A model generated the notes under the pieces. It made no database searches. It was not told the origin of the DNA and saw nothing but the letters and a program-made list of their open reading frames with translations. Positions 1 to 64,000 of a DNA stretch of 64,000 nt are shown piece by piece. Origin of the DNA: Kordia sp. TARA_039_SRF (lineage in GTDB: Bacteria > Bacteroidota > Bacteroidia > Flavobacteriales > Flavobacteriaceae). Position numbers and translations under genes: made by a program. Within the stretch, counting starts at the first letter, position 1. Each line of letters starts with the position of its first letter. The DNA is taken from positions 62,001-126,000 of the forward strand of contig SMNH02000001.1 of the NCBI GenBank assembly GCA_006383075.2, written 5' to 3'.

Positions 1-842
1 ATAGCAGAAATGTCGTGCGCTACAGCAGCTCTGATAAAATATTCACCATGTCCTGTCGCTGATACTGCACAGGTTTTGTTATTGGCATAAGTTCCTGCAC
101 CAATGATTGGCGAATCTCCAATACGATTCCACTTTTTGTTGGTCATTCCGCCTGTAGATGTTCCTGCGGCAATATTTCCATCTTTGTCTAACGCCACACA
201 ACCCACAGTTCCGTATTTGTAATCTTTGATATACGGATCAATGTAAGCAGCTTTGTCTTTGTCTCCTTCTTTGGCTCTTTGAAGCGATTTGTATCGTGCT
301 TCCGTATAGAAATAACTAGTGTCCACAACTTCCAAACCTTGTGTTGCGGCAAATTCTTCTGCACCTTTTCGCGCTAGCAATACATGGTCGGAGTTTTCCA
401 TGACTTTCCGAGCAGCAGAGATTGGATTTTTAAGATTGGTCACGCCCGCAACCGCACCAGCATTGAGCGTTTTTCCCTCCATAATAGAAGCATCCAATTC
501 GTTTTTCCCATTATTTGCAAATACGGCTCCTTTTCCCGCATTGAACAACGGCGAGTTTTCCAGAATATGAATGGTTTGCTCTACAGCATCCAAACTAGAG
601 CCGCCATTGTTTAAAATTTCATACCCTTTTTTTGCTGCTTTTTCAAGCATGGCTTTGTATTCGGCTTCTCTTTCGGGCGTCATGTTTTTCTTTAAAATAG
701 TTCCTGCACCACCGTGTATTACCAATCCAATACTATTTACAGGAGTTTCATCAGTTGTTGTAATTTTTTCTTTCGATGGAGTGTCAGCGCAGTTGTAAAA
801 TAGAAAGGCAACTGCGAAGAAGACGAGGGTTATTTTTTTCAT
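1..842 (-). CDS. isoaspartyl peptidase / L-asparaginase lipoprotein (3' end outside window)
   Basis: Ntn-hydrolase of the plant-type asparaginase family, which cleaves L-asparagine or beta-aspartyl dipeptides after self-processing into two subunits. My translation of the minus strand starts MKKITLVFFAVAFLFYNC, a lipoprotein signal with Cys18 as lipidation site, so it probably acts in the periplasm. VIHGGAG lies near the N-terminus and the autocleavage site G|TVGCVALD puts the nucleophile at Thr212; GGMTNKKWNRIGDSPIIGAG and SATGHGE follow, all typical of the family. About 280 codons are present and the frame is open to the window edge. It lies downstream of the RiPP precursor genes but behind their terminator, so probably not in that operon. 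Confidence 0.9.
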   Translation of the reverse strand, partial: MKKITLVFFAVAFLFYNCADTPSKEKITTTDETPVNSIGLVIHGGAGTILKKNMTPEREAEYKAMLEKAAKKGYEILNNGGSSLDAVEQTIHILENSPLFNAGKGAVFANNGKNELDASIMEGKTLNAGAVAGVTNLKNPISAARKVMENSDHVLLARKGAEEFAATQGLEVVDTSYFYTEARYKSLQRAKEGDKDKAAYIDPYIKDYKYGTVGCVALDKDGNIAAGTSTGGMTNKKWNRIGDSPIIGAGTYANNKTCAVSATGHGEYFIRAAVAHDISA

Positions 843-931
843 TTGAGAAAGGGATTGATTTAAGTGCTTTAAAAGTACATAATTTAGCGAAGGAAAACAG
901 CTTGTTTTTCAGATATTTATTCACAAATACC

Positions 932-967
932 CATAAAAAATGCTCCAAAATTAACCTTTGGAGCATT
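932..967 (-). terminator. Rho-independent terminator of the RiPP precursor genes
   Basis: An 11-bp perfect stem (positions 939-949 with 957-967, 7-nt loop) is followed on the minus strand by a run of T. It sits just after the stop codon of the last precursor gene and before the asparaginase gene. Confidence 0.8.
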
Positions 968-997
968 GAAATTATCTTTTTAAAAAGATGTGGTATT

Positions 998-1231
998 TTA
1001 TATTGGACAAGGAATGTCAATTGATTGTTGACAACCTAAATCCCAAGACGGCTCACATTCGCAAGCGGTATATAGTTCACTGTACCAAGTACAATCTCTG
1101 ATATTGCGCGTAAAGACACAATCTCTAATATTTCTAGTTAATGGAACAGGAATAGGTTCTTGCGCACCACCACTCAATCTGGAGATGGATGCTTTTTTAA
1201 GTTTTAATGTTTTTAGATTCTTTTTTTTCAT
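998..1231 (-). CDS. Cys-rich RiPP precursor peptide 1 (class I lanthipeptide-like, GG leader)
   Basis: 77-residue precursor, probably cut after Gly21-Gly22 and modified post-translationally. The Lys-rich leader (MKKKNLKTLKLKKASISRLSGG) is of the Bacteroidota GG-leader natural product type, often annotated as class I lanthipeptide. The core has six Cys (38, 47, 57, 59, 67, 75). Residues 32-38 and 41-47 are both TRNIRDC, an internal 9-residue duplication. From Cys59 the core is two octads, CEPSWDLG and CQQSIDIP, closed by Cys75. WYSELYTACE is shared with precursor 3. It is the last of three tandem genes with 18-nt gaps, followed by a terminator. No LanB/LanC, protease or transporter gene is nearby, so the product type is inferred from leader and Cys/Ser/Thr content only. 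Confidence 0.8.
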   Translation of the reverse strand: MKKKNLKTLKLKKASISRLSGGAQEPIPVPLTRNIRDCVFTRNIRDCTWYSELYTACECEPSWDLGCQQSIDIPCPI

Positions 1232-1249
1232 GATTATATGTGTTTAAAG

Positions 1250-1510
1250 TTATGCTTCACAAGGAATATCAATAGATAATTGACAAGGGTTTAAGAACGA
1301 TTGATTGCAATCAAAATCTTGTGTTGGCGGACAACATGCCGTGTTCAATTCACTAATCCAAGTTGTAGTACATTGCGTGTTATTGATAGTAAATGCACAC
1401 TCTCTTATTTGTCTTGTTAACTCAATTGGAGTTGGTGCGCCACCGTTTAGTTTTGAAACAGATGCTTTTTTGAGTACTAATGATTTAAGTTTTAGATTCT
1501 TTTTTTTCAT
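1250..1510 (-). CDS. Cys-rich RiPP precursor peptide 2 (class I lanthipeptide-like, GG leader)
   Basis: 86-residue precursor, the middle gene of three. The leader ends at Gly23-Gly24 (LKKASVSKLNGG). The core contains seven Cys (38, 47, 59, 60, 68, 76, 84). From Cys60 there are three consecutive 8-residue units, CPPTQDFD, CNQSFLNP and CQLSIDIP, closed by Cys84; each has Ser or Thr at its fourth position. TRQIREC near residue 32 matches the TRNIRDC of precursor 1, and SELNTAC matches SELYTAC in the other two. The cores are clearly homologous but differ in the number of Cys octads. Confidence 0.8.
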   Translation of the reverse strand: MKKKNLKLKSLVLKKASVSKLNGGAPTPIELTRQIRECAFTINNTQCTTTWISELNTACCPPTQDFDCNQSFLNPCQLSIDIPCEA

Positions 1511-1528
1511 GATTGGTAGTTTTTAATA

Positions 1529-1819
1529 TTAAGCTTCACAGATATAGTTTGAATCTGGTGAACATCCTGGTTGTTTTGTGTATTCGCATGGGAAATCAAT
1601 GGATGCGCCACAATTTCCATCCCAAGACGGATCACATTCACAAGCAGTATACAATTCGCTATACCACGTACATGTTTTTACAAATTGACTTGTGCAATTT
1701 CCACCACCTACAGTACATGAAATATGTGATGCTACGGCTGCGCCACCTTGCACACTGTCGAGCTTAGAAATCTGTTTTTTGCCTAAGTCTAGCTTTTTTC
1801 CGAATTTCTTTTTTTTCAT
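1529..1819 (-). CDS. Cys-rich RiPP precursor peptide 3 (class I lanthipeptide-like, GG leader)
   Basis: 96-residue precursor, first gene of the set. The leader ends at Gly25-Gly26 (ISKLDSVQGG) and nine Cys follow (35, 42, 50, 60, 62, 70, 78, 86, 94). The last five are spaced exactly eight residues apart: CDPSWDGN, CGASIDFP, CEYTKQPG, CSPDSNYI and a closing Cys94. The middle segment TWYSELYTACE is shared with precursor 1. The start is fixed by ATG plus the MKKK leader shared by all three. The RiPP class cannot be settled because no maturation enzyme lies in the window; a lanthipeptide is the best guess. Confidence 0.8.
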   Translation of the reverse strand: MKKKKFGKKLDLGKKQISKLDSVQGGAAVASHISCTVGGGNCTSQFVKTCTWYSELYTACECDPSWDGNCGASIDFPCEYTKQPGCSPDSNYICEA

Positions 1820-2024
1820 GATTATTATGTTTATAGTTAATGAGAAAAAAGATAGTTAATAATACAATCAACAAATTACGGTTTTACCTTACTTAACACT
1901 TACACAACTAGACTTGAGTCTGATTAAATAGCTGAGTAATTTCTTGTAGTGTAGACTTTCGTGGGAATAGGGAAAGTAGCTCATAAAAAATGCGTAATTT
2001 TAAGTTTTAAAATTTTAAAGAATC

Positions 2025-2570
2025 ATGGCAATACAAAAACCTTTCAATCTTAATCAATGGATTGAAGAAAATAGAGATTTATTAAAACCACCTGTAGCAA
2101 ACAAAAATTTATATAAAGACGCTGGCGATTATATTGTAATGATTGTGGGTGGACCGAATGCGAGAAAGGATTATCACTATAACGAAACAGAAGAATTATT
2201 TTATCAATTAGAAGGAAATATTGAAGTACATGTTCAAGAAGATGGCGAAAAGAAAACTATGAAACTAGGTCCTGGTGATATGTATTTACATCCAGCAGGC
2301 GTACCGCATTCTCCTGTACGCTTTGAAAATTCTATCGGTTTGGTAGTAGAGCGCAAACGAAAAGGAACTGATTTGATGGATGGCTTACAGTGGTATTGCG
2401 ACAATTGCAATCATAAATTATACGAAGTTCGATTTCCACTAAACGATGTTGAAGTAGACTTTTTAAAACACTTTAAACATTTCTATTCTTCTAAAGAGTT
2501 GTTAACGTGTGATAATTGCGGACATGTAATGCCTGTTGATAAACGATTTATTGCTGATGAAGATTCATAA
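2025..2570 (+). CDS. nbaC: 3-hydroxyanthranilate 3,4-dioxygenase
   Basis: Cupin dioxygenase that opens 3-hydroxyanthranilate to 2-amino-3-carboxymuconate semialdehyde, the last enzymatic step before quinolinate in the kynurenine route to NAD or in tryptophan breakdown. The iron ligands expected for the family are all in place: His51, Glu57 and His95, with Arg99 for substrate binding. The C-terminus has the rubredoxin-like metal site Cys125-x2-Cys128 and Cys162-x2-Cys165 of the bacterial enzymes. At 181 aa it is full length. The next gene starts inside its last codons. Other kynurenine genes are not in the window. Confidence 0.95.
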   Translation: MAIQKPFNLNQWIEENRDLLKPPVANKNLYKDAGDYIVMIVGGPNARKDYHYNETEELFYQLEGNIEVHVQEDGEKKTMKLGPGDMYLHPAGVPHSPVRFENSIGLVVERKRKGTDLMDGLQWYCDNCNHKLYEVRFPLNDVEVDFLKHFKHFYSSKELLTCDNCGHVMPVDKRFIADEDS

Positions 2571-3279
2571 GAGCTGGGTTTACATTCTTTGTATTATTTT
2601 TTTCTTTTCGTGTGAATCTGACCTTACGGGAGAAATGATTGTTGAAAAAGTACTTGAAAACGCACACGGCGGAAAAGAAGCTTGGCAAAATGTAAAAACA
2701 ATCATATACGAGAAAACAACTATGTTTTATGATAGTTTGGGAAATGAAGAACGTACACTTGTGCAAACATTTCACAATACATTTTCGCCAGAGTTTCTAT
2801 CGATAGTTACGTGGACAGAAAACGGAATTAGAAAAAAGATAATAACTAATGAAGAAACAACGAATGTTTTTGAAAATGGTGAACTGCAACTCGATGCAGC
2901 CATCATTCAAAAAGCAAGAAGTGACATTCATGCTGCACACTACGCTTTTTGGCAACCGTACAAACTTATCACAGATGAGGTCGCATTAACGTTTGACAGA
3001 AAAGTGCGATTAGAAGACGGAACCAAAGCGTACGCTGTTAAAGCAACGTATCAAAATAGTGACGATGAATGGTGGTATTACTTTGATGTGAACACAGGGC
3101 TTTTTGTAGAAGCACTCGTAAAACATGGAGAAACGTACAGTCAAATAAAAAACGTAGAGCACGAAACAGCCACAGGACTAAAATTGCACAAAGAACGAAA
3201 AAGCTATTTTGTAGATCTTGTAAAAGATCAAAAATACCTACGAGCACATTATTTTTATAAGATTATTGATCTTAATTGA
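2557..3279 (+). CDS. conserved lipoprotein, DUF6503-like
   Basis: 240-residue predicted lipoprotein starting MKIHKSWVYILCIIFFFSC, with the lipobox Cys at the end of the signal. I chose the ATG at 2557 rather than the one 21 nt upstream because it puts the signal peptide at the N-terminus; it overlaps the dioxygenase gene by 14 nt, which suggests co-transcription. The mature part is beta-rich, with WWYYFDVNTGLFVEAL and a later YFVDLVKDQKYLRAHYF, resembling outer-membrane-lipoprotein-like folds often seen in flavobacterial DUF6503-type proteins. That family name is from memory and the function is unknown. Confidence 0.75.
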   Translation: MKIHKSWVYILCIIFFFSCESDLTGEMIVEKVLENAHGGKEAWQNVKTIIYEKTTMFYDSLGNEERTLVQTFHNTFSPEFLSIVTWTENGIRKKIITNEETTNVFENGELQLDAAIIQKARSDIHAAHYAFWQPYKLITDEVALTFDRKVRLEDGTKAYAVKATYQNSDDEWWYYFDVNTGLFVEALVKHGETYSQIKNVEHETATGLKLHKERKSYFVDLVKDQKYLRAHYFYKIIDLN

Positions 3280-3366
3280 GAAAGCATACAAGGAAAATAG
3301 AAGATTGACATAATTATCTTATCTTCGCAGAAATTTAACAAAAGAACTAAAAAAAGTTATAAATAT

Positions 3367-4920
3367 ATGGAAGCAGTGACTACTGATTTTGGAATCAAAG
3401 AAGCTTTGGCAACGCTAGGCTTACAAGATATTAATGAAGGAACATCCACAGGATCCAACAATTTTTCAAACGGAGAATTGATTGAATCGTATTCGCCAGT
3501 AGACGGGCAGTTGATTGGAAAAGTAAAATCAACTACCAAAGAAGATTACGAAAAAGTGATGGAAGCTGCTACTTCCGCTTTCAAAACTTGGCGTATAATG
3601 CCTGCACCACAACGTGGGGAAATTGTACGTCAGTTTGGAGATAAATTAAGAGAAAAGAAAGAAGCACTTGGAAAATTGGTTTCCTACGAAATGGGAAAAT
3701 CATACCAAGAAGGTTTGGGAGAAGTTCAAGAAATGATTGATATCTGTGATTTCGCAGTAGGTTTATCGCGTCAATTACACGGATTAACGATGCACTCTGA
3801 GCGTCCTGGACACAGAATGTACGAACAATACCATCCATTAGGTGTTGTGGGAATCATTTCTGCCTTTAACTTTCCTGTAGCGGTTTGGTCGTGGAACACG
3901 GCGTTGGCTTGGATTTGTGGTGATGTATGCGTGTGGAAACCTTCTGAAAAAACACCTTTATGTGGTGTGGCTTGTCAAAATATTGCAGCAGAAGTATTTG
4001 CTAAAAACAACTTGCCAGAAGGAATTTCTTGCTTGGTAAATGGCGATTATAAAGTGGGAGAATTTTTATCAAAAGATACCCGAATTCCATTGGTTTCTGC
4101 AACAGGATCCACTCGTATGGGGAAAATCGTTGCGAAAGAAGTAGCAGGTCGTTTAGGAAAATCTTTATTAGAATTAGGTGGAAACAACGCCATTATCGTT
4201 ACACCTGATGCAGACATTAAAATGACCGTAATCGGTGCTGTTTTCGGCGCGGTTGGTACGGCAGGACAACGTTGTACATCTACCAGAAGATTGATTATTC
4301 ACGATTCTATTTATGATAAAGTAAAAGATGCAGTTGTAGCTGCATACAAACAGTTACGCATTGGAAATCCGTTAGATGAAAACAATCACGTAGGACCAGT
4401 AATTGACAAAGATGCTGTAAAAATGTACGAAGCTGCGTTAGAAAAAGTGGTTTCTGAAGGTGGAAATATTGTGGTTGAAGGCGGCGTATTAGAAGGCGAA
4501 GGATATGAAAGCGGTTGCTACGTAAAACCAGCAATTGCTGAGGCTGACAATTCGTTTGAAATCGTACAACATGAAACATTTGCACCAGTATTATATTTGT
4601 TAAAATACAGCGGCGATGTTACGAATGCAATTGAATTACAAAACGGTGTAGCGCAAGGATTATCGTCTGCAATTATGACCAACAATTTGCGTGAAGCAGA
4701 ACGTTTCTTAAGTCATGGAGGTTCTGATTGTGGAATTGCCAATGTAAACATTGGAACGTCTGGAGCAGAAATTGGAGGAGCTTTCGGTGGTGAAAAAGAA
4801 ACAGGTGGCGGACGCGAATCTGGTTCAGATGCTTGGAAAGTGTACATGCGTAGACAAACCAATACCATTAATTACACTACAGAATTGCCATTAGCGCAAG
4901 GAATTAAGTTTGACCTATAG
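3367..4920 (+). CDS. amaB: ALDH7-family aldehyde dehydrogenase (alpha-aminoadipic semialdehyde dehydrogenase type)
   Basis: NAD(P)-dependent aldehyde dehydrogenase of 517 aa, the usual ALDH7 length. It has the cofactor-site motif FNFPVAVWSWN, the Glu motif LLELGGNNA and catalytic Cys303 in GTAGQRCTSTRR, which is close to the human ALDH7A1 motif. Bacterial members oxidise piperideine-6-carboxylate/aminoadipate semialdehyde in lysine catabolism. No lysine-degradation gene is next to it, so the substrate is inferred. It has its own terminator and probably its own promoter in the 87-nt gap after the lipoprotein gene. Confidence 0.88.
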   Translation: MEAVTTDFGIKEALATLGLQDINEGTSTGSNNFSNGELIESYSPVDGQLIGKVKSTTKEDYEKVMEAATSAFKTWRIMPAPQRGEIVRQFGDKLREKKEALGKLVSYEMGKSYQEGLGEVQEMIDICDFAVGLSRQLHGLTMHSERPGHRMYEQYHPLGVVGIISAFNFPVAVWSWNTALAWICGDVCVWKPSEKTPLCGVACQNIAAEVFAKNNLPEGISCLVNGDYKVGEFLSKDTRIPLVSATGSTRMGKIVAKEVAGRLGKSLLELGGNNAIIVTPDADIKMTVIGAVFGAVGTAGQRCTSTRRLIIHDSIYDKVKDAVVAAYKQLRIGNPLDENNHVGPVIDKDAVKMYEAALEKVVSEGGNIVVEGGVLEGEGYESGCYVKPAIAEADNSFEIVQHETFAPVLYLLKYSGDVTNAIELQNGVAQGLSSAIMTNNLREAERFLSHGGSDCGIANVNIGTSGAEIGGAFGGEKETGGGRESGSDAWKVYMRRQTNTINYTTELPLAQGIKFDL

Positions 4921-4941
4921 TTTATTATAAAAATTAGATAG

Positions 4942-4978
4942 AAAAATCCGCTTTTATTACGAAGCGGATTTTTTTGTT
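4942..4978 (+). terminator. Rho-independent terminator of the ALDH gene
   Basis: Stem AAAAATCCGCTT (4942-4953) pairs with AAGCGGATTTTT (4962-4973) across an 8-nt loop and continues into a T run. Confidence 0.85.
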
Positions 4979-5022
4979 TTTATAGTAGATTTTAAGACTT
5001 ACTTAGAATTCTAGAAAGGTTG

Positions 5023-5043
5023 GCGCGAGTTTTAAACTCGCGC
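5023..5043. repeat. short palindrome, GCGAGTTTTAAACTCGC family
   Basis: Near-perfect inverted repeat GCGCGAGTTT-T-AAACTCGCGC lying downstream of the minus-strand gene at 5057-5500. A related copy sits at 7191-7206, also just beyond a minus-strand stop codon, and half a copy at about 18136. It could work as a weak terminator or be an interspersed repeat. Confidence 0.55.
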
Positions 5044-5056
5044 TGTATGATGATAA

Positions 5057-5500
5057 TTATTTTATTTTCTGCAGTTCAAATTCTGTTTCGTTTATCCAAT
5101 AAACCTTGTAAACTCCTCCACCTTCATCAATTTCGATTGCTTTAAAGTCAAATGATTTTAGAAACATTGTTAATCCTGTAATTCCACCGTAAGGATATCC
5201 AAAAGCATAAAATTCAAGTCTTGCTCTGCCATTTCCGTAGTTTTTACATTCTAAAAACTCAATTTCAATATTTTCAACAAGATGTTCTATCATTGAATAA
5301 AAATGCCAAGTTCCGCCTTCCGCTTTACTTGTTATAAATTCAGGTTTTAAATCAGAGTCAGCAAAATAATAATGTTTCAAGGTATAGTTAGGAAACGTAT
5401 CCAACCAATATTTGTCAGACTTATAATCTCCACTTTTTTTTGATGTCGAAATGAAGTCCAAAAGTTTTAGTAAGTCATTAAACTTATCGTTGTCGTTCAT
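5057..5500 (-). CDS. hypothetical protein
   Basis: I do not recognise this protein. From the ATG at 5500 it is 147 aa, acidic and soluble, with the segment GTWHFYSMIEHLVENIEIEFLE and a Gly/aromatic stretch FYAFGYPYGGITGL. The frame stays open upstream to a TTG at 5614, immediately after the nadV stop, and that 38-codon extension (KKITLRKNEYIEFE and so on) reads like protein, yet it contains no ATG. Either a non-ATG start is used or the N-terminus has decayed. It is last in the NAD block by position; a link to that block is unproven. Confidence 0.55.
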   Translation of the reverse strand: MNDNDKFNDLLKLLDFISTSKKSGDYKSDKYWLDTFPNYTLKHYYFADSDLKPEFITSKAEGGTWHFYSMIEHLVENIEIEFLECKNYGNGRARLEFYAFGYPYGGITGLTMFLKSFDFKAIEIDEGGGVYKVYWINETEFELQKIK

Positions 5501-5614
5501 TTCAAATTCTATATATTCGTTTTTTCTCAATGTGATTTTTTTGTAAATGCCAATTTTCTTAGTAATGAATAACGCTAGAAAAGCGTGCAGTCGAATCGGT
5601 TTTAAATGTAGCAA

Positions 5615-7078
5615 TTATTTAAGTTTTGGAATAGAGGTATTCATACGTTCCCGAATTTCCTGTAACGATTGTTCTTTAACCAATGTTCCATCCTCAAAAA
5701 TTGTTTGTAGCAAACCTTCATTTTCTTCTTCCAAGGAACATTCGTCTTTAAAAGTTACTTTTCCTTTTTCAGTATATACTTGTATCAAGCCTTTTGCTGA
5801 TTTTTTAGTGCCATCATCCGTAATCGGATTTTTAAAAATAGCACGATCTTCTCCGTTAATTTCTACATACGTTGCTTTCATCGCGAAGCCAAACGTATCG
5901 CGTGTGTTGTATTGGTAGGTAAAACTACCAATTCCTAAAACGACATTGGTAGAAGCAAAGCCTTTTTGTTTCAAGCGTTTACAAATTTGTGTTGCTCTGT
6001 CAATGGTAATGCTATCACCATAAATTGCGCCAATTTTAGGATGCAATACTTTGTAGCCTTGCGAATTGACTGTTCCGCCAAATTCATCCCATAATAATTC
6101 AACAACACCTTTTGCAATAACAGGATTTTCATGTTCGCATCCGCAGATAATATCTACAGGATTTCCAGAATCGGGGCGAATTACTAGTTTGCCGTTACGC
6201 TCTAAGATTTCAGATTTCAGTTTCGGCAAATATTCCGTAAGCACTTTCCATAAATCCCACGTATCAGAAACGACTGAGAGAATTCCCGTTGGATAGGTTT
6301 TTAACAAACGTCTAAACGTTTCTATTTCGTCTTTTTTACTTCCTGCACACATCACGCTATGTTCGGTTGCATTGACGCTTCCGATGACGATTTCTTTTGT
6401 GACATCTGCATTATAAAATTTTTCCAAGTTTAGCGCAACAGGCAACGTGTCGCTTCCCGTAAAGGACAACGCATGTCCCATTCCGCTTAGGATAGAAGAT
6501 TCGACACCAGACATTCCCCGCATGGAAAAATCGTGTCCTTGCCAGTTGATAAAGTCCAAGTTTTCGATGTCGGTTTCTCGTGCGAATTGGGTTAAAATAG
6601 TTTTGTATTGCTTCGCAATTGTAGCCGAAGTACACGGTTGCCAAATGATGTTGGAGAGCAATGTTTCTAAATAATTGGTAATCCAAAAAAACTCAGGCAA
6701 CGTATTGACTATGGTGAACATTGGAACGCGAACGGGCACTTCGGTTCCTTCGGGTAAAGCTTTGATTTTAATAGGTAAGTAGCCCAAATCGTGCAGCGCT
6801 TCTATGTGTGAAACATCGGTATTTACACCTAGATAGTTATCAACATATTTTTTGTATTCTGATACAACAAGTTCTTTGGGTTGATTAAAAAACGCAGCAT
6901 TGAACTGTTTGATGAGGTATTCTTTGATGAAGTATTGCAATCCGAAAAAGACAATCGTATTAATACCATTTATTCTACTTTTTCGTGGTGTCCAATTGGA
7001 ATATACTTTTGTAGTATTTGGTGGATATTGTTCTCGGTGTCCAAGTTTGTAACCGTCTGTAAGCAATAAAGGATTCAT
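5615..7078 (-). CDS. nadV: nicotinamide phosphoribosyltransferase (NadV/NAMPT family)
   Basis: 487-aa type II phosphoribosyltransferase, the usual NAMPT length. Classical members join nicotinamide to PRPP to give NMN, a two-step salvage to NAD+. The N-terminus NPLLLTDGYKLGHREQYP, the GMSG/SSILSG region, NATEHSVM with the catalytic His, and VIRPDSGNPVDI (phosphate loop) are all NAMPT-like rather than PncB-like. It is preceded 14 nt upstream by the probable NrtR box shared with the prs-like gene. Homologues called Namat in phage NARP1 use ADP-ribose pyrophosphate instead of PRPP, so substrate choice is open here because a divergent Prs homologue is in the same cluster. Confidence 0.9.
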   Translation of the reverse strand: MNPLLLTDGYKLGHREQYPPNTTKVYSNWTPRKSRINGINTIVFFGLQYFIKEYLIKQFNAAFFNQPKELVVSEYKKYVDNYLGVNTDVSHIEALHDLGYLPIKIKALPEGTEVPVRVPMFTIVNTLPEFFWITNYLETLLSNIIWQPCTSATIAKQYKTILTQFARETDIENLDFINWQGHDFSMRGMSGVESSILSGMGHALSFTGSDTLPVALNLEKFYNADVTKEIVIGSVNATEHSVMCAGSKKDEIETFRRLLKTYPTGILSVVSDTWDLWKVLTEYLPKLKSEILERNGKLVIRPDSGNPVDIICGCEHENPVIAKGVVELLWDEFGGTVNSQGYKVLHPKIGAIYGDSITIDRATQICKRLKQKGFASTNVVLGIGSFTYQYNTRDTFGFAMKATYVEINGEDRAIFKNPITDDGTKKSAKGLIQVYTEKGKVTFKDECSLEEENEGLLQTIFEDGTLVKEQSLQEIRERMNTSIPKLK

Positions 7079-7088
7079 AAAATATTAT

Positions 7089-7113
7089 TTTGCGTTATTT
7101 GTACGCAAATATA
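7089..7113 (-). promoter_or_regulatory. probable NrtR operator overlapping the nadV promoter
   Basis: Inverted repeat TTTGCGT-N7-ACGCAAA (7089-7095 and 7103-7109). On the minus strand it begins with TATATTTG (7113-7106), a perfect Bacteroidota -7 box, so a bound repressor would cover the promoter. Positions 7092-7113 are identical to 13529-13550 in front of the prs-like gene. The start codon is only 28 nt after the -7 box, so the leader is very short. Confidence 0.7.
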
Positions 7114-7190
7114 AATTGTTTTTTTAGAATGACCATAAAATTGCGTGTTATTTTGATAAAATAATGTGTTCTTAGTTTCAAAGTGTTAGA

Positions 7191-7206
7191 GCGAGTTTTA
7201 AACTCG
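7191..7206. repeat. short palindrome, GCGAGTTTTAAACTCG family
   Basis: GCGAGTTTTAAACTCG, related to 5023-5043, located between the nadV promoter and the stop codon of the phosphatase gene. It may help end transcription of the upstream genes. Confidence 0.45.
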
Positions 7207-7215
7207 TCCTAACTA

Positions 7216-7968
7216 TTACTTACTTCTCAATGACGTTTGATTTCGTCCTTTTTCTGTTGGATACAACTCTGGAAGCGCATCACTTTGCCAAAATTCTTTG
7301 GTGTCAATATCGAGAATTGAAAGTTTTCCTGTAAAAGCGGCACCTGTGTCTACATCCCATAAATTGTGAGCTTTCATCGGAACATGACAATCATAGCGAA
7401 TGGTTGGTGTATGACCAATGTAAATTTCTTTGTAGTGACGTAAACGTTCAGGCGCATATCGAGCGTGACTGAGGTTTTCAATACCAATTTGCTCGGCTAG
7501 AATGGCAGATTCAATGAGTGTTCTGTCAAAATAAAAATTCTTTGGATAATGTTCTTTTAGTACACCATGCATTGAGGTAAACCCTGCATGTAGAAACAAC
7601 CGATTTTGATTGTCAATGTAGAAGTTTTGTAAGTTTTCGTAAAATTCTAAATGTTGTTCTTTATCATAATCCACGCGAGCGTAACTTTCCAACGTTTCCT
7701 TTCCGCCATGCATGTACCAAACATCAGGAATATGTCCGTCTAACAGCCATTCATGACACCAAACATCATGATTCCCACGAATAAAAATACATTTCTGTTT
7801 GGTGTTTAGTTGTATCAAAAATTCTATCAATTCTGCAGATTCACTCCAGCCATCAACATAATCGCCTAAAAAAATGAGTGTATCATCTGTAGTAACATTA
7901 GCGCGTTTTAATACTTGTGTTAAGGCTTTAAATCCTCCGTGTATGTCTCCGATAGCGAGTGTTCTCAT
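7216..7968 (-). CDS. calcineurin-like metallophosphoesterase (PP1/PrpA-like)
   Basis: 250-aa metallophosphatase with the complete motif set: GDIHGGF near the N-terminus, FLGDYVDGW, RGNHDVW, then LHAGF and GHTPT toward the C-terminus, which bind two metal ions. Family members remove phosphate from proteins, nucleotides or diadenosine polyphosphates. Phosphoesterases of this type are known neighbours of NAD and ADP-ribose genes, where they are predicted to act on phosphorylated ADP-ribose breakdown products; that role is inferred from position here. There is no signal peptide, so it is cytosolic. It has a 46-nt gap after the sirtuin gene. Confidence 0.85.
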   Translation of the reverse strand: MRTLAIGDIHGGFKALTQVLKRANVTTDDTLIFLGDYVDGWSESAELIEFLIQLNTKQKCIFIRGNHDVWCHEWLLDGHIPDVWYMHGGKETLESYARVDYDKEQHLEFYENLQNFYIDNQNRLFLHAGFTSMHGVLKEHYPKNFYFDRTLIESAILAEQIGIENLSHARYAPERLRHYKEIYIGHTPTIRYDCHVPMKAHNLWDVDTGAAFTGKLSILDIDTKEFWQSDALPELYPTEKGRNQTSLRSK

Positions 7969-8014
7969 AAATCAATTTTTCTCTAAATTACTGTAAAAAT
8001 TTAGCAAAAGCATA

Positions 8015-8869
8015 TCAATTTGTATTTGATAACTTATTGATATTATTTTGTGCTAGTATTTGATGAAACTCGCTCAGAAATTCATCGCTAGTCGTTCGGA
8101 AAGGAATGGCTCTTTTTTTACCTTCAATAAGTCGTGTAATATTGTTGTTTTCTAAGTTGATATCCAATACATAACCACCATATTTTAAGGTTTGTTTTAC
8201 CAATTCTAAAGGAAGTGTGGTTGCTCCAGAAGTTCCAATAACAACCAAAATTCCCGTGTTTTTAGCAATTCGCATGGTTGAATCTATTTTGTACAAACGC
8301 TCATTGTAATACTCGTCAAACCATAAAATATTTGGGCGAAGCAATCCGCCACATTTTGGACATTCCAATGCTTCCCAAATATCGTCTGTCAACTCTTCAT
8401 CGATGCGCTCTAAGGCAATATTGTTAGGATATGGATATACCGATTTTGAACATTCTAAAGAACAACGAACCGATCTCATATTTCCATGTATTTCAAAAAT
8501 TTTAGTGTCTGAGTTTCCTGCTCGGTGATGCAATCCGTCAATATTTTGTGTGATGATTGAAAAATATTCAGGGATAAGTTCTTCAATCTGAACCAAAAGT
8601 TTGTGCGATTCGTTCGGTTGCGCTTTTTCAAACATTCCTTTTCTAAACAAGTTAAATTGCCAAACTTCTTCTTGGTTTTTGCTAAAGTATTTGAATGTTC
8701 CGAATTCTTCTGGCTTATGATATTTTGTGCCTTTTACCCAAATTCCATCAGTACTTCGATATGTTGGAATTCCGCTTGCAGCTGATAAACCGGCGCCTGT
8801 TAAAAAGGTAATATTATTTCTTTTTTCTTTTTGAAAGTTTTCTTTCAGTATCGCTTTTAAATTTTCCAT
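8015..8869 (-). CDS. Sir2-family NAD-dependent deacylase (sirtuin)
   Basis: 284-aa sirtuin. GAGLSAASGIP (residues 25-35) binds NAD, TQNIDGLH follows near residue 108, and EIHGNM carries the catalytic His. Two Cys pairs, C-x3-C in RCSLEC and CPKC after an insertion, form the zinc ribbon. Sirtuins split NAD into nicotinamide and O-acyl-ADP-ribose. Both are substrates for neighbours: NadV reuses nicotinamide and the macrodomain protein can deacylate O-acetyl-ADP-ribose. The protein is slightly longer than CobB-type enzymes because of the insertion between the zinc Cys pairs. Confidence 0.93.
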   Translation of the reverse strand: MENLKAILKENFQKEKRNNITFLTGAGLSAASGIPTYRSTDGIWVKGTKYHKPEEFGTFKYFSKNQEEVWQFNLFRKGMFEKAQPNESHKLLVQIEELIPEYFSIITQNIDGLHHRAGNSDTKIFEIHGNMRSVRCSLECSKSVYPYPNNIALERIDEELTDDIWEALECPKCGGLLRPNILWFDEYYNERLYKIDSTMRIAKNTGILVVIGTSGATTLPLELVKQTLKYGGYVLDINLENNNITRLIEGKKRAIPFRTTSDEFLSEFHQILAQNNINKLSNTN

Positions 8870-8883
8870 GGGTACTTATTTTG

Positions 8884-8919
8884 TGATGCTACATTTTGTA
8901 TACTCAAAGAGTAGCATCA
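8884..8919 (-). repeat. 9-bp inverted repeat spanning the kptA stop and the sir2 leader
   Basis: TGATGCTAC (8884-8892) pairs perfectly with GTAGCATCA (8911-8919) across 18 nt. The kptA stop codon lies inside one arm. There is no T run, so an RNA hairpin that sets the relative expression of kptA and sir2 is more likely than a terminator. Confidence 0.5.
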
Positions 8920-9456
8920 AAATTCTATAAACGTTGCAGGCACTTTATCTGTTAACCAAACACCATTTTCTGATTGATAAAAGGAAAAACCTTCCTGATT
9001 CATATTTCCACTTTTTATTGTTAGAATAAATGGCTTTCCTCGTCTGCTTCCTACATTGCTGGCGGTTTCCTTATCTGTACTCAAATGTACGTGTTGCCGC
9101 GTGCCTTTTATCAACCCTTTTTCCTTGATTGATTTGACAAATTTTTCAACCGTTCCGTGATACAAATATTCTGGTGGTTGTTTGGGTTGCAATGCCAAAT
9201 CGATATTAACAGAGTGTCCTTGATTGGCGCGAATCATGGTTTTATCTTCATTAAAGGCAAATCGTTTTTTATTGTTTGTAGCTACAACTTCTTCTAGCTC
9301 AGTCATTGTCAACGAATATGGTTCTGCGTTTATTTTTTCTAATAAAAAGTTTACGGAAGTCCAACCATTTTTATCTAGTGCAATTCCCAATTTATCAGGA
9401 TGATGCCTAAGTACATAACTTAGAAATTTGCTTATATTTTTAGTCTTTTTGTTCAT
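8917..9456 (-). CDS. kptA: RNA 2'-phosphotransferase, KptA/Tpt1 family
   Basis: 179-aa Tpt1/KptA enzyme. It transfers a 2'-phosphate from RNA to NAD, releasing nicotinamide and ADP-ribose 1'',2''-cyclic phosphate; relatives also ADP-ribosylate nucleic-acid ends. SKFLSYVLRHHPD, IRANQGHS, GTRQHVHLS and GSRRGKPFIL hold the expected Arg-His-Arg-Arg active-site residues. I chose the ATG at 9456 because it matches the usual N-terminus; the frame extends 15 codons further into the upstream gene. From 9456 it overlaps that gene by 17 nt. Bacteria lack known tRNA splicing with 2'-phosphates, so the physiological substrate is unknown. Confidence 0.92.
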   Translation of the reverse strand: MNKKTKNISKFLSYVLRHHPDKLGIALDKNGWTSVNFLLEKINAEPYSLTMTELEEVVATNNKKRFAFNEDKTMIRANQGHSVNIDLALQPKQPPEYLYHGTVEKFVKSIKEKGLIKGTRQHVHLSTDKETASNVGSRRGKPFILTIKSGNMNQEGFSFYQSENGVWLTDKVPATFIEF

Positions 9457-10678
9457 GTAATTGTAATTTTTCAACAACCTCTGAAGTATTGAAGTATGCA
9501 CTTTTTAGTTTCAGTGTTATTGGCATTTCTTTGTCTGTAATATTTGAGAGCACCAATTCTTCTTCAAAATAATCTTCTAATGACTTCTCTTCAATTTTTG
9601 AGATTGCTATATAACGGTCAATTTGCTTCTCTGTAAAATTATAGGAAAGCAACTCGATACGTTTTTCAGTTTCTTCTATTTTATTATTTTTTCTTGCCTC
9701 TCTTAGTTCTTCTAAGATAGGTTCTAATTCATCAAAGGTCATTTTTCCAACAATCAAACCTCTATCTGCAAAAAAGTGTTTGTGAAAATCATTGACCTTT
9801 TTGCTTAAAGCCTCAATTGTTGATTTATTTGGAGAGTTGGAAACCTCGCAATTGTTGAGTCTTCTCCATAAAACATTTCCAATGATTCCTTCTCCATGTT
9901 CACCTCTATGTGCATCAGCATATGTATATTCTCGAGTGGATTGTTGCAACGTTTCATTTTTTGGATAAAAAAATAGATTTCGCAAGAACATATTAATTCC
10001 AAAATGATTGTTTATGCTTCTTTTAATTGGCTTTAAAGGTGTTTCATCTTGAATTTTTTGAATATACTTTTCAGTCAAACATTCTTTTATTAAAAAGTCA
10101 ACAGCTTCATCAACGGAATTTATTTTAGAAGCCTTATCCCTCAGTAATTCAAAATCACCTTTTACGATACTTTCTGAACGGTCTTCTTCATCAGAATTTT
10201 GATTAAAATAACTGTAAGGCAGTATTTTTCGCGATTTTGTTTCTAGAAAATGATAAAGTCTTGATTTGTGAATACTGACTTCATCATCAAGTAGTCCGAG
10301 TATATTCTTGTTTGTCAATTGAGTAAACTTTTCACCAATAAACACTTTTATAATCTTGATTTTTCCAGCAATAGCGTCATTAAATTCCGTTAACTTTTCA
10401 GCAGGAACCCATAATTCATTATGATGACTCGCACCCACATTTTGAATTTTATATTTGTTGAATTCCTCATCCGTAATGTCAAATTCAGTCACAAAACCCA
10501 AATAGTTACCAAATTCATCTTTCGTATTCCATCTAGAAGCAATTTCAACGGCATAGTGTTCATTCAATACAGGATAAAAAATAGGTTGCCATTCCAATCG
10601 TTGTGGAAATTTTTTAAAACCACTTTCCGCAATTAGAATTAATTGTTTTTCTCCAATCGGTCTATATAAAGTTTTCAT
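9440..10678 (-). CDS. fusion protein: ADP-ribosylation/crystallin J1-like N-terminal domain plus DUF6794-like region
   Basis: 412-aa protein of at least two parts. Residues about 1-112 ([59 protein letters not shown]) match, as I recall it, the small stand-alone family usually named ADP-ribosylation/crystallin J1. Residues about 190-260 ([32 protein letters not shown]) resemble DUF6794, a domain in which FGLGMWIRNNFGL is typical. A conserved-looking [21 protein letters not shown] follows, then a charged helical C-terminus. It overlaps the macrodomain gene by 17 nt and kptA by 17 nt, so translation is probably coupled. An ADP-ribose-binding or -transferring role is inferred from context. Domain assignments are from memory. 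Confidence 0.7.
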
Positions 10679-11186
10679 CGTTTAGTAACTTCTGATAAAT
10701 CTCATAATTCCCCTGATCGAAACAGCAGAAATATAGTTCATCTATGTTGTTTTTATGTTGATACGCTGAAACCGTTTGTATGGCAATTTCAGCAGCTAAT
10801 TGTTTGGGAAATCTATAAATTCCCGTACTAATGTTTGGAAACGCAATGGTTTTGATGTTGTTCTCAACTGCCAAATCCAAACTGTTTTTGTAGCAATTTG
10901 CCAGAAGCTCTTTTTTATTGTCTCCACCAGAATTCCAGACGGGTCCCACGGTGTGAATGACCTGTTTGGAAGGTAATTTTCCAGCGACAGTGATGACGGC
11001 TTCTCCCGTTTTGCATTTTCCTTGCGTTGCTCTAATTTTTTTGCAAGCTTCCAAAATCTCTACTCCACCTTTTCTATGAATGGCTCCATCGACACCGCCG
11101 CCACCTAACAATGAGGAATTAGCAGCATTGACAATAGCATCTACGTTCAATGTGGTGATATCTGCTTGTATGATTTGTATTTTCAT
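10662..11186 (-). CDS. macrodomain protein, O-acetyl-ADP-ribose deacetylase type
   Basis: 174-aa stand-alone macrodomain of the MacroD/YmdB class. [48 protein letters not shown] and [12 protein letters not shown] form the ADP-ribose pocket; the Asn-Ala-Ala-Asn and [10 protein letters not shown] motifs are those needed for catalysis. It hydrolyses O-acetyl-ADP-ribose made by sirtuins and can remove mono-ADP-ribose from acidic protein residues or nucleic-acid ends. It overlaps the NADAR gene by 4 nt (ATGA), consistent with an operon. Confidence 0.95.
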
Positions 11187-11737
11187 TTTTCTTCTTTTAA
11201 TCGCTCACGAACCTTCATCAAAGCGAAACCTAAAAGATTTTGTCCTTTCCAAAGATTCGGATTGCGTACATTTTCATCATTTTCACTCATGCCAATACCC
11301 CAAACTTTGTCTCTCGGACTGGCTTCTGCTAAAATTCTATTTTTTGTATTCAATAGAAATAGTTTTAAAGCTTCGTGTTGAGAAAATTTATGATAATTCC
11401 CTTTTACAACAATTTCAAATTTATGCGCATCCCAAATTGCTGGGTTAAAGTTTTTTACAGCTCTGCCAAGTTGTTTTGCTTCATGTGGGTGATGTACGGT
11501 TAAAATTTTCTGTCTAATTTCTTCATCATTAAAAATACGCGCTTTTTCTGCCATCATCCAGTGTTCTGCAGTTTTATACACTTGATTGTCTATAACGAAA
11601 TCTATTTCAAACCATTGACTGAAGCAGCTTTTAGTGATATTTCCATCATTGGACGGTAAGTGTTTCCAAAAGAAAAGAAATCGTAATTTTTCCTGTTCAT
11701 TAAAGCGTTGTTGTATATGTTGTACTGTATATTTCAT
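11183..11737 (-). CDS. NADAR family protein (YbiA-like)
   Basis: 184-aa NADAR-domain protein. [20 protein letters not shown] with SQWF, then [16 protein letters not shown] and a C-terminal WGIGM with [16 protein letters not shown] are the family signatures. Some NADAR proteins remove ADP-ribose from guanine in DNA and protect against DarT-like toxins; others act on N-glycosidic bonds of riboflavin intermediates (YbiA). The ADP-ribose neighbourhood favours the first role. No DarT-type toxin gene is visible in the window. Confidence 0.9.
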
Positions 11738-11741
11738 TGTA

Positions 11742-12683
11742 TTATAAACTTTCGTGGAAACGATTAATTAGATTATAAATGTCATCATATCGTGCTAATT
11801 GAAATTTCCACGTTTCTGGAATAGCATTAAATCCATAGTACAATCCAGCCAATCCGCCAGCAATAGCCGCAGTAGTATCAGTATCTTCTCCTAAATTTAC
11901 CGCTTTTAACACACATTCTTCGTATGTGTCTGTTGTTAAAAAACACCATAAAGTGGCTTCTAAAGAATGTAACACATAACCGCCTCCACTGATGTGTTCT
12001 GGATTTTGTTGGGAAATGTTTTGGTGTAAAATTTTATGATACAGACCAACTTCTTTTTCATTAAAATCATGTGCTTTTGCAAAATCATTGACTATTTTTT
12101 TGACTTGAGAATATGCGTTAAATTTCTCAGTTCCTTTCAACAATAACAATCCAAACTCAACATAGATAAAACATGCAAAAACCGATCTGAAATGTGCATG
12201 TGTCATGGAAGAAACGTCTTTTGTTATTTGATAGCGTTCTTCAATATCTTCTTCATTTCTTAAGAAATAGACCAACGGTAAAATTCGCATTAACGAACCA
12301 TTTCCATTGTCATATTCGCCCATACCACCACAAATTTCAGGGACATGACCTTGCTCTAATCTGTCAATAGCTTGACGTGTTGTGATTCCAATATCAAATA
12401 CACTTCCGTGAGACGTCCAATATGCTCGGTCATACCAAGCAATAAATTTTTGTGCAATGACTTTGGCATTGTATCCAGAAAGCAGTCCTTCCATTAAGCA
12501 AAATGTTAGTGAACTATCATCTGACCAAGTTCCCAAAGGTTGATTGTGAGTTCCATGTCCAATCATGTCCGTAGCGGGAAATTTCTTCATGCGTTCTTTA
12601 CTTGAAAACTCATACGGAACGCCCAAAGCATCACCAGTGGCAACTCCGAAAATTCCTCCTTGTAAGCGTTCTATAAAGTTCAT
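11742..12683 (-). CDS. ADP-ribosylglycohydrolase (DraG/ARH family)
   Basis: 313-aa enzyme predicted to remove ADP-ribose from modified targets with two magnesium ions. GVATGDALGVPYEFSS, TWSDDSSLTFCLMEGLL and the C-terminal GEDTDTTAAIAGGLAGLYYG supply the metal-binding Asp/Thr residues of DraG and ARH3. The substrate (Arg, Ser or nucleic acid linkage) cannot be told from motifs alone. It is 4 nt from the NADAR gene and 25 nt after the prs-like gene, in the same operon. Confidence 0.95.
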   Translation of the reverse strand: MNFIERLQGGIFGVATGDALGVPYEFSSKERMKKFPATDMIGHGTHNQPLGTWSDDSSLTFCLMEGLLSGYNAKVIAQKFIAWYDRAYWTSHGSVFDIGITTRQAIDRLEQGHVPEICGGMGEYDNGNGSLMRILPLVYFLRNEEDIEERYQITKDVSSMTHAHFRSVFACFIYVEFGLLLLKGTEKFNAYSQVKKIVNDFAKAHDFNEKEVGLYHKILHQNISQQNPEHISGGGYVLHSLEATLWCFLTTDTYEECVLKAVNLGEDTDTTAAIAGGLAGLYYGFNAIPETWKFQLARYDDIYNLINRFHESL

Positions 12684-12708
12684 ACTTAATAAATTTTAAA
12701 TTTTGTTG

Positions 12709-13524
12709 CTATATCTTAATTTGTACTACATTTTCATGTGTCACATCTCTAAAAGAATTTGTGGTGAAAATGGTTTTGTATATCTCTTTTAATTTGTCAA
12801 AGCCTTTGCTAAATATTCCGTGACTTACAATTAAATGCATCTCTCCAGCATCTTTTTCTTGCAATGCTTTTCCCAATCCTAAAAATGTGCCACCGCCATC
12901 GCAAATATCATCAACGACAATAGCCGTTTTTTTGTGTAAACTGTCTGCGTAAACCGTAAAACCTGATAATTTTCCTGTTTTTACATCACGTTTTTTAGAG
13001 CATTCTATGACTTCAATTCCGCCCAAATATTGCGAAAGTTTGTATATTTTTTTCAACGCGCCGCCATCAGGAGAAATTAGAACAAATTCACCTTGTACCG
13101 ACTGTAAACACCGCTGCACATATTCATGATTGTTGATTATTTCTACATTATTTAATAAGGCTGATGTCACTTCCGAATGCGGGTCAAAAATTGTGACTTT
13201 TGAAAAGTTTTGACTATTGATAATATCAGCATATACCTTGATGCTTAACGGTTCGCCAGAAACCATGACTCGATCTTGTCGCGCCGCAGGAACATACGGA
13301 ATGAATAAATTAATTTCCTGTACGTGCATTCTTCGTAACGCGTCCGTTGCGAGTAAAATCATGCCCAAATCGTTAAAAGATTGAATGCGATGTGTAATGG
13401 TAATTGCTTCTTTAACGTCTTCTTTGATTTTAATATGCGGTTCACCACCTGAAAAGGTAAACGATTCAAAATCAATCGATGTTCCAAAAGGTGTAAAGTC
13501 CGAATCCAAATGCAAGTAGTTCAT
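12709..13524 (-). CDS. divergent ribose-phosphate pyrophosphokinase (Prs) homologue; possible ADP-ribose pyrophosphate synthetase
   Basis: 271-aa type I PRTase-fold kinase, shorter than housekeeping Prs (about 310-320 aa). It keeps FIPYVPAARQDRVMVSGEPLS (catalytic flexible loop) and the PP-binding loop AIVVDDICDGGGTF, but the usual DLHADQIQGFF region is replaced by IFDPHSEVTSALL. Such short Prs-like proteins pair with NAMPT-like enzymes in NAD salvage clusters; in phage NARP1 the equivalent pair (Adps and Namat) turns ADP-ribose plus nicotinamide into NAD+. Which substrate is used here, ribose-5-phosphate or ADP-ribose, is undetermined. I chose the ATG at 13524; the frame extends upstream to a TTG, but that codon lies inside the operator. 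Confidence 0.85.
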   Translation of the reverse strand: MNYLHLDSDFTPFGTSIDFESFTFSGGEPHIKIKEDVKEAITITHRIQSFNDLGMILLATDALRRMHVQEINLFIPYVPAARQDRVMVSGEPLSIKVYADIINSQNFSKVTIFDPHSEVTSALLNNVEIINNHEYVQRCLQSVQGEFVLISPDGGALKKIYKLSQYLGGIEVIECSKKRDVKTGKLSGFTVYADSLHKKTAIVVDDICDGGGTFLGLGKALQEKDAGEMHLIVSHGIFSKGFDKLKEIYKTIFTTNSFRDVTHENVVQIKI

Positions 13525-13528
13525 ATTA

Positions 13529-13550
13529 GCGTTATTTGTACGCAAATATA
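13529..13550 (-). promoter_or_regulatory. probable NrtR operator and promoter of the prs-like gene
   Basis: These 22 bases are identical to 7092-7113 in front of nadV. They contain GCGT-N7-ACGC and, on the minus strand, a TATATTTG -7 box at 13550-13543. The start codon follows the box after only 18 nt, so the mRNA is nearly leaderless and a repressor here would block it directly. Confidence 0.7.
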
Positions 13551-13647
13551 GAGCACTTTTTTAGTTTTGCAAATTATTTTGTGTAATTTTTACGTTAATT
13601 AAAGAATTTAAAGATTAAATGATTGAAATATTACTGTAATGAATCCT

Positions 13648-14325
13648 CTATTTAATATCAAACAGAAACCCTTCTTTTTGAAGTTTGAAGTATTGTTTTT
13701 TATTGAATTTGAACAAATTGGCAGGTCGTCCGCGTCCTTCAGATACTTTTTCGTCAAGTTCTTCTAAAATACCAAAACTCAATATTTTTTTACGAAAGTT
13801 TCTACGATCAATTTTTTTCTCTAAGATGGTCATGTAGAGTTTTTCCAAATCAGAGAATAGGAATTTGGTAGATAGCAAGTCAAAGCCAATCGGTTCATAG
13901 GTCAATTTGTTCCGCAAACGCGTTTTGGCTTTGTTTAAAATTACATCGTGGTCAAAAGCAAGTTCGGGCAATTCATTGATAGAGAACCAAGCAACATCTT
14001 GCGCATCTGTATCTGCTTTTATGGTATGATGAGAAGGTTTTACCAAGGCAAAATACGTTACGGAAATCACACGATTTCGCGGATCGCGATTGGGTTCACC
14101 AAAAGAATATAACTGCTCTAAATAATCAATAGTAACGTTGGTTTCTTCCTGTAATTCGCGTTCTACGGCAGTTTCTAAACTTTCATTTTCCATCACCAAT
14201 CCGCCAGGCAATGCCCACGAACCTTGAAACGGCGCAACTTTTCTTTTGATTAAAAGCACGTTCAGTTGCTGGTCTTTATATCCAAATACAACGGCGTCTA
14301 CGGCTACACGAATGTTTTGCTTCAT
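13648..14325 (-). CDS. nrtR: NrtR-type transcriptional regulator (Nudix domain plus winged helix)
   Basis: 225-aa protein with an N-terminal Nudix domain (Nudix box from Gly42 to Val64; the usual last Gly is Asn63, so hydrolase activity may be lost) and a C-terminal winged-helix region of about 75 aa (RRNFRKKILSFGILEEL, GRGRPANLFKFN). This is the architecture of NrtR, which senses ADP-ribose or related molecules and represses NAD genes. It lies directly upstream of the prs-like gene in the same direction with the repeated 22-bp box between them. Local regulation of the NAD/ADP-ribose block is strongly suggested. Confidence 0.92.
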   Translation of the reverse strand: MKQNIRVAVDAVVFGYKDQQLNVLLIKRKVAPFQGSWALPGGLVMENESLETAVERELQEETNVTIDYLEQLYSFGEPNRDPRNRVISVTYFALVKPSHHTIKADTDAQDVAWFSINELPELAFDHDVILNKAKTRLRNKLTYEPIGFDLLSTKFLFSDLEKLYMTILEKKIDRRNFRKKILSFGILEELDEKVSEGRGRPANLFKFNKKQYFKLQKEGFLFDIK

Positions 14326-14357
14326 GTGGTAAAAATACTAATTACTTTCAAATGATA

Positions 14358-14549
14358 TTAATCTTTGTGGGATGGAGATAGCGTAAAAACAAGAATCGTT
14401 AGTACGAATACCAATAAGATAATTTCAATAATTCCTGCCAAACCTACGCCACCAACATTCATCACAATGTATGGATGTATAAAAAAGAGGAATACAACAA
14501 ACAATACTAAGGAACCAAAAAATATAAGGTATCTGTACGATTTTTTCAT
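14358..14549 (-). CDS. small two-helix membrane protein
   Basis: 63-aa protein with two hydrophobic helices, residues about 8-30 and 35-57, a Lys/Arg N-terminus (MKKSYRYL) and a short polar tail (SPSHKD). The lack of charged residues in both helices and a clean ATG make a real gene plausible. It lies between nrtR and the AlbA-domain gene with gaps of about 33 nt. I do not recognise a family. Confidence 0.6.
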   Translation of the reverse strand: MKKSYRYLIFFGSLVLFVVFLFFIHPYIVMNVGGVGLAGIIEIILLVFVLTILVFTLSPSHKD

Positions 14550-14583
14550 ATTTTAAAATTAGTAATTACTCCTAAGAAAACAT

Positions 14584-15720
14584 CTAACTATATTTTATCT
14601 TCCGTAAAATACGAATAGTTGCTTTGTACAATTCGTAAATGTCTTTGTCATAGCTTTTTAATAAATGTCTGGCTTCGTCCAGTTTGTTGCGCGCTTCGTG
14701 AAAACCGTTTAAATAGCAAATCATATACGTTGCTGGCAAATTGCGCAAATCGTGGTCTTCATTTTCTGTGATGGAAATGTTTTTCTTTAGTTTTTCTAAA
14801 ATCACATTATTGGTATTGTAAATATGATGCAAGGTTTTTTTGTCGAATTGCGGCGCTTCAAAAATCAAATTACTATCAATAGCATACATTCCGTTGGGTT
14901 GGAAGGTAATTGTCACCTTTTCTAGCGGATAATATTTGTACTTGTTTTGCAGTCCGAGCGGTACATATTCCACAATAGTAAAAGCGTTATCGTCATAGGT
15001 GATTTCTACCTGATCCAGCGCCGAATAGAACAGTTTTACTTGCTCATTAATCAGTTCAATATCAACGCGCGAATAGAACGTTTTATCTCTCTTTTTTTGC
15101 TTAATTCCTGCCCAACATACTACAAATTGCTCCTTAAAAACTTGGTAATGCGATTCTAGATTGGCATGTTCGTTATTGATAAAATTAATTACGCTGTCCA
15201 ACGTCAGTTTGATGTTATTTCGCGCACTTTTTTCAATCGTTTTTACAATTTCTGAATTGACATCTTTTATTTTAATATCAAACACTTTTGGCATGGAAAT
15301 GCTGCCATCACGCAGAAAAACAGAGCCACCGTAATACTTCCAAATATTTTTCCGCAACGAGGTAATTTCCCCATTCGGACGAATTGTTACCAAACCGACG
15401 ACTTTTCCTTTGGGCAAATGCGGAAAGTAGATGTTTTCATACTGTACAATTGGTGGATTCGTCAAATACGCATTGATGAGGTTTTGAATTTTGCTGTCGT
15501 CAAAAAAATCCACGCCGACAATTTTGTTGTCTTCATCTTCCACGCCAATCACGATGTATGAATTGTTTTTCGGATTGCTATTGGAGAGTGCACAAATATG
15601 CTTGAGAAACTTTGCTTTGCCTTCTTTTTCGCCAATATTCAACTTTCGCTTTTTATCATAAAAACTATTCTCATCGTTGTGAGCGAGTAAGTTTTTAATC
15701 AAAAGGCGTTTATTGATCAT
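14584..15720 (-). CDS. AlbA/Schlafen-type putative DNA-binding protein
   Basis: 378-aa protein whose N-terminal third resembles the AlbA_2 (Schlafen, divergent AAA_4) nucleic-acid-binding domain: FLKHICALSNSNPKNNSYIV, IGVEDEDNKIVGVDFFDDSK, then ITSLRKNIWKYYGGSVFLRDG. The rest is mixed alpha/beta without a motif I know. Such proteins are often annotated as ATP-binding or transcriptional regulators. The start overlaps the HD gene stop by 4 nt (ATGA), so it is the third gene of an SDR-HD-AlbA operon. Confidence 0.78.
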   Translation of the reverse strand: MINKRLLIKNLLAHNDENSFYDKKRKLNIGEKEGKAKFLKHICALSNSNPKNNSYIVIGVEDEDNKIVGVDFFDDSKIQNLINAYLTNPPIVQYENIYFPHLPKGKVVGLVTIRPNGEITSLRKNIWKYYGGSVFLRDGSISMPKVFDIKIKDVNSEIVKTIEKSARNNIKLTLDSVINFINNEHANLESHYQVFKEQFVVCWAGIKQKKRDKTFYSRVDIELINEQVKLFYSALDQVEITYDDNAFTIVEYVPLGLQNKYKYYPLEKVTITFQPNGMYAIDSNLIFEAPQFDKKTLHHIYNTNNVILEKLKKNISITENEDHDLRNLPATYMICYLNGFHEARNKLDEARHLLKSYDKDIYELYKATIRILRKIKYS

Positions 15721-16346
15721 AACAAAGTGAGTTCTTTTTGAATATTTTCTCTAGCTTTTGCTTCCCACAAATCGCGGTATTTTTGGGTGTGATAAATTTG
15801 TGGACGTTCTAGAAAATGCTGCAATACTTTCTTTCTTCCTTTTTTATATAGAAAATCTGGAAACATGGAATATTCTTTCCTAATTTTCTTTGTGTAAGAT
15901 AAGTATTCTTTCCAAGAAGTTGCTAAAATTGCCAAATCCAAATCAAGGAAAACATGTCGAAAGTTTTCATGAATGGTATTTGTTGTATGACTTTTAGAAG
16001 CAATGATAGCTTGTCTAATATTTTCACAAGATTTAACTCCAAAACCTAATTCTCTACATCGGTCTATGGCAATATCTCCACTTTTCACTTCATTGTCACT
16101 TCGCTTGGGTTTGTATACAATATCATGGTACCAAATAGCTAACCGAAGTTTGTCGTAGTCCATTGAATCATTATCATGCTCTTTAGCTAATGATAGCATA
16201 TTATTGATATGTTCTAAGTTGTGATAGTGACGCTTTTTTGATGAATATCTACTGTAAATTTCATCCCATAAAGTTTCTATGAGTGTCTCATCATTTCGAT
16301 ATTTAGATGCTATATCAACCCACTCTTTTTTTAACTTTTCAACCAT
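15717..16346 (-). CDS. HD-domain metal-dependent phosphohydrolase
   Basis: 209-aa protein of the predicted HD-superfamily hydrolase group (COG4339 type). YHNLEHINNML supplies His residues, IWYHDIVY the HD pair, and HVFLDLDLAILATSW the distal Asp. I chose the ATG at 16346, which overlaps the SDR stop as TAATG; the frame is open 14 codons further upstream but only inside the SDR gene. Substrate unknown. Confidence 0.85.
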   Translation of the reverse strand: MVEKLKKEWVDIASKYRNDETLIETLWDEIYSRYSSKKRHYHNLEHINNMLSLAKEHDNDSMDYDKLRLAIWYHDIVYKPKRSDNEVKSGDIAIDRCRELGFGVKSCENIRQAIIASKSHTTNTIHENFRHVFLDLDLAILATSWKEYLSYTKKIRKEYSMFPDFLYKKGRKKVLQHFLERPQIYHTQKYRDLWEAKARENIQKELTLL

Positions 16347-17098
16347 TAGTCTTTCTTTACAATCGTACTCGAAGCTTGTGCCGTACACATCACCATCAAA
16401 TCTGCAATATTTACATGTGAAGGTCGTGAAACAATGAAATACGCAATTTCCGCCACATCTTTCGGCGTTAATGGTTGATAGCCTTGATACACTTTCTCAG
16501 CGCGTTCGGTATCACCTTTAAATCGGACATCGCTAAACTCTGTTTCCACCAAGCCAGGATTTATCGCGCCGACGCGAATTCCGTGCGCATTTAAGTCAAT
16601 TCGCATTCCTTGATTCAGCGCATCTACCGCGTGTTTGCTGGCACAATACACATTGCCGTTCGGATAGACTTCTTTTCCTGCGGTAGAACCAATATTGAGA
16701 ATATGACCTGAATTTCGCGCCACCATTTGCGGAATAATAGCGTTACTCACATACAACAATCCTTTTACATTAATGTCCAACATCGCGTCCCAATCGTTCA
16801 AACTTCCTTTTTGAATTGGGTCTAAACCGTGTGCGTTTCCAGCATTATTCACCAAAATATCAATAGTTTGAAAAGTTGAAGGTAACGAAGCCACCGCAGC
16901 TGCGACTTTTTCCTTGTCACGTACGTCAAAGTTTAACGTGTGAACTTCGGTATGCACACTTAATTCTTTCTGTAATTCGTTCAAACGTTCTTGTCTACGT
17001 CCGCACAAAATTAAACGTATATGGTGTGTAGCAAATTCACGCGCAATCTCACGTCCAATACCACTAGTAGCACCTGTAATAAAAGCTGTTTTTGTCAT
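16346..17098 (-). CDS. SDR-family NADP-dependent oxidoreductase (YdfG-like)
   Basis: 250-aa classical short-chain dehydrogenase. TGATSGIGREIA binds the cofactor, LVNNAGNAHG follows, and the catalytic Ser-Tyr-Lys set is present (NIGSTAG and VYCASKHAV). RRQERL after beta-2 suggests NADP. Family members reduce 3-hydroxy acids such as serine or 3-hydroxypropionate (YdfG), but specificity cannot be read here. First gene of the SDR-HD-AlbA operon. Confidence 0.9.
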   Translation of the reverse strand: MTKTAFITGATSGIGREIAREFATHHIRLILCGRRQERLNELQKELSVHTEVHTLNFDVRDKEKVAAAVASLPSTFQTIDILVNNAGNAHGLDPIQKGSLNDWDAMLDINVKGLLYVSNAIIPQMVARNSGHILNIGSTAGKEVYPNGNVYCASKHAVDALNQGMRIDLNAHGIRVGAINPGLVETEFSDVRFKGDTERAEKVYQGYQPLTPKDVAEIAYFIVSRPSHVNIADLMVMCTAQASSTIVKKD

Positions 17099-17183
17099 AT
17101 TTCATTTCCCACGAAAGTGGGAATCTTTAAAAGTTAAACCAAAAAATCTCAATTCTCAATACTAATATCTCACAACTAAAAAA

Positions 17184-18053
17184 TCACGGAACTTTATGTC
17201 CTTGACTTTCCACCAACAACGTAAACCAATCTTGCAAATCCAGTTCAATTTCGGCAGCTTTTGCGGCATTGGTAATTCGCTCAGGCGTCGTCGTTCCAAT
17301 CACAGGATGTATGTCTGACGGATGTTTTAAAATCCACGCCAACACCAATTGATCTTTGGTTGCGTTGTATTTTTCTGTAAGTGTATCTAAAACTTTGTGA
17401 ATTCGTTGTGTTTGCTCAGTTTCTTCTCTAAAAATACTGCCAAGCGGTTGCCACGCCATTGGTAAAATGGAATTCGTAATCATATAATCCAGCGTTCCGT
17501 TGTGCATGGCGTCAAAATCGGTTACGGAAAACTGAATTTGATTCGCTGAGATATAATTTTTAGTACCAATCATTGTCATTTGTGATGGCGTAAAGTTAGA
17601 AACTCCAAAATTTTTGATTTTCCCTTGTGTTTTCAATTTATCAATTGCTTTGAAAACTTCTTCGGGATGCATGAGCGGACTTGGTCTGTGCAATAACAAC
17701 AAATCCAAATAGTCTGTTTGCAAATTCTTAAGCGAAGTTTCTACAGACCAAATAATATAATCGGAAGAATAATCGTAATGCTTAATTCTATTTTCACGTG
17801 TTTCCGCTTCATGTTGAATGCCACATTTGGTAATCAGTTCTATGCTTTCGCGATTGATTTTGCTTTCGGTCAAAGCTTTTCCAAAATCAGCTTCTGTAGT
17901 ATAACCACCATAAATATCCGCGTGATCGAATGTAGTAATTCCTTCCGAGATGCAATGCTGCATCAAGTCAATCATTTGTGAAGTATTTAGTTGTTTTCCC
18001 CAAACGCCCCAAGTCATGGTACCCGCAATAATTCTTGAATAATTTGTATTCAC
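17184..18053 (-). CDS. aldo/keto reductase (YdhF-like)
   Basis: 289-aa NADPH-dependent aldo/keto reductase with a TIM-barrel fold. GTMTWGVWGKQL at the start, FDHADIYGGYTTEADFGKAL with the catalytic Asp-Tyr, LLLLHRPSPLM, GVSNFTPSQM and the C-terminal HPVIGTTTPERI fit the E. coli YdhF type. Substrate unknown. It is a single gene with gaps of 85 nt and 238 nt. Confidence 0.9.
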   Translation of the reverse strand: MNTNYSRIIAGTMTWGVWGKQLNTSQMIDLMQHCISEGITTFDHADIYGGYTTEADFGKALTESKINRESIELITKCGIQHEAETRENRIKHYDYSSDYIIWSVETSLKNLQTDYLDLLLLHRPSPLMHPEEVFKAIDKLKTQGKIKNFGVSNFTPSQMTMIGTKNYISANQIQFSVTDFDAMHNGTLDYMITNSILPMAWQPLGSIFREETEQTQRIHKVLDTLTEKYNATKDQLVLAWILKHPSDIHPVIGTTTPERITNAAKAAEIELDLQDWFTLLVESQGHKVP

Positions 18054-18171
18054 AGTATAGATAAGTTTTACCGTAAAAATACGAATTAGAAAATTAGACT
18101 GGCTTAGATTTTTAGACTTTTAGATGTAATTACTAGTTAAAACTCGCGATGTGCTGTAAATAATAATTGAC

Positions 18172-18222
18172 ATGGATTCCTGCTTTACTTCGGCAGGCTA
18201 AGTACAAATCACAGGAATGACA
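18172..18222. repeat. interspersed ATTCCTGC/GCAGGAAT-type repeat, degenerate copy
   Basis: GGATTCCTGC and ACAGGAATGACA flank a 28-nt insert. It is related to the better-kept copies at 57338-57357, 57623-57646 and 60665-60690. Confidence 0.5.
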
Positions 18223-18291
18223 TTTCAAATCTATCTAAGAGCGATAGCCATCTAAAGCAACGCGTGTTTAACATTCTAAAAAAAGTCTATA

Positions 18292-20124
18292 TTAAAATAC
18301 AGACGCTCGAATCTTTTTCCAAAGTTGTATTAAAATGACTCCTGAAATCACAACAATTCCCGTTAAAATCATGGCTAAGGTAGTTTTGCCATAAATCCAG
18401 TTTCCTGTAGCAAACATTGTACTGTAGATAAACACTATACCTACAACCATTGCTAAAATTCCCGAAGGAACATTCCAAGGTTTTGTATCTGTAACTATTT
18501 CAATATTGTCAGCATTGGCATCCGCAATGGTTTTTTTCCAGCCAGGACCGCCAGGTTGAATCTTTTTGTAGAAATTGAATAGCGTTTCTTTCGTTTCGGG
18601 CTGTGTTAAGAAAGTTACGGTAAGCCAAATTATTGTTGTTAAAAGGACTACGATTGGAAATTTTGCATACCCAGGCAATAAACCTTCTACGATATTTCCT
18701 GATGCATCTTTAGTAGTAAACAGGAAACTTTCAACAGATTTAATACTAAAAATCAACGAGATAATTCCCGAAGAAAACATGGCAGAAATTTCACTCCAAG
18801 CGTTAATTCGCCACCAAAACCAGCGGAGAATAAAAATCAATCCGGTTCCTGCACCAAACATGATGATAAACTTAAAAATTTGTAATGCATCTTGTAGAAA
18901 TAACGCCAAACCTGCACTAAGTACCATCAATATTACAGTAGAAATACGTCCTACTGCAACCAATTCTTTTTCAGAAGCTTCTTTGTTAATATTTTGCTTG
19001 TAAAAATCATTTACAATATAGGATGATCCCCAATTCAAATGCGTGGAAATTGTAGACATATAGGCTGCTACTAGTGAAGCTAACACCAAACCTAACAAGC
19101 CACTTGGTAATTTGGTCAACATTGCTGAATAGGCAACATCATGTCCAAGTTTGTCATCGGTTATGGTTGGAAACGCTTCTCGAATACTTTCCAAATCTGG
19201 AAAAACCACTAGTGAAGCCAATGCTACCAAAATCCATGGCCATGGACGTAAGGCGTAGTGCATAATATTAAAAAAGAAAGTAGCTCCAATCGCATGATTT
19301 TCATCTTTGGCAGCTAACATACGTTGTGCAATATAGCCACCACCGCCAGGCTCAGCGCCTGGAAACCACGAACTCCACCATTGTACTGCTAACGGAATAA
19401 TAATTAAAGTTGCCAACGCTTCTGTATCGCTAAAATCCGGAAAAATATTGAGTTTGTTGGCTACATTTTCATGCGTAATTAAATTTCCCAGTCCTCCAAC
19501 TTCAGGTAGATTTACACAATAATACGCAGCACCGACAGCACCAGCCATTGCTACAAAAAACAGCAAAAAATCTGTGTAGACTACACCTTTAAATCCGCCA
19601 ATGGCACTAAATACAACTGTGATAACTCCTGCATACACTACGGTTTCCCAAGGTTGCAATCCGAGCATCACGCCTCCAATTTTTATCGCGGCAAGCGTAA
19701 CGCCACCCATAATGAGAACGTTAAAAATAACACCTAAGTACAACGAACGAAAACCTCTTAAAAAGCGTGCAGGTTTTCCGCCGTAGCGCATTTCATAAAA
19801 TTCTAAATCGGTAGCAACATTCGATTTTCGCCACAACTTGGCATACACAAAAACGGTCAACAACCCTGTGATTAAGAATGCCCACCATTCCCAATTGGCA
19901 GAAACACCTTTTTCTCGTACCAAATTGGTTACAAAGTTTGGTGTATCGGTGGAAAATGTGGTGGCTACCATGGAAATTCCCAAAATCCACCAAGGCATAT
20001 TGCGTCCTGATAAAAAATATTCAGTACTATTTTTTCCAGAAGTTTTCGAAACATAAATTCCGATTCCCAAAACAATGGTGAAAAATCCAATAATAAGGCT
20101 GTAATCTAATCCAGTTAATTCCAT
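18292..20124 (-). CDS. sodium:solute symporter (SSS family)
   Basis: 610-aa multi-spanning permease with about 13-15 predicted helices. LSGRNMPWWILGISMVATTF near the N-terminus and the long region GLVLASLVAAYMSTISTHLNWGSSY are SSS signatures (SGLT/PutP superfamily). The substrate (sugar, amino acid or other) cannot be read from sequence. I chose the ATG at 20124, giving MELTGLDYSLIIGFF; the frame runs 15 codons upstream, but those would precede the usual N-terminus. It is divergent from the Bat operon. Confidence 0.9.
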   Translation of the reverse strand: MELTGLDYSLIIGFFTIVLGIGIYVSKTSGKNSTEYFLSGRNMPWWILGISMVATTFSTDTPNFVTNLVREKGVSANWEWWAFLITGLLTVFVYAKLWRKSNVATDLEFYEMRYGGKPARFLRGFRSLYLGVIFNVLIMGGVTLAAIKIGGVMLGLQPWETVVYAGVITVVFSAIGGFKGVVYTDFLLFFVAMAGAVGAAYYCVNLPEVGGLGNLITHENVANKLNIFPDFSDTEALATLIIIPLAVQWWSSWFPGAEPGGGGYIAQRMLAAKDENHAIGATFFFNIMHYALRPWPWILVALASLVVFPDLESIREAFPTITDDKLGHDVAYSAMLTKLPSGLLGLVLASLVAAYMSTISTHLNWGSSYIVNDFYKQNINKEASEKELVAVGRISTVILMVLSAGLALFLQDALQIFKFIIMFGAGTGLIFILRWFWWRINAWSEISAMFSSGIISLIFSIKSVESFLFTTKDASGNIVEGLLPGYAKFPIVVLLTTIIWLTVTFLTQPETKETLFNFYKKIQPGGPGWKKTIADANADNIEIVTDTKPWNVPSGILAMVVGIVFIYSTMFATGNWIYGKTTLAMILTGIVVISGVILIQLWKKIRASVF

Positions 20125-20359
20125 AAAATACAATTCAAAAAAGAGCAATTTAATTGACAAACCGAACAACAGTAAGGCTTTGAGTTATCAACAAAAAAAT
20201 GAGTGCTTTACAAATGGCACATGCTTTTGAGTTTAAAGGCTTCAATATATAAATATCCTAAATATTTTAACCAATTATTAACAGCAATAAACGAATAATT
20301 TTAACAATTTGCATCGGTAAAATGTGATTAGTAAATTCACGCCTCAAAAAAGAACGTAC

Positions 20360-21355
20360 ATGGAAGAGACAATAGATATTAGAGCCATTAATGAAAAAAT
20401 TGAAAAAGAAAGTGCTTTTATCGATTTGCTAACAATGGAAATCAACAAAATCATCGTTGGACAAAAGCACATGGTTGAACGCTTATTAATTGGATTGCTC
20501 GGAAAAGGGCATATCCTATTAGAAGGTGTTCCTGGACTGGCAAAAACATTGGCGATTAATACCTTGAGTAAAGCAGTACAAGGAAGCTTTAGCAGAATTC
20601 AGTTTACGCCCGATTTGCTTCCAGCCGATGTTGTGGGAACGCTTATTTACAACATGAAGGAGAACGATTTCTCTATTAAAAAAGGACCTATTTTTGCCAA
20701 CTTCGTTTTGGCGGATGAGATAAACCGTGCGCCAGCCAAAGTACAATCGGCACTGTTAGAAGCTATGCAGGAGAAGCAAGTTACGATTGGTGATGAAACG
20801 TTTATACTTGACAAACCATTTTTAGTAATGGCAACACAAAACCCTGTAGAGCAAGAAGGAACGTATCCGTTGCCAGAAGCACAAGTTGACCGTTTTATGT
20901 TGAAAGTGGTAATTGATTATCCTAAAATGGATGAAGAACAACTCATCATGCGTGCCAACTTAAAAGGAAGTTTTGAAAAAGTAAGTTCAGTCGTAACTGT
21001 AGACCAAATCATTCAAGCGCAAGAAGCGGTGAAAGAGGTGTACATGGACGAAAAAATTGAAAAATATATCTTGGATATCATCTTTGCGACACGTTATCCA
21101 GAAAAATACAACTTAGAAGACTTAAAACCATTGATCAGTTTTGGAGCGTCACCACGTGGTAGTATCAATCTTGCTACGGCTGCAAAATGTTATGCATTTA
21201 TCAAACGAAGAGGATATGTAATTCCTGAAGATGTCCGTGCAGTAGTACACGATGTATTGCGTCACCGTATCGGAATTACCTATGAAGCAGAAGCTGAAAA
21301 TATCACTTCCGAAGAAATCATCAATAAGATTGTAAACGAAATTGAAGTACCATAG
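20360..21355 (+). CDS. MoxR-family AAA ATPase
   Basis: 331-aa AAA+ ATPase, first gene of the Bat operon. GKGHILLEGVPGLAKTL is the Walker A region, ADEINRAPAKVQSALLEAMQ is Walker B, and ATQNPVEQEGTYPLPEAQVD contains sensor 1 and the following motif. MoxR proteins act as chaperones with VWA-domain partners, here BatA and BatB. I chose the ATG at 20360 (MEETIDIRA); a GTG frame starts 36 nt upstream. Confidence 0.93.
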   Translation: MEETIDIRAINEKIEKESAFIDLLTMEINKIIVGQKHMVERLLIGLLGKGHILLEGVPGLAKTLAINTLSKAVQGSFSRIQFTPDLLPADVVGTLIYNMKENDFSIKKGPIFANFVLADEINRAPAKVQSALLEAMQEKQVTIGDETFILDKPFLVMATQNPVEQEGTYPLPEAQVDRFMLKVVIDYPKMDEEQLIMRANLKGSFEKVSSVVTVDQIIQAQEAVKEVYMDEKIEKYILDIIFATRYPEKYNLEDLKPLISFGASPRGSINLATAAKCYAFIKRRGYVIPEDVRAVVHDVLRHRIGITYEAEAENITSEEIINKIVNEIEVP

Positions 21356-21449
21356 GTTGGTAGTGAGATGTTAGTAGTGAGTAGTGAGTTTTTCCGTGAG
21401 AAAAACTTATAACTGCCAACTGAATACCGAGTACTGAAGACTGAAAACA

Positions 21450-22316
21450 ATGGATACGAAAGAGTTACTAAAAAAAGTACGGAAAATAGAAATTAAAACG
21501 CGCCGACTGAGCGACCACATTTTTGGTGGAGAATATCACTCTACTTTCAAAGGTCGTGGAATGACGTTTAGTGAAGTGCGTCAGTATCAGTTTGGTGACG
21601 ATGTTCGTAATATTGATTGGAATGTAACGGCACGCTACAACGAACCGTATATCAAAGTATTCGAAGAAGAGCGCGAACTCACCATGATGTTGATGGTAGA
21701 CGTGTCAGGCTCAGAACTTTTTGGAACAAATTCGCAATTTAAAAACGAAACCATCACGGAAATTTCGGCAACCTTGGCGTTTTCGGCAATGCAAAATAAC
21801 GACAAAGTCGGATTGATTCTATTTTCAGATGACATCGAATTGTTTATTCCGCCGAAAAAAGGGAAATCACACGTATTGCGTATTATTCGTGAGTTGTTAG
21901 AATTTACTCCAAAAAGTACCAAAACAGACGTCTCACAAGCATTACGATTCTTATCGAGCGTAATGAAGAAAAAAGCAATTGTATTTATTCTTTCAGACTT
22001 TATCACGGACGAATACGAACAAACCTTAAAAATTGCCGCAAAAAAGCATGACTTAACAGGAATTCGCATCTACGATCAGCGTGAAGAAACCATTCCAAAT
22101 TTAGGAATTGTACAAATGCTCGATAGTGAAACGGGCGAAACCATGTTGGTCAACACAGGCTCAAAAACGGTCAGAAACAATTACACAAAATTCTACCGAA
22201 GTAAAGTCAAATACTTTGAAGAATTATTCTCAAGAAGCGGCGCAGGAACGATTAGCGCTAGCGTAGACGAGAGTTATGTAAAAAAATTATTAGGCTACTT
22301 TAAAAGAAGAGGCTAA
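21450..22316 (+). CDS. DUF58 domain protein of the Bat operon
   Basis: 288-aa cytosolic protein. The DUF58 signature FRGMTFSEVRQYQFGDDVRNIDWNVTARYN-like segment is split here as GRGMTFSEVRQYQFGDD and NIDWNVTARYNEPYIKVFEE, followed by a VWA-like fold with MLMVDVSGSELFGT and VFILSDFITDEY. It usually works with MoxR in loading or maturing partner proteins. It follows moxR after a 94-nt gap and precedes the BatD-like gene by 7 nt. Confidence 0.9.
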   Translation: MDTKELLKKVRKIEIKTRRLSDHIFGGEYHSTFKGRGMTFSEVRQYQFGDDVRNIDWNVTARYNEPYIKVFEEERELTMMLMVDVSGSELFGTNSQFKNETITEISATLAFSAMQNNDKVGLILFSDDIELFIPPKKGKSHVLRIIRELLEFTPKSTKTDVSQALRFLSSVMKKKAIVFILSDFITDEYEQTLKIAAKKHDLTGIRIYDQREETIPNLGIVQMLDSETGETMLVNTGSKTVRNNYTKFYRSKVKYFEELFSRSGAGTISASVDESYVKKLLGYFKRRG

Positions 22317-22323
22317 GCAAACT

Positions 22324-24030
22324 ATGCAAAAAGAAGAAAAAAATATGAATACAAAACTACAACGTATCAAACGTATCAAAGCTGCAAAAGCGTTCTTGGG
22401 AATGCGTGCGCTTTGGGTAGTTTTCTTTTTTCTAAGTACCGCAACCACCTTTGCACAACGTGTGGAAGCTGAGGTCGATTCTACCGAAATCAAAATTGGC
22501 GAAGAAATCAAATTGTCGCTCATCGTGGAAGCTGATACTACAGCAAAAGTGGTTTTTCCAGAAGGCAATAACAGCTTTTTACCGTTGGAATTGCTTGAAG
22601 CGTATGATGCAGATACGGTTCAAAAAGATGCCAAATACAATCTCATCAAAAAATACGGAATTACGCAATACGACTCTGGTTCGTATTACATTCCAAAGCT
22701 AAAAATACTCATTGACGACAAACCATTTTATACGGATTCTATTCGTGTCGCTGTGGCGGATGTGGTCGTTGATACACTCAAACAGAAAATGTTTGACATC
22801 AAAAAAATTACTTCAGTTGAAAAAGGCAGCAGTTCGTGGTGGATGTATCTTTTAATCGTCTTAGGATTGATTATTTTATTTGGTGCATACTTTTACTTTT
22901 TTGTATTTCAATTGAAAGAAAAAAAGCGCAAAAAGAAAAAAGCAGACATTCCTCCGTACGATCGTGCGTTGTTACAATTGAACGAATTGGATAAATCTAA
23001 ATTATTGCTCAATTCGGAATACAAAAATTACTATTCAGAATTGACAAATATTGTGCGACAATATATTGAAGAAGAAGTACGAATTGATGCATTGGAAAGT
23101 ACCACTGCCGAACTCATCCGAAAAATAGAAGCACAAAAAGATGCAGGATATTTAGATTTAAAAGATGAAACCATCAAAAATCTGAAAAATGTGTTGCAAA
23201 CTGCCGATTTGGTAAAATTCGCAAAATCCAAACCAGATGATGCCGTGGTAAAAGCAGATCGTAATTTGGTGGAAAATATTGTTGTGGAGACCAAAGAAGC
23301 GATTCCCGAAATCTCCGAAGAAGAATTACGTAAAGACGAAGAATACCAATTGCGATTGATAGAAGAACAACGCAAAAAACAACGCTTTAGAAACACGGTT
23401 ATTGGAGTTGTTGCCATGATTATCGCTTTTGGCGGATTGATTGGCTACGCAACATTACAATATGTAAAAGAAAACACATACATCGGACACTCTATGGGCG
23501 ATTTATTGGAAGACGAATGGATAACCAGTAGATACGGAACGGCTGGTTTTACCATTTCCACGCCGCAAGTGTTAAAACGTATGACGCCGATAAAAATCAA
23601 AGATTCTGTCGAAACCACTTCCGAAACCGATTTGTACAGCTATCAAAGTCACTTAGCACCATTTTCTATTGACTTTGCGGTGACAACTTTCAAGCAAAAA
23701 CCAGAAATTACGCTAGATGATATCGCGGAGCAAATCCTGAAAAAATTAGAAGCTGACGGCGCAGAAAAACTCATCGTAAAATATGACGAATACGAGTCGC
23801 CAACAGGCATTAAAGGACTCAAAATGTATGGTACAGGAATATTTGTTGACAATCTAAGTCCGTTCAGCAGTACGCAAGAACGCGAATACGAAACGTACAT
23901 TTTTGAAGAAGGTCGCGGCATACAAACACTGACGATGATGTATGCGGAAGATGATGAAGACGGAAAAGAACTCGTGAAGCGAATTTTAAGTTCCATCACG
24001 CTAATAGAAGAGCAGAACAATGATAGATAA
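22324..24030 (+). CDS. BatD-like membrane protein of the Bat operon
   Basis: 568-aa protein with a signal-like hydrophobic segment (RALWVVFFFLSTATTFAQ), a beta-sandwich N-terminal region similar to BatD, a helix at about residues 172-195 (WWMYLLIVLGLIILFGAYF), a cytosolic part PYDRALLQLNEL with YYSELTNIVRQYIEEE (DUF4381-like), a second helix near 360-380 and a C-terminal domain. This extra gene between DUF58 and batA is common in Flavobacteriia. It overlaps batA by 11 nt. An ATG 24 nt downstream is an alternative start. Confidence 0.8.
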   Translation: MQKEEKNMNTKLQRIKRIKAAKAFLGMRALWVVFFFLSTATTFAQRVEAEVDSTEIKIGEEIKLSLIVEADTTAKVVFPEGNNSFLPLELLEAYDADTVQKDAKYNLIKKYGITQYDSGSYYIPKLKILIDDKPFYTDSIRVAVADVVVDTLKQKMFDIKKITSVEKGSSSWWMYLLIVLGLIILFGAYFYFFVFQLKEKKRKKKKADIPPYDRALLQLNELDKSKLLLNSEYKNYYSELTNIVRQYIEEEVRIDALESTTAELIRKIEAQKDAGYLDLKDETIKNLKNVLQTADLVKFAKSKPDDAVVKADRNLVENIVVETKEAIPEISEEELRKDEEYQLRLIEEQRKKQRFRNTVIGVVAMIIAFGGLIGYATLQYVKENTYIGHSMGDLLEDEWITSRYGTAGFTISTPQVLKRMTPIKIKDSVETTSETDLYSYQSHLAPFSIDFAVTTFKQKPEITLDDIAEQILKKLEADGAEKLIVKYDEYESPTGIKGLKMYGTGIFVDNLSPFSSTQEREYETYIFEEGRGIQTLTMMYAEDDEDGKELVKRILSSITLIEEQNNDR

Positions 24031-25027
24031 TTATACATTTGCACATCCACAATTTTTTTGGTTGTTACTGTTCATTCCAGTAGCAATTGCATGGTACGTG
24101 TGGAAAAAACCAAAGCAGTTGGCAGATGTAAAAATGTCCAGTCTTAAAGGTTTCAAAGCCACGCAAAGCATTTTACCAAAACTAAAACCGATACTTTTTG
24201 TATTGCGCATGTTGGCAGTTGCTGCATTAACAGTAGCACTCGCGCGTCCACAAACCAAAGAAGTATCTACCCGAATCAAAACCAACAAAGGAATTGATAT
24301 TGTTATGGCAATTGACGTGTCGGCGAGTATGTTGTCGAGAGATTTAAAACCAAATCGTTTAGCGGCTTTAAAAAGAGTGGCTTCTGAATTTATCAACGGA
24401 AGACCAAGTGACCGTATCGGATTGGTAGTGTATGCGGGAGAAAGTTTTACTAAAACGCCGATTACAACGGATAAAAACATCATTCAAAACGCGTTAAAAG
24501 GTATTACGTACAAGCACGGCGAATTGACAGGAGGAACGGCGATTGGAATGGGATTGGCAACGGCAGTCAATCGCTTAAAAGACAGTAAAGCCAAAAGTAA
24601 GGTCATTATTTTGTTGACCGATGGTGAAAACAATGCAGGTTTCATTGAACCACAAATTGCTTCCGAATTGGCGGCGGAATATGGTATCAAAACTTACACT
24701 ATCGGAATTGGAACCAACGGAATGGCATCAACACCTGTTGCCATCAATCCTGACGGAACCTTTTTATTTCGAAACATGCAAGTAAAAATAGACGAAGCGC
24801 TGTTACAGCAAATCGCGAAAACTACGGGCGGAAAATACTTTAGAGCCACCAATAGTAAAAAACTGGAAGGTATCTATGAAGAAATCAACAAGCTGGAAAA
24901 GACAGAAATTGAAGAATTTCGATACACCAATTACGAAGAAAAATTCAGGATATTTGTCTTTCTTGCGGGCATATTATTACTGTTAGAAATAGTATTGCGC
25001 AACACATTATTTAGAAGTTTTATCTAA
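24020..25027 (+). CDS. batA: BatA, VWA domain membrane protein
   Basis: 335-aa protein with an N-terminal helix pair, a periplasmic or cytosolic VWA domain and a C-terminal helix (FVFLAGILLLLEIVL). The MIDAS motif is DVSASMLSRDLKPNR, with the distal Thr/Asp in TGGTAIG and LTDGENN. Bat proteins are linked to oxygen tolerance and stress resistance in Bacteroides and to envelope fitness elsewhere. Next gene begins 9 nt later. Confidence 0.92.
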   Translation: MIDNYTFAHPQFFWLLLFIPVAIAWYVWKKPKQLADVKMSSLKGFKATQSILPKLKPILFVLRMLAVAALTVALARPQTKEVSTRIKTNKGIDIVMAIDVSASMLSRDLKPNRLAALKRVASEFINGRPSDRIGLVVYAGESFTKTPITTDKNIIQNALKGITYKHGELTGGTAIGMGLATAVNRLKDSKAKSKVIILLTDGENNAGFIEPQIASELAAEYGIKTYTIGIGTNGMASTPVAINPDGTFLFRNMQVKIDEALLQQIAKTTGGKYFRATNSKKLEGIYEEINKLEKTEIEEFRYTNYEEKFRIFVFLAGILLLLEIVLRNTLFRSFI

Positions 25028-25035
25028 AACGAACT

Positions 25036-26070
25036 ATGTTAGAAGAAAAAAAATATTTTTACTTACTAATCATCATCCCAATTGTGGTGTTGGTTTTCAT
25101 ACTATTGCAGCTATGGAAACGCAATGCGCAGCGTAAATTTGCCAACAAACAATTGCTAGAGCGATTGAGTCCACAAAAATCTACCTTCAAGCCAATTTTA
25201 AAATTGGTGATATGGTGTTTGGCGATTGCTTCTTTGACAGTAGCGTTGGTCAATCCGAAAATTGGTACGAAATTGGAAACCGTAAAGCGCGAAGGTGTAG
25301 ATATTGTATTTGCGGTAGATGTGTCTAAAAGTATGTTGGCGGAAGATATTTCTCCTAGCCGATTGGACAAAGCAAAACGAATTGTTTCAGAAATCATCAA
25401 CAACTTAGGAAGTGACCGCATCGGAATCATCGCGTATGCGGGAAGAGCCGTGCCACAATTGCCAATAACAACCGATTTTTCAGCAGCAAAAATGTTTTTG
25501 GCAAATCTAAATACAGACATGCTTTCCTCGCAAGGAACAGCTATTGACGATGCCATTCGTTTGGCAAAAACCTACTATGACGATGTAGAGCAAACCAATC
25601 GCGTATTAGTCATTATTTCTGATGGAGAAGATCATACTGGCGGCGCAGGAAAACTCGCGGAAGAAGCGACTAAAGAAGGTATCAAAACCTATACTATTGG
25701 TGTTGGAACGACAAAAGGTGGACGCATTCCGTTAAAAAGGCGTGGTATTGTAGAATCGTACAAACGTGATTTACAAGGAGAAGTAGTCATCACGCGACTC
25801 AATGAAAATACCTTAAAAAGCATTGCCTCAGAAGGCGATGGAGAATATATTGACGGAACGGTAACGGAAGATGCGGTAAGCTTCATCACAGACCGACTGT
25901 CAACAATGAACAAAACAGAATTTGAAGCTAAAAAATTCTCAGAATACCAAGACCAATTTCAGTGGTTTCTCGGTTTGGGAATCTTCTTATTACTGTTAGA
26001 TGTTTTTCTATTAGAACGAAAAACAGCATGGTTACAAAAGTTAAACTTATTTAATGAAAAAGAATCATGA
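25036..26070 (+). CDS. batB: BatB, VWA domain membrane protein
   Basis: 344-aa paralogue of BatA with the same layout: N-terminal helices, MIDAS motif DVSKSMLAEDISPSR, distal SSQGTAIDDAI and ISDGEDHTGGA, and a C-terminal helix (WFLGLGIFLLLLDVFLL). BatA and BatB are thought to form a complex with MoxR help. It overlaps batC by 4 nt (ATGA). Confidence 0.92.
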   Translation: MLEEKKYFYLLIIIPIVVLVFILLQLWKRNAQRKFANKQLLERLSPQKSTFKPILKLVIWCLAIASLTVALVNPKIGTKLETVKREGVDIVFAVDVSKSMLAEDISPSRLDKAKRIVSEIINNLGSDRIGIIAYAGRAVPQLPITTDFSAAKMFLANLNTDMLSSQGTAIDDAIRLAKTYYDDVEQTNRVLVIISDGEDHTGGAGKLAEEATKEGIKTYTIGVGTTKGGRIPLKRRGIVESYKRDLQGEVVITRLNENTLKSIASEGDGEYIDGTVTEDAVSFITDRLSTMNKTEFEAKKFSEYQDQFQWFLGLGIFLLLLDVFLLERKTAWLQKLNLFNEKES

Positions 26071-26924
26071 AGAACATCGTAAACGTATTCGCAATGTTAT
26101 TGACGATTTCAGTAACATTCGCACAAAACAAAGATGCAGCAGCATTTAAAAACGAATCGAAAAACTACACGTATAAAGCCAATACAGCGGTAAAAGACAG
26201 TAGTTATGCCGATGCCGAAGCTGAATATCGCAAAGCCATTTCTAAAGATGGCGAAAACGTAGCGGCAAAATACAACTTAGGAAACGTGTATTACGAAAAC
26301 GAAAGTTACGAAGAAGCGTTCAACCGTTACAAACAAGCGGCAGAAGTTGCAACTACCAAAGCAGAAAAACACAAAGCGTATCACAATATGGGCAATGTGT
26401 TTATGAACAATAAAGAATATGAAAAAGCAGTTGCAGCGTATAAAAAAGCTTTGCGAAACAATCCGTCAGACGATGAAACGCGTTACAATTTTGCCTTAGC
26501 GAAAGAGATGCTCGAGAAAAATCCGCCACAGGACGACGATAAGGACAAAAAAGACAAAGACAAAAAAGAACAGGAAAAGGAGCAGGATAAGAAAGATCAA
26601 GATAAAAACGATCAAAAAGACAAAAACGAAGACAAAGGCGATAAGGAGAAAGACGAAGGCGGAAAGGACGACAAAAATAAAGACGGCAAAGGCAACGAAG
26701 AGAAAGAAAAACAGAAAAAAGATAACAAAGAAGGCGACGGAAAAGCAGATCAAAAAGACGATAAAAAACAACAAGAAAAGCAACAGCCAAGACCTAACCA
26801 ATTATCGCCTCAGCAAGTAAAAAGTTTGTTACAAGCTATGAATAAAGCTGAAAAGAAAACACAAGACAAACTCAACGAGAAAAAGGCAAAAGGCGTTAAA
26901 GTAAAAGCTGAAAAAGATTGGTAG
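26067..26924 (+). CDS. batC: BatC, TPR protein with a charged low-complexity C-terminal half
   Basis: 285-aa secreted or periplasmic protein. The signal peptide ends near FAQ at residue 18. TPR repeats follow, for example YADAEAEYRKAI, KYNLGNVYYENESYEEAF and HNMGNVFMNNKEYEKAVAAY. From about residue 160 to 245 the protein is almost only Lys, Asp, Glu, Gln, Gly and Asn. Long frames on the opposite strand here are shadows of that low-complexity coding. It lies upstream of batD across a 209-nt gap carrying a repeat remnant. Confidence 0.88.
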   Translation: MKNIVNVFAMLLTISVTFAQNKDAAAFKNESKNYTYKANTAVKDSSYADAEAEYRKAISKDGENVAAKYNLGNVYYENESYEEAFNRYKQAAEVATTKAEKHKAYHNMGNVFMNNKEYEKAVAAYKKALRNNPSDDETRYNFALAKEMLEKNPPQDDDKDKKDKDKKEQEKEQDKKDQDKNDQKDKNEDKGDKEKDEGGKDDKNKDGKGNEEKEKQKKDNKEGDGKADQKDDKKQQEKQQPRPNQLSPQQVKSLLQAMNKAEKKTQDKLNEKKAKGVKVKAEKDW

Positions 26925-26956
26925 TTCTTAATTTTTTGGATAATTAGCGCAAGAGC

Positions 26957-27030
26957 GCCTTTTCTTTTGTTGAAGCTTGTGCTGAACTTGATTCAGTATT
27001 CTTTGGGCGAGCAAAGTAAAAGAAAATAAG
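26957..27030. repeat. truncated copy of the 260-bp intergenic element, interrupted by another repeat
   Basis: GCGCCTTTTCTTTTGTT and CTTTGGGCGAGCAAAG match the core of the elements at 39144 and 41705, but between them sits GAAGCTTGTGCTGAACTTGATTCAGTATT, split as GAAGCTTGTGCTGAAC and TTGATTCAGTATT, a member of a different short repeat family (see 50162 and 57388). One repeat has inserted into another, between batC and batD. Confidence 0.6.
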
Positions 27031-27133
27031 AATGAAAAAATATACTATTTTTTTGTTTGTGAATTAGATAAATGCAGAATGCACATTGAAAAAATTAATA
27101 AAGTTCATTCAATTAGTTATTAAAATATAAACG

Positions 27134-28906
27134 GTGAAAATTAAAATTTACATATCAACAATCATCCTCTTGCTTTTTGCAGGATTCCTCAACGCGCAAG
27201 TTACTTTTGAAACGAAAGTGAGTAAAAAGAAACTAGGCGTTAATGAGCGTTTGAAAGTTGATTTTGAAATGGACAGAGACGGCGATAATTTTACCGCGCC
27301 AAGTTTTGCAGGATTTCGTGTGGTTGGTGGACCGATTCAATCCATGAGCCATGTGTGGAACAATGGACAACGCTCGTTCTCAAAAACCTATACCTACTTT
27401 TTGCAACCTACGGCAGAAGGAACATTTACCATCAAACAAGCGAAAGTTGAAATTGATGGACAAATTTATAAAACGTTGCCTGTTAAAGTAACTGTCACCA
27501 AAGCAGTTGACAAGCCAAAAAACAGCAACAATCCCGATTATGTCATTTCAGAAGGCTTGCATTTAGTAACGGAAATTTCCAAAGGCGATCCGTTTTTGAA
27601 CGAGCCTGTAACGGTTTCCTATAAACTTTATGTAAAGCCAGGTATTATTGTCAACGATTATCGTGAATTGGGCAAACCAACATTCAACAACTTTTGGAGT
27701 CAGAACATTCAAACGCAAATGCGTCGTGCTGAGCGAACTACATATAAAGGCGAAGATTATTCGTATGTAACGTTGAAACGCTTTGTGTTGTATCCACAAA
27801 AAACAGGAAAACAAGTCATAGAGCCGTTTTCTATCGATTTGCAAATATCGGTGCCTACAAACCGTAGAGACGTATTTGGAAGACGTTATGAAACTGTACA
27901 TAAAACCATCTCTTCTGCGCGAAGAACAGTCAACGTAAAAAACTTGCCTGAAGCTGGAAAACCAGAAGACTTTTCAGGTGCGGTGGGCGATTTTAATTTT
28001 AAAGTGACCACGAGTAAAAACTCGTTAAATGCTTCTGAATCATTACAAGCAAAAATTGAAGTATCTGGAGAAGGAAATTTGAAGCTTTTTGAATTGCCAA
28101 AACTAAAATTACCAAGTTCGTTAGAAGTATACGATCCTGAATTTTCAGAACGTGTTACCACTAGAATCTCAGGCATGCAAGGACGAATTTCTGACAGTTA
28201 CACCGTAGTTCCGCAATACAAAGGAAAATATCCAATACCAAGTGTATCGTTCTCGTATTTTGATCCTTCTGACGAAAAATACAAAACCTTGCGCTCGGAC
28301 GAAATTATTATTGATGTAGTTGAAGGTCCTGTAAATACAGCTACGGCTGAAAATACGCAGAATGAAAATTCAACCCAAAAACAACTAGTCACAACCAACG
28401 GGTCACAATTCAGATTCTTAAAAACAGATGCCAATTTGGAACCTGTGGAAACAGAAGATTTCTTCAAATCGAATCTGTTTTACGGGTTGTTGTTTGGACC
28501 TTTCCTTTTCATTCCTATCATTTTACTTGTGAGAAGAAAGAAACGCGCGTATGATAATGATATTGAAGGAAGCAAAACGCGAAGAGCCAATCGTTTGGCG
28601 AAAAAATATTTATCAGAAGCTAAAAAGAAACTCAACGACAAAGAAGCGTTTTATGAAGTGTTGGAAAGAGCGTTGCACAATTATTTACGTGCAAAACTGA
28701 GCATAGAAACGTCCGAATTTAGCAAGGAAAAAATCAGTCAACTGTTGACAGAACGCAGTGTGAAAGAAGAAACCGTTCACGATTTTATATCGTTATTGGA
28801 AAGTTGTGAATTCGCGCGATATACGCCAGCATCTGACGTTGCCATCAACAAAGATTATGAGAAATCGGTTCAAACCATATCGCAAATCGACAAACAATTA
28901 AAATAA
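27134..28906 (+). CDS. batD: BatD family protein
   Basis: 590-aa membrane protein. It starts with GTG; the reading MKIKIYISTIILLLFAGFLN is a clear signal peptide and no nearby ATG preserves it. Several beta-sandwich repeats follow, with SHVWNNGQRSFSKTYTYFLQ typical of BatD, then a helix at about residues 450-468 (FYGLLFGPFLFIPIILLV) and a cytosolic helical tail. The spacing to batE is 6 nt. Role: periplasmic partner of BatA/BatB by family knowledge. Confidence 0.9.
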   Translation: MKIKIYISTIILLLFAGFLNAQVTFETKVSKKKLGVNERLKVDFEMDRDGDNFTAPSFAGFRVVGGPIQSMSHVWNNGQRSFSKTYTYFLQPTAEGTFTIKQAKVEIDGQIYKTLPVKVTVTKAVDKPKNSNNPDYVISEGLHLVTEISKGDPFLNEPVTVSYKLYVKPGIIVNDYRELGKPTFNNFWSQNIQTQMRRAERTTYKGEDYSYVTLKRFVLYPQKTGKQVIEPFSIDLQISVPTNRRDVFGRRYETVHKTISSARRTVNVKNLPEAGKPEDFSGAVGDFNFKVTTSKNSLNASESLQAKIEVSGEGNLKLFELPKLKLPSSLEVYDPEFSERVTTRISGMQGRISDSYTVVPQYKGKYPIPSVSFSYFDPSDEKYKTLRSDEIIIDVVEGPVNTATAENTQNENSTQKQLVTTNGSQFRFLKTDANLEPVETEDFFKSNLFYGLLFGPFLFIPIILLVRRKKRAYDNDIEGSKTRRANRLAKKYLSEAKKKLNDKEAFYEVLERALHNYLRAKLSIETSEFSKEKISQLLTERSVKEETVHDFISLLESCEFARYTPASDVAINKDYEKSVQTISQIDKQLK

Positions 28907-28912
28907 TTAGAG

Positions 28913-29674
28913 ATGAAAGCAAAACTTATATATGTATTTTTCGTGTTCATTTCTAGTACATTACTAGCGTTTGGACAAGAGAACACCGCAATTTTTGACG
29001 CAGCCAACAAAGCCTACAACGAAGGAAATTATGCGGAAGCCATTACACAATACAAAGCAATTTTAGAAACAGGACAACATTCTGCCGCTATTTATTACAA
29101 CTTGGGGAATTCGTATTACAAAAGCAACGAAATTGGTCCAAGCATTTATTATTTCGAAAAAGCGTTGCAGTTATCGCCAGATGACAAAGATATTCTGAAC
29201 AACTTGGCATTTGCCAAAAACATGACGATTGACGCCATTGAGCCATTGCCAAAAACGCAGCTTTCAAAATTTGTAAATAACATTACAGGAACGTTTACGT
29301 ACAATCAATGGGCGTGGATTGCAGTTATTTTTGGGTTTTTATGTGTGATTTCATTTTTGCTGTATCAATTCTCATATCAAACACTTAAAAAGCGACTTTA
29401 CTTTATCATTAGTTTTATTGCATTTCTCCTTATTTTGGGAACGGTTGCTATTGCGTATCAACAATACGGAAAAGCACAAGCAAATCGTCCTGCGATTGTA
29501 TTTGCTGCGGAAAGTGCTGTAAAATCAGAGCCAAACTTACGCAGCAATGAGGTATTTGTGCTCCACGAAGGCACCAAAGTACAAGTGTTAGACACGGTAA
29601 ACAATTGGAAAAAAATTCAACTCATCGATGGAAAAATCGGTTGGATTGTTGCAGAAGATGTGAAGGAGTTGTGA
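28913..29674 (+). CDS. batE: BatE, TPR and SH3-domain membrane protein
   Basis: 253-aa protein with a signal peptide (LIYVFFVFISSTLLAFGQ), TPR repeats (FDAANKAYNEGNYAEAITQY, AIYYNLGNSYYKSNEIGPSI), two helices at about residues 130-180, and a C-terminal bacterial SH3 domain (SEPNLRSNEVFVLHEGTKVQ, WKKIQLIDGKIGWI). This is the standard BatE layout and the last Bat gene. Confidence 0.9.
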   Translation: MKAKLIYVFFVFISSTLLAFGQENTAIFDAANKAYNEGNYAEAITQYKAILETGQHSAAIYYNLGNSYYKSNEIGPSIYYFEKALQLSPDDKDILNNLAFAKNMTIDAIEPLPKTQLSKFVNNITGTFTYNQWAWIAVIFGFLCVISFLLYQFSYQTLKKRLYFIISFIAFLLILGTVAIAYQQYGKAQANRPAIVFAAESAVKSEPNLRSNEVFVLHEGTKVQVLDTVNNWKKIQLIDGKIGWIVAEDVKEL

Positions 29675-29682
29675 TATAAATT

Positions 29683-29717
29683 AAAAAAAGTGAACGCAAA
29701 AAATGGCTCTTCACTTT
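29683..29717 (-). terminator. hairpin between convergent batE and the zinc-ribbon gene
   Basis: AAAGTGAA (29687-29694) pairs with TTCACTTT (29710-29717). On the minus strand the stem is followed by a T run, so it ends the gene at 29716-30144; it may also serve batE. Confidence 0.6.
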
Positions 29718-30144
29718 AAAATATACTTGCAATAATATCCCAAACAAAATCAAAAACACTATAAATAATGTAGATAATAAGCGCTAATACTACGAAGAAT
29801 AGTGCCAAACAAAAGCCGCAGCCTTTTTGTCCGCCTTTGATAGTGGTTTGAAATGTACTTTGATTTTGTGGATTAGGTTGCTCGTATTCTTCGTATTCCG
29901 CGAGTTGATTTTCAGGTAAAAAATAGCCTTGCCAATCGTCTTCAGGAACAGATAAAACCCAATCAGTTCCACAATAGGAACATTGAAAGGTAGTTTCTCC
30001 CGCATTTTGTGCAATTTGATTTGGATTTACGAGACGAACAAATGTACCGTCGACAAGTTTCTTTCCCAAAGCTTTTTCAAAAGCAGCAAAATCTTCATCC
30101 GAAAAAAAGCGTTCTGTAGCAAAACGCGAGCAATGTTGACACAT
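29716..30144 (-). CDS. putative zinc-ribbon protein with C-terminal membrane helix
   Basis: 142-aa protein I do not recognise. It starts MCQHCSRF, and a second pair CSYCGTDW lies near residue 54, so a four-Cys zinc site is likely. A Gln/Asn/Glu linker leads to GCGFCLALFFVVLALIIYII, a membrane helix. It may be anchored in the cytoplasmic membrane facing the cytosol. The small gene upstream (30250-30399) begins with a similar MC-x2-C motif. Confidence 0.7.
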   Translation of the reverse strand: MCQHCSRFATERFFSDEDFAAFEKALGKKLVDGTFVRLVNPNQIAQNAGETTFQCSYCGTDWVLSVPEDDWQGYFLPENQLAEYEEYEQPNPQNQSTFQTTIKGGQKGCGFCLALFFVVLALIIYIIYSVFDFVWDIIASIF

Positions 30145-30249
30145 AAAGAGAATGTAATTTTTTGTATACGTAGTTGTTTTTAAGCTTTTGTTACTTTTCT
30201 AGCTCGATAATCGAGATTAAAAATTTTCCGACGCTTATGTCGAAATGGT

Positions 30250-30399
30250 TCAATTGTTTCTACGGGATGCTTCGTGGGCTTGCTCCGAAGTAGTTGATTT
30301 CTTTTTCAGCGTTTTTGTCTTCAACTTGTTTTGCAAAGGTTGAATGTTTTTCTCATCTGGCAAATGCTGAATATTGGGCGACACACATTTTTCACACAT
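30250..30399 (-). CDS. possible small CxxC protein
   Basis: 49-codon frame reading MCEKCVSPNIQHLPDEKN and ending in a Lys/Ser-rich tail. It starts 5 nt after the cvpA stop, in the same direction, and its MC-x2-C start resembles the next gene (MCQHC). Evidence is position and that motif only; a chance frame is possible. Confidence 0.35.
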   Translation of the reverse strand: MCEKCVSPNIQHLPDEKNIQPLQNKLKTKTLKKKSTTSEQAHEASRRNN

Positions 30400-30404
30400 A
30401 GCTA

Positions 30405-31001
30405 TTAATTTTCGTTTTCTTCAATTTCTTTTAAATCTTCTTCCTGCGCTTCTTTTTCTTTTTTCAATTGTTCGGCAGTATCTGTCTTAAAAGAATCCAA
30501 CGTGCCATTTTTGTCCGTTTCTTCAAGAACGTACGCAAAAACAAATCCGCCTACATCTTTTACAGGTTCGTACAACGCTGAATCGTCAATTTTGTCTTCT
30601 TCTATAAACGCCATAGTATTATTGGTTCGTTCAAAAAACACCAATGCCGCTCCTACAATCACTGCCATTTTTAATCCGCCAAAAACACCGCCTAAAATTT
30701 TGTTCAAAATACCAAGTGCAGCAAAATCAGCAATCTTAGTTAATAACTTTCCAGCCATTGTTACAGCGATTAAAATTACGATAAAAGTAATGGCAAAAGC
30801 GGCTAAATTGACATATTTTTCCTCCCAAGACGGGAAATTCTCCACTAAAAAGTCGCCCGCAAAGTAGGAAAAGTGAATCGCGCCATACAATCCAGCCACG
30901 AGCGCCACTAGTGAAGCGACTTCCACAAAAAGTCCTTTCATAAGTCCGCGCGCAAAACCAAATACAATAACGCCGCCCAAAATAATGTCAATAAAATTCA
31001 T
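30405..31001 (-). CDS. cvpA: CvpA family membrane protein
   Basis: 198-aa protein with four predicted helices in residues 1-125 (FIDIILGGVIVFGFARGLMK; LVALVAGLYGAIHFSYFAG; FAITFIVILIAVTMAGKLL; GLKMAVIVGAALVFF) and an acidic Lys/Glu tail. CvpA was named for colicin V production; in many bacteria it supports envelope integrity. A perfect TATATTTG box lies 17 nt upstream of the start. Confidence 0.88.
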   Translation of the reverse strand: MNFIDIILGGVIVFGFARGLMKGLFVEVASLVALVAGLYGAIHFSYFAGDFLVENFPSWEEKYVNLAAFAITFIVILIAVTMAGKLLTKIADFAALGILNKILGGVFGGLKMAVIVGAALVFFERTNNTMAFIEEDKIDDSALYEPVKDVGGFVFAYVLEETDKNGTLDSFKTDTAEQLKKEKEAQEEDLKEIEENEN

Positions 31002-31017
31002 GCGTGTCGAGTTTTAA

Positions 31018-31025
31018 CAAATATA
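31018..31025 (-). promoter_or_regulatory. possible -7 box of cvpA
   Basis: TATATTTG on the minus strand, a full match to the Bacteroidota -7 consensus TAnnTTTG, placed 17 nt before the start codon. No clear -33 TTTG is visible. Confidence 0.4.
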
Positions 31026-31068
31026 GAACTTTTATTGGAAGAGTTTTATTGTGGGATGAATTGTAGAA

Positions 31069-31103
31069 TTTGTATCACAATGTCTAAAAACTAAGTACCT
31101 TTG
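31069..31103 (+). promoter_or_regulatory. Bacteroidota-type promoter of the gene at 31124
   Basis: TTTG (31069-31072) and TACCTTTG (31096-31103), a perfect TAnnTTTG box; the spacer of 23 nt is a little long. The start codon is 20 nt after the box. Confidence 0.55.
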
Positions 31104-31123
31104 CACTGGAAAAGAAAGAACTT

Positions 31124-31480
31124 ATGGCAAGAGATGAAGTATTGAAACAGCGATGGAATACCGTGGTTGAAAAATTGACCAATCAGTTTGCAGAAGGTGA
31201 TACGCTCGATTTGGATTCTATTATTTATTTAATTGGTGTTCAAGAACTTGGACAAATTCATCGTACGTTTAAAAAAGACGACAAAGTTAATTTGATGCAT
31301 ATCGCCATTTGTCGTTTGCTAGAACCGTATGGCTACTATGAATTTGATTATTTTGATGAAGATGGCTGGCCGCATTATATATTTAAAGAAGAATTACCAA
31401 TATTAAAAGCTGGTGAACAAACCGTTTTGATGAAAGAAGCCATTGTCAACTACTTTTTAGAGAAGGAATACATTGAATAA
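31124..31480 (+). CDS. conserved hypothetical protein upstream of pheS
   Basis: 118-aa soluble protein with no signal or membrane segment. It has LDLDSIIYLIGVQELGQI, then MHIAICRLLEPYGYYEF and FDEDGWPHYIFKEELP. I recall such short proteins being conserved next to pheS in Flavobacteriia, but no function is known to me. It has its own promoter-like site and is separated from pheS by 42 nt that contain a further -7 box. Confidence 0.8.
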   Translation: MARDEVLKQRWNTVVEKLTNQFAEGDTLDLDSIIYLIGVQELGQIHRTFKKDDKVNLMHIAICRLLEPYGYYEFDYFDEDGWPHYIFKEELPILKAGEQTVLMKEAIVNYFLEKEYIE

Positions 31481-31500
31481 GCTACTTTTTTCTAAATTTG
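31473..31500 (+). promoter_or_regulatory. promoter of pheS
   Basis: TTG (31473-31475), 17-nt spacer, TAAATTTG (31493-31500). It matches the TTG / TAnnTTTG pattern, and the pheS ATG follows 22 nt after the box. Confidence 0.5.
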
Positions 31501-31522
31501 CAAGCTAAATCAAGATATCGTC

Positions 31523-32542
31523 ATGATAGATAAGATCAAGGAACATATTGCTGAGGTTGAAAAATTTACAGCACAGGCAAAAGAAGAAATTGAAAATTTC
31601 AGAATAAAATACTTAGGAAGAAACGGATTGTTGAACGAGTTTTTTGCTGAGTTTAAGAATGTTCCGAATGAACAAAAGAAAGAATTTGGGCAAACCATCA
31701 ATAAATTAAAAACAGTTGCGCAAGAAAAAGTCAACGCACTGAAAGATGCTTTAGAAAATTCAGCAGAAGAAAAAGGTGTGTATGGCGATTTAACGCGTCC
31801 GGCACAACCGATTGAAATTGGAGCGCGTCATCCGATTTCTTTGGTAAAAAATCAAATTACAGAAATCTTTTCTCGTATCGGTTTTGATGTGTCTGAAGGA
31901 CCAGAAATTGAAGACGATTGGCATAATTTTACCGCGTTGAATCTTCCAGAATATCATCCAGCGCGCGATATGCAGGATACGTTCTTCATTCAAACCAATC
32001 CAGATATTTTATTGCGTACGCACACAAGTTCGGTGCAAGTGCGTTATATGGAAAATAACAAACCGCCAATTCGTACCATTTCTCCAGGAAGAGTGTATCG
32101 TAATGAGGCGATTTCGGCACGCTCTCACTGCTTTTTCCATCAAGTGGAAGGTTTGTATATTGACAAAGAAGTTAGTTTTGCAGATTTAAAACAAACGCTA
32201 CAACACTTTACCAAAGAACTCTTTGGAAAGTCTAAAATTCGTTTGCGTCCGTCGTATTTCCCGTTTACGGAGCCAAGTGCAGAAATTGACGTGTATTGGG
32301 GATTGGAAACGGAAACTGATTATAAAATCACGAAAGGAACAGGTTGGTTGGAAATAGGTGGTTGCGGTATGGTAGATCCGAACGTTTTGACCAATTGCGG
32401 TATTGACCCAGAAGCATATTCAGGATTTGCGTTTGGTGTGGGAATTGATCGTATTGCGATGTTGTTGTACCAAATTGGCGACATTCGTTTGTTGAGCGAA
32501 AATGATGTTCGTTTCTTAGAGCAATTCAAGTCAGCATTGTAA
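31523..32542 (+). CDS. pheS: phenylalanine--tRNA ligase alpha subunit
   Basis: 339-aa class II aminoacyl-tRNA synthetase subunit; it charges tRNA-Phe together with PheT. An N-terminal coiled coil binds tRNA. HPISLVKNQITEIFSRIGF, SPGRVYRNEAISARSHCFFH (motif 2), WLEIGGCGMVDP and GFAFGVGIDRIAMLLYQI (motif 3) are diagnostic. Length is typical. pheT is not in the window. Confidence 0.97.
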   Translation: MIDKIKEHIAEVEKFTAQAKEEIENFRIKYLGRNGLLNEFFAEFKNVPNEQKKEFGQTINKLKTVAQEKVNALKDALENSAEEKGVYGDLTRPAQPIEIGARHPISLVKNQITEIFSRIGFDVSEGPEIEDDWHNFTALNLPEYHPARDMQDTFFIQTNPDILLRTHTSSVQVRYMENNKPPIRTISPGRVYRNEAISARSHCFFHQVEGLYIDKEVSFADLKQTLQHFTKELFGKSKIRLRPSYFPFTEPSAEIDVYWGLETETDYKITKGTGWLEIGGCGMVDPNVLTNCGIDPEAYSGFAFGVGIDRIAMLLYQIGDIRLLSENDVRFLEQFKSAL

Positions 32543-32548
32543 TTTATC

Positions 32549-32944
32549 ATGAAAAAAGACATTGAAATTCCAAAAGTGGAAGGCGTGTATATGGCAGTTG
32601 TACAAGAATACAACGACATTTACAAAACAGACGATTGGAACGCGTACATTATTAACGACACCGATAAAGAGTTGGAAATGGTATTGGTGGTTTCTCGCGG
32701 TTACGATGCAGAGAGAGAAACGTCAATTATGCGTCATAAATTGGACAAATTACCTGCAAAATCGTACGCCAAAGCGGAATGGATGCAAGAAGATGTATTT
32801 GAACTAAACAACGAATTTCGCGTGACTTTTTTTCTAGAAAACAAGATGTATGATAAAAAGTACATTTTCAAGAAAAATTCCATCAATACTAAGGCTTTTC
32901 AGCCGATTCCATTGATGAATACAAAAGGTGTTCTAGTGAAATAG
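32549..32944 (+). CDS. conserved hypothetical protein after pheS
   Basis: 131-aa protein, 6 nt after pheS and probably co-transcribed. DIEIPKVEGVYMAVVQEYN, WNAYIINDTDKELEMVLVVS and the C-terminal MYDKKYIFKKNSINTKAF are conserved-looking segments; it is beta-rich, without signal peptide. Homologues are sometimes labelled as PheS-related only by position. Function unknown. Confidence 0.82.
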   Translation: MKKDIEIPKVEGVYMAVVQEYNDIYKTDDWNAYIINDTDKELEMVLVVSRGYDAERETSIMRHKLDKLPAKSYAKAEWMQEDVFELNNEFRVTFFLENKMYDKKYIFKKNSINTKAFQPIPLMNTKGVLVK

Positions 32945-33104
32945 ATGTGTTAGAAGACCAGACGCACTTTGCTTTTAGACTGCTTTCGCTGTTAGATAAT
33001 ATATGTTGACATGTCTTTGCGAGAATTTCATAGAAATTAGTAGCAATTAGTTTCTTTTTATTTTTCGTAAAAATATTCATTTACAATATGTTACAATGTT
33101 AACT

Positions 33105-33866
33105 CTAATAAAGACTTCGTATATACGTCACTAGTTTTTTTACATTTTCCTCATTGTGGAGTTTTATTTTTTCTTTTTCTATAAATGCTATAATTTTTTC
33201 AGCTCTTTTCGGAAATATAGTAACTATATGTTTTTTCTTTTTGGAAAGCTTTAAAGCAATTCCGTTTTTTTCTTTTTCAATATAAAATTCTGGTTTCATC
33301 TCCCTAAACTCAACAATATAGCCATTGGTATTGGCATGCCCGTAACTGTTATCTTTTCTGCTTCTAGTTTTTTTATAGTTTCTTTTGTAGAGTGTAATTT
33401 TTTGATCATCATCCAACATCATAAAATATCCGAGTCTTCTTGACTTTTTTCCAAATTTCGAATATAAAATCTTATATGTCTTATCATTATCTAGTTGTAT
33501 TGTATACGAAGTTATTGCTTTATTAATAATTAATGTATCTCTTCCCTGAATGGCTTCCATTTCATCTAATTCTGCATTATATCTAACTAAAAACCTTTCA
33601 TTTAAAGGTGATATCGTTGCCATGACAAAATCATCTTCATAGTAAGGTGATCCTACAAATCTTGACTTGTATTTTTTTCTTGCATTATTAGCCATGGCAG
33701 TTTCTAGCTTTCTGTCAAAAAAGTGCGTTTCTGCTGTCGCTGTTTTTTGACCTCTTTGCGATTGGGTTTGAGCGTTTACTTTTAAATTTACTACAAAAAT
33801 TAAGGCTATTGAGTAGTACAAATAGTGTTTGGGAAATACTTTAATAAATATGTCTTGAACCTTCAT
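33105..33866 (-). CDS. secreted hypothetical protein
   Basis: 253-aa protein with a signal peptide (LYYSIALIFVVNLKVNAQ). I chose the ATG at 33866; the frame runs 14 codons upstream with an extra Ile/Phe stretch. The mature part is basic and rich in Lys and Tyr, with YKSRFVGSPYYEDDFVMATI, YTIQLDNDKTYKILYSKFGK and a Lys-rich C-terminal helix. I recognise no domain. Likely periplasmic or surface. Confidence 0.72.
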   Translation of the reverse strand: MKVQDIFIKVFPKHYLYYSIALIFVVNLKVNAQTQSQRGQKTATAETHFFDRKLETAMANNARKKYKSRFVGSPYYEDDFVMATISPLNERFLVRYNAELDEMEAIQGRDTLIINKAITSYTIQLDNDKTYKILYSKFGKKSRRLGYFMMLDDDQKITLYKRNYKKTRSRKDNSYGHANTNGYIVEFREMKPEFYIEKEKNGIALKLSKKKKHIVTIFPKRAEKIIAFIEKEKIKLHNEENVKKLVTYIRSLY

Positions 33867-34152
33867 CTTAAAAAAAATAATAGTTATTTCTATTGATATA
33901 GACGTCACTATTTTTAAAAAGGTTCCTGAACGGAAAACATTTTTTTAATGCGATTCTCCAAAAAATCCTATGTATTATCTTTTGAGATTTACTACTTTAT
34001 TACATAGAATTACCTAAATCTGTAAAGTGACTTTAGTTAAAAAATATAAAGGCAGTATAGTAACAAATCAACATCAGCCTAGTTTCACATTGAAGAGTAC
34101 ATGTTTTTAGCAGTTGAATTATTGAGGGAATCGTAATTTTCAAATTAACACA

Positions 34153-35154
34153 TCAATCCAGCTTCTCCGTTAATTTTTTAAATACTTTTTTAGGATTTTT
34201 ATTTTGATATAGAATGGCGTATACAGCGCTAATGATAGGAATTTGCGTTTTTTTCTCGTTCTTTTGATTGAGTTCGTAGGCACTTTTGGTGGCGTAATAT
34301 CCTTCGGCAACCATGTTCATTTCCATTTGTGCAGACTTGACCGTGTAGCCTTTTCCAACCATGTTTCCAAACATTCGGTTTCGTGAAAATACGGAATAGC
34401 CCGTTACTAATAAATCGCCCAAATATGCAGAGTTATTAATATTTCGCTTCATCTTGTGAACTTTCTTAATAAAACGCTTCATCTCACGAATGGCATTGCT
34501 CATCAATACGCTTTGGAAATTATCTCCATAACCCAATCCGTGCGCAATTCCTGCAGCGATAGCGTAGATATTTTTTAGCATCACAGCGTATTCTGTACCA
34601 ATCACATCATCGCTGATTTTTGTTTTGATATAATCGCTCGATAACGTATCTGCAATGGTTTGTGCTTTTTGCTGGTCGGCGCAGGAAATCGTTAAATACG
34701 ACAAACGCTCAAGCGCGACTTCTTCTGCGTGACACGGTCCGGCAATGACGGCAATATTCTCAAACGGAATGTGGTAAATATCATGAAAATGCTCTCCAAC
34801 CAACAATCCCGATTCAGGAATGATTCCTTTTACGGCAGAAACTATAATTTTATCCGTAATATCAACGGTGAGTTTTTGCAATTCGCCATAAATAAACGCA
34901 GACGGAATCACAAAAATCAACACATCAGCATAGTCTGCAATCTCGTCAATATCGTTGCTTAATTTTAGCTTTTCAGTATGAAATTCTACGGAACTTAAAT
35001 AGCTTGGGTTGTGTTGTTCTTTCAGTAAATGCTCTTTTGTATACACACTTCGCATGTACCAGCCAATTTCGTCTAAATTTTCACTAAGCATCTTTACAAT
35101 GGCAGTTGCCCAACTTCCAGCTCCAAAAACGGCATATTTTAGTTTGTTGTCCAT
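34153..35154 (-). CDS. gpsA: NAD(P)-dependent glycerol-3-phosphate dehydrogenase
   Basis: 333-aa enzyme that reduces dihydroxyacetone phosphate to glycerol-3-phosphate for phospholipids. GAGSWATAIVKMLSEN is the Rossmann motif; VIAGPCHAEEVALERLS, MLKNIYAIAAGIAHGLGYGDN with the catalytic Lys and the C-terminal LGDLLVTGYSVFSRNRMFG are characteristic. It is a single gene, divergent from the next. Confidence 0.92.
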   Translation of the reverse strand: MDNKLKYAVFGAGSWATAIVKMLSENLDEIGWYMRSVYTKEHLLKEQHNPSYLSSVEFHTEKLKLSNDIDEIADYADVLIFVIPSAFIYGELQKLTVDITDKIIVSAVKGIIPESGLLVGEHFHDIYHIPFENIAVIAGPCHAEEVALERLSYLTISCADQQKAQTIADTLSSDYIKTKISDDVIGTEYAVMLKNIYAIAAGIAHGLGYGDNFQSVLMSNAIREMKRFIKKVHKMKRNINNSAYLGDLLVTGYSVFSRNRMFGNMVGKGYTVKSAQMEMNMVAEGYYATKSAYELNQKNEKKTQIPIISAVYAILYQNKNPKKVFKKLTEKLD

Positions 35155-35282
35155 AAAAGGTGAATCTATGATTCAAAAATACATAAAATATCGCTCTTAC
35201 GCTTGTCTTGTCTTTCAGGTACTTAACATTTTGGCATGTGTTTTGAAAGTAATTAAAATAGTAACAACAAAACGATTGGCTT

Positions 35283-36230
35283 ATGAAGACTATAAAATTA
35301 CTTTTCGCAATTACCTTATTTAGTTTTACAATGAGTTCTTGTTATACAGAAGTTATTGTAGAAGACCCAATTATTGACGAGCCAGGGATTTCGTTAAATC
35401 AGTTACTAAGCTCGTATGAATTGTGGTATGTAAACATTAATCAGACAACAGGAAATGGAGAAGTTCCTTTTTTACAGCGAGCATTTACCGTTTCTTTTTT
35501 AAACGGCGTGATGTATGCAAACAATAACATTTCGGGCATTGGAAACAACGGAAACGGATTCGGAATTGATGTTGGTGTGTACAGTACAGATTTCGATTTT
35601 GTAGACATTGATCATGATATTGACGGCTATTATCCGCTGCAAGTATTTCAAATTAGTCCAAACAGAATTCGCATGTACGATGCATCTAGTAATACCAGTT
35701 ATTATTTGACAGGCTATCAGCGTTCTAATTTTGATTACGACTTTGTATTCTATGATAACATTCACTATTTGTTGCAAGAATTTACCACGTGGAAAAAAAT
35801 CTATACAAGTCAGGAAGGTATGTTGAACGAGTTTGACAATGAAAACTTTCTCACCTTTTTAGCAGGAGGAAATGATGACACGTTCTTGTCCTCTACAGAC
35901 CCTGAAGATACACCAGTGGCGAATATAGTATACGATTACGAAGGAATTTATACAGTGTATGATGTACAAGGCGATCCATATTCAAAAGTTTTAACATTAG
36001 ATTATGATTACTTGGACAATGAATACTTTGAACTCAACGTTATTAATGACGAAACTATCGAGTTATTTCACCCAGATTCGGGAACGACATACGAGTTTCA
36101 AGGAAGAGGTTTCATCCAATATTTGCGTTCTTCTGATACCACAGGAAACGGAAAAGCGGCGAAACAAACAGGAAAAAAACGTAAAAAAATCATCAATAAA
36201 ATATTCAATAAAGATGATTTTAAGAAATAA
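35283..36230 (+). CDS. lipoprotein of unknown function
   Basis: 315-aa protein beginning MKTIKLLFAITLFSFTMSSC, a lipoprotein signal with the lipobox SSC. The mature part is acidic and rich in Asn, Asp and Tyr, with an eight-strand-like beta pattern (YELWYVNINQTTGNGEV, FTVSFLNGVMYANNNI, FVDIDHDIDGYYPLQVFQI), resembling nicotinic-receptor-like or lipocalin-like lipoproteins of flavobacteria, but no family is certain. The C-terminus is strongly Lys-rich (KKRKKIINKIF). A terminator follows. Confidence 0.78.
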   Translation: MKTIKLLFAITLFSFTMSSCYTEVIVEDPIIDEPGISLNQLLSSYELWYVNINQTTGNGEVPFLQRAFTVSFLNGVMYANNNISGIGNNGNGFGIDVGVYSTDFDFVDIDHDIDGYYPLQVFQISPNRIRMYDASSNTSYYLTGYQRSNFDYDFVFYDNIHYLLQEFTTWKKIYTSQEGMLNEFDNENFLTFLAGGNDDTFLSSTDPEDTPVANIVYDYEGIYTVYDVQGDPYSKVLTLDYDYLDNEYFELNVINDETIELFHPDSGTTYEFQGRGFIQYLRSSDTTGNGKAAKQTGKKRKKIINKIFNKDDFKK

Positions 36231-36262
36231 GATATAAAGACTTTGGTTGGTTATTTAGTTTA

Positions 36263-36303
36263 GAAACAGTCTTTGCATTCGTGTAAAGGCTGTTTCTTTT
36301 TTA
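36263..36303 (+). terminator. terminator of the lipoprotein gene
   Basis: GAAACAGTCTTT (36263-36274) pairs with AAAGGCTGTTTC (36285-36296) with one G-U pair, then a T run. Confidence 0.8.
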
Positions 36304-36397
36304 TTGCTGCAAATTACAATTTCGCCAAAAGGTATATTTTTTCAGACCAAACAAACAAATTCTCAGTGTTTAAAACCTAAAAAGGGGAAAAATCCCC

Positions 36398-36429
36398 TTG
36401 TGCGATACCTTGTAAACTTCCTAATATTG
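36398..36429 (+). promoter_or_regulatory. possible promoter of the gene at 36450
   Basis: TTG (36398-36400), 21-nt spacer, TAATATTG (36422-36429), one mismatch from TAnnTTTG. It is preceded by a small hairpin AAGGGGA-N4-TCCCCTT (36382-36399). Confidence 0.35.
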
Positions 36430-36449
36430 CGTACTAAATAATCAATGTC

Positions 36450-36836
36450 ATGAGAAGTTACCGACCGCTAATCATAATTCCACTTTCTGTAGTGTTAATC
36501 ATTTTGATGGTGATTACTTCTTTTACAACACCTAAAAAACAGATTGTTGGTGCTTGGGTTTCTCAAGAAAACCCTACGAATAAAATTGAGTTTCTGCAAA
36601 ATGGAATTGCCAAATCATATTCTGAAACCGCTGAAAGCAAACCACTGTATTATACAATTACTACAGAATGCAATCACCATGAATCGAATGCATCTTTGTG
36701 TGTGAAAATTATTGACGATGAAGCCAATTTGTTCAAATGTTACGAACTAAAAGATGTGGAAGCGAAAGATGATAATGTCTTAGTATTGGTAGATGCGGAT
36801 ACGAATGAAGAACATTTCTACACGAAAGTGTATTAG
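36450..36836 (+). CDS. small membrane-anchored or secreted hypothetical protein
   Basis: 128-aa protein with an N-terminal hydrophobic segment (RPLIIIPLSVVLIILMVITS) and a small beta-rich domain: IVGAWVSQENPTNKIEFLQN, SLCVKIIDDEANLFKCYEL and a closing EEHFYTKVY. The GAWV...I.F..NG pattern is common in lipocalin-like proteins of Bacteroidota. Function unknown. Confidence 0.72.
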   Translation: MRSYRPLIIIPLSVVLIILMVITSFTTPKKQIVGAWVSQENPTNKIEFLQNGIAKSYSETAESKPLYYTITTECNHHESNASLCVKIIDDEANLFKCYELKDVEAKDDNVLVLVDADTNEEHFYTKVY

Positions 36837-36875
36837 GTTTATTGAAAGATTAAAGGATTGAAGAATTCAATGATT

Positions 36876-36903
36876 AAAAAGCTTTAGAGCGAAGCACTCT
36901 AAA
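36876..36903 (-). terminator. terminator of the yicC-gmk-nadD operon
   Basis: TTTAGAG (36883-36889) pairs with CTCTAAA (36897-36903). On the minus strand the stem is followed by GC and then a T run. Confidence 0.5.
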
Positions 36904-36975
36904 ACTCTAAAAGCAAAAGCAGTCTACAGCAAAGCAAGTCTAAAAATCGAAGAGGTCTAATCAAGTCTAAAAAAC

Positions 36976-37557
36976 TTACTTCTTATAAAAATTCATCTCA
37001 TCAATATACGTCCAAACTTCCTTTGGTAACAACGGCTTGATATTTTTTTGCTCTTTAATAGCATTTCGAATAAATGTAGAAGAAATCTCCATAATTGGAG
37101 CAGAAACGCGGTGAATTTTTGGATGATTTTCAAATTGATGTTCTATTGTTCCTTCTGAAATTCGAGGATAGACATACACTTCATGATTTGCTAAAATAAC
37201 TTCGTAGTTTTTCCACTTGTGCAAACTCTTCAAATTATCCTCGCCCATAATGAGGCAAAACTCATGTTCAGGATATTTTTCTTGTAAATGTGCTAGCGTA
37301 TGTACAGTATAATTCGGTTGTGGTAAGTCAAACTCAATCTTGCTAGGCTTGATTTTTGGATAGTTTTCCGTAGCAATCATGACCATTTCATAACGATGAT
37401 GATTTGCTAATAGCGAACTTTTCTTTTTAAACGGATTGTGCGGCGTTACTACCATCCAAATGGCATCCAAATCGCTGTATTCTGCCATATGATTGGCAAT
37501 TGCCAAATGTCCAATATGAATAGGATTAAACGTCCCAAAATACAAACCGACCTTCAT
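36976..37557 (-). CDS. nadD: nicotinate-nucleotide adenylyltransferase
   Basis: 193-aa nucleotidyltransferase forming NaAD from NaMN and ATP. LYFGTFNPIHIGHLAIAN is the (H/T)xGH motif, VTPHNPFKKK binds substrate and ISSTFIRNAIKE is the C-terminal ISSTxIR motif. It is the housekeeping NAD enzyme and is placed away from the NAD/ADP-ribose block, in an operon with gmk and yicC (5-nt gap). Confidence 0.95.
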   Translation of the reverse strand: MKVGLYFGTFNPIHIGHLAIANHMAEYSDLDAIWMVVTPHNPFKKKSSLLANHHRYEMVMIATENYPKIKPSKIEFDLPQPNYTVHTLAHLQEKYPEHEFCLIMGEDNLKSLHKWKNYEVILANHEVYVYPRISEGTIEHQFENHPKIHRVSAPIMEISSTFIRNAIKEQKNIKPLLPKEVWTYIDEMNFYKK

Positions 37558-37562
37558 ACTGC

Positions 37563-38144
37563 TTACAAATTTTCAATTCCTAAAAACTCAGCAACTACAC
37601 GAACGGCTTCGGCTTTTGCCTTGTCCAAATCATCGTTCATAATGCGAACATCAAATTGTGGTGCGGTTGCCATTTCTGCAGGCGCTTTGGCAATGCGCAT
37701 GTTGATTTTCTCTTGATTCTCGGTTTTTCTGCCTTTTAAACGTTTAATCAATTCGTTGATGTTTGGCGGTTCTACAAAAACCGTCAATGTTTCTTCTGGG
37801 AATTTTCGCTTAATTCGCAATGCGCCAACCACATCAATATCAAAAATCACGTTGCGTCCAGCATCACAAATACGATCGACTTCGGTTTGTAGTGTTCCGT
37901 AATAATTTTCAGGATACACTTCTTCCCACTCTAAAAACGCTTTATTTTTAATTTTTTGTTTAAAATCTTTCGGAGATAAAAAATAATAATCCTTTCCATC
38001 GACTTCATTTCCGCGCTTTTCGCGAGAAGCTGCCGAAATGGAAAATTCTAAATTCAATTCAGGAACACCTAACAAATGTCGAACAATAGTAGTTTTTCCA
38101 GCGCCAGATGGAGCCGCAAATACAATCAATTTTCCTCTTTTCAT
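37563..38144 (-). CDS. gmk: guanylate kinase
   Basis: 193-aa enzyme phosphorylating GMP to GDP. VFAAPSGAGKTTIVRHLL is the P-loop; FSISAASREKRGNEVDGKDY and FLEWEEVYPENYYGT bind GMP. It overlaps yicC by 1 nt. yicC-gmk-nadD is a common Bacteroidota arrangement. Confidence 0.96.
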   Translation of the reverse strand: MKRGKLIVFAAPSGAGKTTIVRHLLGVPELNLEFSISAASREKRGNEVDGKDYYFLSPKDFKQKIKNKAFLEWEEVYPENYYGTLQTEVDRICDAGRNVIFDIDVVGALRIKRKFPEETLTVFVEPPNINELIKRLKGRKTENQEKINMRIAKAPAEMATAPQFDVRIMNDDLDKAKAEAVRVVAEFLGIENL

Positions 38145-39004
38145 TACAAAACGTTTAGCAATTGTTCTTTAATTTTTTCCAATTCGTCTTTCATTTGAAC
38201 CACTAATTGCTGCATCGGCGCATAATTAGATTTAGAACCTATGGTGTTGATTTCTCGTCCAATTTCTTGGGAGATAAAACCAAGTTTTTTTCCGTTAGAA
38301 TTGGAAGATCGTAACGATTTTGAGAAATAATCTAAATGATTTGCCAAACGCACTTTTTCTTCTGTGATGTCAAATTTTTCTAGGTAATAAATCAACTCTT
38401 GTTCGAAACGATTCTCGTCTACTTGCTCTTTCAAATCGTCTAAAGCTTTTCGCAAACGGACTTTTACAGAAGCCATACGTTCATCGTCCATATCAGTTAC
38501 TTTTTGAAGCAACTCAGCAATATTGTTGATGCGCAAAGTAAAATCTTCTTCCAGTACTTTTCCTTCCGTAATTCGGTATTCATCTAGTTGTTCAATAGCG
38601 TGTTGCAGTGCATTTTGAATCACTTCAAACTCTTTTTCATCAATCTCTTCGCGTTCTGTTTTTAATGAATCTGGCATTCGCACGACCATTTTCAACAAAT
38701 CAACAGCATCTACGTCGGGTTGAATTTCACGAAGCTGACGCATATATTCGTTTACCACAGCTTTATTAATCACTGTAGACGTTTCTTCAGCAGTCATTTC
38801 CAAATACAGCGAAAAATCGACTTTTCCACGCAATAAAGTCTTTGCAATTATTTTGCGCATGCTCAATTCTTTTTCTCGATAATACGAGGGAATACGCGCG
38901 TTTAAATCTAAGCTCTTACTATTGAGTGATTTTAATTCAATCGTTATTTTTTTGGATGGAAGTTGTTCAACAGCCTTCCCAAATCCGGTCATAGACTTTA
39001 TCAT
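38144..39004 (-). CDS. yicC: YicC family endoribonuclease
   Basis: 286-aa protein. The start MIKSMTGFGKA, the NSKSLDLNARIPSYYREKEL segment and the C-terminal GKKLGFISQEIGREINTIGS with KIKEQLLNVL are diagnostic of YicC, recently assigned as an RNase in E. coli. First gene of yicC-gmk-nadD. Confidence 0.95.
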   Translation of the reverse strand: MIKSMTGFGKAVEQLPSKKITIELKSLNSKSLDLNARIPSYYREKELSMRKIIAKTLLRGKVDFSLYLEMTAEETSTVINKAVVNEYMRQLREIQPDVDAVDLLKMVVRMPDSLKTEREEIDEKEFEVIQNALQHAIEQLDEYRITEGKVLEEDFTLRINNIAELLQKVTDMDDERMASVKVRLRKALDDLKEQVDENRFEQELIYYLEKFDITEEKVRLANHLDYFSKSLRSSNSNGKKLGFISQEIGREINTIGSKSNYAPMQQLVVQMKDELEKIKEQLLNVL

Positions 39005-39143
39005 ACCGCAAAAATAGTAAAATTAGCGACAACGCTTGCTATTCTGTACATTTTCAAACATATTCCTAAAATCAATAACAAGCTTTCACTAAAAAATTCC
39101 ATTTAAAACTAGATGAGTTCTGAATAAAAATCGATAGCAATTT

Positions 39144-39403
39144 TCTCTTTTCCGCAGTGTAGTAGGATTTTTTCGTTAAAAATTTCTGAAGCCTTGGAAG
39201 AAATTTAGAAAAAATCATGCGGTTTTGCTTTTCTCACTAAAGAGAAAGCAAAAACACCTCTGGAAAAGTGCCCTTTCTTTTGTTTCTTTTCTTTGGGCAA
39301 GCAAAGAATAAGAAAATAGACAACTAATTTTCGGTTTCTTAAAATTTATTTCATTGAGAAGAAACAATTTTATTTGAATAAAACTTGTATCGAACTGATG
39401 TTA
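39144..39403. repeat. 260-bp non-coding repeat, copy 1
   Basis: Most of the 457-nt gap between yicC and prsW. It runs from CTCTTTTCCGCAGTGTAG to CGAACTGATGTTA and is closely similar along its whole length to 41705-41967 in the same orientation, with shared blocks such as TTTCTGAAGCCTTGGAAGAA, AACACCTCTGGAAAAGTG and TTTCTTTGGGCAAGCAAAGA. No open frame is conserved between the copies. The function is unknown: a mobile miniature element or an RNA are possible. Confidence 0.8.
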
Positions 39404-39461
39404 AACCCCTAAAAATCCTTCATAATATCTGTTGTTTTTATATTTTTGAGAAAATTAACGA

Positions 39462-40139
39462 ATGCCACTATTATTACTATCCATTGCGCCCGCGCTTTTG
39501 ATTATTTTTTACATTTATTACAGTGATAAATATGACAAAGAGCCGCGACATCTCCTTGTAATTTGCTTTTTGCTTGGAGCTGTAGGTAGTATTTTAATTT
39601 CTACAGGTACTAATGAGGTAATTTCTACGTATTATCCTGAGCTAAAACTCAAAGTGTGGTGGATTCAATTTTGCAAAGCCTTTTTTGTAGTCGCGTTGGT
39701 GGAAGAATTCAGTAAATACATTTTCGTTCGTTATTTTGCACAGCGACATAGAGAATTTGACGAACCTTACGACGGAATTATGTATGCGATTATGGTTTCT
39801 ATGGGTTTTGCGGTGACTGAAAATTTAGCCTATGTATTTGAAAGTGGTATTGAAGCAGCTATCTACAGAGCTTTTACAGCAGTTCCAGCGCATGCAACGT
39901 TCGGAATTATTATGGGATATTATATGGGAAAGGCGAAATTTTCCCGAAATCGTGTCAAATACAATCTCTTAGGATTGGGATTGGCAACAGTCTTTCACGG
40001 AACGTATGATTTTTTTCTGTTTATTGAATACATTCCAGGAATTTCTATAGGTGCTTTTATGTCGTTAGCAGTAGGGATTTTGCTTTCGCAGAAGGCAATT
40101 CGAATTCATCAGCAGAATTCACACTTTAAGCCAAAGTAG
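39462..40139 (+). CDS. PrsW family intramembrane metalloprotease
   Basis: 225-aa protein with about seven helices. The active-site pattern is present: VEEFSKYIFVRYF (the EE), AVTENLAYVFE, PAHATFGIIMGYYMG and VFHGTYDFF. PrsW members cleave anti-sigma factors or relatives in the membrane. Its 3' end overlaps the convergent hydrolase gene by 14 nt. Confidence 0.88.
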   Translation: MPLLLLSIAPALLIIFYIYYSDKYDKEPRHLLVICFLLGAVGSILISTGTNEVISTYYPELKLKVWWIQFCKAFFVVALVEEFSKYIFVRYFAQRHREFDEPYDGIMYAIMVSMGFAVTENLAYVFESGIEAAIYRAFTAVPAHATFGIIMGYYMGKAKFSRNRVKYNLLGLGLATVFHGTYDFFLFIEYIPGISIGAFMSLAVGILLSQKAIRIHQQNSHFKPK

Positions 40140-41094
40140 CAAAGTCAAACGCTCTTTTTTCATTGTAATACACTTCACCGCCATCAAAAAAGCCTACATG
40201 TCCGCCATATTTTGGCATTTCAAAATAAAAATTTTCATTCTGTTCTGCTTCTTCTATCGGGTAACAACATTTGGATAAAAAAGAATCATTTTTAGCGTTT
40301 ATCAATAATGTCGGAATTTTAATAGTTGGAATAAACTGTCTGGACGAACACTTGTCGTAATAATCTTGCGCATCTTCAAAACCGTGCGCTTTGGACGTAT
40401 ACAAGTTGTCAATTTGAAACATAGACTTTGCTTTTTCAATCTCTTCCAAACTAATCAAACTTGGAAAAGCAGCGTGTTTTTCTAGTAACTTTCTTCGCAA
40501 ATACTTAATAAACATCTTATTATATAAATAATTTTCTGCACGACGCATTTGCTTCAAAGAGCCATCTAGTCGACACGGAACTGAAACGGCGATAGCTGCT
40601 TTTACTTCTTTCGGAACGCGAATGGGTTCGCCTAAATATTTCAACAACAAATTTCCACCCAAACTAAACCCTTTCATCACAATATGTCCGTATTGTGGAT
40701 AGTGAGTTAAAATATATGTCATCACTTCTCGTAAATCTTCTGTAGCGCCAGCGGTATACGCTCTAAACAAACGATTCTGTTCGCCGCTGCAACTTCTATA
40801 ATTCATTGCAACTGCATCATAACCATTTCGATTAAAAACCTTAGCAGTTCCTTTAATGTACGCACGTTGCGCGTTACCTTCCAAACCGTGTAAAATCACA
40901 ATTAGTTTGGAAACATTTTTATGATGCGCGGCATAACTCCAATCCAAATCTATAAAATCGTTATCGCTTAAGGTAATGCGTTCTCTTCTTTGATACACAC
41001 CATCAACTTTTCTGTACAAACCAGCATAAATTGTAGAAAAATGCCCGTTTTTAAAAATATGTGGCGGATTGTAATTGCTTTTAATTATTGGCAT
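40126..41094 (-). CDS. YheT-family alpha/beta hydrolase
   Basis: 322-aa enzyme. Start of the domain NGHFSTIYAGLYR, oxyanion region VILHGLEGNAQRAYIKG, nucleophile elbow KGFSLGGNLLLKYLG, distal LLINAKNDSFLSK and catalytic His in YGGHVGFF. YheT/ABHD1-like proteins are predicted carboxylesterases. A 36-nt divergent spacer separates it from the thioesterase gene. Confidence 0.9.
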   Translation of the reverse strand: MPIIKSNYNPPHIFKNGHFSTIYAGLYRKVDGVYQRRERITLSDNDFIDLDWSYAAHHKNVSKLIVILHGLEGNAQRAYIKGTAKVFNRNGYDAVAMNYRSCSGEQNRLFRAYTAGATEDLREVMTYILTHYPQYGHIVMKGFSLGGNLLLKYLGEPIRVPKEVKAAIAVSVPCRLDGSLKQMRRAENYLYNKMFIKYLRRKLLEKHAAFPSLISLEEIEKAKSMFQIDNLYTSKAHGFEDAQDYYDKCSSRQFIPTIKIPTLLINAKNDSFLSKCCYPIEEAEQNENFYFEMPKYGGHVGFFDGGEVYYNEKRAFDFATLA

Positions 41095-41130
41095 GTTATT
41101 TTTGGTACTGAAAAATAAAAATTAAATATA

Positions 41131-41607
41131 ATGTATTTTAAAGAATTTGACATTCGTTGGAGTGATTTAGATGCAAATCGCCACTTAGCCAACTCAGCAT
41201 ATATCAATTTCATGAGTCATACACGTATGGGATTTTTGATTGAAAATGGCTTTACACAAAAAGAATTAGCCAAAAACAACATTGGTCCGGTCGTATTTTA
41301 TGAACACATGTATTACTTTAAAGAAGCCTTTCCAGGAAAACCTGTACGTGTTTCTTTAGAAATAGCAGGTTTAAGCGAAGACGGAATGTTCTTTGAATTT
41401 CTTCATAATTTTTACGATACGAATGGAAAAAACTTTGCCAGCTGCGAAATGATGGGCGCTTGGATTGATTTGCAAACACGCCAACTTATCGGTTTACCAG
41501 CACAATTTAACGATGCGATACGCAATGTACCACGCGCAAAAAACTTCAAAATCTTAACCAAAGAAGATACACGTCGTTTCGGGAAAAAACCTGAAAACTT
41601 ACAGTAA
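41131..41607 (+). CDS. acyl-CoA thioesterase (hotdog fold)
   Basis: 158-aa 4-hydroxybenzoyl-CoA/YbgC-like thioesterase. FDIRWSDLDANRHLANSAYI contains the active-site Asp, followed by FMSHTRMGFL. It lacks a signal peptide and acts in the cytosol on an unknown acyl-CoA. It lies between the two copies of the 260-bp repeat. Confidence 0.88.
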   Translation: MYFKEFDIRWSDLDANRHLANSAYINFMSHTRMGFLIENGFTQKELAKNNIGPVVFYEHMYYFKEAFPGKPVRVSLEIAGLSEDGMFFEFLHNFYDTNGKNFASCEMMGAWIDLQTRQLIGLPAQFNDAIRNVPRAKNFKILTKEDTRRFGKKPENLQ

Positions 41608-41704
41608 CTATTTGATTGTTAGTTAAAAAAAAGTACATTTAGTTACACCTTAACAAAAAACTTTAATAACTAACGTAAGTTCGACATAAAAAACCAACAG
41701 TAGT

Positions 41705-41967
41705 GTCTTCTTTTCCGCAGTGTAGCAAGGATTTTTCGTTAAAAATTTCTGAAGCCTTGGAAGAAATTTAGAAAAATCATTGCGATTTTGTTTTTCTCCC
41801 TAAAGAGAAAAGCAAAAACACCTCTGGAAAAGTGCCTTTTCTTTTGTTTCTTTTCTTTGGGCAAGCAAAGAACAAGAAAATAAACAGCTGATTTTTAGTT
41901 TTTTAAAAATTAGTTTAATGAGAAGGAGCAATTTTATTTGAATGAAATTTATATCGAGCTGACATTA
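41705..41967. repeat. 260-bp non-coding repeat, copy 2
   Basis: Fills most of the 377-nt gap before the DUF1761 gene. It matches copy 1 (39144-39403) in the same orientation with scattered substitutions and small indels. It ends just before the DUF1761 start codon, so it must supply part of that gene's leader. Confidence 0.8.
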
Positions 41968-41984
41968 ACTAACACTCACTAATT

Positions 41985-42416
41985 ATGGAAAACGTAAATT
42001 GGATTGCACTCATTGTGGCTGCACTATCAACACTCGTCATCGGATTTATTTGGTACGGACCTTTATTTGGAAAAGCTTGGATGAAAGAAACAGGCATCAC
42101 AGAAGCTCAAGCACAAAAAGGAATGCCGTTGCGCTTTGGACTCAGCGTAGTTTTGGCGTTTGCAGCCGTATTTTTTATTTACATGATTTCTGTCGTTTCT
42201 GGAGGAGAACCAGGCGATCCACACGGACAAGAAAAATATTTAACTTTTGGTCACGGAGCAGCTCATGGAGCTTTTGTGGCACTTTTTATTGCCATGCCAG
42301 TTCTAGCGACAAATGCACTTTTTGAACAAAAATCATTCAAATACATTCTCATCAACGTCGGCTATTGGGTAGTCACGTTTGCCATTATGGGCGGAATTGT
42401 GAATGCTTGGACATAA
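41985..42416 (+). CDS. DUF1761 family membrane protein
   Basis: 143-aa integral membrane protein with four predicted helices: NWIALIVAALSTLVIGFIWY at the start, a second near residue 50 (FGLSVVLAFAAVFFIYMI), HGAAHGAFVALFIAMPVLAT and the last near the C-terminus. WYGPLFGKAWM is a DUF1761 hallmark. Function unknown. Confidence 0.88.
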   Translation: MENVNWIALIVAALSTLVIGFIWYGPLFGKAWMKETGITEAQAQKGMPLRFGLSVVLAFAAVFFIYMISVVSGGEPGDPHGQEKYLTFGHGAAHGAFVALFIAMPVLATNALFEQKSFKYILINVGYWVVTFAIMGGIVNAWT

Positions 42417-42534
42417 CGGTTAGATAGAAATTCTGAATTTTAATAGAAAAAAATGTCAAATCGAGCGCAGTCGAGATTCATTAGAAACCTAATTCTCTTA
42501 GATTTTCGACTGCTCTTAAATCGTTTTGATTAAA

Positions 42535-43242
42535 TCACCCTTTCCAAACAGAATGATTCAAACCAATAATAAACGGAACTCCACGATACACGGCAATATC
42601 CAAGGCTTTTCCGCCACCGCGATGTTCATACCAGCGATTCAAACGGTGATAAAAAATTCCGTTATTCACACCAATAACCCAAACGGTTCCATTGCGGTCA
42701 CACGCAATTTTTTGACCAATTCCGCCACCGCGCAATTGTAACCAACCCATACCATTTCCGCGCCAAATACTACCATCTTCCGCAATAATATACGGAATGC
42801 CATTACTAGCAGCAATATCTACGGCTTTTCCGCCGCCAGGATACAAATTCCAATTGCGTCCATCAAAGGAAAAAATATTATTATTCAAGCCAATCAACCA
42901 TAATTGACCGTTATCGCTGTAAATACGCTTACCGAGTCCATTACCAGGCATCGGAACCCAACCAGAACCAGTTCCTTTCCAAATTCCGTTATTCAATCCA
43001 ATAATATAAGGTGTTCCGTTGTGTACCGCAATATCTTTGGCTTTTCCATTGCCTGGATATTCTCTCCATAAGCGACCATTATATGAAAAAATACTATTTC
43101 CCATACCAATTACCCAAAGCGTTCCATTGTCGTTATAAATGGCTTGTCCCTTTCCACCGCCAGGAAGTTGTTTCCAAATTTGCGCATCTGCGGAAGTGAT
43201 ACAAAACAGTAGTAAAGTGAATATGCAGGTAATTTTTTTCAT
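42535..43242 (-). CDS. secreted tectonin-repeat (beta-propeller lectin-like) protein
   Basis: 235-aa protein with a signal peptide (KITCIFTLLLFCITSADA). The rest is about six tandem units of 33-36 aa, each with GGGK or GNGLGK, then DxGTLWVIGxNNxIF and W, as in tectonin or hemagglutinin-like propellers, which bind sugars or surface glycans. The propeller fills the whole mature protein, with no other domain. It may act outside the cell. Confidence 0.85.
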   Translation of the reverse strand: MKKITCIFTLLLFCITSADAQIWKQLPGGGKGQAIYNDNGTLWVIGMGNSIFSYNGRLWREYPGNGKAKDIAVHNGTPYIIGLNNGIWKGTGSGWVPMPGNGLGKRIYSDNGQLWLIGLNNNIFSFDGRNWNLYPGGGKAVDIAASNGIPYIIAEDGSIWRGNGMGWLQLRGGGIGQKIACDRNGTVWVIGVNNGIFYHRLNRWYEHRGGGKALDIAVYRGVPFIIGLNHSVWKG

Positions 43243-43372
43243 GGTGATTGAATTAATGATTCTCTCTAAAAATACAAATTTAATGCCATTTGATTGAAAA
43301 AAAACACTTTGTATCCTTCATTTTAAAATCAATACTATTTTTTTAAAAAATATTTAAAAATTGAAACAAAAA

Positions 43373-43437
43373 GAAAACGTTTTCGCAAAAATGAGCTCAG
43401 TTTTGTAAAAAATACACAATTGAAAATTTCGCAAAAA
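43373..43437 (+). promoter_or_regulatory. candidate regulatory elements upstream of gltB
   Basis: In the 334-nt gap before gltB there is a perfect 12-bp palindrome GAAAACGTTTTC (43373-43384) and two copies of TTTCGCAAAAA (43381-43391 and 43427-43437). These are candidate regulator sites; no promoter is clear. The rest of the gap is AT-rich without a frame I trust. Confidence 0.35.
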
Positions 43438-43576
43438 ACAGACTTCAAATTATCAAATTCGTATTTAAAAAGTCCTGAATTACAGATTTCGGAAAAATTC
43501 AATAACGGCTTTTATATCAATGACTTGACTTTTATCTTAGTAAATTCCATACGATTAAAAATCTCCAAAAAAATTG

Positions 43577-46500
43577 ATGATGCTGAAACAACAAGGACTC
43601 TATTTACCCGAATTTGAACACGACAATTGTGGCGCTGGATTTATATGTAGCCTAACAGGCAAACGCTCCAATGATATCATTCATAAAGCACTCGAAATTT
43701 TGGTAAAACTAGAACATCGCGGTGCGGTAAGTGCAGATGGCGTTACGGGTGATGGTGCCGGAATTTTAATCGACATTCCGCATGAATTCTTTAAAAAATC
43801 ATGCGATTTCAAACTGCCAAAAGCAGGCGAATATGCAGTCAGTAATGTGTTTCTTCCGAAAAAAGACAATCAGCGACAATACTGTATGGAGGTTTTTGAA
43901 AAAGAAATAGCAACTCAAGGATTGCAACTTATCGGTTGGCGCGATGTGCCTGTAAATAGTGATATTTTGGGTGAAATTGCCAAAGAAACGGAGCCATTTG
44001 TAAAACAATTATTTGTTGGGAAATCTACAGCGTCACAAAGCAACCGTGAGTTCAATGTAAAACTATTTGCCGCTCGAAAAATTACGGAACACATCATTTA
44101 CAACTCAAAACTTTCACAACATAAATTCTTCTACGTTCCGAGTTTGTCCACCAAAATCATCATATTCAAAGGCTTGCTCAAACCAGAACACATCAACGAA
44201 TACTATTTGGACTTATTCGATGCTGATTTGGACACGCGCTTAGCGTTGGTGCATCAGCGATTTTCGACCAACACCTTTCCTACGTGGGATTTGGCGCAAC
44301 CATTCCGCTATATCTGTCATAACGGTGAAATCAATACCCTTCGCGGGAATGTTTCTCGGATGTTTTCACGCGAAGAAATCATGGAAAGTCCATTATTCGG
44401 AGAAGACATCAAACGCATTTTACCAACTATTCTCAAAGGAAAATCCGATTCAGCAACCTTAGATATGGTCGTGGAATTATTACTCATATCAGGACGTTCA
44501 CTGCCAGAAGCTATGATGATGTTAGTGCCAGAAGCTTGGGAGAAAAACCCAAATATGTCTGACACCAAAAGAGCATTTTACGAATACAATTCCTGCGTCA
44601 TGGAACCGTGGGACGGACCTGCGTCGATTCCGTTTACAGATGGAAACTACATTGGTGCGGTGTTGGACAGAAACGGATTGCGTCCGTCGCGATATACCGT
44701 GACGAAAAACGGAAATGTCATCATGTCGTCAGAAACGGGCGTTGTGGACATCAAACCAGAAAACGTAGCATTTCATGGACGGTTAGAGCCAGGAAAAATG
44801 TTTTTGGTAAATATGAATGAAGGACGAATTGTCAATGACGAAGAAATCAAAGAAACGATTGCTGCAAAACATCCGTACCGAAAATGGTTGAATGAAAACT
44901 TAGTACACTTACGCGATATTTCTGCTAAAAAAGGACCGATTCAATATGACGAAATTGACCTTAAAAAGCGTGAAATCGTCTTTGGCTACACACAAGAAGA
45001 TTTAAACACCATCATTCGCCCCATGGCACAACTGGCAAAAGAACCAATTGGTTCTATGGGAAGCGATACACCAATTGCAATTCTTTCAGAAAAGCCACAA
45101 CTCATTTACAACTACTTCAAACAGTTGTTTGCGCAAGTAACGAATCCGCCGTTGGATGGTGTTCGCGAAGAATTAATTACAGATATCAGTCTCACATTGG
45201 GAAGCGATGTCAATCTTTTTGACATCAGTCCGGAGCATTGTAAAAAGTTAAAAATTCAAAATCCGGTTATTTCGAAGCACGATTTGGATAAAATTCGAAA
45301 CTACGATAGCAATCCAAACTTTAAAGTGGCGTCTATTTCAATGTTGTATAAAGTGAATCGCGGTTTAAACGAACTAGAAATCGCTTTAGAAAACCTGATG
45401 CACAAAGCATCCAAAGCGATTGATAACGGCGCAAATATCATCATTCTATCCGATAGATATGTAGACGAAAAACATGCGCCAATTCCAGCATTATTAGCAT
45501 GTTCGTACGTCAATCACGCATTGCACAAACTCCAAAAACGCTCTAAAATAAGCCTGATTATTGAATCTGCAGAACCACGCGAAGTGCATCATTTTGCCCT
45601 CTTATTCGGTTTTGGTGCGAGTGCAGTCAATCCATATATCGTGAATGAAATTGTGGAAAAACAAGTCATCAATGGTGATATCACCGAATTAGAATACTTA
45701 AAAGCCATCAAAAATTACAACAAAGCTATTGGAAAAGGCATTCTAAAAGTAATGAATAAAATCGGGATTTCAACGTTGAACTCCTATCGCGGTTCGCAAC
45801 TATTTGAATGTATCGGAATCAATTCGACCACAGTCAAAAAATACTTTCCCAACACACCCACACGCATTCAAGGAATTGGCTTGCGCGAAATAGAACAAGA
45901 AATTGTAAAACGACACAAAAAAGCTTTTCAAGTCAATGAAGTGAGCGCAGATATTGAAGTTGGCGGCGAATATCGTTGGCGACGCGGACAAGAAAAACAC
46001 GTATTTAATCCGTTGACGGTTGCCAAATTGCAAGAATCTGTCAGAACGAACAAAGCTTCCACGTTCAAAGAATATTCCGAGTTGGTCAACAATCAATCCA
46101 AAAGTCTCATGACCATTCGTGGCTTGTTTGAATTTGATCAATTTGACCCAATTCCAATCGAAGAAGTAGAACCGTGGACGGAAATTGTAAAACGCTTCAA
46201 AACAGGTGCCATGTCGTATGGTTCCATCAGCAAAGAAGCGCACGAAAACCTAGCCATCGCTATGAACAGAATCGGTGGAAAATCGAATTCTGGTGAAGGC
46301 GGCGAAGACCAAGAACGCTTCTATAAAAATGCGCAAGGAGACTGGAAAAACTCGGCTATCAAGCAAGTTGCTTCTGGGCGTTTTGGCGTGACGTCAAATT
46401 ATTTGACAAGCGCGAACGAAATTCAAATCAAAATTGCACAAGGTGCCAAACCAGGTGAAGGCGGACAATTGCCAGGACCAAAAGTAAATCCTGAAATTGC

Positions 46501-48082
46501 CAAAACACGAAACTCCACGCCTTATGTCGGACTCATTTCGCCGCCGCCGCATCACGATATCTATTCCATAGAAGATTTATCACAGCTTATTTACGACGTC
46601 AAAGCAGCCAATCGCGAAGCTAGAATCAATGTAAAATTGGTTTCTGAAATTGGCGTAGGAACTGTCGCTGCGGGAGTTGCCAAAGCAAAAGCCGATGTCA
46701 TTCTCATTTCTGGATTTGATGGCGGAACAGGCGCTTCTCCATTAACATCTTTAAAACACGCAGGATTGCCGTGGGAATTGGGAATTGCAGAAGCACAACA
46801 AACCTTGGTGATGAACAATCTCCGAAATCGTGTGGTGTTGGAATGTGACGGACAACTAAAAACAGGTCGCGATGTTGCGATTGCTTGTTTATTAGGTGCG
46901 GAAGAATTCGGTTTTGCTACCGCGCCGTTAGTGGCTTCAGGTTGTATTATGATGCGTGTATGTCACTTAAATACTTGTCCTGTCGGAATTGCCACGCAAA
47001 ATCCTGAATTGCGGAAAAAATTCAAAGGAAAACCAGAACACGTCGTGAATTATATGTATTTCGTAGCGCAGGAATTGCGAGAAATCATGGCAAAACTTGG
47101 ATTTAAAACTGTGAACGAAATGGTGGGACAAGTCCAAAAACTCAATCGAAACAAAGCCATTGAGCATTATAAAGCCTCTGGAATTGATTTGACGCCGATT
47201 CTTCACAAAGTAGCAGTTTCCGATGAGGTAAAATTGCACAATACAGAAACGCAAGAACACAATTTAGAAACACATCTAGACTTTAACATCATCAAACAAG
47301 CGCATCAAGCACTATTTAGAAGACAACGAACCGATTTACAATTCAATATCACCAATATTGACAGAGCTGTCGGTGCAATTATCAGCAATGAAATCTCAAA
47401 AATTTACGGCGCAGAAGGTTTGCCAGAAGACACTATCAACATAGACTTTAAAGGTGCTGCGGGACAAAGTTTTGGAGCGTTTACTACGAAAGGAATTCGC
47501 ATGACGGTTCACGGAAACACCAATGATTACTTAGGAAAAGGCTTATCAGGCGGAAAACTCATCGTAAAAGTTCCAAAAGAATCCACGATTATTCCAGAAG
47601 ACAATGTCATCACAGGAAATGTAACCTTGTACGGTGCCACTTCGGGCGAAGTGTATATTAACGGAAAAGCAGGCGAGCGTTTTTGTGTGCGAAATTCTGG
47701 CGCGAAAGCTGTTGTGGAAGGAATTGGCGATCACGGTTGTGAATACATGACGGGCGGTGTGGCAGTTATTCTTGGGAAAATTGGACGCAATTTTGGTGCA
47801 GGAATGAGCGGCGGAATCGCGTATATATTAGATATGGACAACACGTTTTTTGTGCAAAACTGTAATTCGGAAAGTCTAAATATTGATCCGATTAGGTCGA
47901 AAGAAGACGAACTACAACTCAAACAACTCATCCAAAATCACTATCAAGCTACAGAAAGTCCATTAGCAAAACGAATTTTAGACGATTGGCAACACTACCT
48001 GCCAAAATTCTTAAAAATATTACCAGAAGAATACAGACAAGCTTTGGTACGATTACAAAAAGAACAATTGCAAACAGCGTAA
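43577..48082 (+). CDS. gltB: glutamate synthase, large subunit
   Basis: 1501-aa class II amidotransferase that moves ammonia from glutamine to 2-oxoglutarate. It begins MMLKQQGLYLPEFEHDNCGA; Cys of DNCGAGF becomes the N-terminal nucleophile after propeptide removal. SADGVTGDGAGIL, QRFSTNTFPTW and RYICHNGEINTLRG lie in the glutaminase domain; the central FMN domain holds GAMSYGSISKEAHE; CIMMRVCHLNTCPVGIATQ ligates the 3Fe-4S cluster; the C-terminal beta-helix has GKGLSGGKLIV and GMSGGIAYI. I chose the ATG at 43577; the frame has a TTG one codon before and another ATG one codon after. gltD follows 3 nt later. Confidence 0.97.
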   Translation: MMLKQQGLYLPEFEHDNCGAGFICSLTGKRSNDIIHKALEILVKLEHRGAVSADGVTGDGAGILIDIPHEFFKKSCDFKLPKAGEYAVSNVFLPKKDNQRQYCMEVFEKEIATQGLQLIGWRDVPVNSDILGEIAKETEPFVKQLFVGKSTASQSNREFNVKLFAARKITEHIIYNSKLSQHKFFYVPSLSTKIIIFKGLLKPEHINEYYLDLFDADLDTRLALVHQRFSTNTFPTWDLAQPFRYICHNGEINTLRGNVSRMFSREEIMESPLFGEDIKRILPTILKGKSDSATLDMVVELLLISGRSLPEAMMMLVPEAWEKNPNMSDTKRAFYEYNSCVMEPWDGPASIPFTDGNYIGAVLDRNGLRPSRYTVTKNGNVIMSSETGVVDIKPENVAFHGRLEPGKMFLVNMNEGRIVNDEEIKETIAAKHPYRKWLNENLVHLRDISAKKGPIQYDEIDLKKREIVFGYTQEDLNTIIRPMAQLAKEPIGSMGSDTPIAILSEKPQLIYNYFKQLFAQVTNPPLDGVREELITDISLTLGSDVNLFDISPEHCKKLKIQNPVISKHDLDKIRNYDSNPNFKVASISMLYKVNRGLNELEIALENLMHKASKAIDNGANIIILSDRYVDEKHAPIPALLACSYVNHALHKLQKRSKISLIIESAEPREVHHFALLFGFGASAVNPYIVNEIVEKQVINGDITELEYLKAIKNYNKAIGKGILKVMNKIGISTLNSYRGSQLFECIGINSTTVKKYFPNTPTRIQGIGLREIEQEIVKRHKKAFQVNEVSADIEVGGEYRWRRGQEKHVFNPLTVAKLQESVRTNKASTFKEYSELVNNQSKSLMTIRGLFEFDQFDPIPIEEVEPWTEIVKRFKTGAMSYGSISKEAHENLAIAMNRIGGKSNSGEGGEDQERFYKNAQGDWKNSAIKQVASGRFGVTSNYLTSANEIQIKIAQGAKPGEGGQLPGPKVNPEIAKTRNSTPYVGLISPPPHHDIYSIEDLSQLIYDVKAANREARINVKLVSEIGVGTVAAGVAKAKADVILISGFDGGTGASPLTSLKHAGLPWELGIAEAQQTLVMNNLRNRVVLECDGQLKTGRDVAIACLLGAEEFGFATAPLVASGCIMMRVCHLNTCPVGIATQNPELRKKFKGKPEHVVNYMYFVAQELREIMAKLGFKTVNEMVGQVQKLNRNKAIEHYKASGIDLTPILHKVAVSDEVKLHNTETQEHNLETHLDFNIIKQAHQALFRRQRTDLQFNITNIDRAVGAIISNEISKIYGAEGLPEDTINIDFKGAAGQSFGAFTTKGIRMTVHGNTNDYLGKGLSGGKLIVKVPKESTIIPEDNVITGNVTLYGATSGEVYINGKAGERFCVRNSGAKAVVEGIGDHGCEYMTGGVAVILGKIGRNFGAGMSGGIAYILDMDNTFFVQNCNSESLNIDPIRSKEDELQLKQLIQNHYQATESPLAKRILDDWQHYLPKFLKILPEEYRQALVRLQKEQLQTA

Positions 48083-48085
48083 GAC

Positions 48086-49552
48086 ATGGGAAAAACAACA
48101 GGATTTATGGAGTACAAACGCCAAGATGAAGCGTATAAAGCTCCAGCAAAACGTATCAAAAATTATAAAGAATTTACCATTGCACTAGAAAAATCAACAC
48201 TAGAAGAACAAGGTGCACGCTGTATGGATTGTGGCATTCCGTTTTGTCACAGCGGTTGTCCGCTCGGAAACTTAATTCCCGATTTCAATGACAAAGTCTA
48301 TCGTGGCAAATGGAAAGAAGCGGCTGAAATATTGCACGCAACGAACAACTTTCCAGAATTTACAGGTCGTTTATGTCCTGCGCCTTGCGAAGAAGCCTGC
48401 GTGTTAGGAATCAACGAAGATCCCGTAAGTATTGAAAATATTGAGAAAAATATTGTCGAAACCGCTTTTGCGGAAGGTTGGATTGTTCCAAAACCACCGA
48501 AAGTACGTACCGGAAAATCGGTTGCTATTGTCGGTTCTGGTCCTGCAGGATTGGCGGCGGCACAACAACTCAATCGAGCAGGTCATTCTGTGACTGTTTT
48601 TGAACGTGATGAAAAAGTAGGCGGATTATTGCGCTACGGAATTCCAGATTTTAAAATGGAAAAACACGTTATCGATCGTCGTTTGGCGATTTTAGAAGCA
48701 GAAGGTATCACGTTTACAACCAACGCACATGTTGGTGTTACCGTAGATACGAGTCAGCTCGAAGAAGATTTTGATGCGATACTATTGTGTGGTGGCGCAA
48801 CAGTAAGAAGAAACATTCCGATTGACGGCGCAGATGCCAAAGGCGTTCACCAAGCGATGGATTTTCTAAAACTGAACAATCAATATGTAGATGGTTTGGT
48901 AGATTTTGAAGACATCATTTCCGCGAAAGACAAAAAAGTCATTGTCATTGGCGGTGGCGATACAGGTTCGGATTGCATTGGAACGAGCAATCGCCATGGC
49001 GCGAAATCGGTTACCAATTTTGAAATTTTAAGCAAACCAACAGTTGGTAGACCAGCACATCAACCGTGGCCGTATTGGCCGATGAAGCTTAAAGAAACAT
49101 CGTCACATCAAGAAGGAGTAGAACGTCATTTTAGCATTTCAACCGAAAAATTCATCAAAGATGCCAACGGAAACCTCACGGGATTAAAAACGGTAGAAGT
49201 TGAATGGTTTTTTGAAGAAGATAAACGTCCAACTCTCAAAAAAATTCCAAACACAGAAAAAACGTGGGAATGCGATTTGGTATTATTAGCATTAGGTTTT
49301 ACAGGCGCTGAAAAAACACTAGCAGAAGCATTTGACCTAGAAATGGATTTCAGAACCAACATCAAAGCAACGACCAAAAACTACACCACCAACAAAGACG
49401 GAATCTTCGTAGCGGGCGACATGCGCAGAGGACAATCGCTCATTGTTTGGGCAATTTCCGAAGGTCGCCAAGCAGCACATCATGTAGATGCGTATTTAAT
49501 GGGAAGTTCCAATTTACCGTTAAAAGATGAGAATGATTTGCCGCGTATTTAA
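48086..49552 (+). CDS. gltD: glutamate synthase, small subunit
   Basis: 488-aa flavoprotein giving electrons from NAD(P)H to GltB. MDCGIPFCHSGCPLGNLIPD and GRLCPAPCEEACVLG carry the Cys for two 4Fe-4S clusters. VAIVGSGPAGLAAAQQLNRA binds FAD, KVIVIGGGDTGSDCIGTSN binds NAD(P)H, and KDGIFVAGDMRRGQSLIVWA is the C-terminal FAD motif. Co-transcribed with gltB. Confidence 0.97.
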   Translation: MGKTTGFMEYKRQDEAYKAPAKRIKNYKEFTIALEKSTLEEQGARCMDCGIPFCHSGCPLGNLIPDFNDKVYRGKWKEAAEILHATNNFPEFTGRLCPAPCEEACVLGINEDPVSIENIEKNIVETAFAEGWIVPKPPKVRTGKSVAIVGSGPAGLAAAQQLNRAGHSVTVFERDEKVGGLLRYGIPDFKMEKHVIDRRLAILEAEGITFTTNAHVGVTVDTSQLEEDFDAILLCGGATVRRNIPIDGADAKGVHQAMDFLKLNNQYVDGLVDFEDIISAKDKKVIVIGGGDTGSDCIGTSNRHGAKSVTNFEILSKPTVGRPAHQPWPYWPMKLKETSSHQEGVERHFSISTEKFIKDANGNLTGLKTVEVEWFFEEDKRPTLKKIPNTEKTWECDLVLLALGFTGAEKTLAEAFDLEMDFRTNIKATTKNYTTNKDGIFVAGDMRRGQSLIVWAISEGRQAAHHVDAYLMGSSNLPLKDENDLPRI

Positions 49553-49726
49553 TGAAATAGTAGTTAAGAGAGTATTTTTGAAGTAAAATAAAAGTTGCTT
49601 TATTCATGATTTTGTTTGATTCTTTAAATGACAATCTTCAGAAATAAAGAGTGAAAAGTGGAATTGCGATGCGTAGCATCAAGCATGGAGCGCATGAACG
49701 AATGGTGCGTAGCAATTTCCTATAGA

Positions 49727-49765
49727 TTGTCTTGACTTTTTTGGCTCGTTTTTGTGTCAAGACAA
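49727..49765 (+). other. 10-bp stem hairpin in the gltD-ilv gap
   Basis: TTGTCTTGAC (49727-49736) pairs perfectly with GTCAAGACAA (49756-49765), 19-nt loop, no T run. Near it (49661-49720) is a GATGCGTAGCATC-type repeat. It may mark the 3' end of gltBD, but is not a classic terminator. The first 175 nt of the gap hold nothing I can name. Confidence 0.4.
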
Positions 49766-49911
49766 AAATGAGCGTTACCAAAAAGGTTCTTGTGTTGTCT
49801 AAAATATAGTATCAATTTAAAGACTTTTCCTTGCAAACACAGGAAAAATCCAACATTTTTTCAAAAACGATTAGGAATCTTAAAAAACTTTTTCAATATT
49901 TGATACAACAA

Positions 49912-49974
49912 ATGAACAAACAAACACAAAATATCATTGTCATTAACATTATTGTGATTCAGTCACAACGATGA
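49912..49974 (+). CDS. leader peptide 1 of the ilv operon attenuator (Ile/Val rich)
   Basis: 20-codon frame reading MNKQTQN then IIVINIIVI then QSQR: eight of nine residues in the core are Ile or Val. The stop is followed by a pairing segment and a terminator. This is the pattern of an amino-acid attenuator: scarce charged Ile or Val tRNA stalls the ribosome over 49933-49959. Confidence 0.85.
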   Translation: MNKQTQNIIVINIIVIQSQR

Positions 49975-50038
49975 GGAATGCAATGCTATTTTCACTATAA
50001 AAATTACAAAGCCTTCCTATATCGGGAAGGCTTTTTTT
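49952..50038 (+). promoter_or_regulatory. ilv transcription attenuator 1
   Basis: TTGTGA (49952-49957) pairs with TCACAA (49963-49968) at the end of the leader peptide (pause stem). The terminator is AAAGCCTTCC (50008-50017) with GGAAGGCTTT (50025-50034) and a T run to 50038. The alternative pairing is AGGAATGC (49974-49981) with GCCTTCCT (50011-50018), with one mismatch, and would break the terminator. Ribosome stalling in the Ile/Val codons would favour it. Confidence 0.75.
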
Positions 50039-50159
50039 ATTTAGTGAAACTCAGTTTTAAGAAGCCAGAATGGCGAACATAAAACTGTAAGTTGAACTAA
50101 TCCCGCTGAAGAGCGGGATCTCAAAACATGAAGTCAAAATTTCGTCAAGCCAAACTCTT

Positions 50160-50182
50160 GTGCTGAACTTGATTCAGTATGA
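50160..50182. repeat. interspersed CTGAACTTGATTCAG repeat
   Basis: TGCTGAACTTGATTCAGTAT lies between the two attenuators. Inverted copies are at 50223-50245 and 57388-57407, and another copy interrupts the element at 26957. Confidence 0.5.
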
Positions 50183-50222
50183 TTCGGTTTCGCATAAAAA
50201 AGAGAAATAAAAATAACAAGAT

Positions 50223-50245
50223 TCTGAATCAAGTTCAGAATGACA
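50223..50245. repeat. interspersed CTGAATCAAGTTCAG repeat (inverted copy)
   Basis: TTCTGAATCAAGTTCAGAAT, the reverse of the motif at 50160, about 40 nt away. The pair could form a stem in the ilv leader RNA between the two attenuators. Confidence 0.5.
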
Positions 50246-50352
50246 TTTAAAAACAAAACACAAATAACAAAAGACGAAATACAAAGAACTATTAGTCAAG
50301 AGTTAAGACAAATACACGAATAAACAAATTGACAAATCAACAACAAGAAAAA

Positions 50353-50403
50353 ATGAACAAAACAATCAGCATCATCGTCATTATTATTATGAACTCAACT
50401 TGA
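50353..50403 (+). CDS. leader peptide 2 of the ilv operon attenuator (Ile/Val rich)
   Basis: 16-codon frame MNKTISIIVIIIMNST with seven Ile and one Val. Both leader peptides begin MNK and have consecutive Ile/Val codons (ATC, ATC, GTC, ATT, ATT, ATT at 50371-50388). It lies 441 nt after leader 1 and 292 nt before ilvE. Confidence 0.85.
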   Translation: MNKTISIIVIIIMNST

Positions 50404-50467
50404 GTTGATACGATGTGCTGTATAAAACAAAAGCCTGTATCAACTGCGATACAGGCTTTTGTTTTTT
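50392..50467 (+). promoter_or_regulatory. ilv transcription attenuator 2
   Basis: AACTCA (50392-50397) pairs with TGAGTT (50401-50406) as a pause stem over the leader stop. The terminator is a perfect 13-bp stem, CAAAAGCCTGTAT (50428-50440) with ATACAGGCTTTTG (50449-50461), then TTTTTT. The antiterminator AGTTGATAC (50403-50411) with GTATCAACT (50437-50445) is a perfect 9-bp match that excludes both other stems. Confidence 0.85.
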
Positions 50468-50694
50468 AACTAACCAATTAATAAAAACGACGAAAAACAA
50501 AGAACACTTCGGCTAGCTCAGCGTAAACAAAGAATAAAATATATCAAGTTGAACATTGTAGTAAAAAAATCATAAAAAACTGAAAAACAGATAATTAACA
50601 AAAATAAAGAACAATTGATTTTAGGCTAATCACTAAAACCAATCACACAAAAAAGTAGGAATACAACTAATTTCGAATCATAATCACACTAAAA
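50468..50694 (+). other. ilvE leader segment after attenuator 2
   Basis: A-rich 227-nt stretch with no frame, hairpin or promoter that I can support. It ends in ACACTAAAA just before the ilvE ATG. Confidence 0.5.
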
Positions 50695-51588
50695 ATGTAT
50701 TATACAAACGACAGTATCATCTATCACAACGGCGCGTTTCTGCATCCTGAAACGGCGTCGGCAAACTTGTACAGTCAAACCTTACACTACGGAAATGGCG
50801 TATTTGAAGGCATCCGTTCGTACAAAACCAAATTCGGCGCAAAAATCTTTAAAGCACACGAACATTACGAGCGACTCAAATTCGGCGCAAGCGTTATGGG
50901 AATTCCGTGTAACCATACTACGGAAGAATTGGTAGACACCACGTATCAATTACTAGAAAAAAACAAGCTCGAAGACGCGTACATCAGACCTATTTTGACC
51001 ACAGGCGCCAATATGGGTTTGTTAACGTCTGACGAATCCATCCTAACCATCCAATGCTGGGAATGGGGAAAATATATGGGCGACAAGCTCTTACGCGTAA
51101 AAACTTCTCGCTTCGAGCGTCCCAATCCAAAATCGTGCTTTGTAGAAGCAAAAATCACGGGACATTATACCAACTCCATTCTATCCACAAACGAAGCCAA
51201 AAACGAAGGTTTTGACGAAGCATTATTGTTAGATATGAACGGAAACGTAGCAGAATGTTCGGGCGCGAATGTATTTATGGAAAAAGATGGCAAACTCTAC
51301 ACGCCAAAACGCGGACACATCATGCCTGGCATTACGCGTTCTACCATCATCGACATTTGTAAAGAAGTTGGTATTTCTGTAGAAGAAACCAGCTTTACAC
51401 TATCCGAACTCAAACAAGCAGACAGTGCCTTTTTTACAGGAACTGCCGCAGAAGTAGTTGGTTTACAATCGTTGGACGACTATGTATTTCCACTTTCGTG
51501 GGAAGCGTCTCTCGGCTACAAATTGATGCAACTATACAAACAAGAAGTACTGTGCGAACGCAACAGCAAACTCTCTGAAGCAATTTAA
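50695..51588 (+). CDS. ilvE: branched-chain amino acid aminotransferase
   Basis: 297-aa class IV PLP aminotransferase for Ile, Val and Leu. [24 protein letters not shown], the PLP Lys in [14 protein letters not shown], and [18 protein letters not shown] are diagnostic. [16 protein letters not shown] is the C-terminal signature. First structural gene after the attenuators; ilvD starts 2 nt later. Confidence 0.96.
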
Positions 51589-51590
51589 AA

Positions 51591-53270
51591 ATGAACAATC
51601 TCAATAAATACAGCAAAACCGTTACACAAGATCCTACGCAACCTGCGGCACAAGCCATGCTACACGCGATTGGATTGACCAAAGAAGACTTTTTCAAACC
51701 AATTGTCGGCATTGCCAGTACAGGCTACGAAGGGAATCCGTGTAACATGCACTTAAACGATTTGGCAAAACTCGCCAAACAAGGAACGCAAAACTCAGCT
51801 ATTGTCGGACTCATATTTAACACGATTGGTGTGAGCGATGGAATCTCCATGGGAACACCTGGAATGCGCTATTCCTTACCATCACGCGATATCATTGCCG
51901 ATTCTATGGAAACGGTGGTGCAAGCCATGAGTTACGACGGACTCATCACAGTAGTAGGTTGCGACAAAAATATGCCTGGTGCGTTAATGGCAATGATTCG
52001 TTTAAATCGCCCAAGCATTTTAGTCTATGGCGGTACGATTGATTCGGGTTGTCACAACGGAAAAAAACTCGATGTAGTTTCTGCTTTTGAAGCTTGGGGA
52101 AGCAAAGTAGCAGGCACAATGGACGAAACCGAATACCAAAACATTGTTGAAAAAGCCTGTCCAGGCGCAGGTGCTTGCGGTGGAATGTACACAGCAAACA
52201 CAATGGCGTCTGCCATAGAAGCGCTGGGAATGGCATTACCGTTCAATTCGTCAAATCCTGCGTTGAGCGATGCTAAAAAGCAAGAATCGGTTGCGGCTGG
52301 TGAAGCAATCCGTGTTTTACTCGAAAAAGACATCAAACCGTCTGATATCATCACGAGAAAATCATTAGAAAATGCGGTACGTTTGGTGACTATTTTGGGC
52401 GGATCAACCAATGCAGTATTACACTTTCTCGCGATTGCCAGAGCGGCACAAATTGAATTTACACTAGAAGACTTTCAAAAAATAAGCGATACCACTCCGT
52501 TTCTAGCTGACTTAAAGCCAAGTGGGAAATATTTAATGGAAGATGTACATGCTGTTGGCGGAATTCCTGCAGTCTTAAAATATTTACTCAAAAAAGGACT
52601 ATTACACGGCGATTGTTTAACCGTAACGGGAAAAACCATGGCAGAAAACTTACTAGATGTTGACGATTTAACAGAAGGGCAAGATGTAATAAAACCTGTA
52701 GAAAAACCAATCAAAGTTTCAGGGCATTTACGCATGTTATACGGAAACTTAGCGAGCGAAGGAAGCGTAGCAAAAATTACAGGAAAAGAAGGATTAAAAT
52801 TTACAGGAAAAGCCAAAGTCTTTGAAGGCGAATACGAAGCCAACGACGGAATCCGCGATGGAAAAGTAGCAAAAGGAGATGTTGTAGTCATCCGTTATGA
52901 AGGACCAAAAGGTGGCCCAGGAATGCCAGAAATGCTCAAACCAACGGCAGCCATCATGGGAGCAGGATTGGGAAAAGAAGTAGCGCTTATTACTGACGGA
53001 CGCTTTTCAGGCGGAACACACGGTTTTGTCGTAGGTCACATCACTCCGGAAGCACAAGAAGGCGGTACAATAGCACTTGTAAAAGACGGTGATATCATCA
53101 CGATTGATGCCGAAACGAACACGATTCAACTAGAAGTTTCAGACGAAGAACTTTTAGAACGAAAAAAACAATGGACAGCACCCGAACTCAAATTTGAACG
53201 CGGGGTTTTATACAAATATGCAAAAACAGTGTCTTCCGCATCCAAAGGTTGCGTTACAGATGAATTCTAA
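51591..53270 (+). CDS. ilvD: dihydroxy-acid dehydratase
   Basis: 559-aa Fe-S dehydratase giving the 2-oxo acids of Val and Ile. [20 protein letters not shown] with cluster Cys, [19 protein letters not shown] with the second cluster Cys, [16 protein letters not shown] and [20 protein letters not shown] are diagnostic. The 113-nt gap before ilvB contains an interspersed repeat. Confidence 0.97.
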
Positions 53271-53282
53271 AAAGAATTCCTT

Positions 53283-53370
53283 TGTCACATCGAGCGCAGT
53301 CGAGATGTATTTGAAACAAAAACTAAGGCATTTTCAAAATGGATTCTGCATCAAGTGCGGAATGACAATA
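53283..53370. repeat. interspersed repeats between ilvD and ilvB
   Basis: TGTCACATCGAGCGCAGTCG and GGATTCTGCATCAAGTGC with GGAATGACA are members of repeat families common in the window; the first is also at 42455-42477. Confidence 0.55.
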
Positions 53371-53383
53371 AAAAATTAGAATT

Positions 53384-55117
53384 ATGGATACAAAAACCAT
53401 ACAAAAACAACTAGAAACACAAACAAAAACGGAACGACTCACAGGAAGTGAAGCCATCGTTCGCTGTTTGTTGGCAGAAGGTATAAAAACGCTTTACGGG
53501 TATCCTGGCGGCGCTATTATGCCATTGTATGACGAATTATATAAATACCAAGATAAAATTCATCATGTATTAACGCGTCATGAACAAGGCGCAACGCATG
53601 CTGCACAAGGATATGCACGAATTTCAGGAGAAGTTGGAGTTGCCATCGCTACTTCAGGACCTGGTGCCACCAATCTCATCACAGGAATTGCCGATGCACA
53701 AATCGATTCGACGCCGTTGGTATGTATTACGGGACAAGTCGCGTCGCATTTGTTAGGAAGTGATGCATTTCAAGAAACGGATATTGTGGGCATTTCTACG
53801 CCTGTGACCAAATGGAATCATCAAATTACGAAAGCTTCTGAAATTCCAGAAGTGATGGCAAAAGCATTTTACATAGCAAAAAGTGGTCGTCCAGGTCCTG
53901 TGTTGATTGATATTACGAAAGATGCACAATTTGAAGAATTCGATTTTTCATATCAAAAATGTACGGCAGTTCGCAGTTACAAAGCGGTGCCAGAAGTAGA
54001 TGAAACCTCGTTAAATGCTGCTGCGGATTTGATTAATTCAGCAAAAAAACCATTGGTAGTTTGGGGACAAGGCGTGATTTTAGGAAAAGCTGAAGCTGAA
54101 TTTAAAGCCTTTATCGAAAAAGCAGGAATTCCGTCTGCGTGGACCATTATGGGCGTTTCAGCCATTCCAACCGAACATCCACTCAATGTGGGAATGGTAG
54201 GAATGCATGGAAACTATGCCCCAAACAAACTCACTAATGAATGTGATGTGCTCATCGCGATTGGAATGCGTTTCGATGACCGTGTTACAGGAAATTTAGC
54301 CACATACGCCAAACAAGCAAAAGTCATTCACTTTGAAATTGATCCAGCGGAAGTGGATAAAAATGTAAAAACAGATGTAGCAGTTTTAGGCGATGCCAAA
54401 GTGAATCTGGCAAAAATTTTACCGCTTATCCAGCAAAAAGAACACTCAATTTGGCGACGCGCTTTTGACGATTTGTACGCGATTGAATATGAAAAAGTCA
54501 TCAAAAATGATTTGCATCCTACTAAAGAAGGATTAACGATGGGCGAAGTGTTGAAGGAAATCAACAAGCAAAGCAACGGTGAAGCCGCGATTGTATCGGA
54601 TGTTGGGCAACACCAAATGGTTGCTTGCCGATATGCCAATTTCAAGCAGACAAAAAGTAACATTACTTCTGGCGGATTGGGAACGATGGGATTTGGCTTA
54701 CCAGCTGCCATTGGAGCAAAAATGGCAGCGCCAGAACGTGAAGTCGTATGCATTTGTGGTGACGGCGGTTACCAAATGACCATTCAAGAATTGGGAACGA
54801 TTTTTCAGCAAAAAACAGCTGTAAAAATTGTGGTGTTAAACAATGATTTCTTGGGAATGGTGCGACAGTGGCAACAATTGTTTTTTGACAAACGCTACGC
54901 ATCTACCGAAATGACCAATCCTGATTTTGTAGCGATTGCGAAAGGCTATCATTTGAATGCAAGACGCGTGGTAAAACGAGAAGATCTCGCGGAAGCGGTA
55001 CAAGAAATGATGGAAAGTAAAGAGGCGTACTTTTTAGAAGTATGCGTAGAAAAAGAAGATAACGTCTTCCCAATGATTCCAACAGGAGCATCGGTTTCAG
55101 ACATAAGATTAGCGTAA
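53384..55117 (+). CDS. ilvB: acetolactate synthase, large subunit
   Basis: 577-aa TPP enzyme making acetolactate or acetohydroxybutyrate. YGYPGGAIMPLYDELYK and TRHEQGATHAAQGYAR with the catalytic Glu, QVASHLLGSDAFQETDI, IGMRFDDRVTGNL (FAD region), and the TPP motif ICGDGGYQMTIQELGTI then LNNDFLGMVRQWQ. Full length. ilvN follows after 1 nt. Confidence 0.97.
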   Translation: MDTKTIQKQLETQTKTERLTGSEAIVRCLLAEGIKTLYGYPGGAIMPLYDELYKYQDKIHHVLTRHEQGATHAAQGYARISGEVGVAIATSGPGATNLITGIADAQIDSTPLVCITGQVASHLLGSDAFQETDIVGISTPVTKWNHQITKASEIPEVMAKAFYIAKSGRPGPVLIDITKDAQFEEFDFSYQKCTAVRSYKAVPEVDETSLNAAADLINSAKKPLVVWGQGVILGKAEAEFKAFIEKAGIPSAWTIMGVSAIPTEHPLNVGMVGMHGNYAPNKLTNECDVLIAIGMRFDDRVTGNLATYAKQAKVIHFEIDPAEVDKNVKTDVAVLGDAKVNLAKILPLIQQKEHSIWRRAFDDLYAIEYEKVIKNDLHPTKEGLTMGEVLKEINKQSNGEAAIVSDVGQHQMVACRYANFKQTKSNITSGGLGTMGFGLPAAIGAKMAAPEREVVCICGDGGYQMTIQELGTIFQQKTAVKIVVLNNDFLGMVRQWQQLFFDKRYASTEMTNPDFVAIAKGYHLNARRVVKREDLAEAVQEMMESKEAYFLEVCVEKEDNVFPMIPTGASVSDIRLA

Positions 55118-55118
55118 T

Positions 55119-55646
55119 ATGGAACAAGAAAGCAAACTATTTACGGTTTCGGTGTATACTGAAAATAACATCGGATTATTGAACAGGATTTCTGCGATTT
55201 TTCAACGAAGACACATCAATATTGAAAGTATCAACTCGTCGGTTTCTGAAATTGAAAACGTATCCAAATGGACAATTGTGGTTTATCTCGCGGAAGCGCA
55301 AATGAAAAAAATCATCGGGCAAATAGAAAAGCAAGTTGAGGTCATTAAAGCGTATTATCACACGGAAGAAGAAATCATTTATCAAGAATCGTGCATTTTC
55401 AAGATGAAATCAGATTTGTTGTTTGATGAGCGACAAATTCAAAACATCATCAAAGACAGCAATGCACGAATCGTCACGGTAAATAAACAATTTTTTGTCA
55501 TCGAAAAATCGGGACGCAAAGAAGAAATAGAACTTTTATACAGAGAATTAAGTGTATTCGGAATTATGCAATTCACACGTTCAGGACGTATTGCGGTTTC
55601 GAAAGAAGAAATGAAGATTTCGAAATTGCTTGCGGTATTTCAATAA
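55119..55646 (+). CDS. ilvN: acetolactate synthase, regulatory small subunit
   Basis: 175-aa ACT-domain subunit that gives feedback control of IlvB. The ACT domain FTVSVYTENNIGLLNRISAI, FQRRHINIESINSSVSE and a second half with ARIVTVNKQFFVIEKSG are typical. The 175-nt gap after it holds short direct repeats. Confidence 0.95.
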   Translation: MEQESKLFTVSVYTENNIGLLNRISAIFQRRHINIESINSSVSEIENVSKWTIVVYLAEAQMKKIIGQIEKQVEVIKAYYHTEEEIIYQESCIFKMKSDLLFDERQIQNIIKDSNARIVTVNKQFFVIEKSGRKEEIELLYRELSVFGIMQFTRSGRIAVSKEEMKISKLLAVFQ

Positions 55647-55652
55647 TGATAG

Positions 55653-55735
55653 AACCAAGAGTCTAGAGTCAAGATTCTAGACGAAACAAAACACAAACAA
55701 CAAAGAATCAAGAACCAAGAGTCAGGATTCAAGAT
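55653..55735. repeat. short direct repeats between ilvN and ilvC
   Basis: AGAACCAAGAGTC occurs at about 55653 and again at about 55709, each followed within 12 nt by ATTC-AAGAT or AAGATTC; TCTAGACTCTAGATTCT-type words continue to about 55810. It is unlikely to be a CRISPR because spacing and repeats are irregular. Confidence 0.5.
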
Positions 55736-55821
55736 AAAATCATAAAAAAATTTAAAAACATAAGAGTAAAAAAAGTCTAGGCTCTAAAAATCTAGACTCT
55801 AGATTCTAAAAAAACAAAACC

Positions 55822-57324
55822 ATGTCAAACTACTTCAACACTTTACCATTACGAGAACAGTTAGCGCAATTAGGAAAATGTAGATTTATGGAAGCTTCCG
55901 AATTTACAGACGGCGTAAATGCACTAAAAGACAAAAAAATAGTCATCGTTGGCTGCGGTGCTCAAGGACTCAATCAAGGACTCAACATGCGCGATTCTGG
56001 CTTGGATATTTCGTACGCACTTCGCCAAGCTGCTATTGATGAAGAACGCACTTCGTACATAAATGCAACAACACACGGTTTTAAAATAGGAACTTACAAA
56101 CAACTCATTCCGGAAGCAGATTTGGTCTTAAATCTTACGCCAGATAAGCAACACACAAACGTAGTCAAAGCCGTGATGCCATTGATGAAAAAAGGCGCTA
56201 CGTTGAGTTATTCGCACGGTTTCAATATTGTGGAAGAAGGCACTAAAATTCGGGAAGATATTACTGTAATTATGGTCGCACCAAAATGTCCTGGAACGGA
56301 AGTTCGTGAAGAATACAAACGCGGATTTGGTGTACCAACGTTGATTGCGGTGCATCCAGAAAATGATCCTGAAAACAAAGGTTGGGCGCAGGCAAAAGCG
56401 TATGCAGTCGCTACAGGCGGGCACCGAGCTGGCGTGTTGGAATCGTCGTTTATTGCGGAAGTAAAAAGTGATTTAATGGGCGAACAAACCATTTTGTGCG
56501 GCGTATTGCAAACTGGTTCTATTTTGGCATTCGATAAAATGGTTGCAGAAGGAATTGATGCGAATTATGCTGCAAAACTCATTCAATTAGGTTGGGAAAC
56601 TATCACGGAAGCCTTGAAACATGGTGGAATTACGAATATGATGGATCGTTTGTCAAACCCAGCAAAAATAAAGGCGTTTGAACTGTCAGAACAGTTAAAA
56701 GTCATTCTAAAACCATTATTTGAGAAACATATGGACGATATTATTTCGGGACATTTCTCTAAAACGATGATGGAAGATTGGGCAAATGATGACAAAAATC
56801 TGTTGAAATGGCGTGAAGCGACTGGCGAAACTGCGTTTGAAAAAACAAGTTTAACCACCGACCATATTTCAGAGCAAGAATACTTTGATCACGGAACGTT
56901 GTTGGTAGCTTTTGTAAAATCGGGAGTCGAATTGGCGTTTGAAACCATGGTGAGCGCAGGAATCATTGAAGATTCTGCCTATTACGAATCGCTACACGAA
57001 TTGCCGTTGATTGCAAACACCATCGCACGTAAAAAACTATTTGAAATGAATCGTGTCATTTCCGATACGGCAGAATACGGTTGTTACCTATTTGATCACG
57101 CTGCAAAACCATTGCTAAAAGACTTTATGAAAACCGTTGATAGTGCTGTAATTGGAAAACCATTTTCAGCGTCTAATGCTGTTGATAATGTAGAACTAAT
57201 CGCTGTAAACGATGCCATTCGAAATCATCCAATAGAAGCAGTAGGAAAACGACTCAGAGCGGCAATGACTGCAATGAAAACGATTAAAACGGAAGCGAAA
57301 AAAGAAAAGCCGGTTACGGTGTAG
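55822..57324 (+). CDS. ilvC: ketol-acid reductoisomerase, class II (long form)
   Basis: 500-aa NADPH enzyme; length fits class II KARI (about 490 aa) with a duplicated C-terminal domain rather than the 330-aa class [20 protein letters not shown] binds [22 protein letters not shown] follows, and [19 protein letters not shown] and [18 protein letters not shown] are active-site motifs. It is preceded by a repeat-rich gap, so a second promoter is possible. Confidence 0.96.
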
Positions 57325-57337
57325 AAGTTACATTGTC

Positions 57338-57357
57338 ATTCCTGCAAAGGCAGGAAT
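57338..57357. repeat. ATTCCTGC/GCAGGAAT palindromic repeat
   Basis: ATTCCTGC-AAAG-GCAGGAAT directly after ilvC, start of a 316-nt gap that is made almost only of interspersed repeats. Confidence 0.65.
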
Positions 57358-57387
57358 CCATCAGATTTTGAAGTGGATTCCACAAAG

Positions 57388-57424
57388 ATACTGAATCAAG
57401 TTCAGCACATGGTGCGGAATGACA
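57388..57424. repeat. CTGAATCAAGTTCAG repeat
   Basis: ACTGAATCAAGTTCAGCACA then GGTGCGGAATGACAA, same family as 50223. The 57430-57610 stretch also has CGTCATTACGAGGAAG and AATGACGT words, typical repeat debris, with no gene. Confidence 0.55.
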
Positions 57425-57622
57425 ACTATAGTTTCTAAACCGTCAGTTCGAGTGATTTTCGACAGAAAATAGTATCGAGAACAGCTTTGAAGTTACTGAA
57501 TAACTACGATTCGTCATTACGAGGAAGTATGACGAAGTAATCTGTTTATGTAGAACCAATAGTGTTCTTTGAAGTAACAGATTGCTTCACTACGTTCGCA
57601 ATGACGTATCAAAAAATAATAG

Positions 57623-57646
57623 ATTCCTGCCTTCGCAGGAATGACA
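57623..57646. repeat. ATTCCTGC/GCAGGAAT palindromic repeat supplying the ilvA start codon
   Basis: ATTCCTGC-CTTC-GCAGGAAT (57623-57642). The ilvA ATG at 57641 is formed by the last bases of the right arm plus the following G. Confidence 0.65.
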
Positions 57647-58930
57647 AATGATTATAAATATATTTTGCAATCAACTACAAAAACATACGCTCCAACGTTA
57701 GCAGCTGTCAAAGCAGCTGCGAAAACACTCAAAGGCATTGCCTCGGTGACGCCTTTGAGTTATAATGATTATTATTCCAAGCTATACAATTGTAATCTGT
57801 ACTTGAAACGAGAAGATTTACAGCAAGTGCGTTCGTATAAAATTCGTGGCGCGTACAACAAAATTGCTTCGTTGACCGAAACGCAAATTGAAAATGAAAT
57901 TGTGTGTGCCAGCGCTGGAAATCACGCGCAAGGAGTGGCGTTATCGTGTAAATTGTTGCAAATAAAAGGCACGATTTTTATGCCAACGCCAACGCCCAAA
58001 CAAAAAATTGAGCAAGTCAATATGTTTGGCGAAAACTTTGTGGAAGTGGTGTTGGTTGGAGATACGTTTGATGACGCCTATCATGCAGCGATGGAGCAAT
58101 CGGAGCAGTTAAACAAAACCTTTATTCATCCGTTTAATGACGAAAAAGTGATTGAAGGACAAGCTACTATCGGATTGGAAATCTTGAAGCAGTTAGAAAC
58201 GCCGATTGATTATGTGTTTGTGCCTGTTGGCGGTGGCGGATTGTCTGCGGGATTGTCTTCCGTATTCAAAATGTTGTCTCCCAATACCAAAATTATTGGT
58301 GTGGAGCCGAAAGGTGCGTCTTCCATGTCAACTTCGATTGAAAATAACCGAAATACAACATTAAAAAATATTGAAAACTTTGTCGATGGTGCGGCTGTCA
58401 AACGTGTGGGCGATTTGAATTTTCACATCTGCAAAGAAAATTTACACCAAATGATGACGGTGGACGAAGGCGAAGTGTGTCAAACCATTTTAGATTTATA
58501 CAACAAACAAGCAATTGTCGTTGAGCCTGCAGGTGCATTAAGTTTATGTGCTTTATCGCAATATAAAGATGAAATAAAAGATAAAAATGTAGTGTGTGTC
58601 ATTAGCGGAAGTAATAACGATATTACCCGAACTGCTGAAATTAAAGAACGTGCGTTGCTGTATGCAAATTTAAAACACTACTTCATTATCAAATTTCCAC
58701 AGCGTGCAGGTGCTTTGCGAGAATTTGTGGCTGAAATTCTCGGTCCGACAGATGATATCACGCATTTTGAATACACCAAAAAGACCAATCGTGAAAATGG
58801 CGCTGCTGTAGTTGGATTGGAATTAAAAAATGCAGCCGACTTAGAAACGTTGATTACCAAAATGAAATTGCGTAACTTTTATGGCGATTATCTCAATGAT
58901 AAACCTGATTTATTTCAGTTTTTAGTCTAA
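57641..58930 (+). CDS. ilvA: threonine ammonia-lyase (biosynthetic type)
   Basis: 429-aa PLP enzyme giving 2-oxobutanoate for Ile. [20 protein letters not shown] carries the PLP Lys, [16 protein letters not shown] and [20 protein letters not shown] bind PLP, and the C-terminal ~80 aa ([30 protein letters not shown]) form an ACT-like regulatory domain. The only in-frame ATG upstream of conserved sequence is at 57641, inside a repeat; a non-ATG start downstream is the alternative. Last gene of the ilv set. Confidence 0.94.
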
Positions 58931-58953
58931 AAATTACTCGAAAAAGAAACTCT

Positions 58954-60531
58954 ATGAACATTCCCGAAAAGTATCAAATCAAAGAAACAATTATCCAAGA
59001 TACCTATCTCGTCAATGGCGAATTGAAAAAATGGACAGGGCAAACTTCCGAAGTCTATTCTACCATTTCTTCCACTTCAACCTATCAAAAAACCTTGTTG
59101 GGAACTATTCCGACCTTAGGTGAAACGGAAGCGTTGGAAGCGTTAAATTCTGCGGTGGCTGCGTATGACAAAGGACAAGGATTGTGGCCAACGATGAAAG
59201 TGGTGGACAGAATTGCGTGCATGGAAAAATTTGTGGAACAAATGAAAACCAAGCGCGAAGAAGTTGTCAAATTATTGATGTGGGAAATTGGTAAAAACTT
59301 AGCAGATTCTGAAAAAGAATTCGATAGAACCGTTGAATATATTTACGATACCATTGAAGATTACACACAAATGGATCGCGATAGTGCAAAGTTTGAAAAA
59401 CACGATGGTGTCAATGCACATATTCGTCGTGGACCGTTGGGCGTTGTACTGTGTTTAGGTCCGTACAACTATCCGCTGAACGAAACCTTTGCCTTGTTAA
59501 TTCCCGCGATTATTATGGGAAATACAACCATATTTAAACCTGCAAAATTTGGGGTTTTATTGTTATCTCCATTGTTGGAAGCCTTTCAAAATAGTTTCCC
59601 AAAAGGCGTGGTAAATATTATCTACGGACGTGGACGCACAGTGGCTTCTCCGATTATGAAAGATGGTCGAGTAGATGTGTTGGCGTTGATTGGAAATAGT
59701 AAATCTGCAAACGCTTTGCAAAGTGTACACCCTAAAAGTAACCGTTTGCGAATGGTATTAGGTTTGGAAGCGAAAAATCCTGCGATTGTATTAAAAGATG
59801 CAGACTTGGATTTGGCAATTAGCGAATGTATTGCAGGAACGACGTCGTTTAACGGACAACGCTGTACGGCGTTAAAAGTATTGTACGTTCATTCAGCTAT
59901 CATTGAAGAATTCAACAAGCGATTTTCTGAAAAAGTAGATGCGCTCAAATTTGGAAATCCTTGGGAAGAAGGCGCAAAGCTGACACCGTTACCAGAACCT
60001 GATAAACCTGCATATATTCAAGAATTGATTGATGACGCCTTGGAAAAAGGTGCAAAAATCATCAATACAAAAGGTGGTGAAACTACGGAAAATTATATTT
60101 TTCCAGCAGTGCTATATCCTGTTTCTAAAGACATGCGTGTGTATAAAGAAGAGCAATTTGGTCCTGTAATTCCTGTGATATCTTTTTCAGATATTGAGCA
60201 ACCGTTAGACGATATGGCGGAATCCAATTATGGACAGCAAGTGAGTCTGTTTGGAAAAGATATCAAAACACTCGCACCATTGATTGATACGTTGGTAAAC
60301 TTAGTCTGTCGTGTGAATTTGAACAGCTCGTGTCAGCGTGGACCAGACGTATATCCGTTTACGGGACGAAAAGATTCTGCCGTAGCAACCTTGAGTGTGC
60401 ATGATGCGTTGCGCTCGTTTTCTATTAGAACGTTTGTCGCTTCGAAGGATAACGAGTATAACAATGCTATATTAACGGAGTTACTGCAAAGTAGAGCTTC
60501 TAATTTTGTGAGTACGGATTATATTTTATAG
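58954..60531 (+). CDS. gapN: NADP-dependent glyceraldehyde-3-phosphate dehydrogenase (GapN-like ALDH)
   Basis: 525-aa aldehyde dehydrogenase. [20 protein letters not shown] is the GapN-type N-terminal motif, [11 protein letters not shown] and [14 protein letters not shown] surround the catalytic Glu, [16 protein letters not shown] the catalytic Cys, and REDUCED spacing fits the non-phosphorylating enzyme that oxidises G3P directly to 3-phosphoglycerate with NADP. It lies 23 nt after ilvA and may be read through from it. Another ALDH substrate is possible but less likely. Confidence 0.85.
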
Positions 60532-60664
60532 AGGTGTTAGGTTTTGGGTGTTGGAGCGCTTCGCTTTTGGGCTGTTTTCTTTTTGATGCTAAATATTGAA
60601 TTAAATTTAGCAAAAAAAATAATCTAAATTCTAACAGCGAAGTATGTCTAAAAATCTAAGTAAT

Positions 60665-60690
60665 GGATTCCTGCCTACGCAGGAATGACA
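60665..60690. repeat. ATTCCTGC/GCAGGAAT palindromic repeat
   Basis: ATTCCTGC-CTAC-GCAGGAAT followed by GACA, between gapN and the convergent acetyltransferase gene. Confidence 0.65.
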
Positions 60691-60732
60691 AGTTCTGAAA
60701 AAAAATCTTGAAGTAAGCAAAGCGAAAAAATT

Positions 60733-61884
60733 CTAATCAATCTGCTCTTTAAACGGCGAATGCTCTTTAAACGACTTTATCTTAATGTTTTTGATGAAAG
60801 GCTTTATCAAACTGTTTAAGAATGCCCGTTTGTGACGAATGTAGCAAGTTAAATCCTGTGGTTTGGCGCCCAATGTGCTTTTGATTTCAGAAGCAGTTCG
60901 TCCTAAGTTGATGCGTTTTGCTCCGTGCAAAATTCCCAAACGGACATAATCGTTTAAGATGCGCGGATAAATGGCGTAGGTTTTATTCAAGGCATAATTC
61001 AATCCGATAAAATGAGCGTCCAGATTTTCACCATTTTTCATCGCAGATAAAAATCCGACAAGTGTATTTTCTAAAAAATAACCTCTGACCACAAATTGAT
61101 TTCCGAATGTTTTTTTGAGTAAAATATACGTATCCAAATCTAATACTTGCGCATTAAAATTGGCGTTTGCAATCGTGTTTTCATACAAGGCTTGCAATTC
61201 ACTTTTGTATGTATCTACTTCTTGATAGCTAAAATCTTTTACCGTGAGCGATTTACTTTTGCTATCCGCTTTATTGGCTTTAACTCTGTATTTTGATTTG
61301 AGCGCGTCTTTGTACTCATCAAACGAAGTCCATTCGGGTTGTAGCGAAATAATCATATTCGGTTCTACTTTCATGGAAGCAAATCCGTAGTTTTTCAATT
61401 GATCCGTAAGTTGCAGTGAACTTTCTTGAAAATCTTTCACAAAAACACCATGCAATCGTTTTGTATTTTTCATCAAGAGTTGCAATGCGGAAACCAACTC
61501 GTGAAACAACACGTTGACATCTTCTTCTTTCTTAATAAAAGTACCATATTCGCCACTCAAAAAAACATTTCCACAAAACATAATTCGCAGTGAACTGTTG
61601 CAAAACAACCGATTAATAACAGCTTTAATAGCCGAAGAAATTTTAATATTTTTGGTAATTGTCTTAATCGAAATGGTCACTACTTGCGTCGCTGCAAAGG
61701 CAACCGCTTCACTTTTAGCATTCAAAATAACTACATATCGAAATACAATATCGTCATTGGCAAGTTCGTATGCACGTAGAAATTCGGGCGTGTAATAGGT
61801 GTTTTTCTCGCAGCCTAATTGCTCCCAATACGCTACAGGAATATCTCTGATATTATCATAAAAAACGGGCGATGCCAAACTCAT
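60733..61884 (-). CDS. GNAT-superfamily acetyltransferase (FemAB-like)
   Basis: 383-aa protein. The C-terminal half has the FemAB/GNAT-like pattern: YRVKANKADSKSKSLTV, LYENTIANANFNAQVL, FLENTLVGFLSAMKNGENLD, and YAIYPRILNDYVRLGILHGAKRINLG split over two lines. Such proteins acylate peptidyl or sugar amines, but the substrate is unknown. It overlaps the EamA gene by 4 nt and is the last gene of a three-gene operon. Confidence 0.75.
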   Translation of the reverse strand: MSLASPVFYDNIRDIPVAYWEQLGCEKNTYYTPEFLRAYELANDDIVFRYVVILNAKSEAVAFAATQVVTISIKTITKNIKISSAIKAVINRLFCNSSLRIMFCGNVFLSGEYGTFIKKEEDVNVLFHELVSALQLLMKNTKRLHGVFVKDFQESSLQLTDQLKNYGFASMKVEPNMIISLQPEWTSFDEYKDALKSKYRVKANKADSKSKSLTVKDFSYQEVDTYKSELQALYENTIANANFNAQVLDLDTYILLKKTFGNQFVVRGYFLENTLVGFLSAMKNGENLDAHFIGLNYALNKTYAIYPRILNDYVRLGILHGAKRINLGRTASEIKSTLGAKPQDLTCYIRHKRAFLNSLIKPFIKNIKIKSFKEHSPFKEQID

Positions 61885-62780
61885 CTACGTGCTTTGTCTT
61901 TGTTTAAAGTAACCAGATAAACGCCAGAAAAAATCAAAATAGCAGCTACAATTTTAATCATATCCAGCGAATCGCTGCCTACAATAACGGCAAAAATTCC
62001 TGCAATTACAGGTTGTAAGTACAAAAATGTAGTTACGGTTGATGCTCTTAACTGTCGCAATGCTAACGGATTTAACAGATACGTCGCAAAAGTAGCACCT
62101 ACAATTACAAATCCTACTTCAAAAAATATGTACGGTGAAAACGCTGACCAATCGACTGCTTTTAATTGTTCAACACCGAATGGCAATACCAAAAACGTTC
62201 CGAATAAAAATAACCATTTAATAAAGGTCATCGGATGGTATTTGTACGTCAGTTTTTTGATGATAATGATGTAAATACTATAGGAAACTGCGTTGATAAA
62301 TACCAGCAAGTTTCCGAGTGGAATATTGGTAGAATCTGCGGTGGCTTTTCCGTACATGCTTAAAATTACCGCGCCAGAAAGTCCTAATACAATACCAATG
62401 ATTTTGGTCGGAATGATTTTTTCCTTGAGAAATATAGCAGATAAAATCAGTACAATAATCGGGACAACCACCATAATCACCGAAGCGTGAATCGGCGTGG
62501 TATATTCAAAACCTTTGAAAAAACATAGCATGTTGATGGCAATTCCGAAAACGGCACCTAAAAAGAACGTTTTATAATCTTTGCGGTCTATTTTTTCTTT
62601 CGGACCTAAAAAGCTAAACAACCAAAATAGCAATCCAGCGCCAGCGACACGCAACAAAATAAATCCAAACGGTTGTATATAACCACCTTTAATGACATCA
62701 GACGCAAATGTAAACGTAACGCCATAAAACACCTGAACCGCAAAAGCAGCGATAAAGGCAAAAGATCTTTTTGATAACAT
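61881..62780 (-). CDS. DMT-superfamily transporter (two EamA domains)
   Basis: 299-aa permease with ten predicted helices in two five-helix EamA repeats. FAFIAAFAVQVFYGVTFTFA at the N-terminus and FATYLLNPLALRQLRASTVT in the second repeat are typical. Exporters of this family move amino acids or metabolites; the substrate is unknown. It overlaps the ArsC-like stop by 1 nt. Confidence 0.9.
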   Translation of the reverse strand: MLSKRSFAFIAAFAVQVFYGVTFTFASDVIKGGYIQPFGFILLRVAGAGLLFWLFSFLGPKEKIDRKDYKTFFLGAVFGIAINMLCFFKGFEYTTPIHASVIMVVVPIIVLILSAIFLKEKIIPTKIIGIVLGLSGAVILSMYGKATADSTNIPLGNLLVFINAVSYSIYIIIIKKLTYKYHPMTFIKWLFLFGTFLVLPFGVEQLKAVDWSAFSPYIFFEVGFVIVGATFATYLLNPLALRQLRASTVTTFLYLQPVIAGIFAVIVGSDSLDMIKIVAAILIFSGVYLVTLNKDKARR

Positions 62781-63130
62781 TAAGCAAGTGCTTCTTTAGC
62801 TGCTGCAACTGTTTTAGCAGCATTTCCGATAAAAATTTGATTGTCAACCAACATCACAGGTCGCTTTAAAAACGTATAGTGTTCTAAAATGTAGTTTTTA
62901 AAATCGTCCTCGGTTAGGTTTTGATTCTTTAAACCTTTTTCTCGGTACAAGCGTGCACGTTTGCTAAACAAGGCTTCGTAACTTCCAGAAAGTGCTTTCA
63001 TTGCTTCCAATTGCTGTGCTGTAATCGCTTCTTCTTTAATATCTTGCAACACAACATCGTCCGACGGTTGTAACTCTTTTAAAATACGTTGGCAAGTATT
63101 GCATGTGCTGAGGTGATAAATTTTTTTCAC
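62780..63130 (-). CDS. ArsC/Spx-family protein (arsenate reductase-like)
   Basis: 116-aa thioredoxin-fold protein. IYHLSTCNTCQRILKEL is the CxxC motif, FSKRARLYREKGL and FLKRPVMLVDNQIFIG with the cis-Pro are ArsC/Spx features. It may be a thiol oxidoreductase such as YffB rather than an arsenate reductase, as no ars gene is near. First gene of the operon. Confidence 0.85.
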   Translation of the reverse strand: MKKIYHLSTCNTCQRILKELQPSDDVVLQDIKEEAITAQQLEAMKALSGSYEALFSKRARLYREKGLKNQNLTEDDFKNYILEHYTFLKRPVMLVDNQIFIGNAAKTVAAAKEALA

Positions 63131-63405
63131 GAGATTCAGATTTTTTAAAAAATATTGGTGAATAACTTTTGCAAAGAAAATTCATTTCGGGGAAAAAGTG
63201 TAATTTTAAAGCAACTTATGTTAGAATTTAAAAAATATTCTTTAAGTTATCGCCATGAGAAAACTTTTTAAAAACCTAGTTATTTGACGCATCGACCTTT
63301 AACAATATTTTTAGAAAGTATCTGCATTTTAAAACGACTCATAACACCTTAAAAAAATCTAATTGCTGTATATTTACCAGCAATAAAACTTAGGAAAAAG
63401 ACTTT

Positions 63406-64000
63406 ATGGAAAGCAACACATTGCTCACGTATATAAAAAATGTTTTACGAAATAAACCTTCCAATTGGACGCGATTAACAACGCATCGACTTGATATTTA
63501 CACTGAAAAACTAGCAAAAGTTGAATTTTTAGAACAGTTTGAAAATTTATACTTAGCCAACGATTTTTCGGCACATACACTTAATGAATTGCCAACAGCT
63601 TACGATTATATTCGCTTAGGGCATCCGTTGTCATGTGTATTGGAATGGACAATTGCAAAGTTGAATGATTTAAAACCTGAACATGTCATCAGTTTTCAAT
63701 CGGATACAGTTCCTGTATTGGCGATTTTAAGAAAAAATTTGTTAGCCAATACCAAAACGAGAATTGTGTACACGAACGAATTGCCTGCTATTTTTGATGC
63801 GGAAACCATCAAACGTGTGTATGGATATGAGTTTGAATTGCAACAGGTAAATTCTTTAGAAGATATTTCTTCATTTGATGGAAGCACTGTTTTGATTGCA
63901 CAAAAAGATACACTTCAATCTGTTGAATTTACTGAAAATATTGATTTTATCGTAAACATACATTCTAAATTAGGAAGTGTGTTGATTGCGAGTAACGAGC
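63406..64000 (+). CDS. conserved protein, start only (3' end outside window)
   Basis: Frame open from ATG 63406 to the edge (198 codons). MESNTLLTYIKNVLRNKPSN and LNELPTAYDYIRLGHPLSCV with LEWTIAKLNDLKPEHVISF are conserved-looking. The YDYIRLGHPLS segment and Rossmann-like repeats recall fold-type I PLP enzymes of Cys/Met metabolism, but this is a weak resemblance from memory and the catalytic Lys would be outside the window. The 275-nt gap before it holds no other gene. Confidence 0.7.
   Translation, partial: MESNTLLTYIKNVLRNKPSNWTRLTTHRLDIYTEKLAKVEFLEQFENLYLANDFSAHTLNELPTAYDYIRLGHPLSCVLEWTIAKLNDLKPEHVISFQSDTVPVLAILRKNLLANTKTRIVYTNELPAIFDAETIKRVYGYEFELQQVNSLEDISSFDGSTVLIAQKDTLQSVEFTENIDFIVNIHSKLGSVLIASNE

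What the first reader, a model, noticed from the sequence alone, without database searches (positions are those of the whole stretch)
998..1819. RiPP cores built from a variable number of Cys octads
After a conserved W-x-SEL-x-TAC segment, all three precursors end in perfect 8-residue Cys units, C-x2-[S/T]-x4, closed by a final Cys: two units in precursor 1 (Cys59, 67, 75), three in precursor 2 (Cys60, 68, 76, 84), four in precursor 3 (Cys62, 70, 78, 86, 94; the last unit has Asp then Ser). Ser or Thr at a fixed place five residues before the next Cys would give a ladder of identical thioether rings. The genes differ by repeat number, as if the ladder grows by unit duplication. I know of no described lanthipeptide with this exact octad ladder.
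Basis: partly seen in the sequence, partly recalled or inferred. Interest (0 to 1): 0.82.

Follow-up and report, generated by a model that had tools for sequence, protein, structure and literature searches.

The report
Kordia ladder-ring lanthipeptide precursors
Three small genes in a marine bacterium appear to encode peptides stitched into a row of small sulfur-bridged rings, and they belong to a scattered set of about a hundred such peptides that seem to share one set of modifying enzymes.

Summary
In detail: precursors at 998-1231, 1250-1510 and 1529-1819 (- strand), Cys where stated. The locus lies between the same neighbours in 11 of 11 genomes of its genus (Kordia); a profile search of 138 other relatives found no member. 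The 30 locus members hold 86 ladder units: 72 octads, 14 heptads, 58 perfect C-x2-[ST]-x4. Ser/Thr stands five residues before the next Cys in 72 of 86 units, including all 14 heptads, as a ring to the downstream Cys requires. A private Ser/Thr lies 4-6 residues before 207 of 215 core Cys (shuffles 102 +/- 6). All three leaders read LxLxKx5L plus GG, published for Bacteroidetes class I lanthipeptides. The only LanB found, its separate elimination protein and a LanC lie about 212 kb away. The operon is one of 75 sites holding 106 such precursors. Best reading: class I lanthipeptides modified in trans by one LanB/LanC, a class I analogue of prochlorosins. Ladder growth by unit duplication is not supported. 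No chemistry was tested.

The parts
998..1231 (-). precursor 1 (77 aa; leader 1-22 ending GG, core 55 aa, 6 Cys, two octads)
   Evidence: lant_leader_L1a 14.2 bits, below the 22-bit cut-off
1250..1510 (-). precursor 2 (86 aa; leader 1-24 ending GG, core 62 aa, 7 Cys, three octads)
   Evidence: lant_leader_L1a 10.6 bits, below cut-off
1529..1819 (-). precursor 3 (96 aa; leader 1-26 ending GG, core 70 aa, 9 Cys, four octads, the last irregular)
   Evidence: lant_leader_L1a 25 bits, above the 22-bit cut-off
1007..1057 (-). octad ladder of precursor 1 (Cys59-Cys75)
   Evidence: positions worked out; units
1259..1333 (-). octad ladder of precursor 2 (Cys60-Cys84)
   Evidence: positions worked out; units
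1538..1636 (-). octad ladder of precursor 3 (Cys62-Cys94)
   Evidence: positions worked out; units
939..967 (-). intrinsic-terminator-like hairpin (12 pairs, then a T run) downstream of precursor 1; suggests one three-gene operon
   Evidence: 2 terminator-like sites in 850-2050, the other on the + strand; 0.5 expected in shuffles
1091..1141 (-). direct repeat inside precursor 1, copies 27 nt apart (TRNIRDC-VF-TRNIRDC), upstream of the ladder
   Evidence: family D4, 79% over 24 nt

Best explanation
The three genes form one operon of class I lanthipeptide precursors that are modified in trans. Inferred steps: the LxLxKx5L leader is recognised by the genome's one LanB, about 212 kb away. LanB glutamylates Ser/Thr in the core, the separate 302-aa protein eliminates glutamate to give Dha/Dhb, and LanC adds each Cys to a dehydro residue 4-6 positions N-terminal to it. 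That gives a C-terminal row of two to four small (Me)Lan rings (Ser/Thr-x4-Cys), preceded by further rings at the upstream Cys. A C39-peptidase ABC transporter then cuts after GG and exports the peptide. Shown here: genes, leader motif, GG site, enzyme genes, conservation and Ser/Thr-Cys spacing. Not shown: modification, ring connectivity, export, activity. The operon is one of 75 sites with 106 such precursors, so one LanB/LanC pair would serve a prochlorosin-like repertoire. Peptides acting on, or signalling to, neighbouring organisms are the likeliest use; that is a guess.
For: (1) All three leaders, and 30 of 30 locus members, read L-x-L-x-K-x5-L, with GG; PMC7268733 (passages) reports this leader, often with GG and a C39 protease, for class I LanAs of Bacteroidetes. 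(2) Among 138 relatives outside the genus the leader model at E<=0.01 hits 8 of 14 genomes with LanB and 2 of 124 without (Fisher p 5e-8); at E<=0.1, 10 of 14 and 11 of 124 (p 5e-7). In five of them (G028, G091, G093, G106, G125) a leader match lies within 2.5 kb of a LanB match (coordinates; the list is cut). (3) One LanB match in each of 11 of 11 genomes of the genus; in G000 it stands beside a PF14028 protein and a LanC, with a C39 transporter 5-9 kb away. The LanB keeps the R-x-TPFGLF stretch of NisB and the LanC the WCYG and CHG stretches; that these are catalytic or zinc-binding is recalled. (4) Ladder family: 207 of 215 core Cys have a private Ser/Thr at -4 to -6 (shuffle mean 102), 215 of 215 at -2 to -8 (157). 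(5) Ser/Thr at -5 in 72 of 86 units, all 14 heptads included; 13 more, each the last of its ladder, have it at -4; one has neither. (6) 103 other G000 precursors: 474 of 499 Cys matched at -2 to -8 against 379 +/- 8 in shuffles. (7) Odd Cys numbers: 7 and 9 in precursors 2 and 3, 49 of 106 in the set.
Against: No modifying enzyme is near the operon. Precursors 1 and 2 score below the curated leader cut-off. The exact leader motif is in 75 of 106 dispersed precursors; a hydrophobic version is in 103. The 30 members are related, so the matching statistic is not 30 independent tests, and the 14 heptads (8 distinct) may stem from a few deletions. In the other 103 precursors, shuffling within each Cys-Cys gap removes the -5 signal (z 1.2); what remains is C-x-[ST] (z 6.8), which ring size does not explain. 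The 'reversed' control is biased, because cores end near a Cys, so it is not used. G000 is a 27-contig assembly of about 96% completeness, so a second LanB could be missing there (though each relative also has one). No transcript, mass or activity data.
Confidence: 0.7

Rival explanations
1. Unmodified or disulfide-bonded Cys-rich secreted peptides that only share the leader for export through a C39 transporter.
For: No enzyme nearby; GG leaders serve other exported peptides too (recalled); five C39 matches in the genome; no chemistry known.
Against: Odd Cys numbers; one Ser/Thr allotted to nearly each Cys; Ser/Thr spacing kept to the downstream Cys when the gap shortens; the leader model goes with LanB across relatives.
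Confidence: 0.13
2. Lanthipeptides made by another enzyme of the same genome: the class II LanM (C5), the LanC with HopA1-like and kinase-like proteins (C3, class V-like), or the lone LanC (C1:445624).
For: All are present; the lone LanC has a leader-type precursor directly upstream.
Against: The LanM and the C3 set have unlike peptide genes of their own next to them; the leader model goes with LanB.
Confidence: 0.08
3. Radical-SAM thioether peptides (ranthipeptide or sactipeptide type) or another thiol chemistry.
For: PMC11118758 (section 7 read) reports rSAM-modified peptides as well as lanthipeptides in Kordia.
Against: G000 has two SPASM matches at E<=0.01: one is the grasp-with-spasm maturase with two grasp-type peptides near it, the other best resembles a tungsten-cofactor maturase far below cut-off; neither lies near the operon.
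Confidence: 0.04
4. A sub-case of the best explanation: class I lanthipeptides, but with ring connectivity other than a simple ladder (overlapping or reversed rings, or only some rings closed).
For: Each window core has spare Ser/Thr (7 for 6 Cys, 12 for 7, 14 for 9); the SELxTACxC part allows crossed rings; the last units of many ladders break the -5 rule.
Against: S/T-x4-C in 72 of 86 units across octads and heptads makes the local ring the simplest choice.
Confidence: 0.25

Closest known systems
Bacteroidetes class I lanthipeptides (leader LxLxKx5L-GG; NCBIfam NF038153; pinensins, per PMC7268733 the only ones isolated from the phylum by 2020)
   Same: Leader motif, GG site, C39 transporter, LanB with separate elimination protein, LanC.
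   Different: Precursors mostly not clustered with the enzymes; octad ladder core; about 100 precursors for one LanB. The survey PMC7268733 (passages) looked within seven genes of the LanC protein.
Prochlorosins (picocyanobacteria)
   Same: One promiscuous synthetase, many precursors, many of them far from it, with conserved leader and variable cores.
   Different: Prochlorosins: Nif11-type leader and ProcM, class II (PMC10783134, start of abstract in the listing; PMC7268733, passages). Here: class I LanB plus LanC and an unrelated leader.
Kordia algicida OT-1 type 1 lantibiotic cluster (PMC3091789, passages)
   Same: A LanB and LanC with one LanA beside them in the same genus; presumably the same locus (not compared).
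   Different: The passages name one LanA. Genome G010, whose contig length equals that of the K. algicida OT-1 record, gives 97 leader-model matches at E<=10 and holds one ladder precursor.
Chryseobacterium and Runella class I lanthipeptides expressed in E. coli (PMC9993889, abstract and passages)
   Same: Bacteroidota enzymes shown to dehydrate (seven-fold) and cyclise (three rings) their precursors.
   Different: Precursor and enzymes from one gene cluster; three rings; no octad ladder in the passages seen.

Membership tests
Class I lanthipeptide | LanB (glutamylation plus elimination) and LanC in the producer | tested here: met
   LanB PF04738 503 bits, PF14028 protein 245 bits, LanC PF05147 156 bits at C1:275299-279679
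Class I lanthipeptide | leader motif of the Bacteroidetes members (LxLxKx5L, GG) | tested here: met
   exact motif in all three, GG read
Class I lanthipeptide | curated leader model NF038153 over its cut-off | tested here: inconclusive
   passed by precursor 3 only (25 bits), not by 1 and 2 (14.2, 10.6; cut-off 22)
Class I lanthipeptide | precursor encoded beside LanB/LanC | tested here: not met
   about 212 kb apart; 2 of 106 recovered precursors lie within 10 kb of lanBC. Usual but not obligatory, so taken as a difference and not as exclusion.
Class I lanthipeptide | Ser/Thr donor available for each Cys | tested here: met
   6 of 6, 7 of 7, 9 of 9 Cys in the three window cores at -2 to -8 (6, 6, 9 at -4 to -6)
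Class I lanthipeptide | lanthionine/methyllanthionine in the product | not testable with these tools
   needs mass spectrometry
Prochlorosin | Nif11-type leader and LanM (ProcM) synthetase | tested here: not met
   leader is of the LxLxKx5L type; the LanM at C5:126767 has an unlike peptide gene of its own. The Nif11 model itself was not run.
Prochlorosin | one synthetase, many dispersed precursors | tested here: inconclusive
   one LanB and 106 precursors at 75 sites; that LanB acts on them is not shown
SPASM radical-SAM peptide | cognate SPASM maturase beside the precursor | tested here: not met
   two SPASM matches in G000, neither near the operon

The most novel reading that the evidence does not exclude
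Kordia runs the class I counterpart of the prochlorosin system: a single LanB/LanC pair modifies about a hundred precursors scattered over the genome, and one conserved operon uses a modular core in which each eight-residue module makes one ring, so that paralogues display ladders of one to four rings.
Probability: 0.5. Interest if true: 0.78.

Novelty: new variant of a known kind. Interest (0 to 1): 0.62.

Why it matters
If right, a promiscuous dehydratase of the tRNA-dependent class I type would handle a natural library of about 100 very different cores. The well-known one-enzyme, many-substrates lanthipeptide case, the prochlorosins, is class II. The octad ladder would be a natural modular scaffold: ring number set by module number. 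Both points are directly testable in E. coli with a system already published for Bacteroidota LanB enzymes (PMC9993889).

Tried and rejected
Growth by unit duplication: a first control (adjacent octads 9.07 of 24 nt, random units from different genomes 10.9) was unfair, because the random pairs include homologous units. The mended control compares unit i with unit i+1 within a gene (9.07, 29 pairs) and between genes with the same number of units (9.88, sd 2.6, 257 pairs); units at the same place in different genes share 14.95 (279 pairs). No excess within genes. The repeat finder saw no 24-nt spaced repeat in the ladders, only the repeat upstream of the ladder in precursor 1. An ancient duplication is not excluded.

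A genome-wide fixed ring size: whole-core shuffles gave Ser/Thr enrichment at -5 (z 4.6 in 101 precursors), but shuffling within Cys-Cys gaps removed it (z 1.2, 103 precursors). So outside the ladder family only the allotment of Ser/Thr to gaps is supported.

Leader motif count: the pattern labelled LxLxKxxIx[L] (34 of 106) was badly written; one search gives 75 of 106 for the exact published motif.

Mobile-element origin: precursor 3 (the only one queried) has no match in plasmids or phages (tblastn, E<=0.01).

Weak matches outside the genus (3 of 138 genomes: G012, G028, G087): the frame in G012 holds two stops, and the peptides printed for G087 (L049) and G028 (L050) lack the W-x-SEL segment; not counted as members. 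Also not counted: other leader-type peptides at the locus without SE[LA]-x2-[AQ]C, and matches elsewhere in the Kordia genomes (38 candidates scored per genome, list cut).

Rows dropped: of 117 leader matches in G000 (150 of 172 candidates scored), 6 were not recovered with a stop codon (1 fetched but cut by the contig end, 5 not fetched), and 6 of the 111 recovered do not start with Met; precursor 1, not in that list, was added by hand, giving 106. Counts for the genus (38-49) are floors, since 49 candidates were scored per genome; with 150 scored, three genomes give 117, 97 and 113 at E<=10. At that lax limit 5 of 14 control genomes also match, none over the cut-off.

Full report
What is there. 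A terminator-like hairpin follows the last gene (939-967), so they are probably one operon. The neighbours, an isoaspartyl-peptidase-like gene (3-842) and a 3-hydroxyanthranilate-dioxygenase-like gene (2025-2570), are named from my own reading of the sequences. No LanB or LanC match falls in or near the window.

Where it is found. A profile of the three finds relatives in 11 of 11 genomes of the genus. A pattern scan of genome contigs gave 15 stretches, of which seven encode a relative, all titled Kordia. In all 11 genomes the genes lie between the same neighbours (for one side in the window). By a filter on start, GG and SE[LA]-x2-[AQ]C I collected 30 members, one to four per genome; 28 have W-x-SEL and 30 have the exact leader motif. 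In the other 138 relatives there were three weak matches, looked at and set aside. Precursor 3 had no tblastn match in plasmids or phages.

The ladder. The 30 members hold 86 Cys-to-Cys units: 72 of eight residues, 14 of seven; 58 are perfect C-x2-[ST]-x4. Two members have one unit, ten have two, eight have three and ten have four. In the heptads (8 distinct) the Ser/Thr is two residues after the upstream Cys but still five before the downstream one. Over all units, 72 of 86 have Ser/Thr at -5; 13 have it at -4 instead, and each of these is the last unit of its ladder; one has neither. This is what a ring from Ser/Thr to the next Cys predicts, and a disulfide would not need it. It rests on few independent events, since paralogues share ancestry.

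Donors for all Cys. With Cys positions kept and other core residues shuffled, the ladder family has a private Ser/Thr at -4 to -6 for 207 of 215 Cys (shuffle mean 102, sd 5.9; 0 of 300 shuffles reach it) and at -2 to -8 for 215 of 215 (157, sd 5.3).

The enzyme question. G000 has one LanB match (assembly of 27 contigs, about 96% complete). Beside it stand a separate PF14028 elimination protein and a LanC, and 5-9 kb away a C39-peptidase ABC transporter with an HlyD-like partner. The LanB aligns with NisB over query residues 38-742 of 751 and the LanC with LanC-like proteins of known structure, WCYG and CHG stretches included. The locus is about 212 kb from the operon. Each of the 11 genomes has exactly one LanB match.

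The repertoire. The published leader model gives 117 matches at E<=10 in G000. I recovered 111 ORFs; 105 start with Met and hold Cys, and precursor 1, absent from that list, makes 106. Of these 101 have GG at residues 19-40, 104 have at least as many core Ser/Thr as Cys, 49 have an odd number of Cys, and 75 have the exact L-x-L-x-K-x5-L. They lie at 75 sites more than 2 kb apart on 17 contigs; two lie within 10 kb of lanBC. Two other genomes of the genus give 97 and 113 matches. Among the 138 other relatives the model goes with LanB: at E<=0.01, 8 of 14 genomes with LanB and 2 of 124 without; at E<=0.1, 10 of 14 and 11 of 124. In five of them a leader match lies within 2.5 kb of a LanB match. 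This supports LanB as the partner of the leader, in cis elsewhere and mostly in trans in Kordia. For 103 non-ladder precursors, 474 of 499 Cys have a private Ser/Thr at -2 to -8 (379 in shuffles). Against a simple view, a shuffle within Cys-Cys gaps leaves no -5 signal and a strong C-x-[ST] signal, which I cannot explain.

Other enzymes considered. A class II LanM, and a LanC with HopA1-like and kinase-like neighbours, are present with peptide genes of their own. A lone LanC at C1:445624 has a leader-type precursor upstream. Two SPASM genes are present, one a grasp-with-spasm maturase with grasp-type peptides near it.

Duplication. Adjacent octads of one gene are no more alike than the same unit pair taken from different genes. 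The alignment of 19 of the 30 members shows precursor 2 with a whole extra unit between parts that match precursor 1, so units come and go, but recent tandem duplication is not seen in the ladder.

In print. PMC7268733 (passages) gives the LxLxKx5L leader, often with GG, for Bacteroidetes class I LanAs and limits its search to seven genes from the LanC protein. PMC3091789 (passages) names one LanB, LanC and LanA in K. algicida. PMC11118758 (section 7 read; passages) names Kordia as RiPP-rich, reports up to 176 precursors in a Bacteroidota genome with enzymes sought within ten genes, and notes LanC with a nucleotidyltransferase around Kordia precursors. So the abundance is known; a single trans-acting LanB and the octad ladder were not seen in my searches (listings, and the passages named), which cover open-access papers only and cannot match sequence patterns; supplements were not read. 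PMC7477175 and PMC10734526 (passages) mention a Kordia lanthipeptide cluster and Kordia RiPP clusters without these features in the passages seen. PMC12328550 (passages) showed only references on Bacteroidetes.

Verdict. A real, conserved, apparently Kordia-specific family of probable class I lanthipeptide precursors with a modular ring ladder, part of a dispersed repertoire. New variant of a known kind; the chemistry is inferred.

Noticed in passing
L010/L014 (G000 C21:14336 and 14641): Two neighbouring precursors with another ladder. The first has five C-P-x-T-x2 hexads in a row (Thr three residues before the next Cys) followed by C-P-S units; the second has mixed C-P units of five to eight residues. 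A second ring-ladder design in the same genome.
   Followed up: partly
L077:12752-13624 (G000 C3:483251-484123): A 290-aa protein with many repeats such as GPTGxxGC beside HopA1-like, kinase-like and LanC genes: possibly a very long class V-type lanthipeptide precursor.
   Followed up: partly
L075:7352-8911 (G000 C1:445351-446910): A leader-type precursor directly upstream of a lone LanC without a dehydratase beside it.
   Followed up: no
L076:7739-9718 (G000 C1:577738-579717): A 534-aa protein with a weak partial LanC match next to a leader-type precursor with a GGTGG-rich core.
   Followed up: no
G000 repertoire: Ser/Thr strongly enriched two residues after Cys (C-x-[ST]) and depleted one residue after; no explanation found.
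   Followed up: partly
L110:1003 and L113:896 (other Kordia genomes): Dispersed precursors that share WYSELY[TS]AC-x-C with the ladder family but lack octads, as if the W-x-SEL module had been recombined onto other cores.
   Followed up: no
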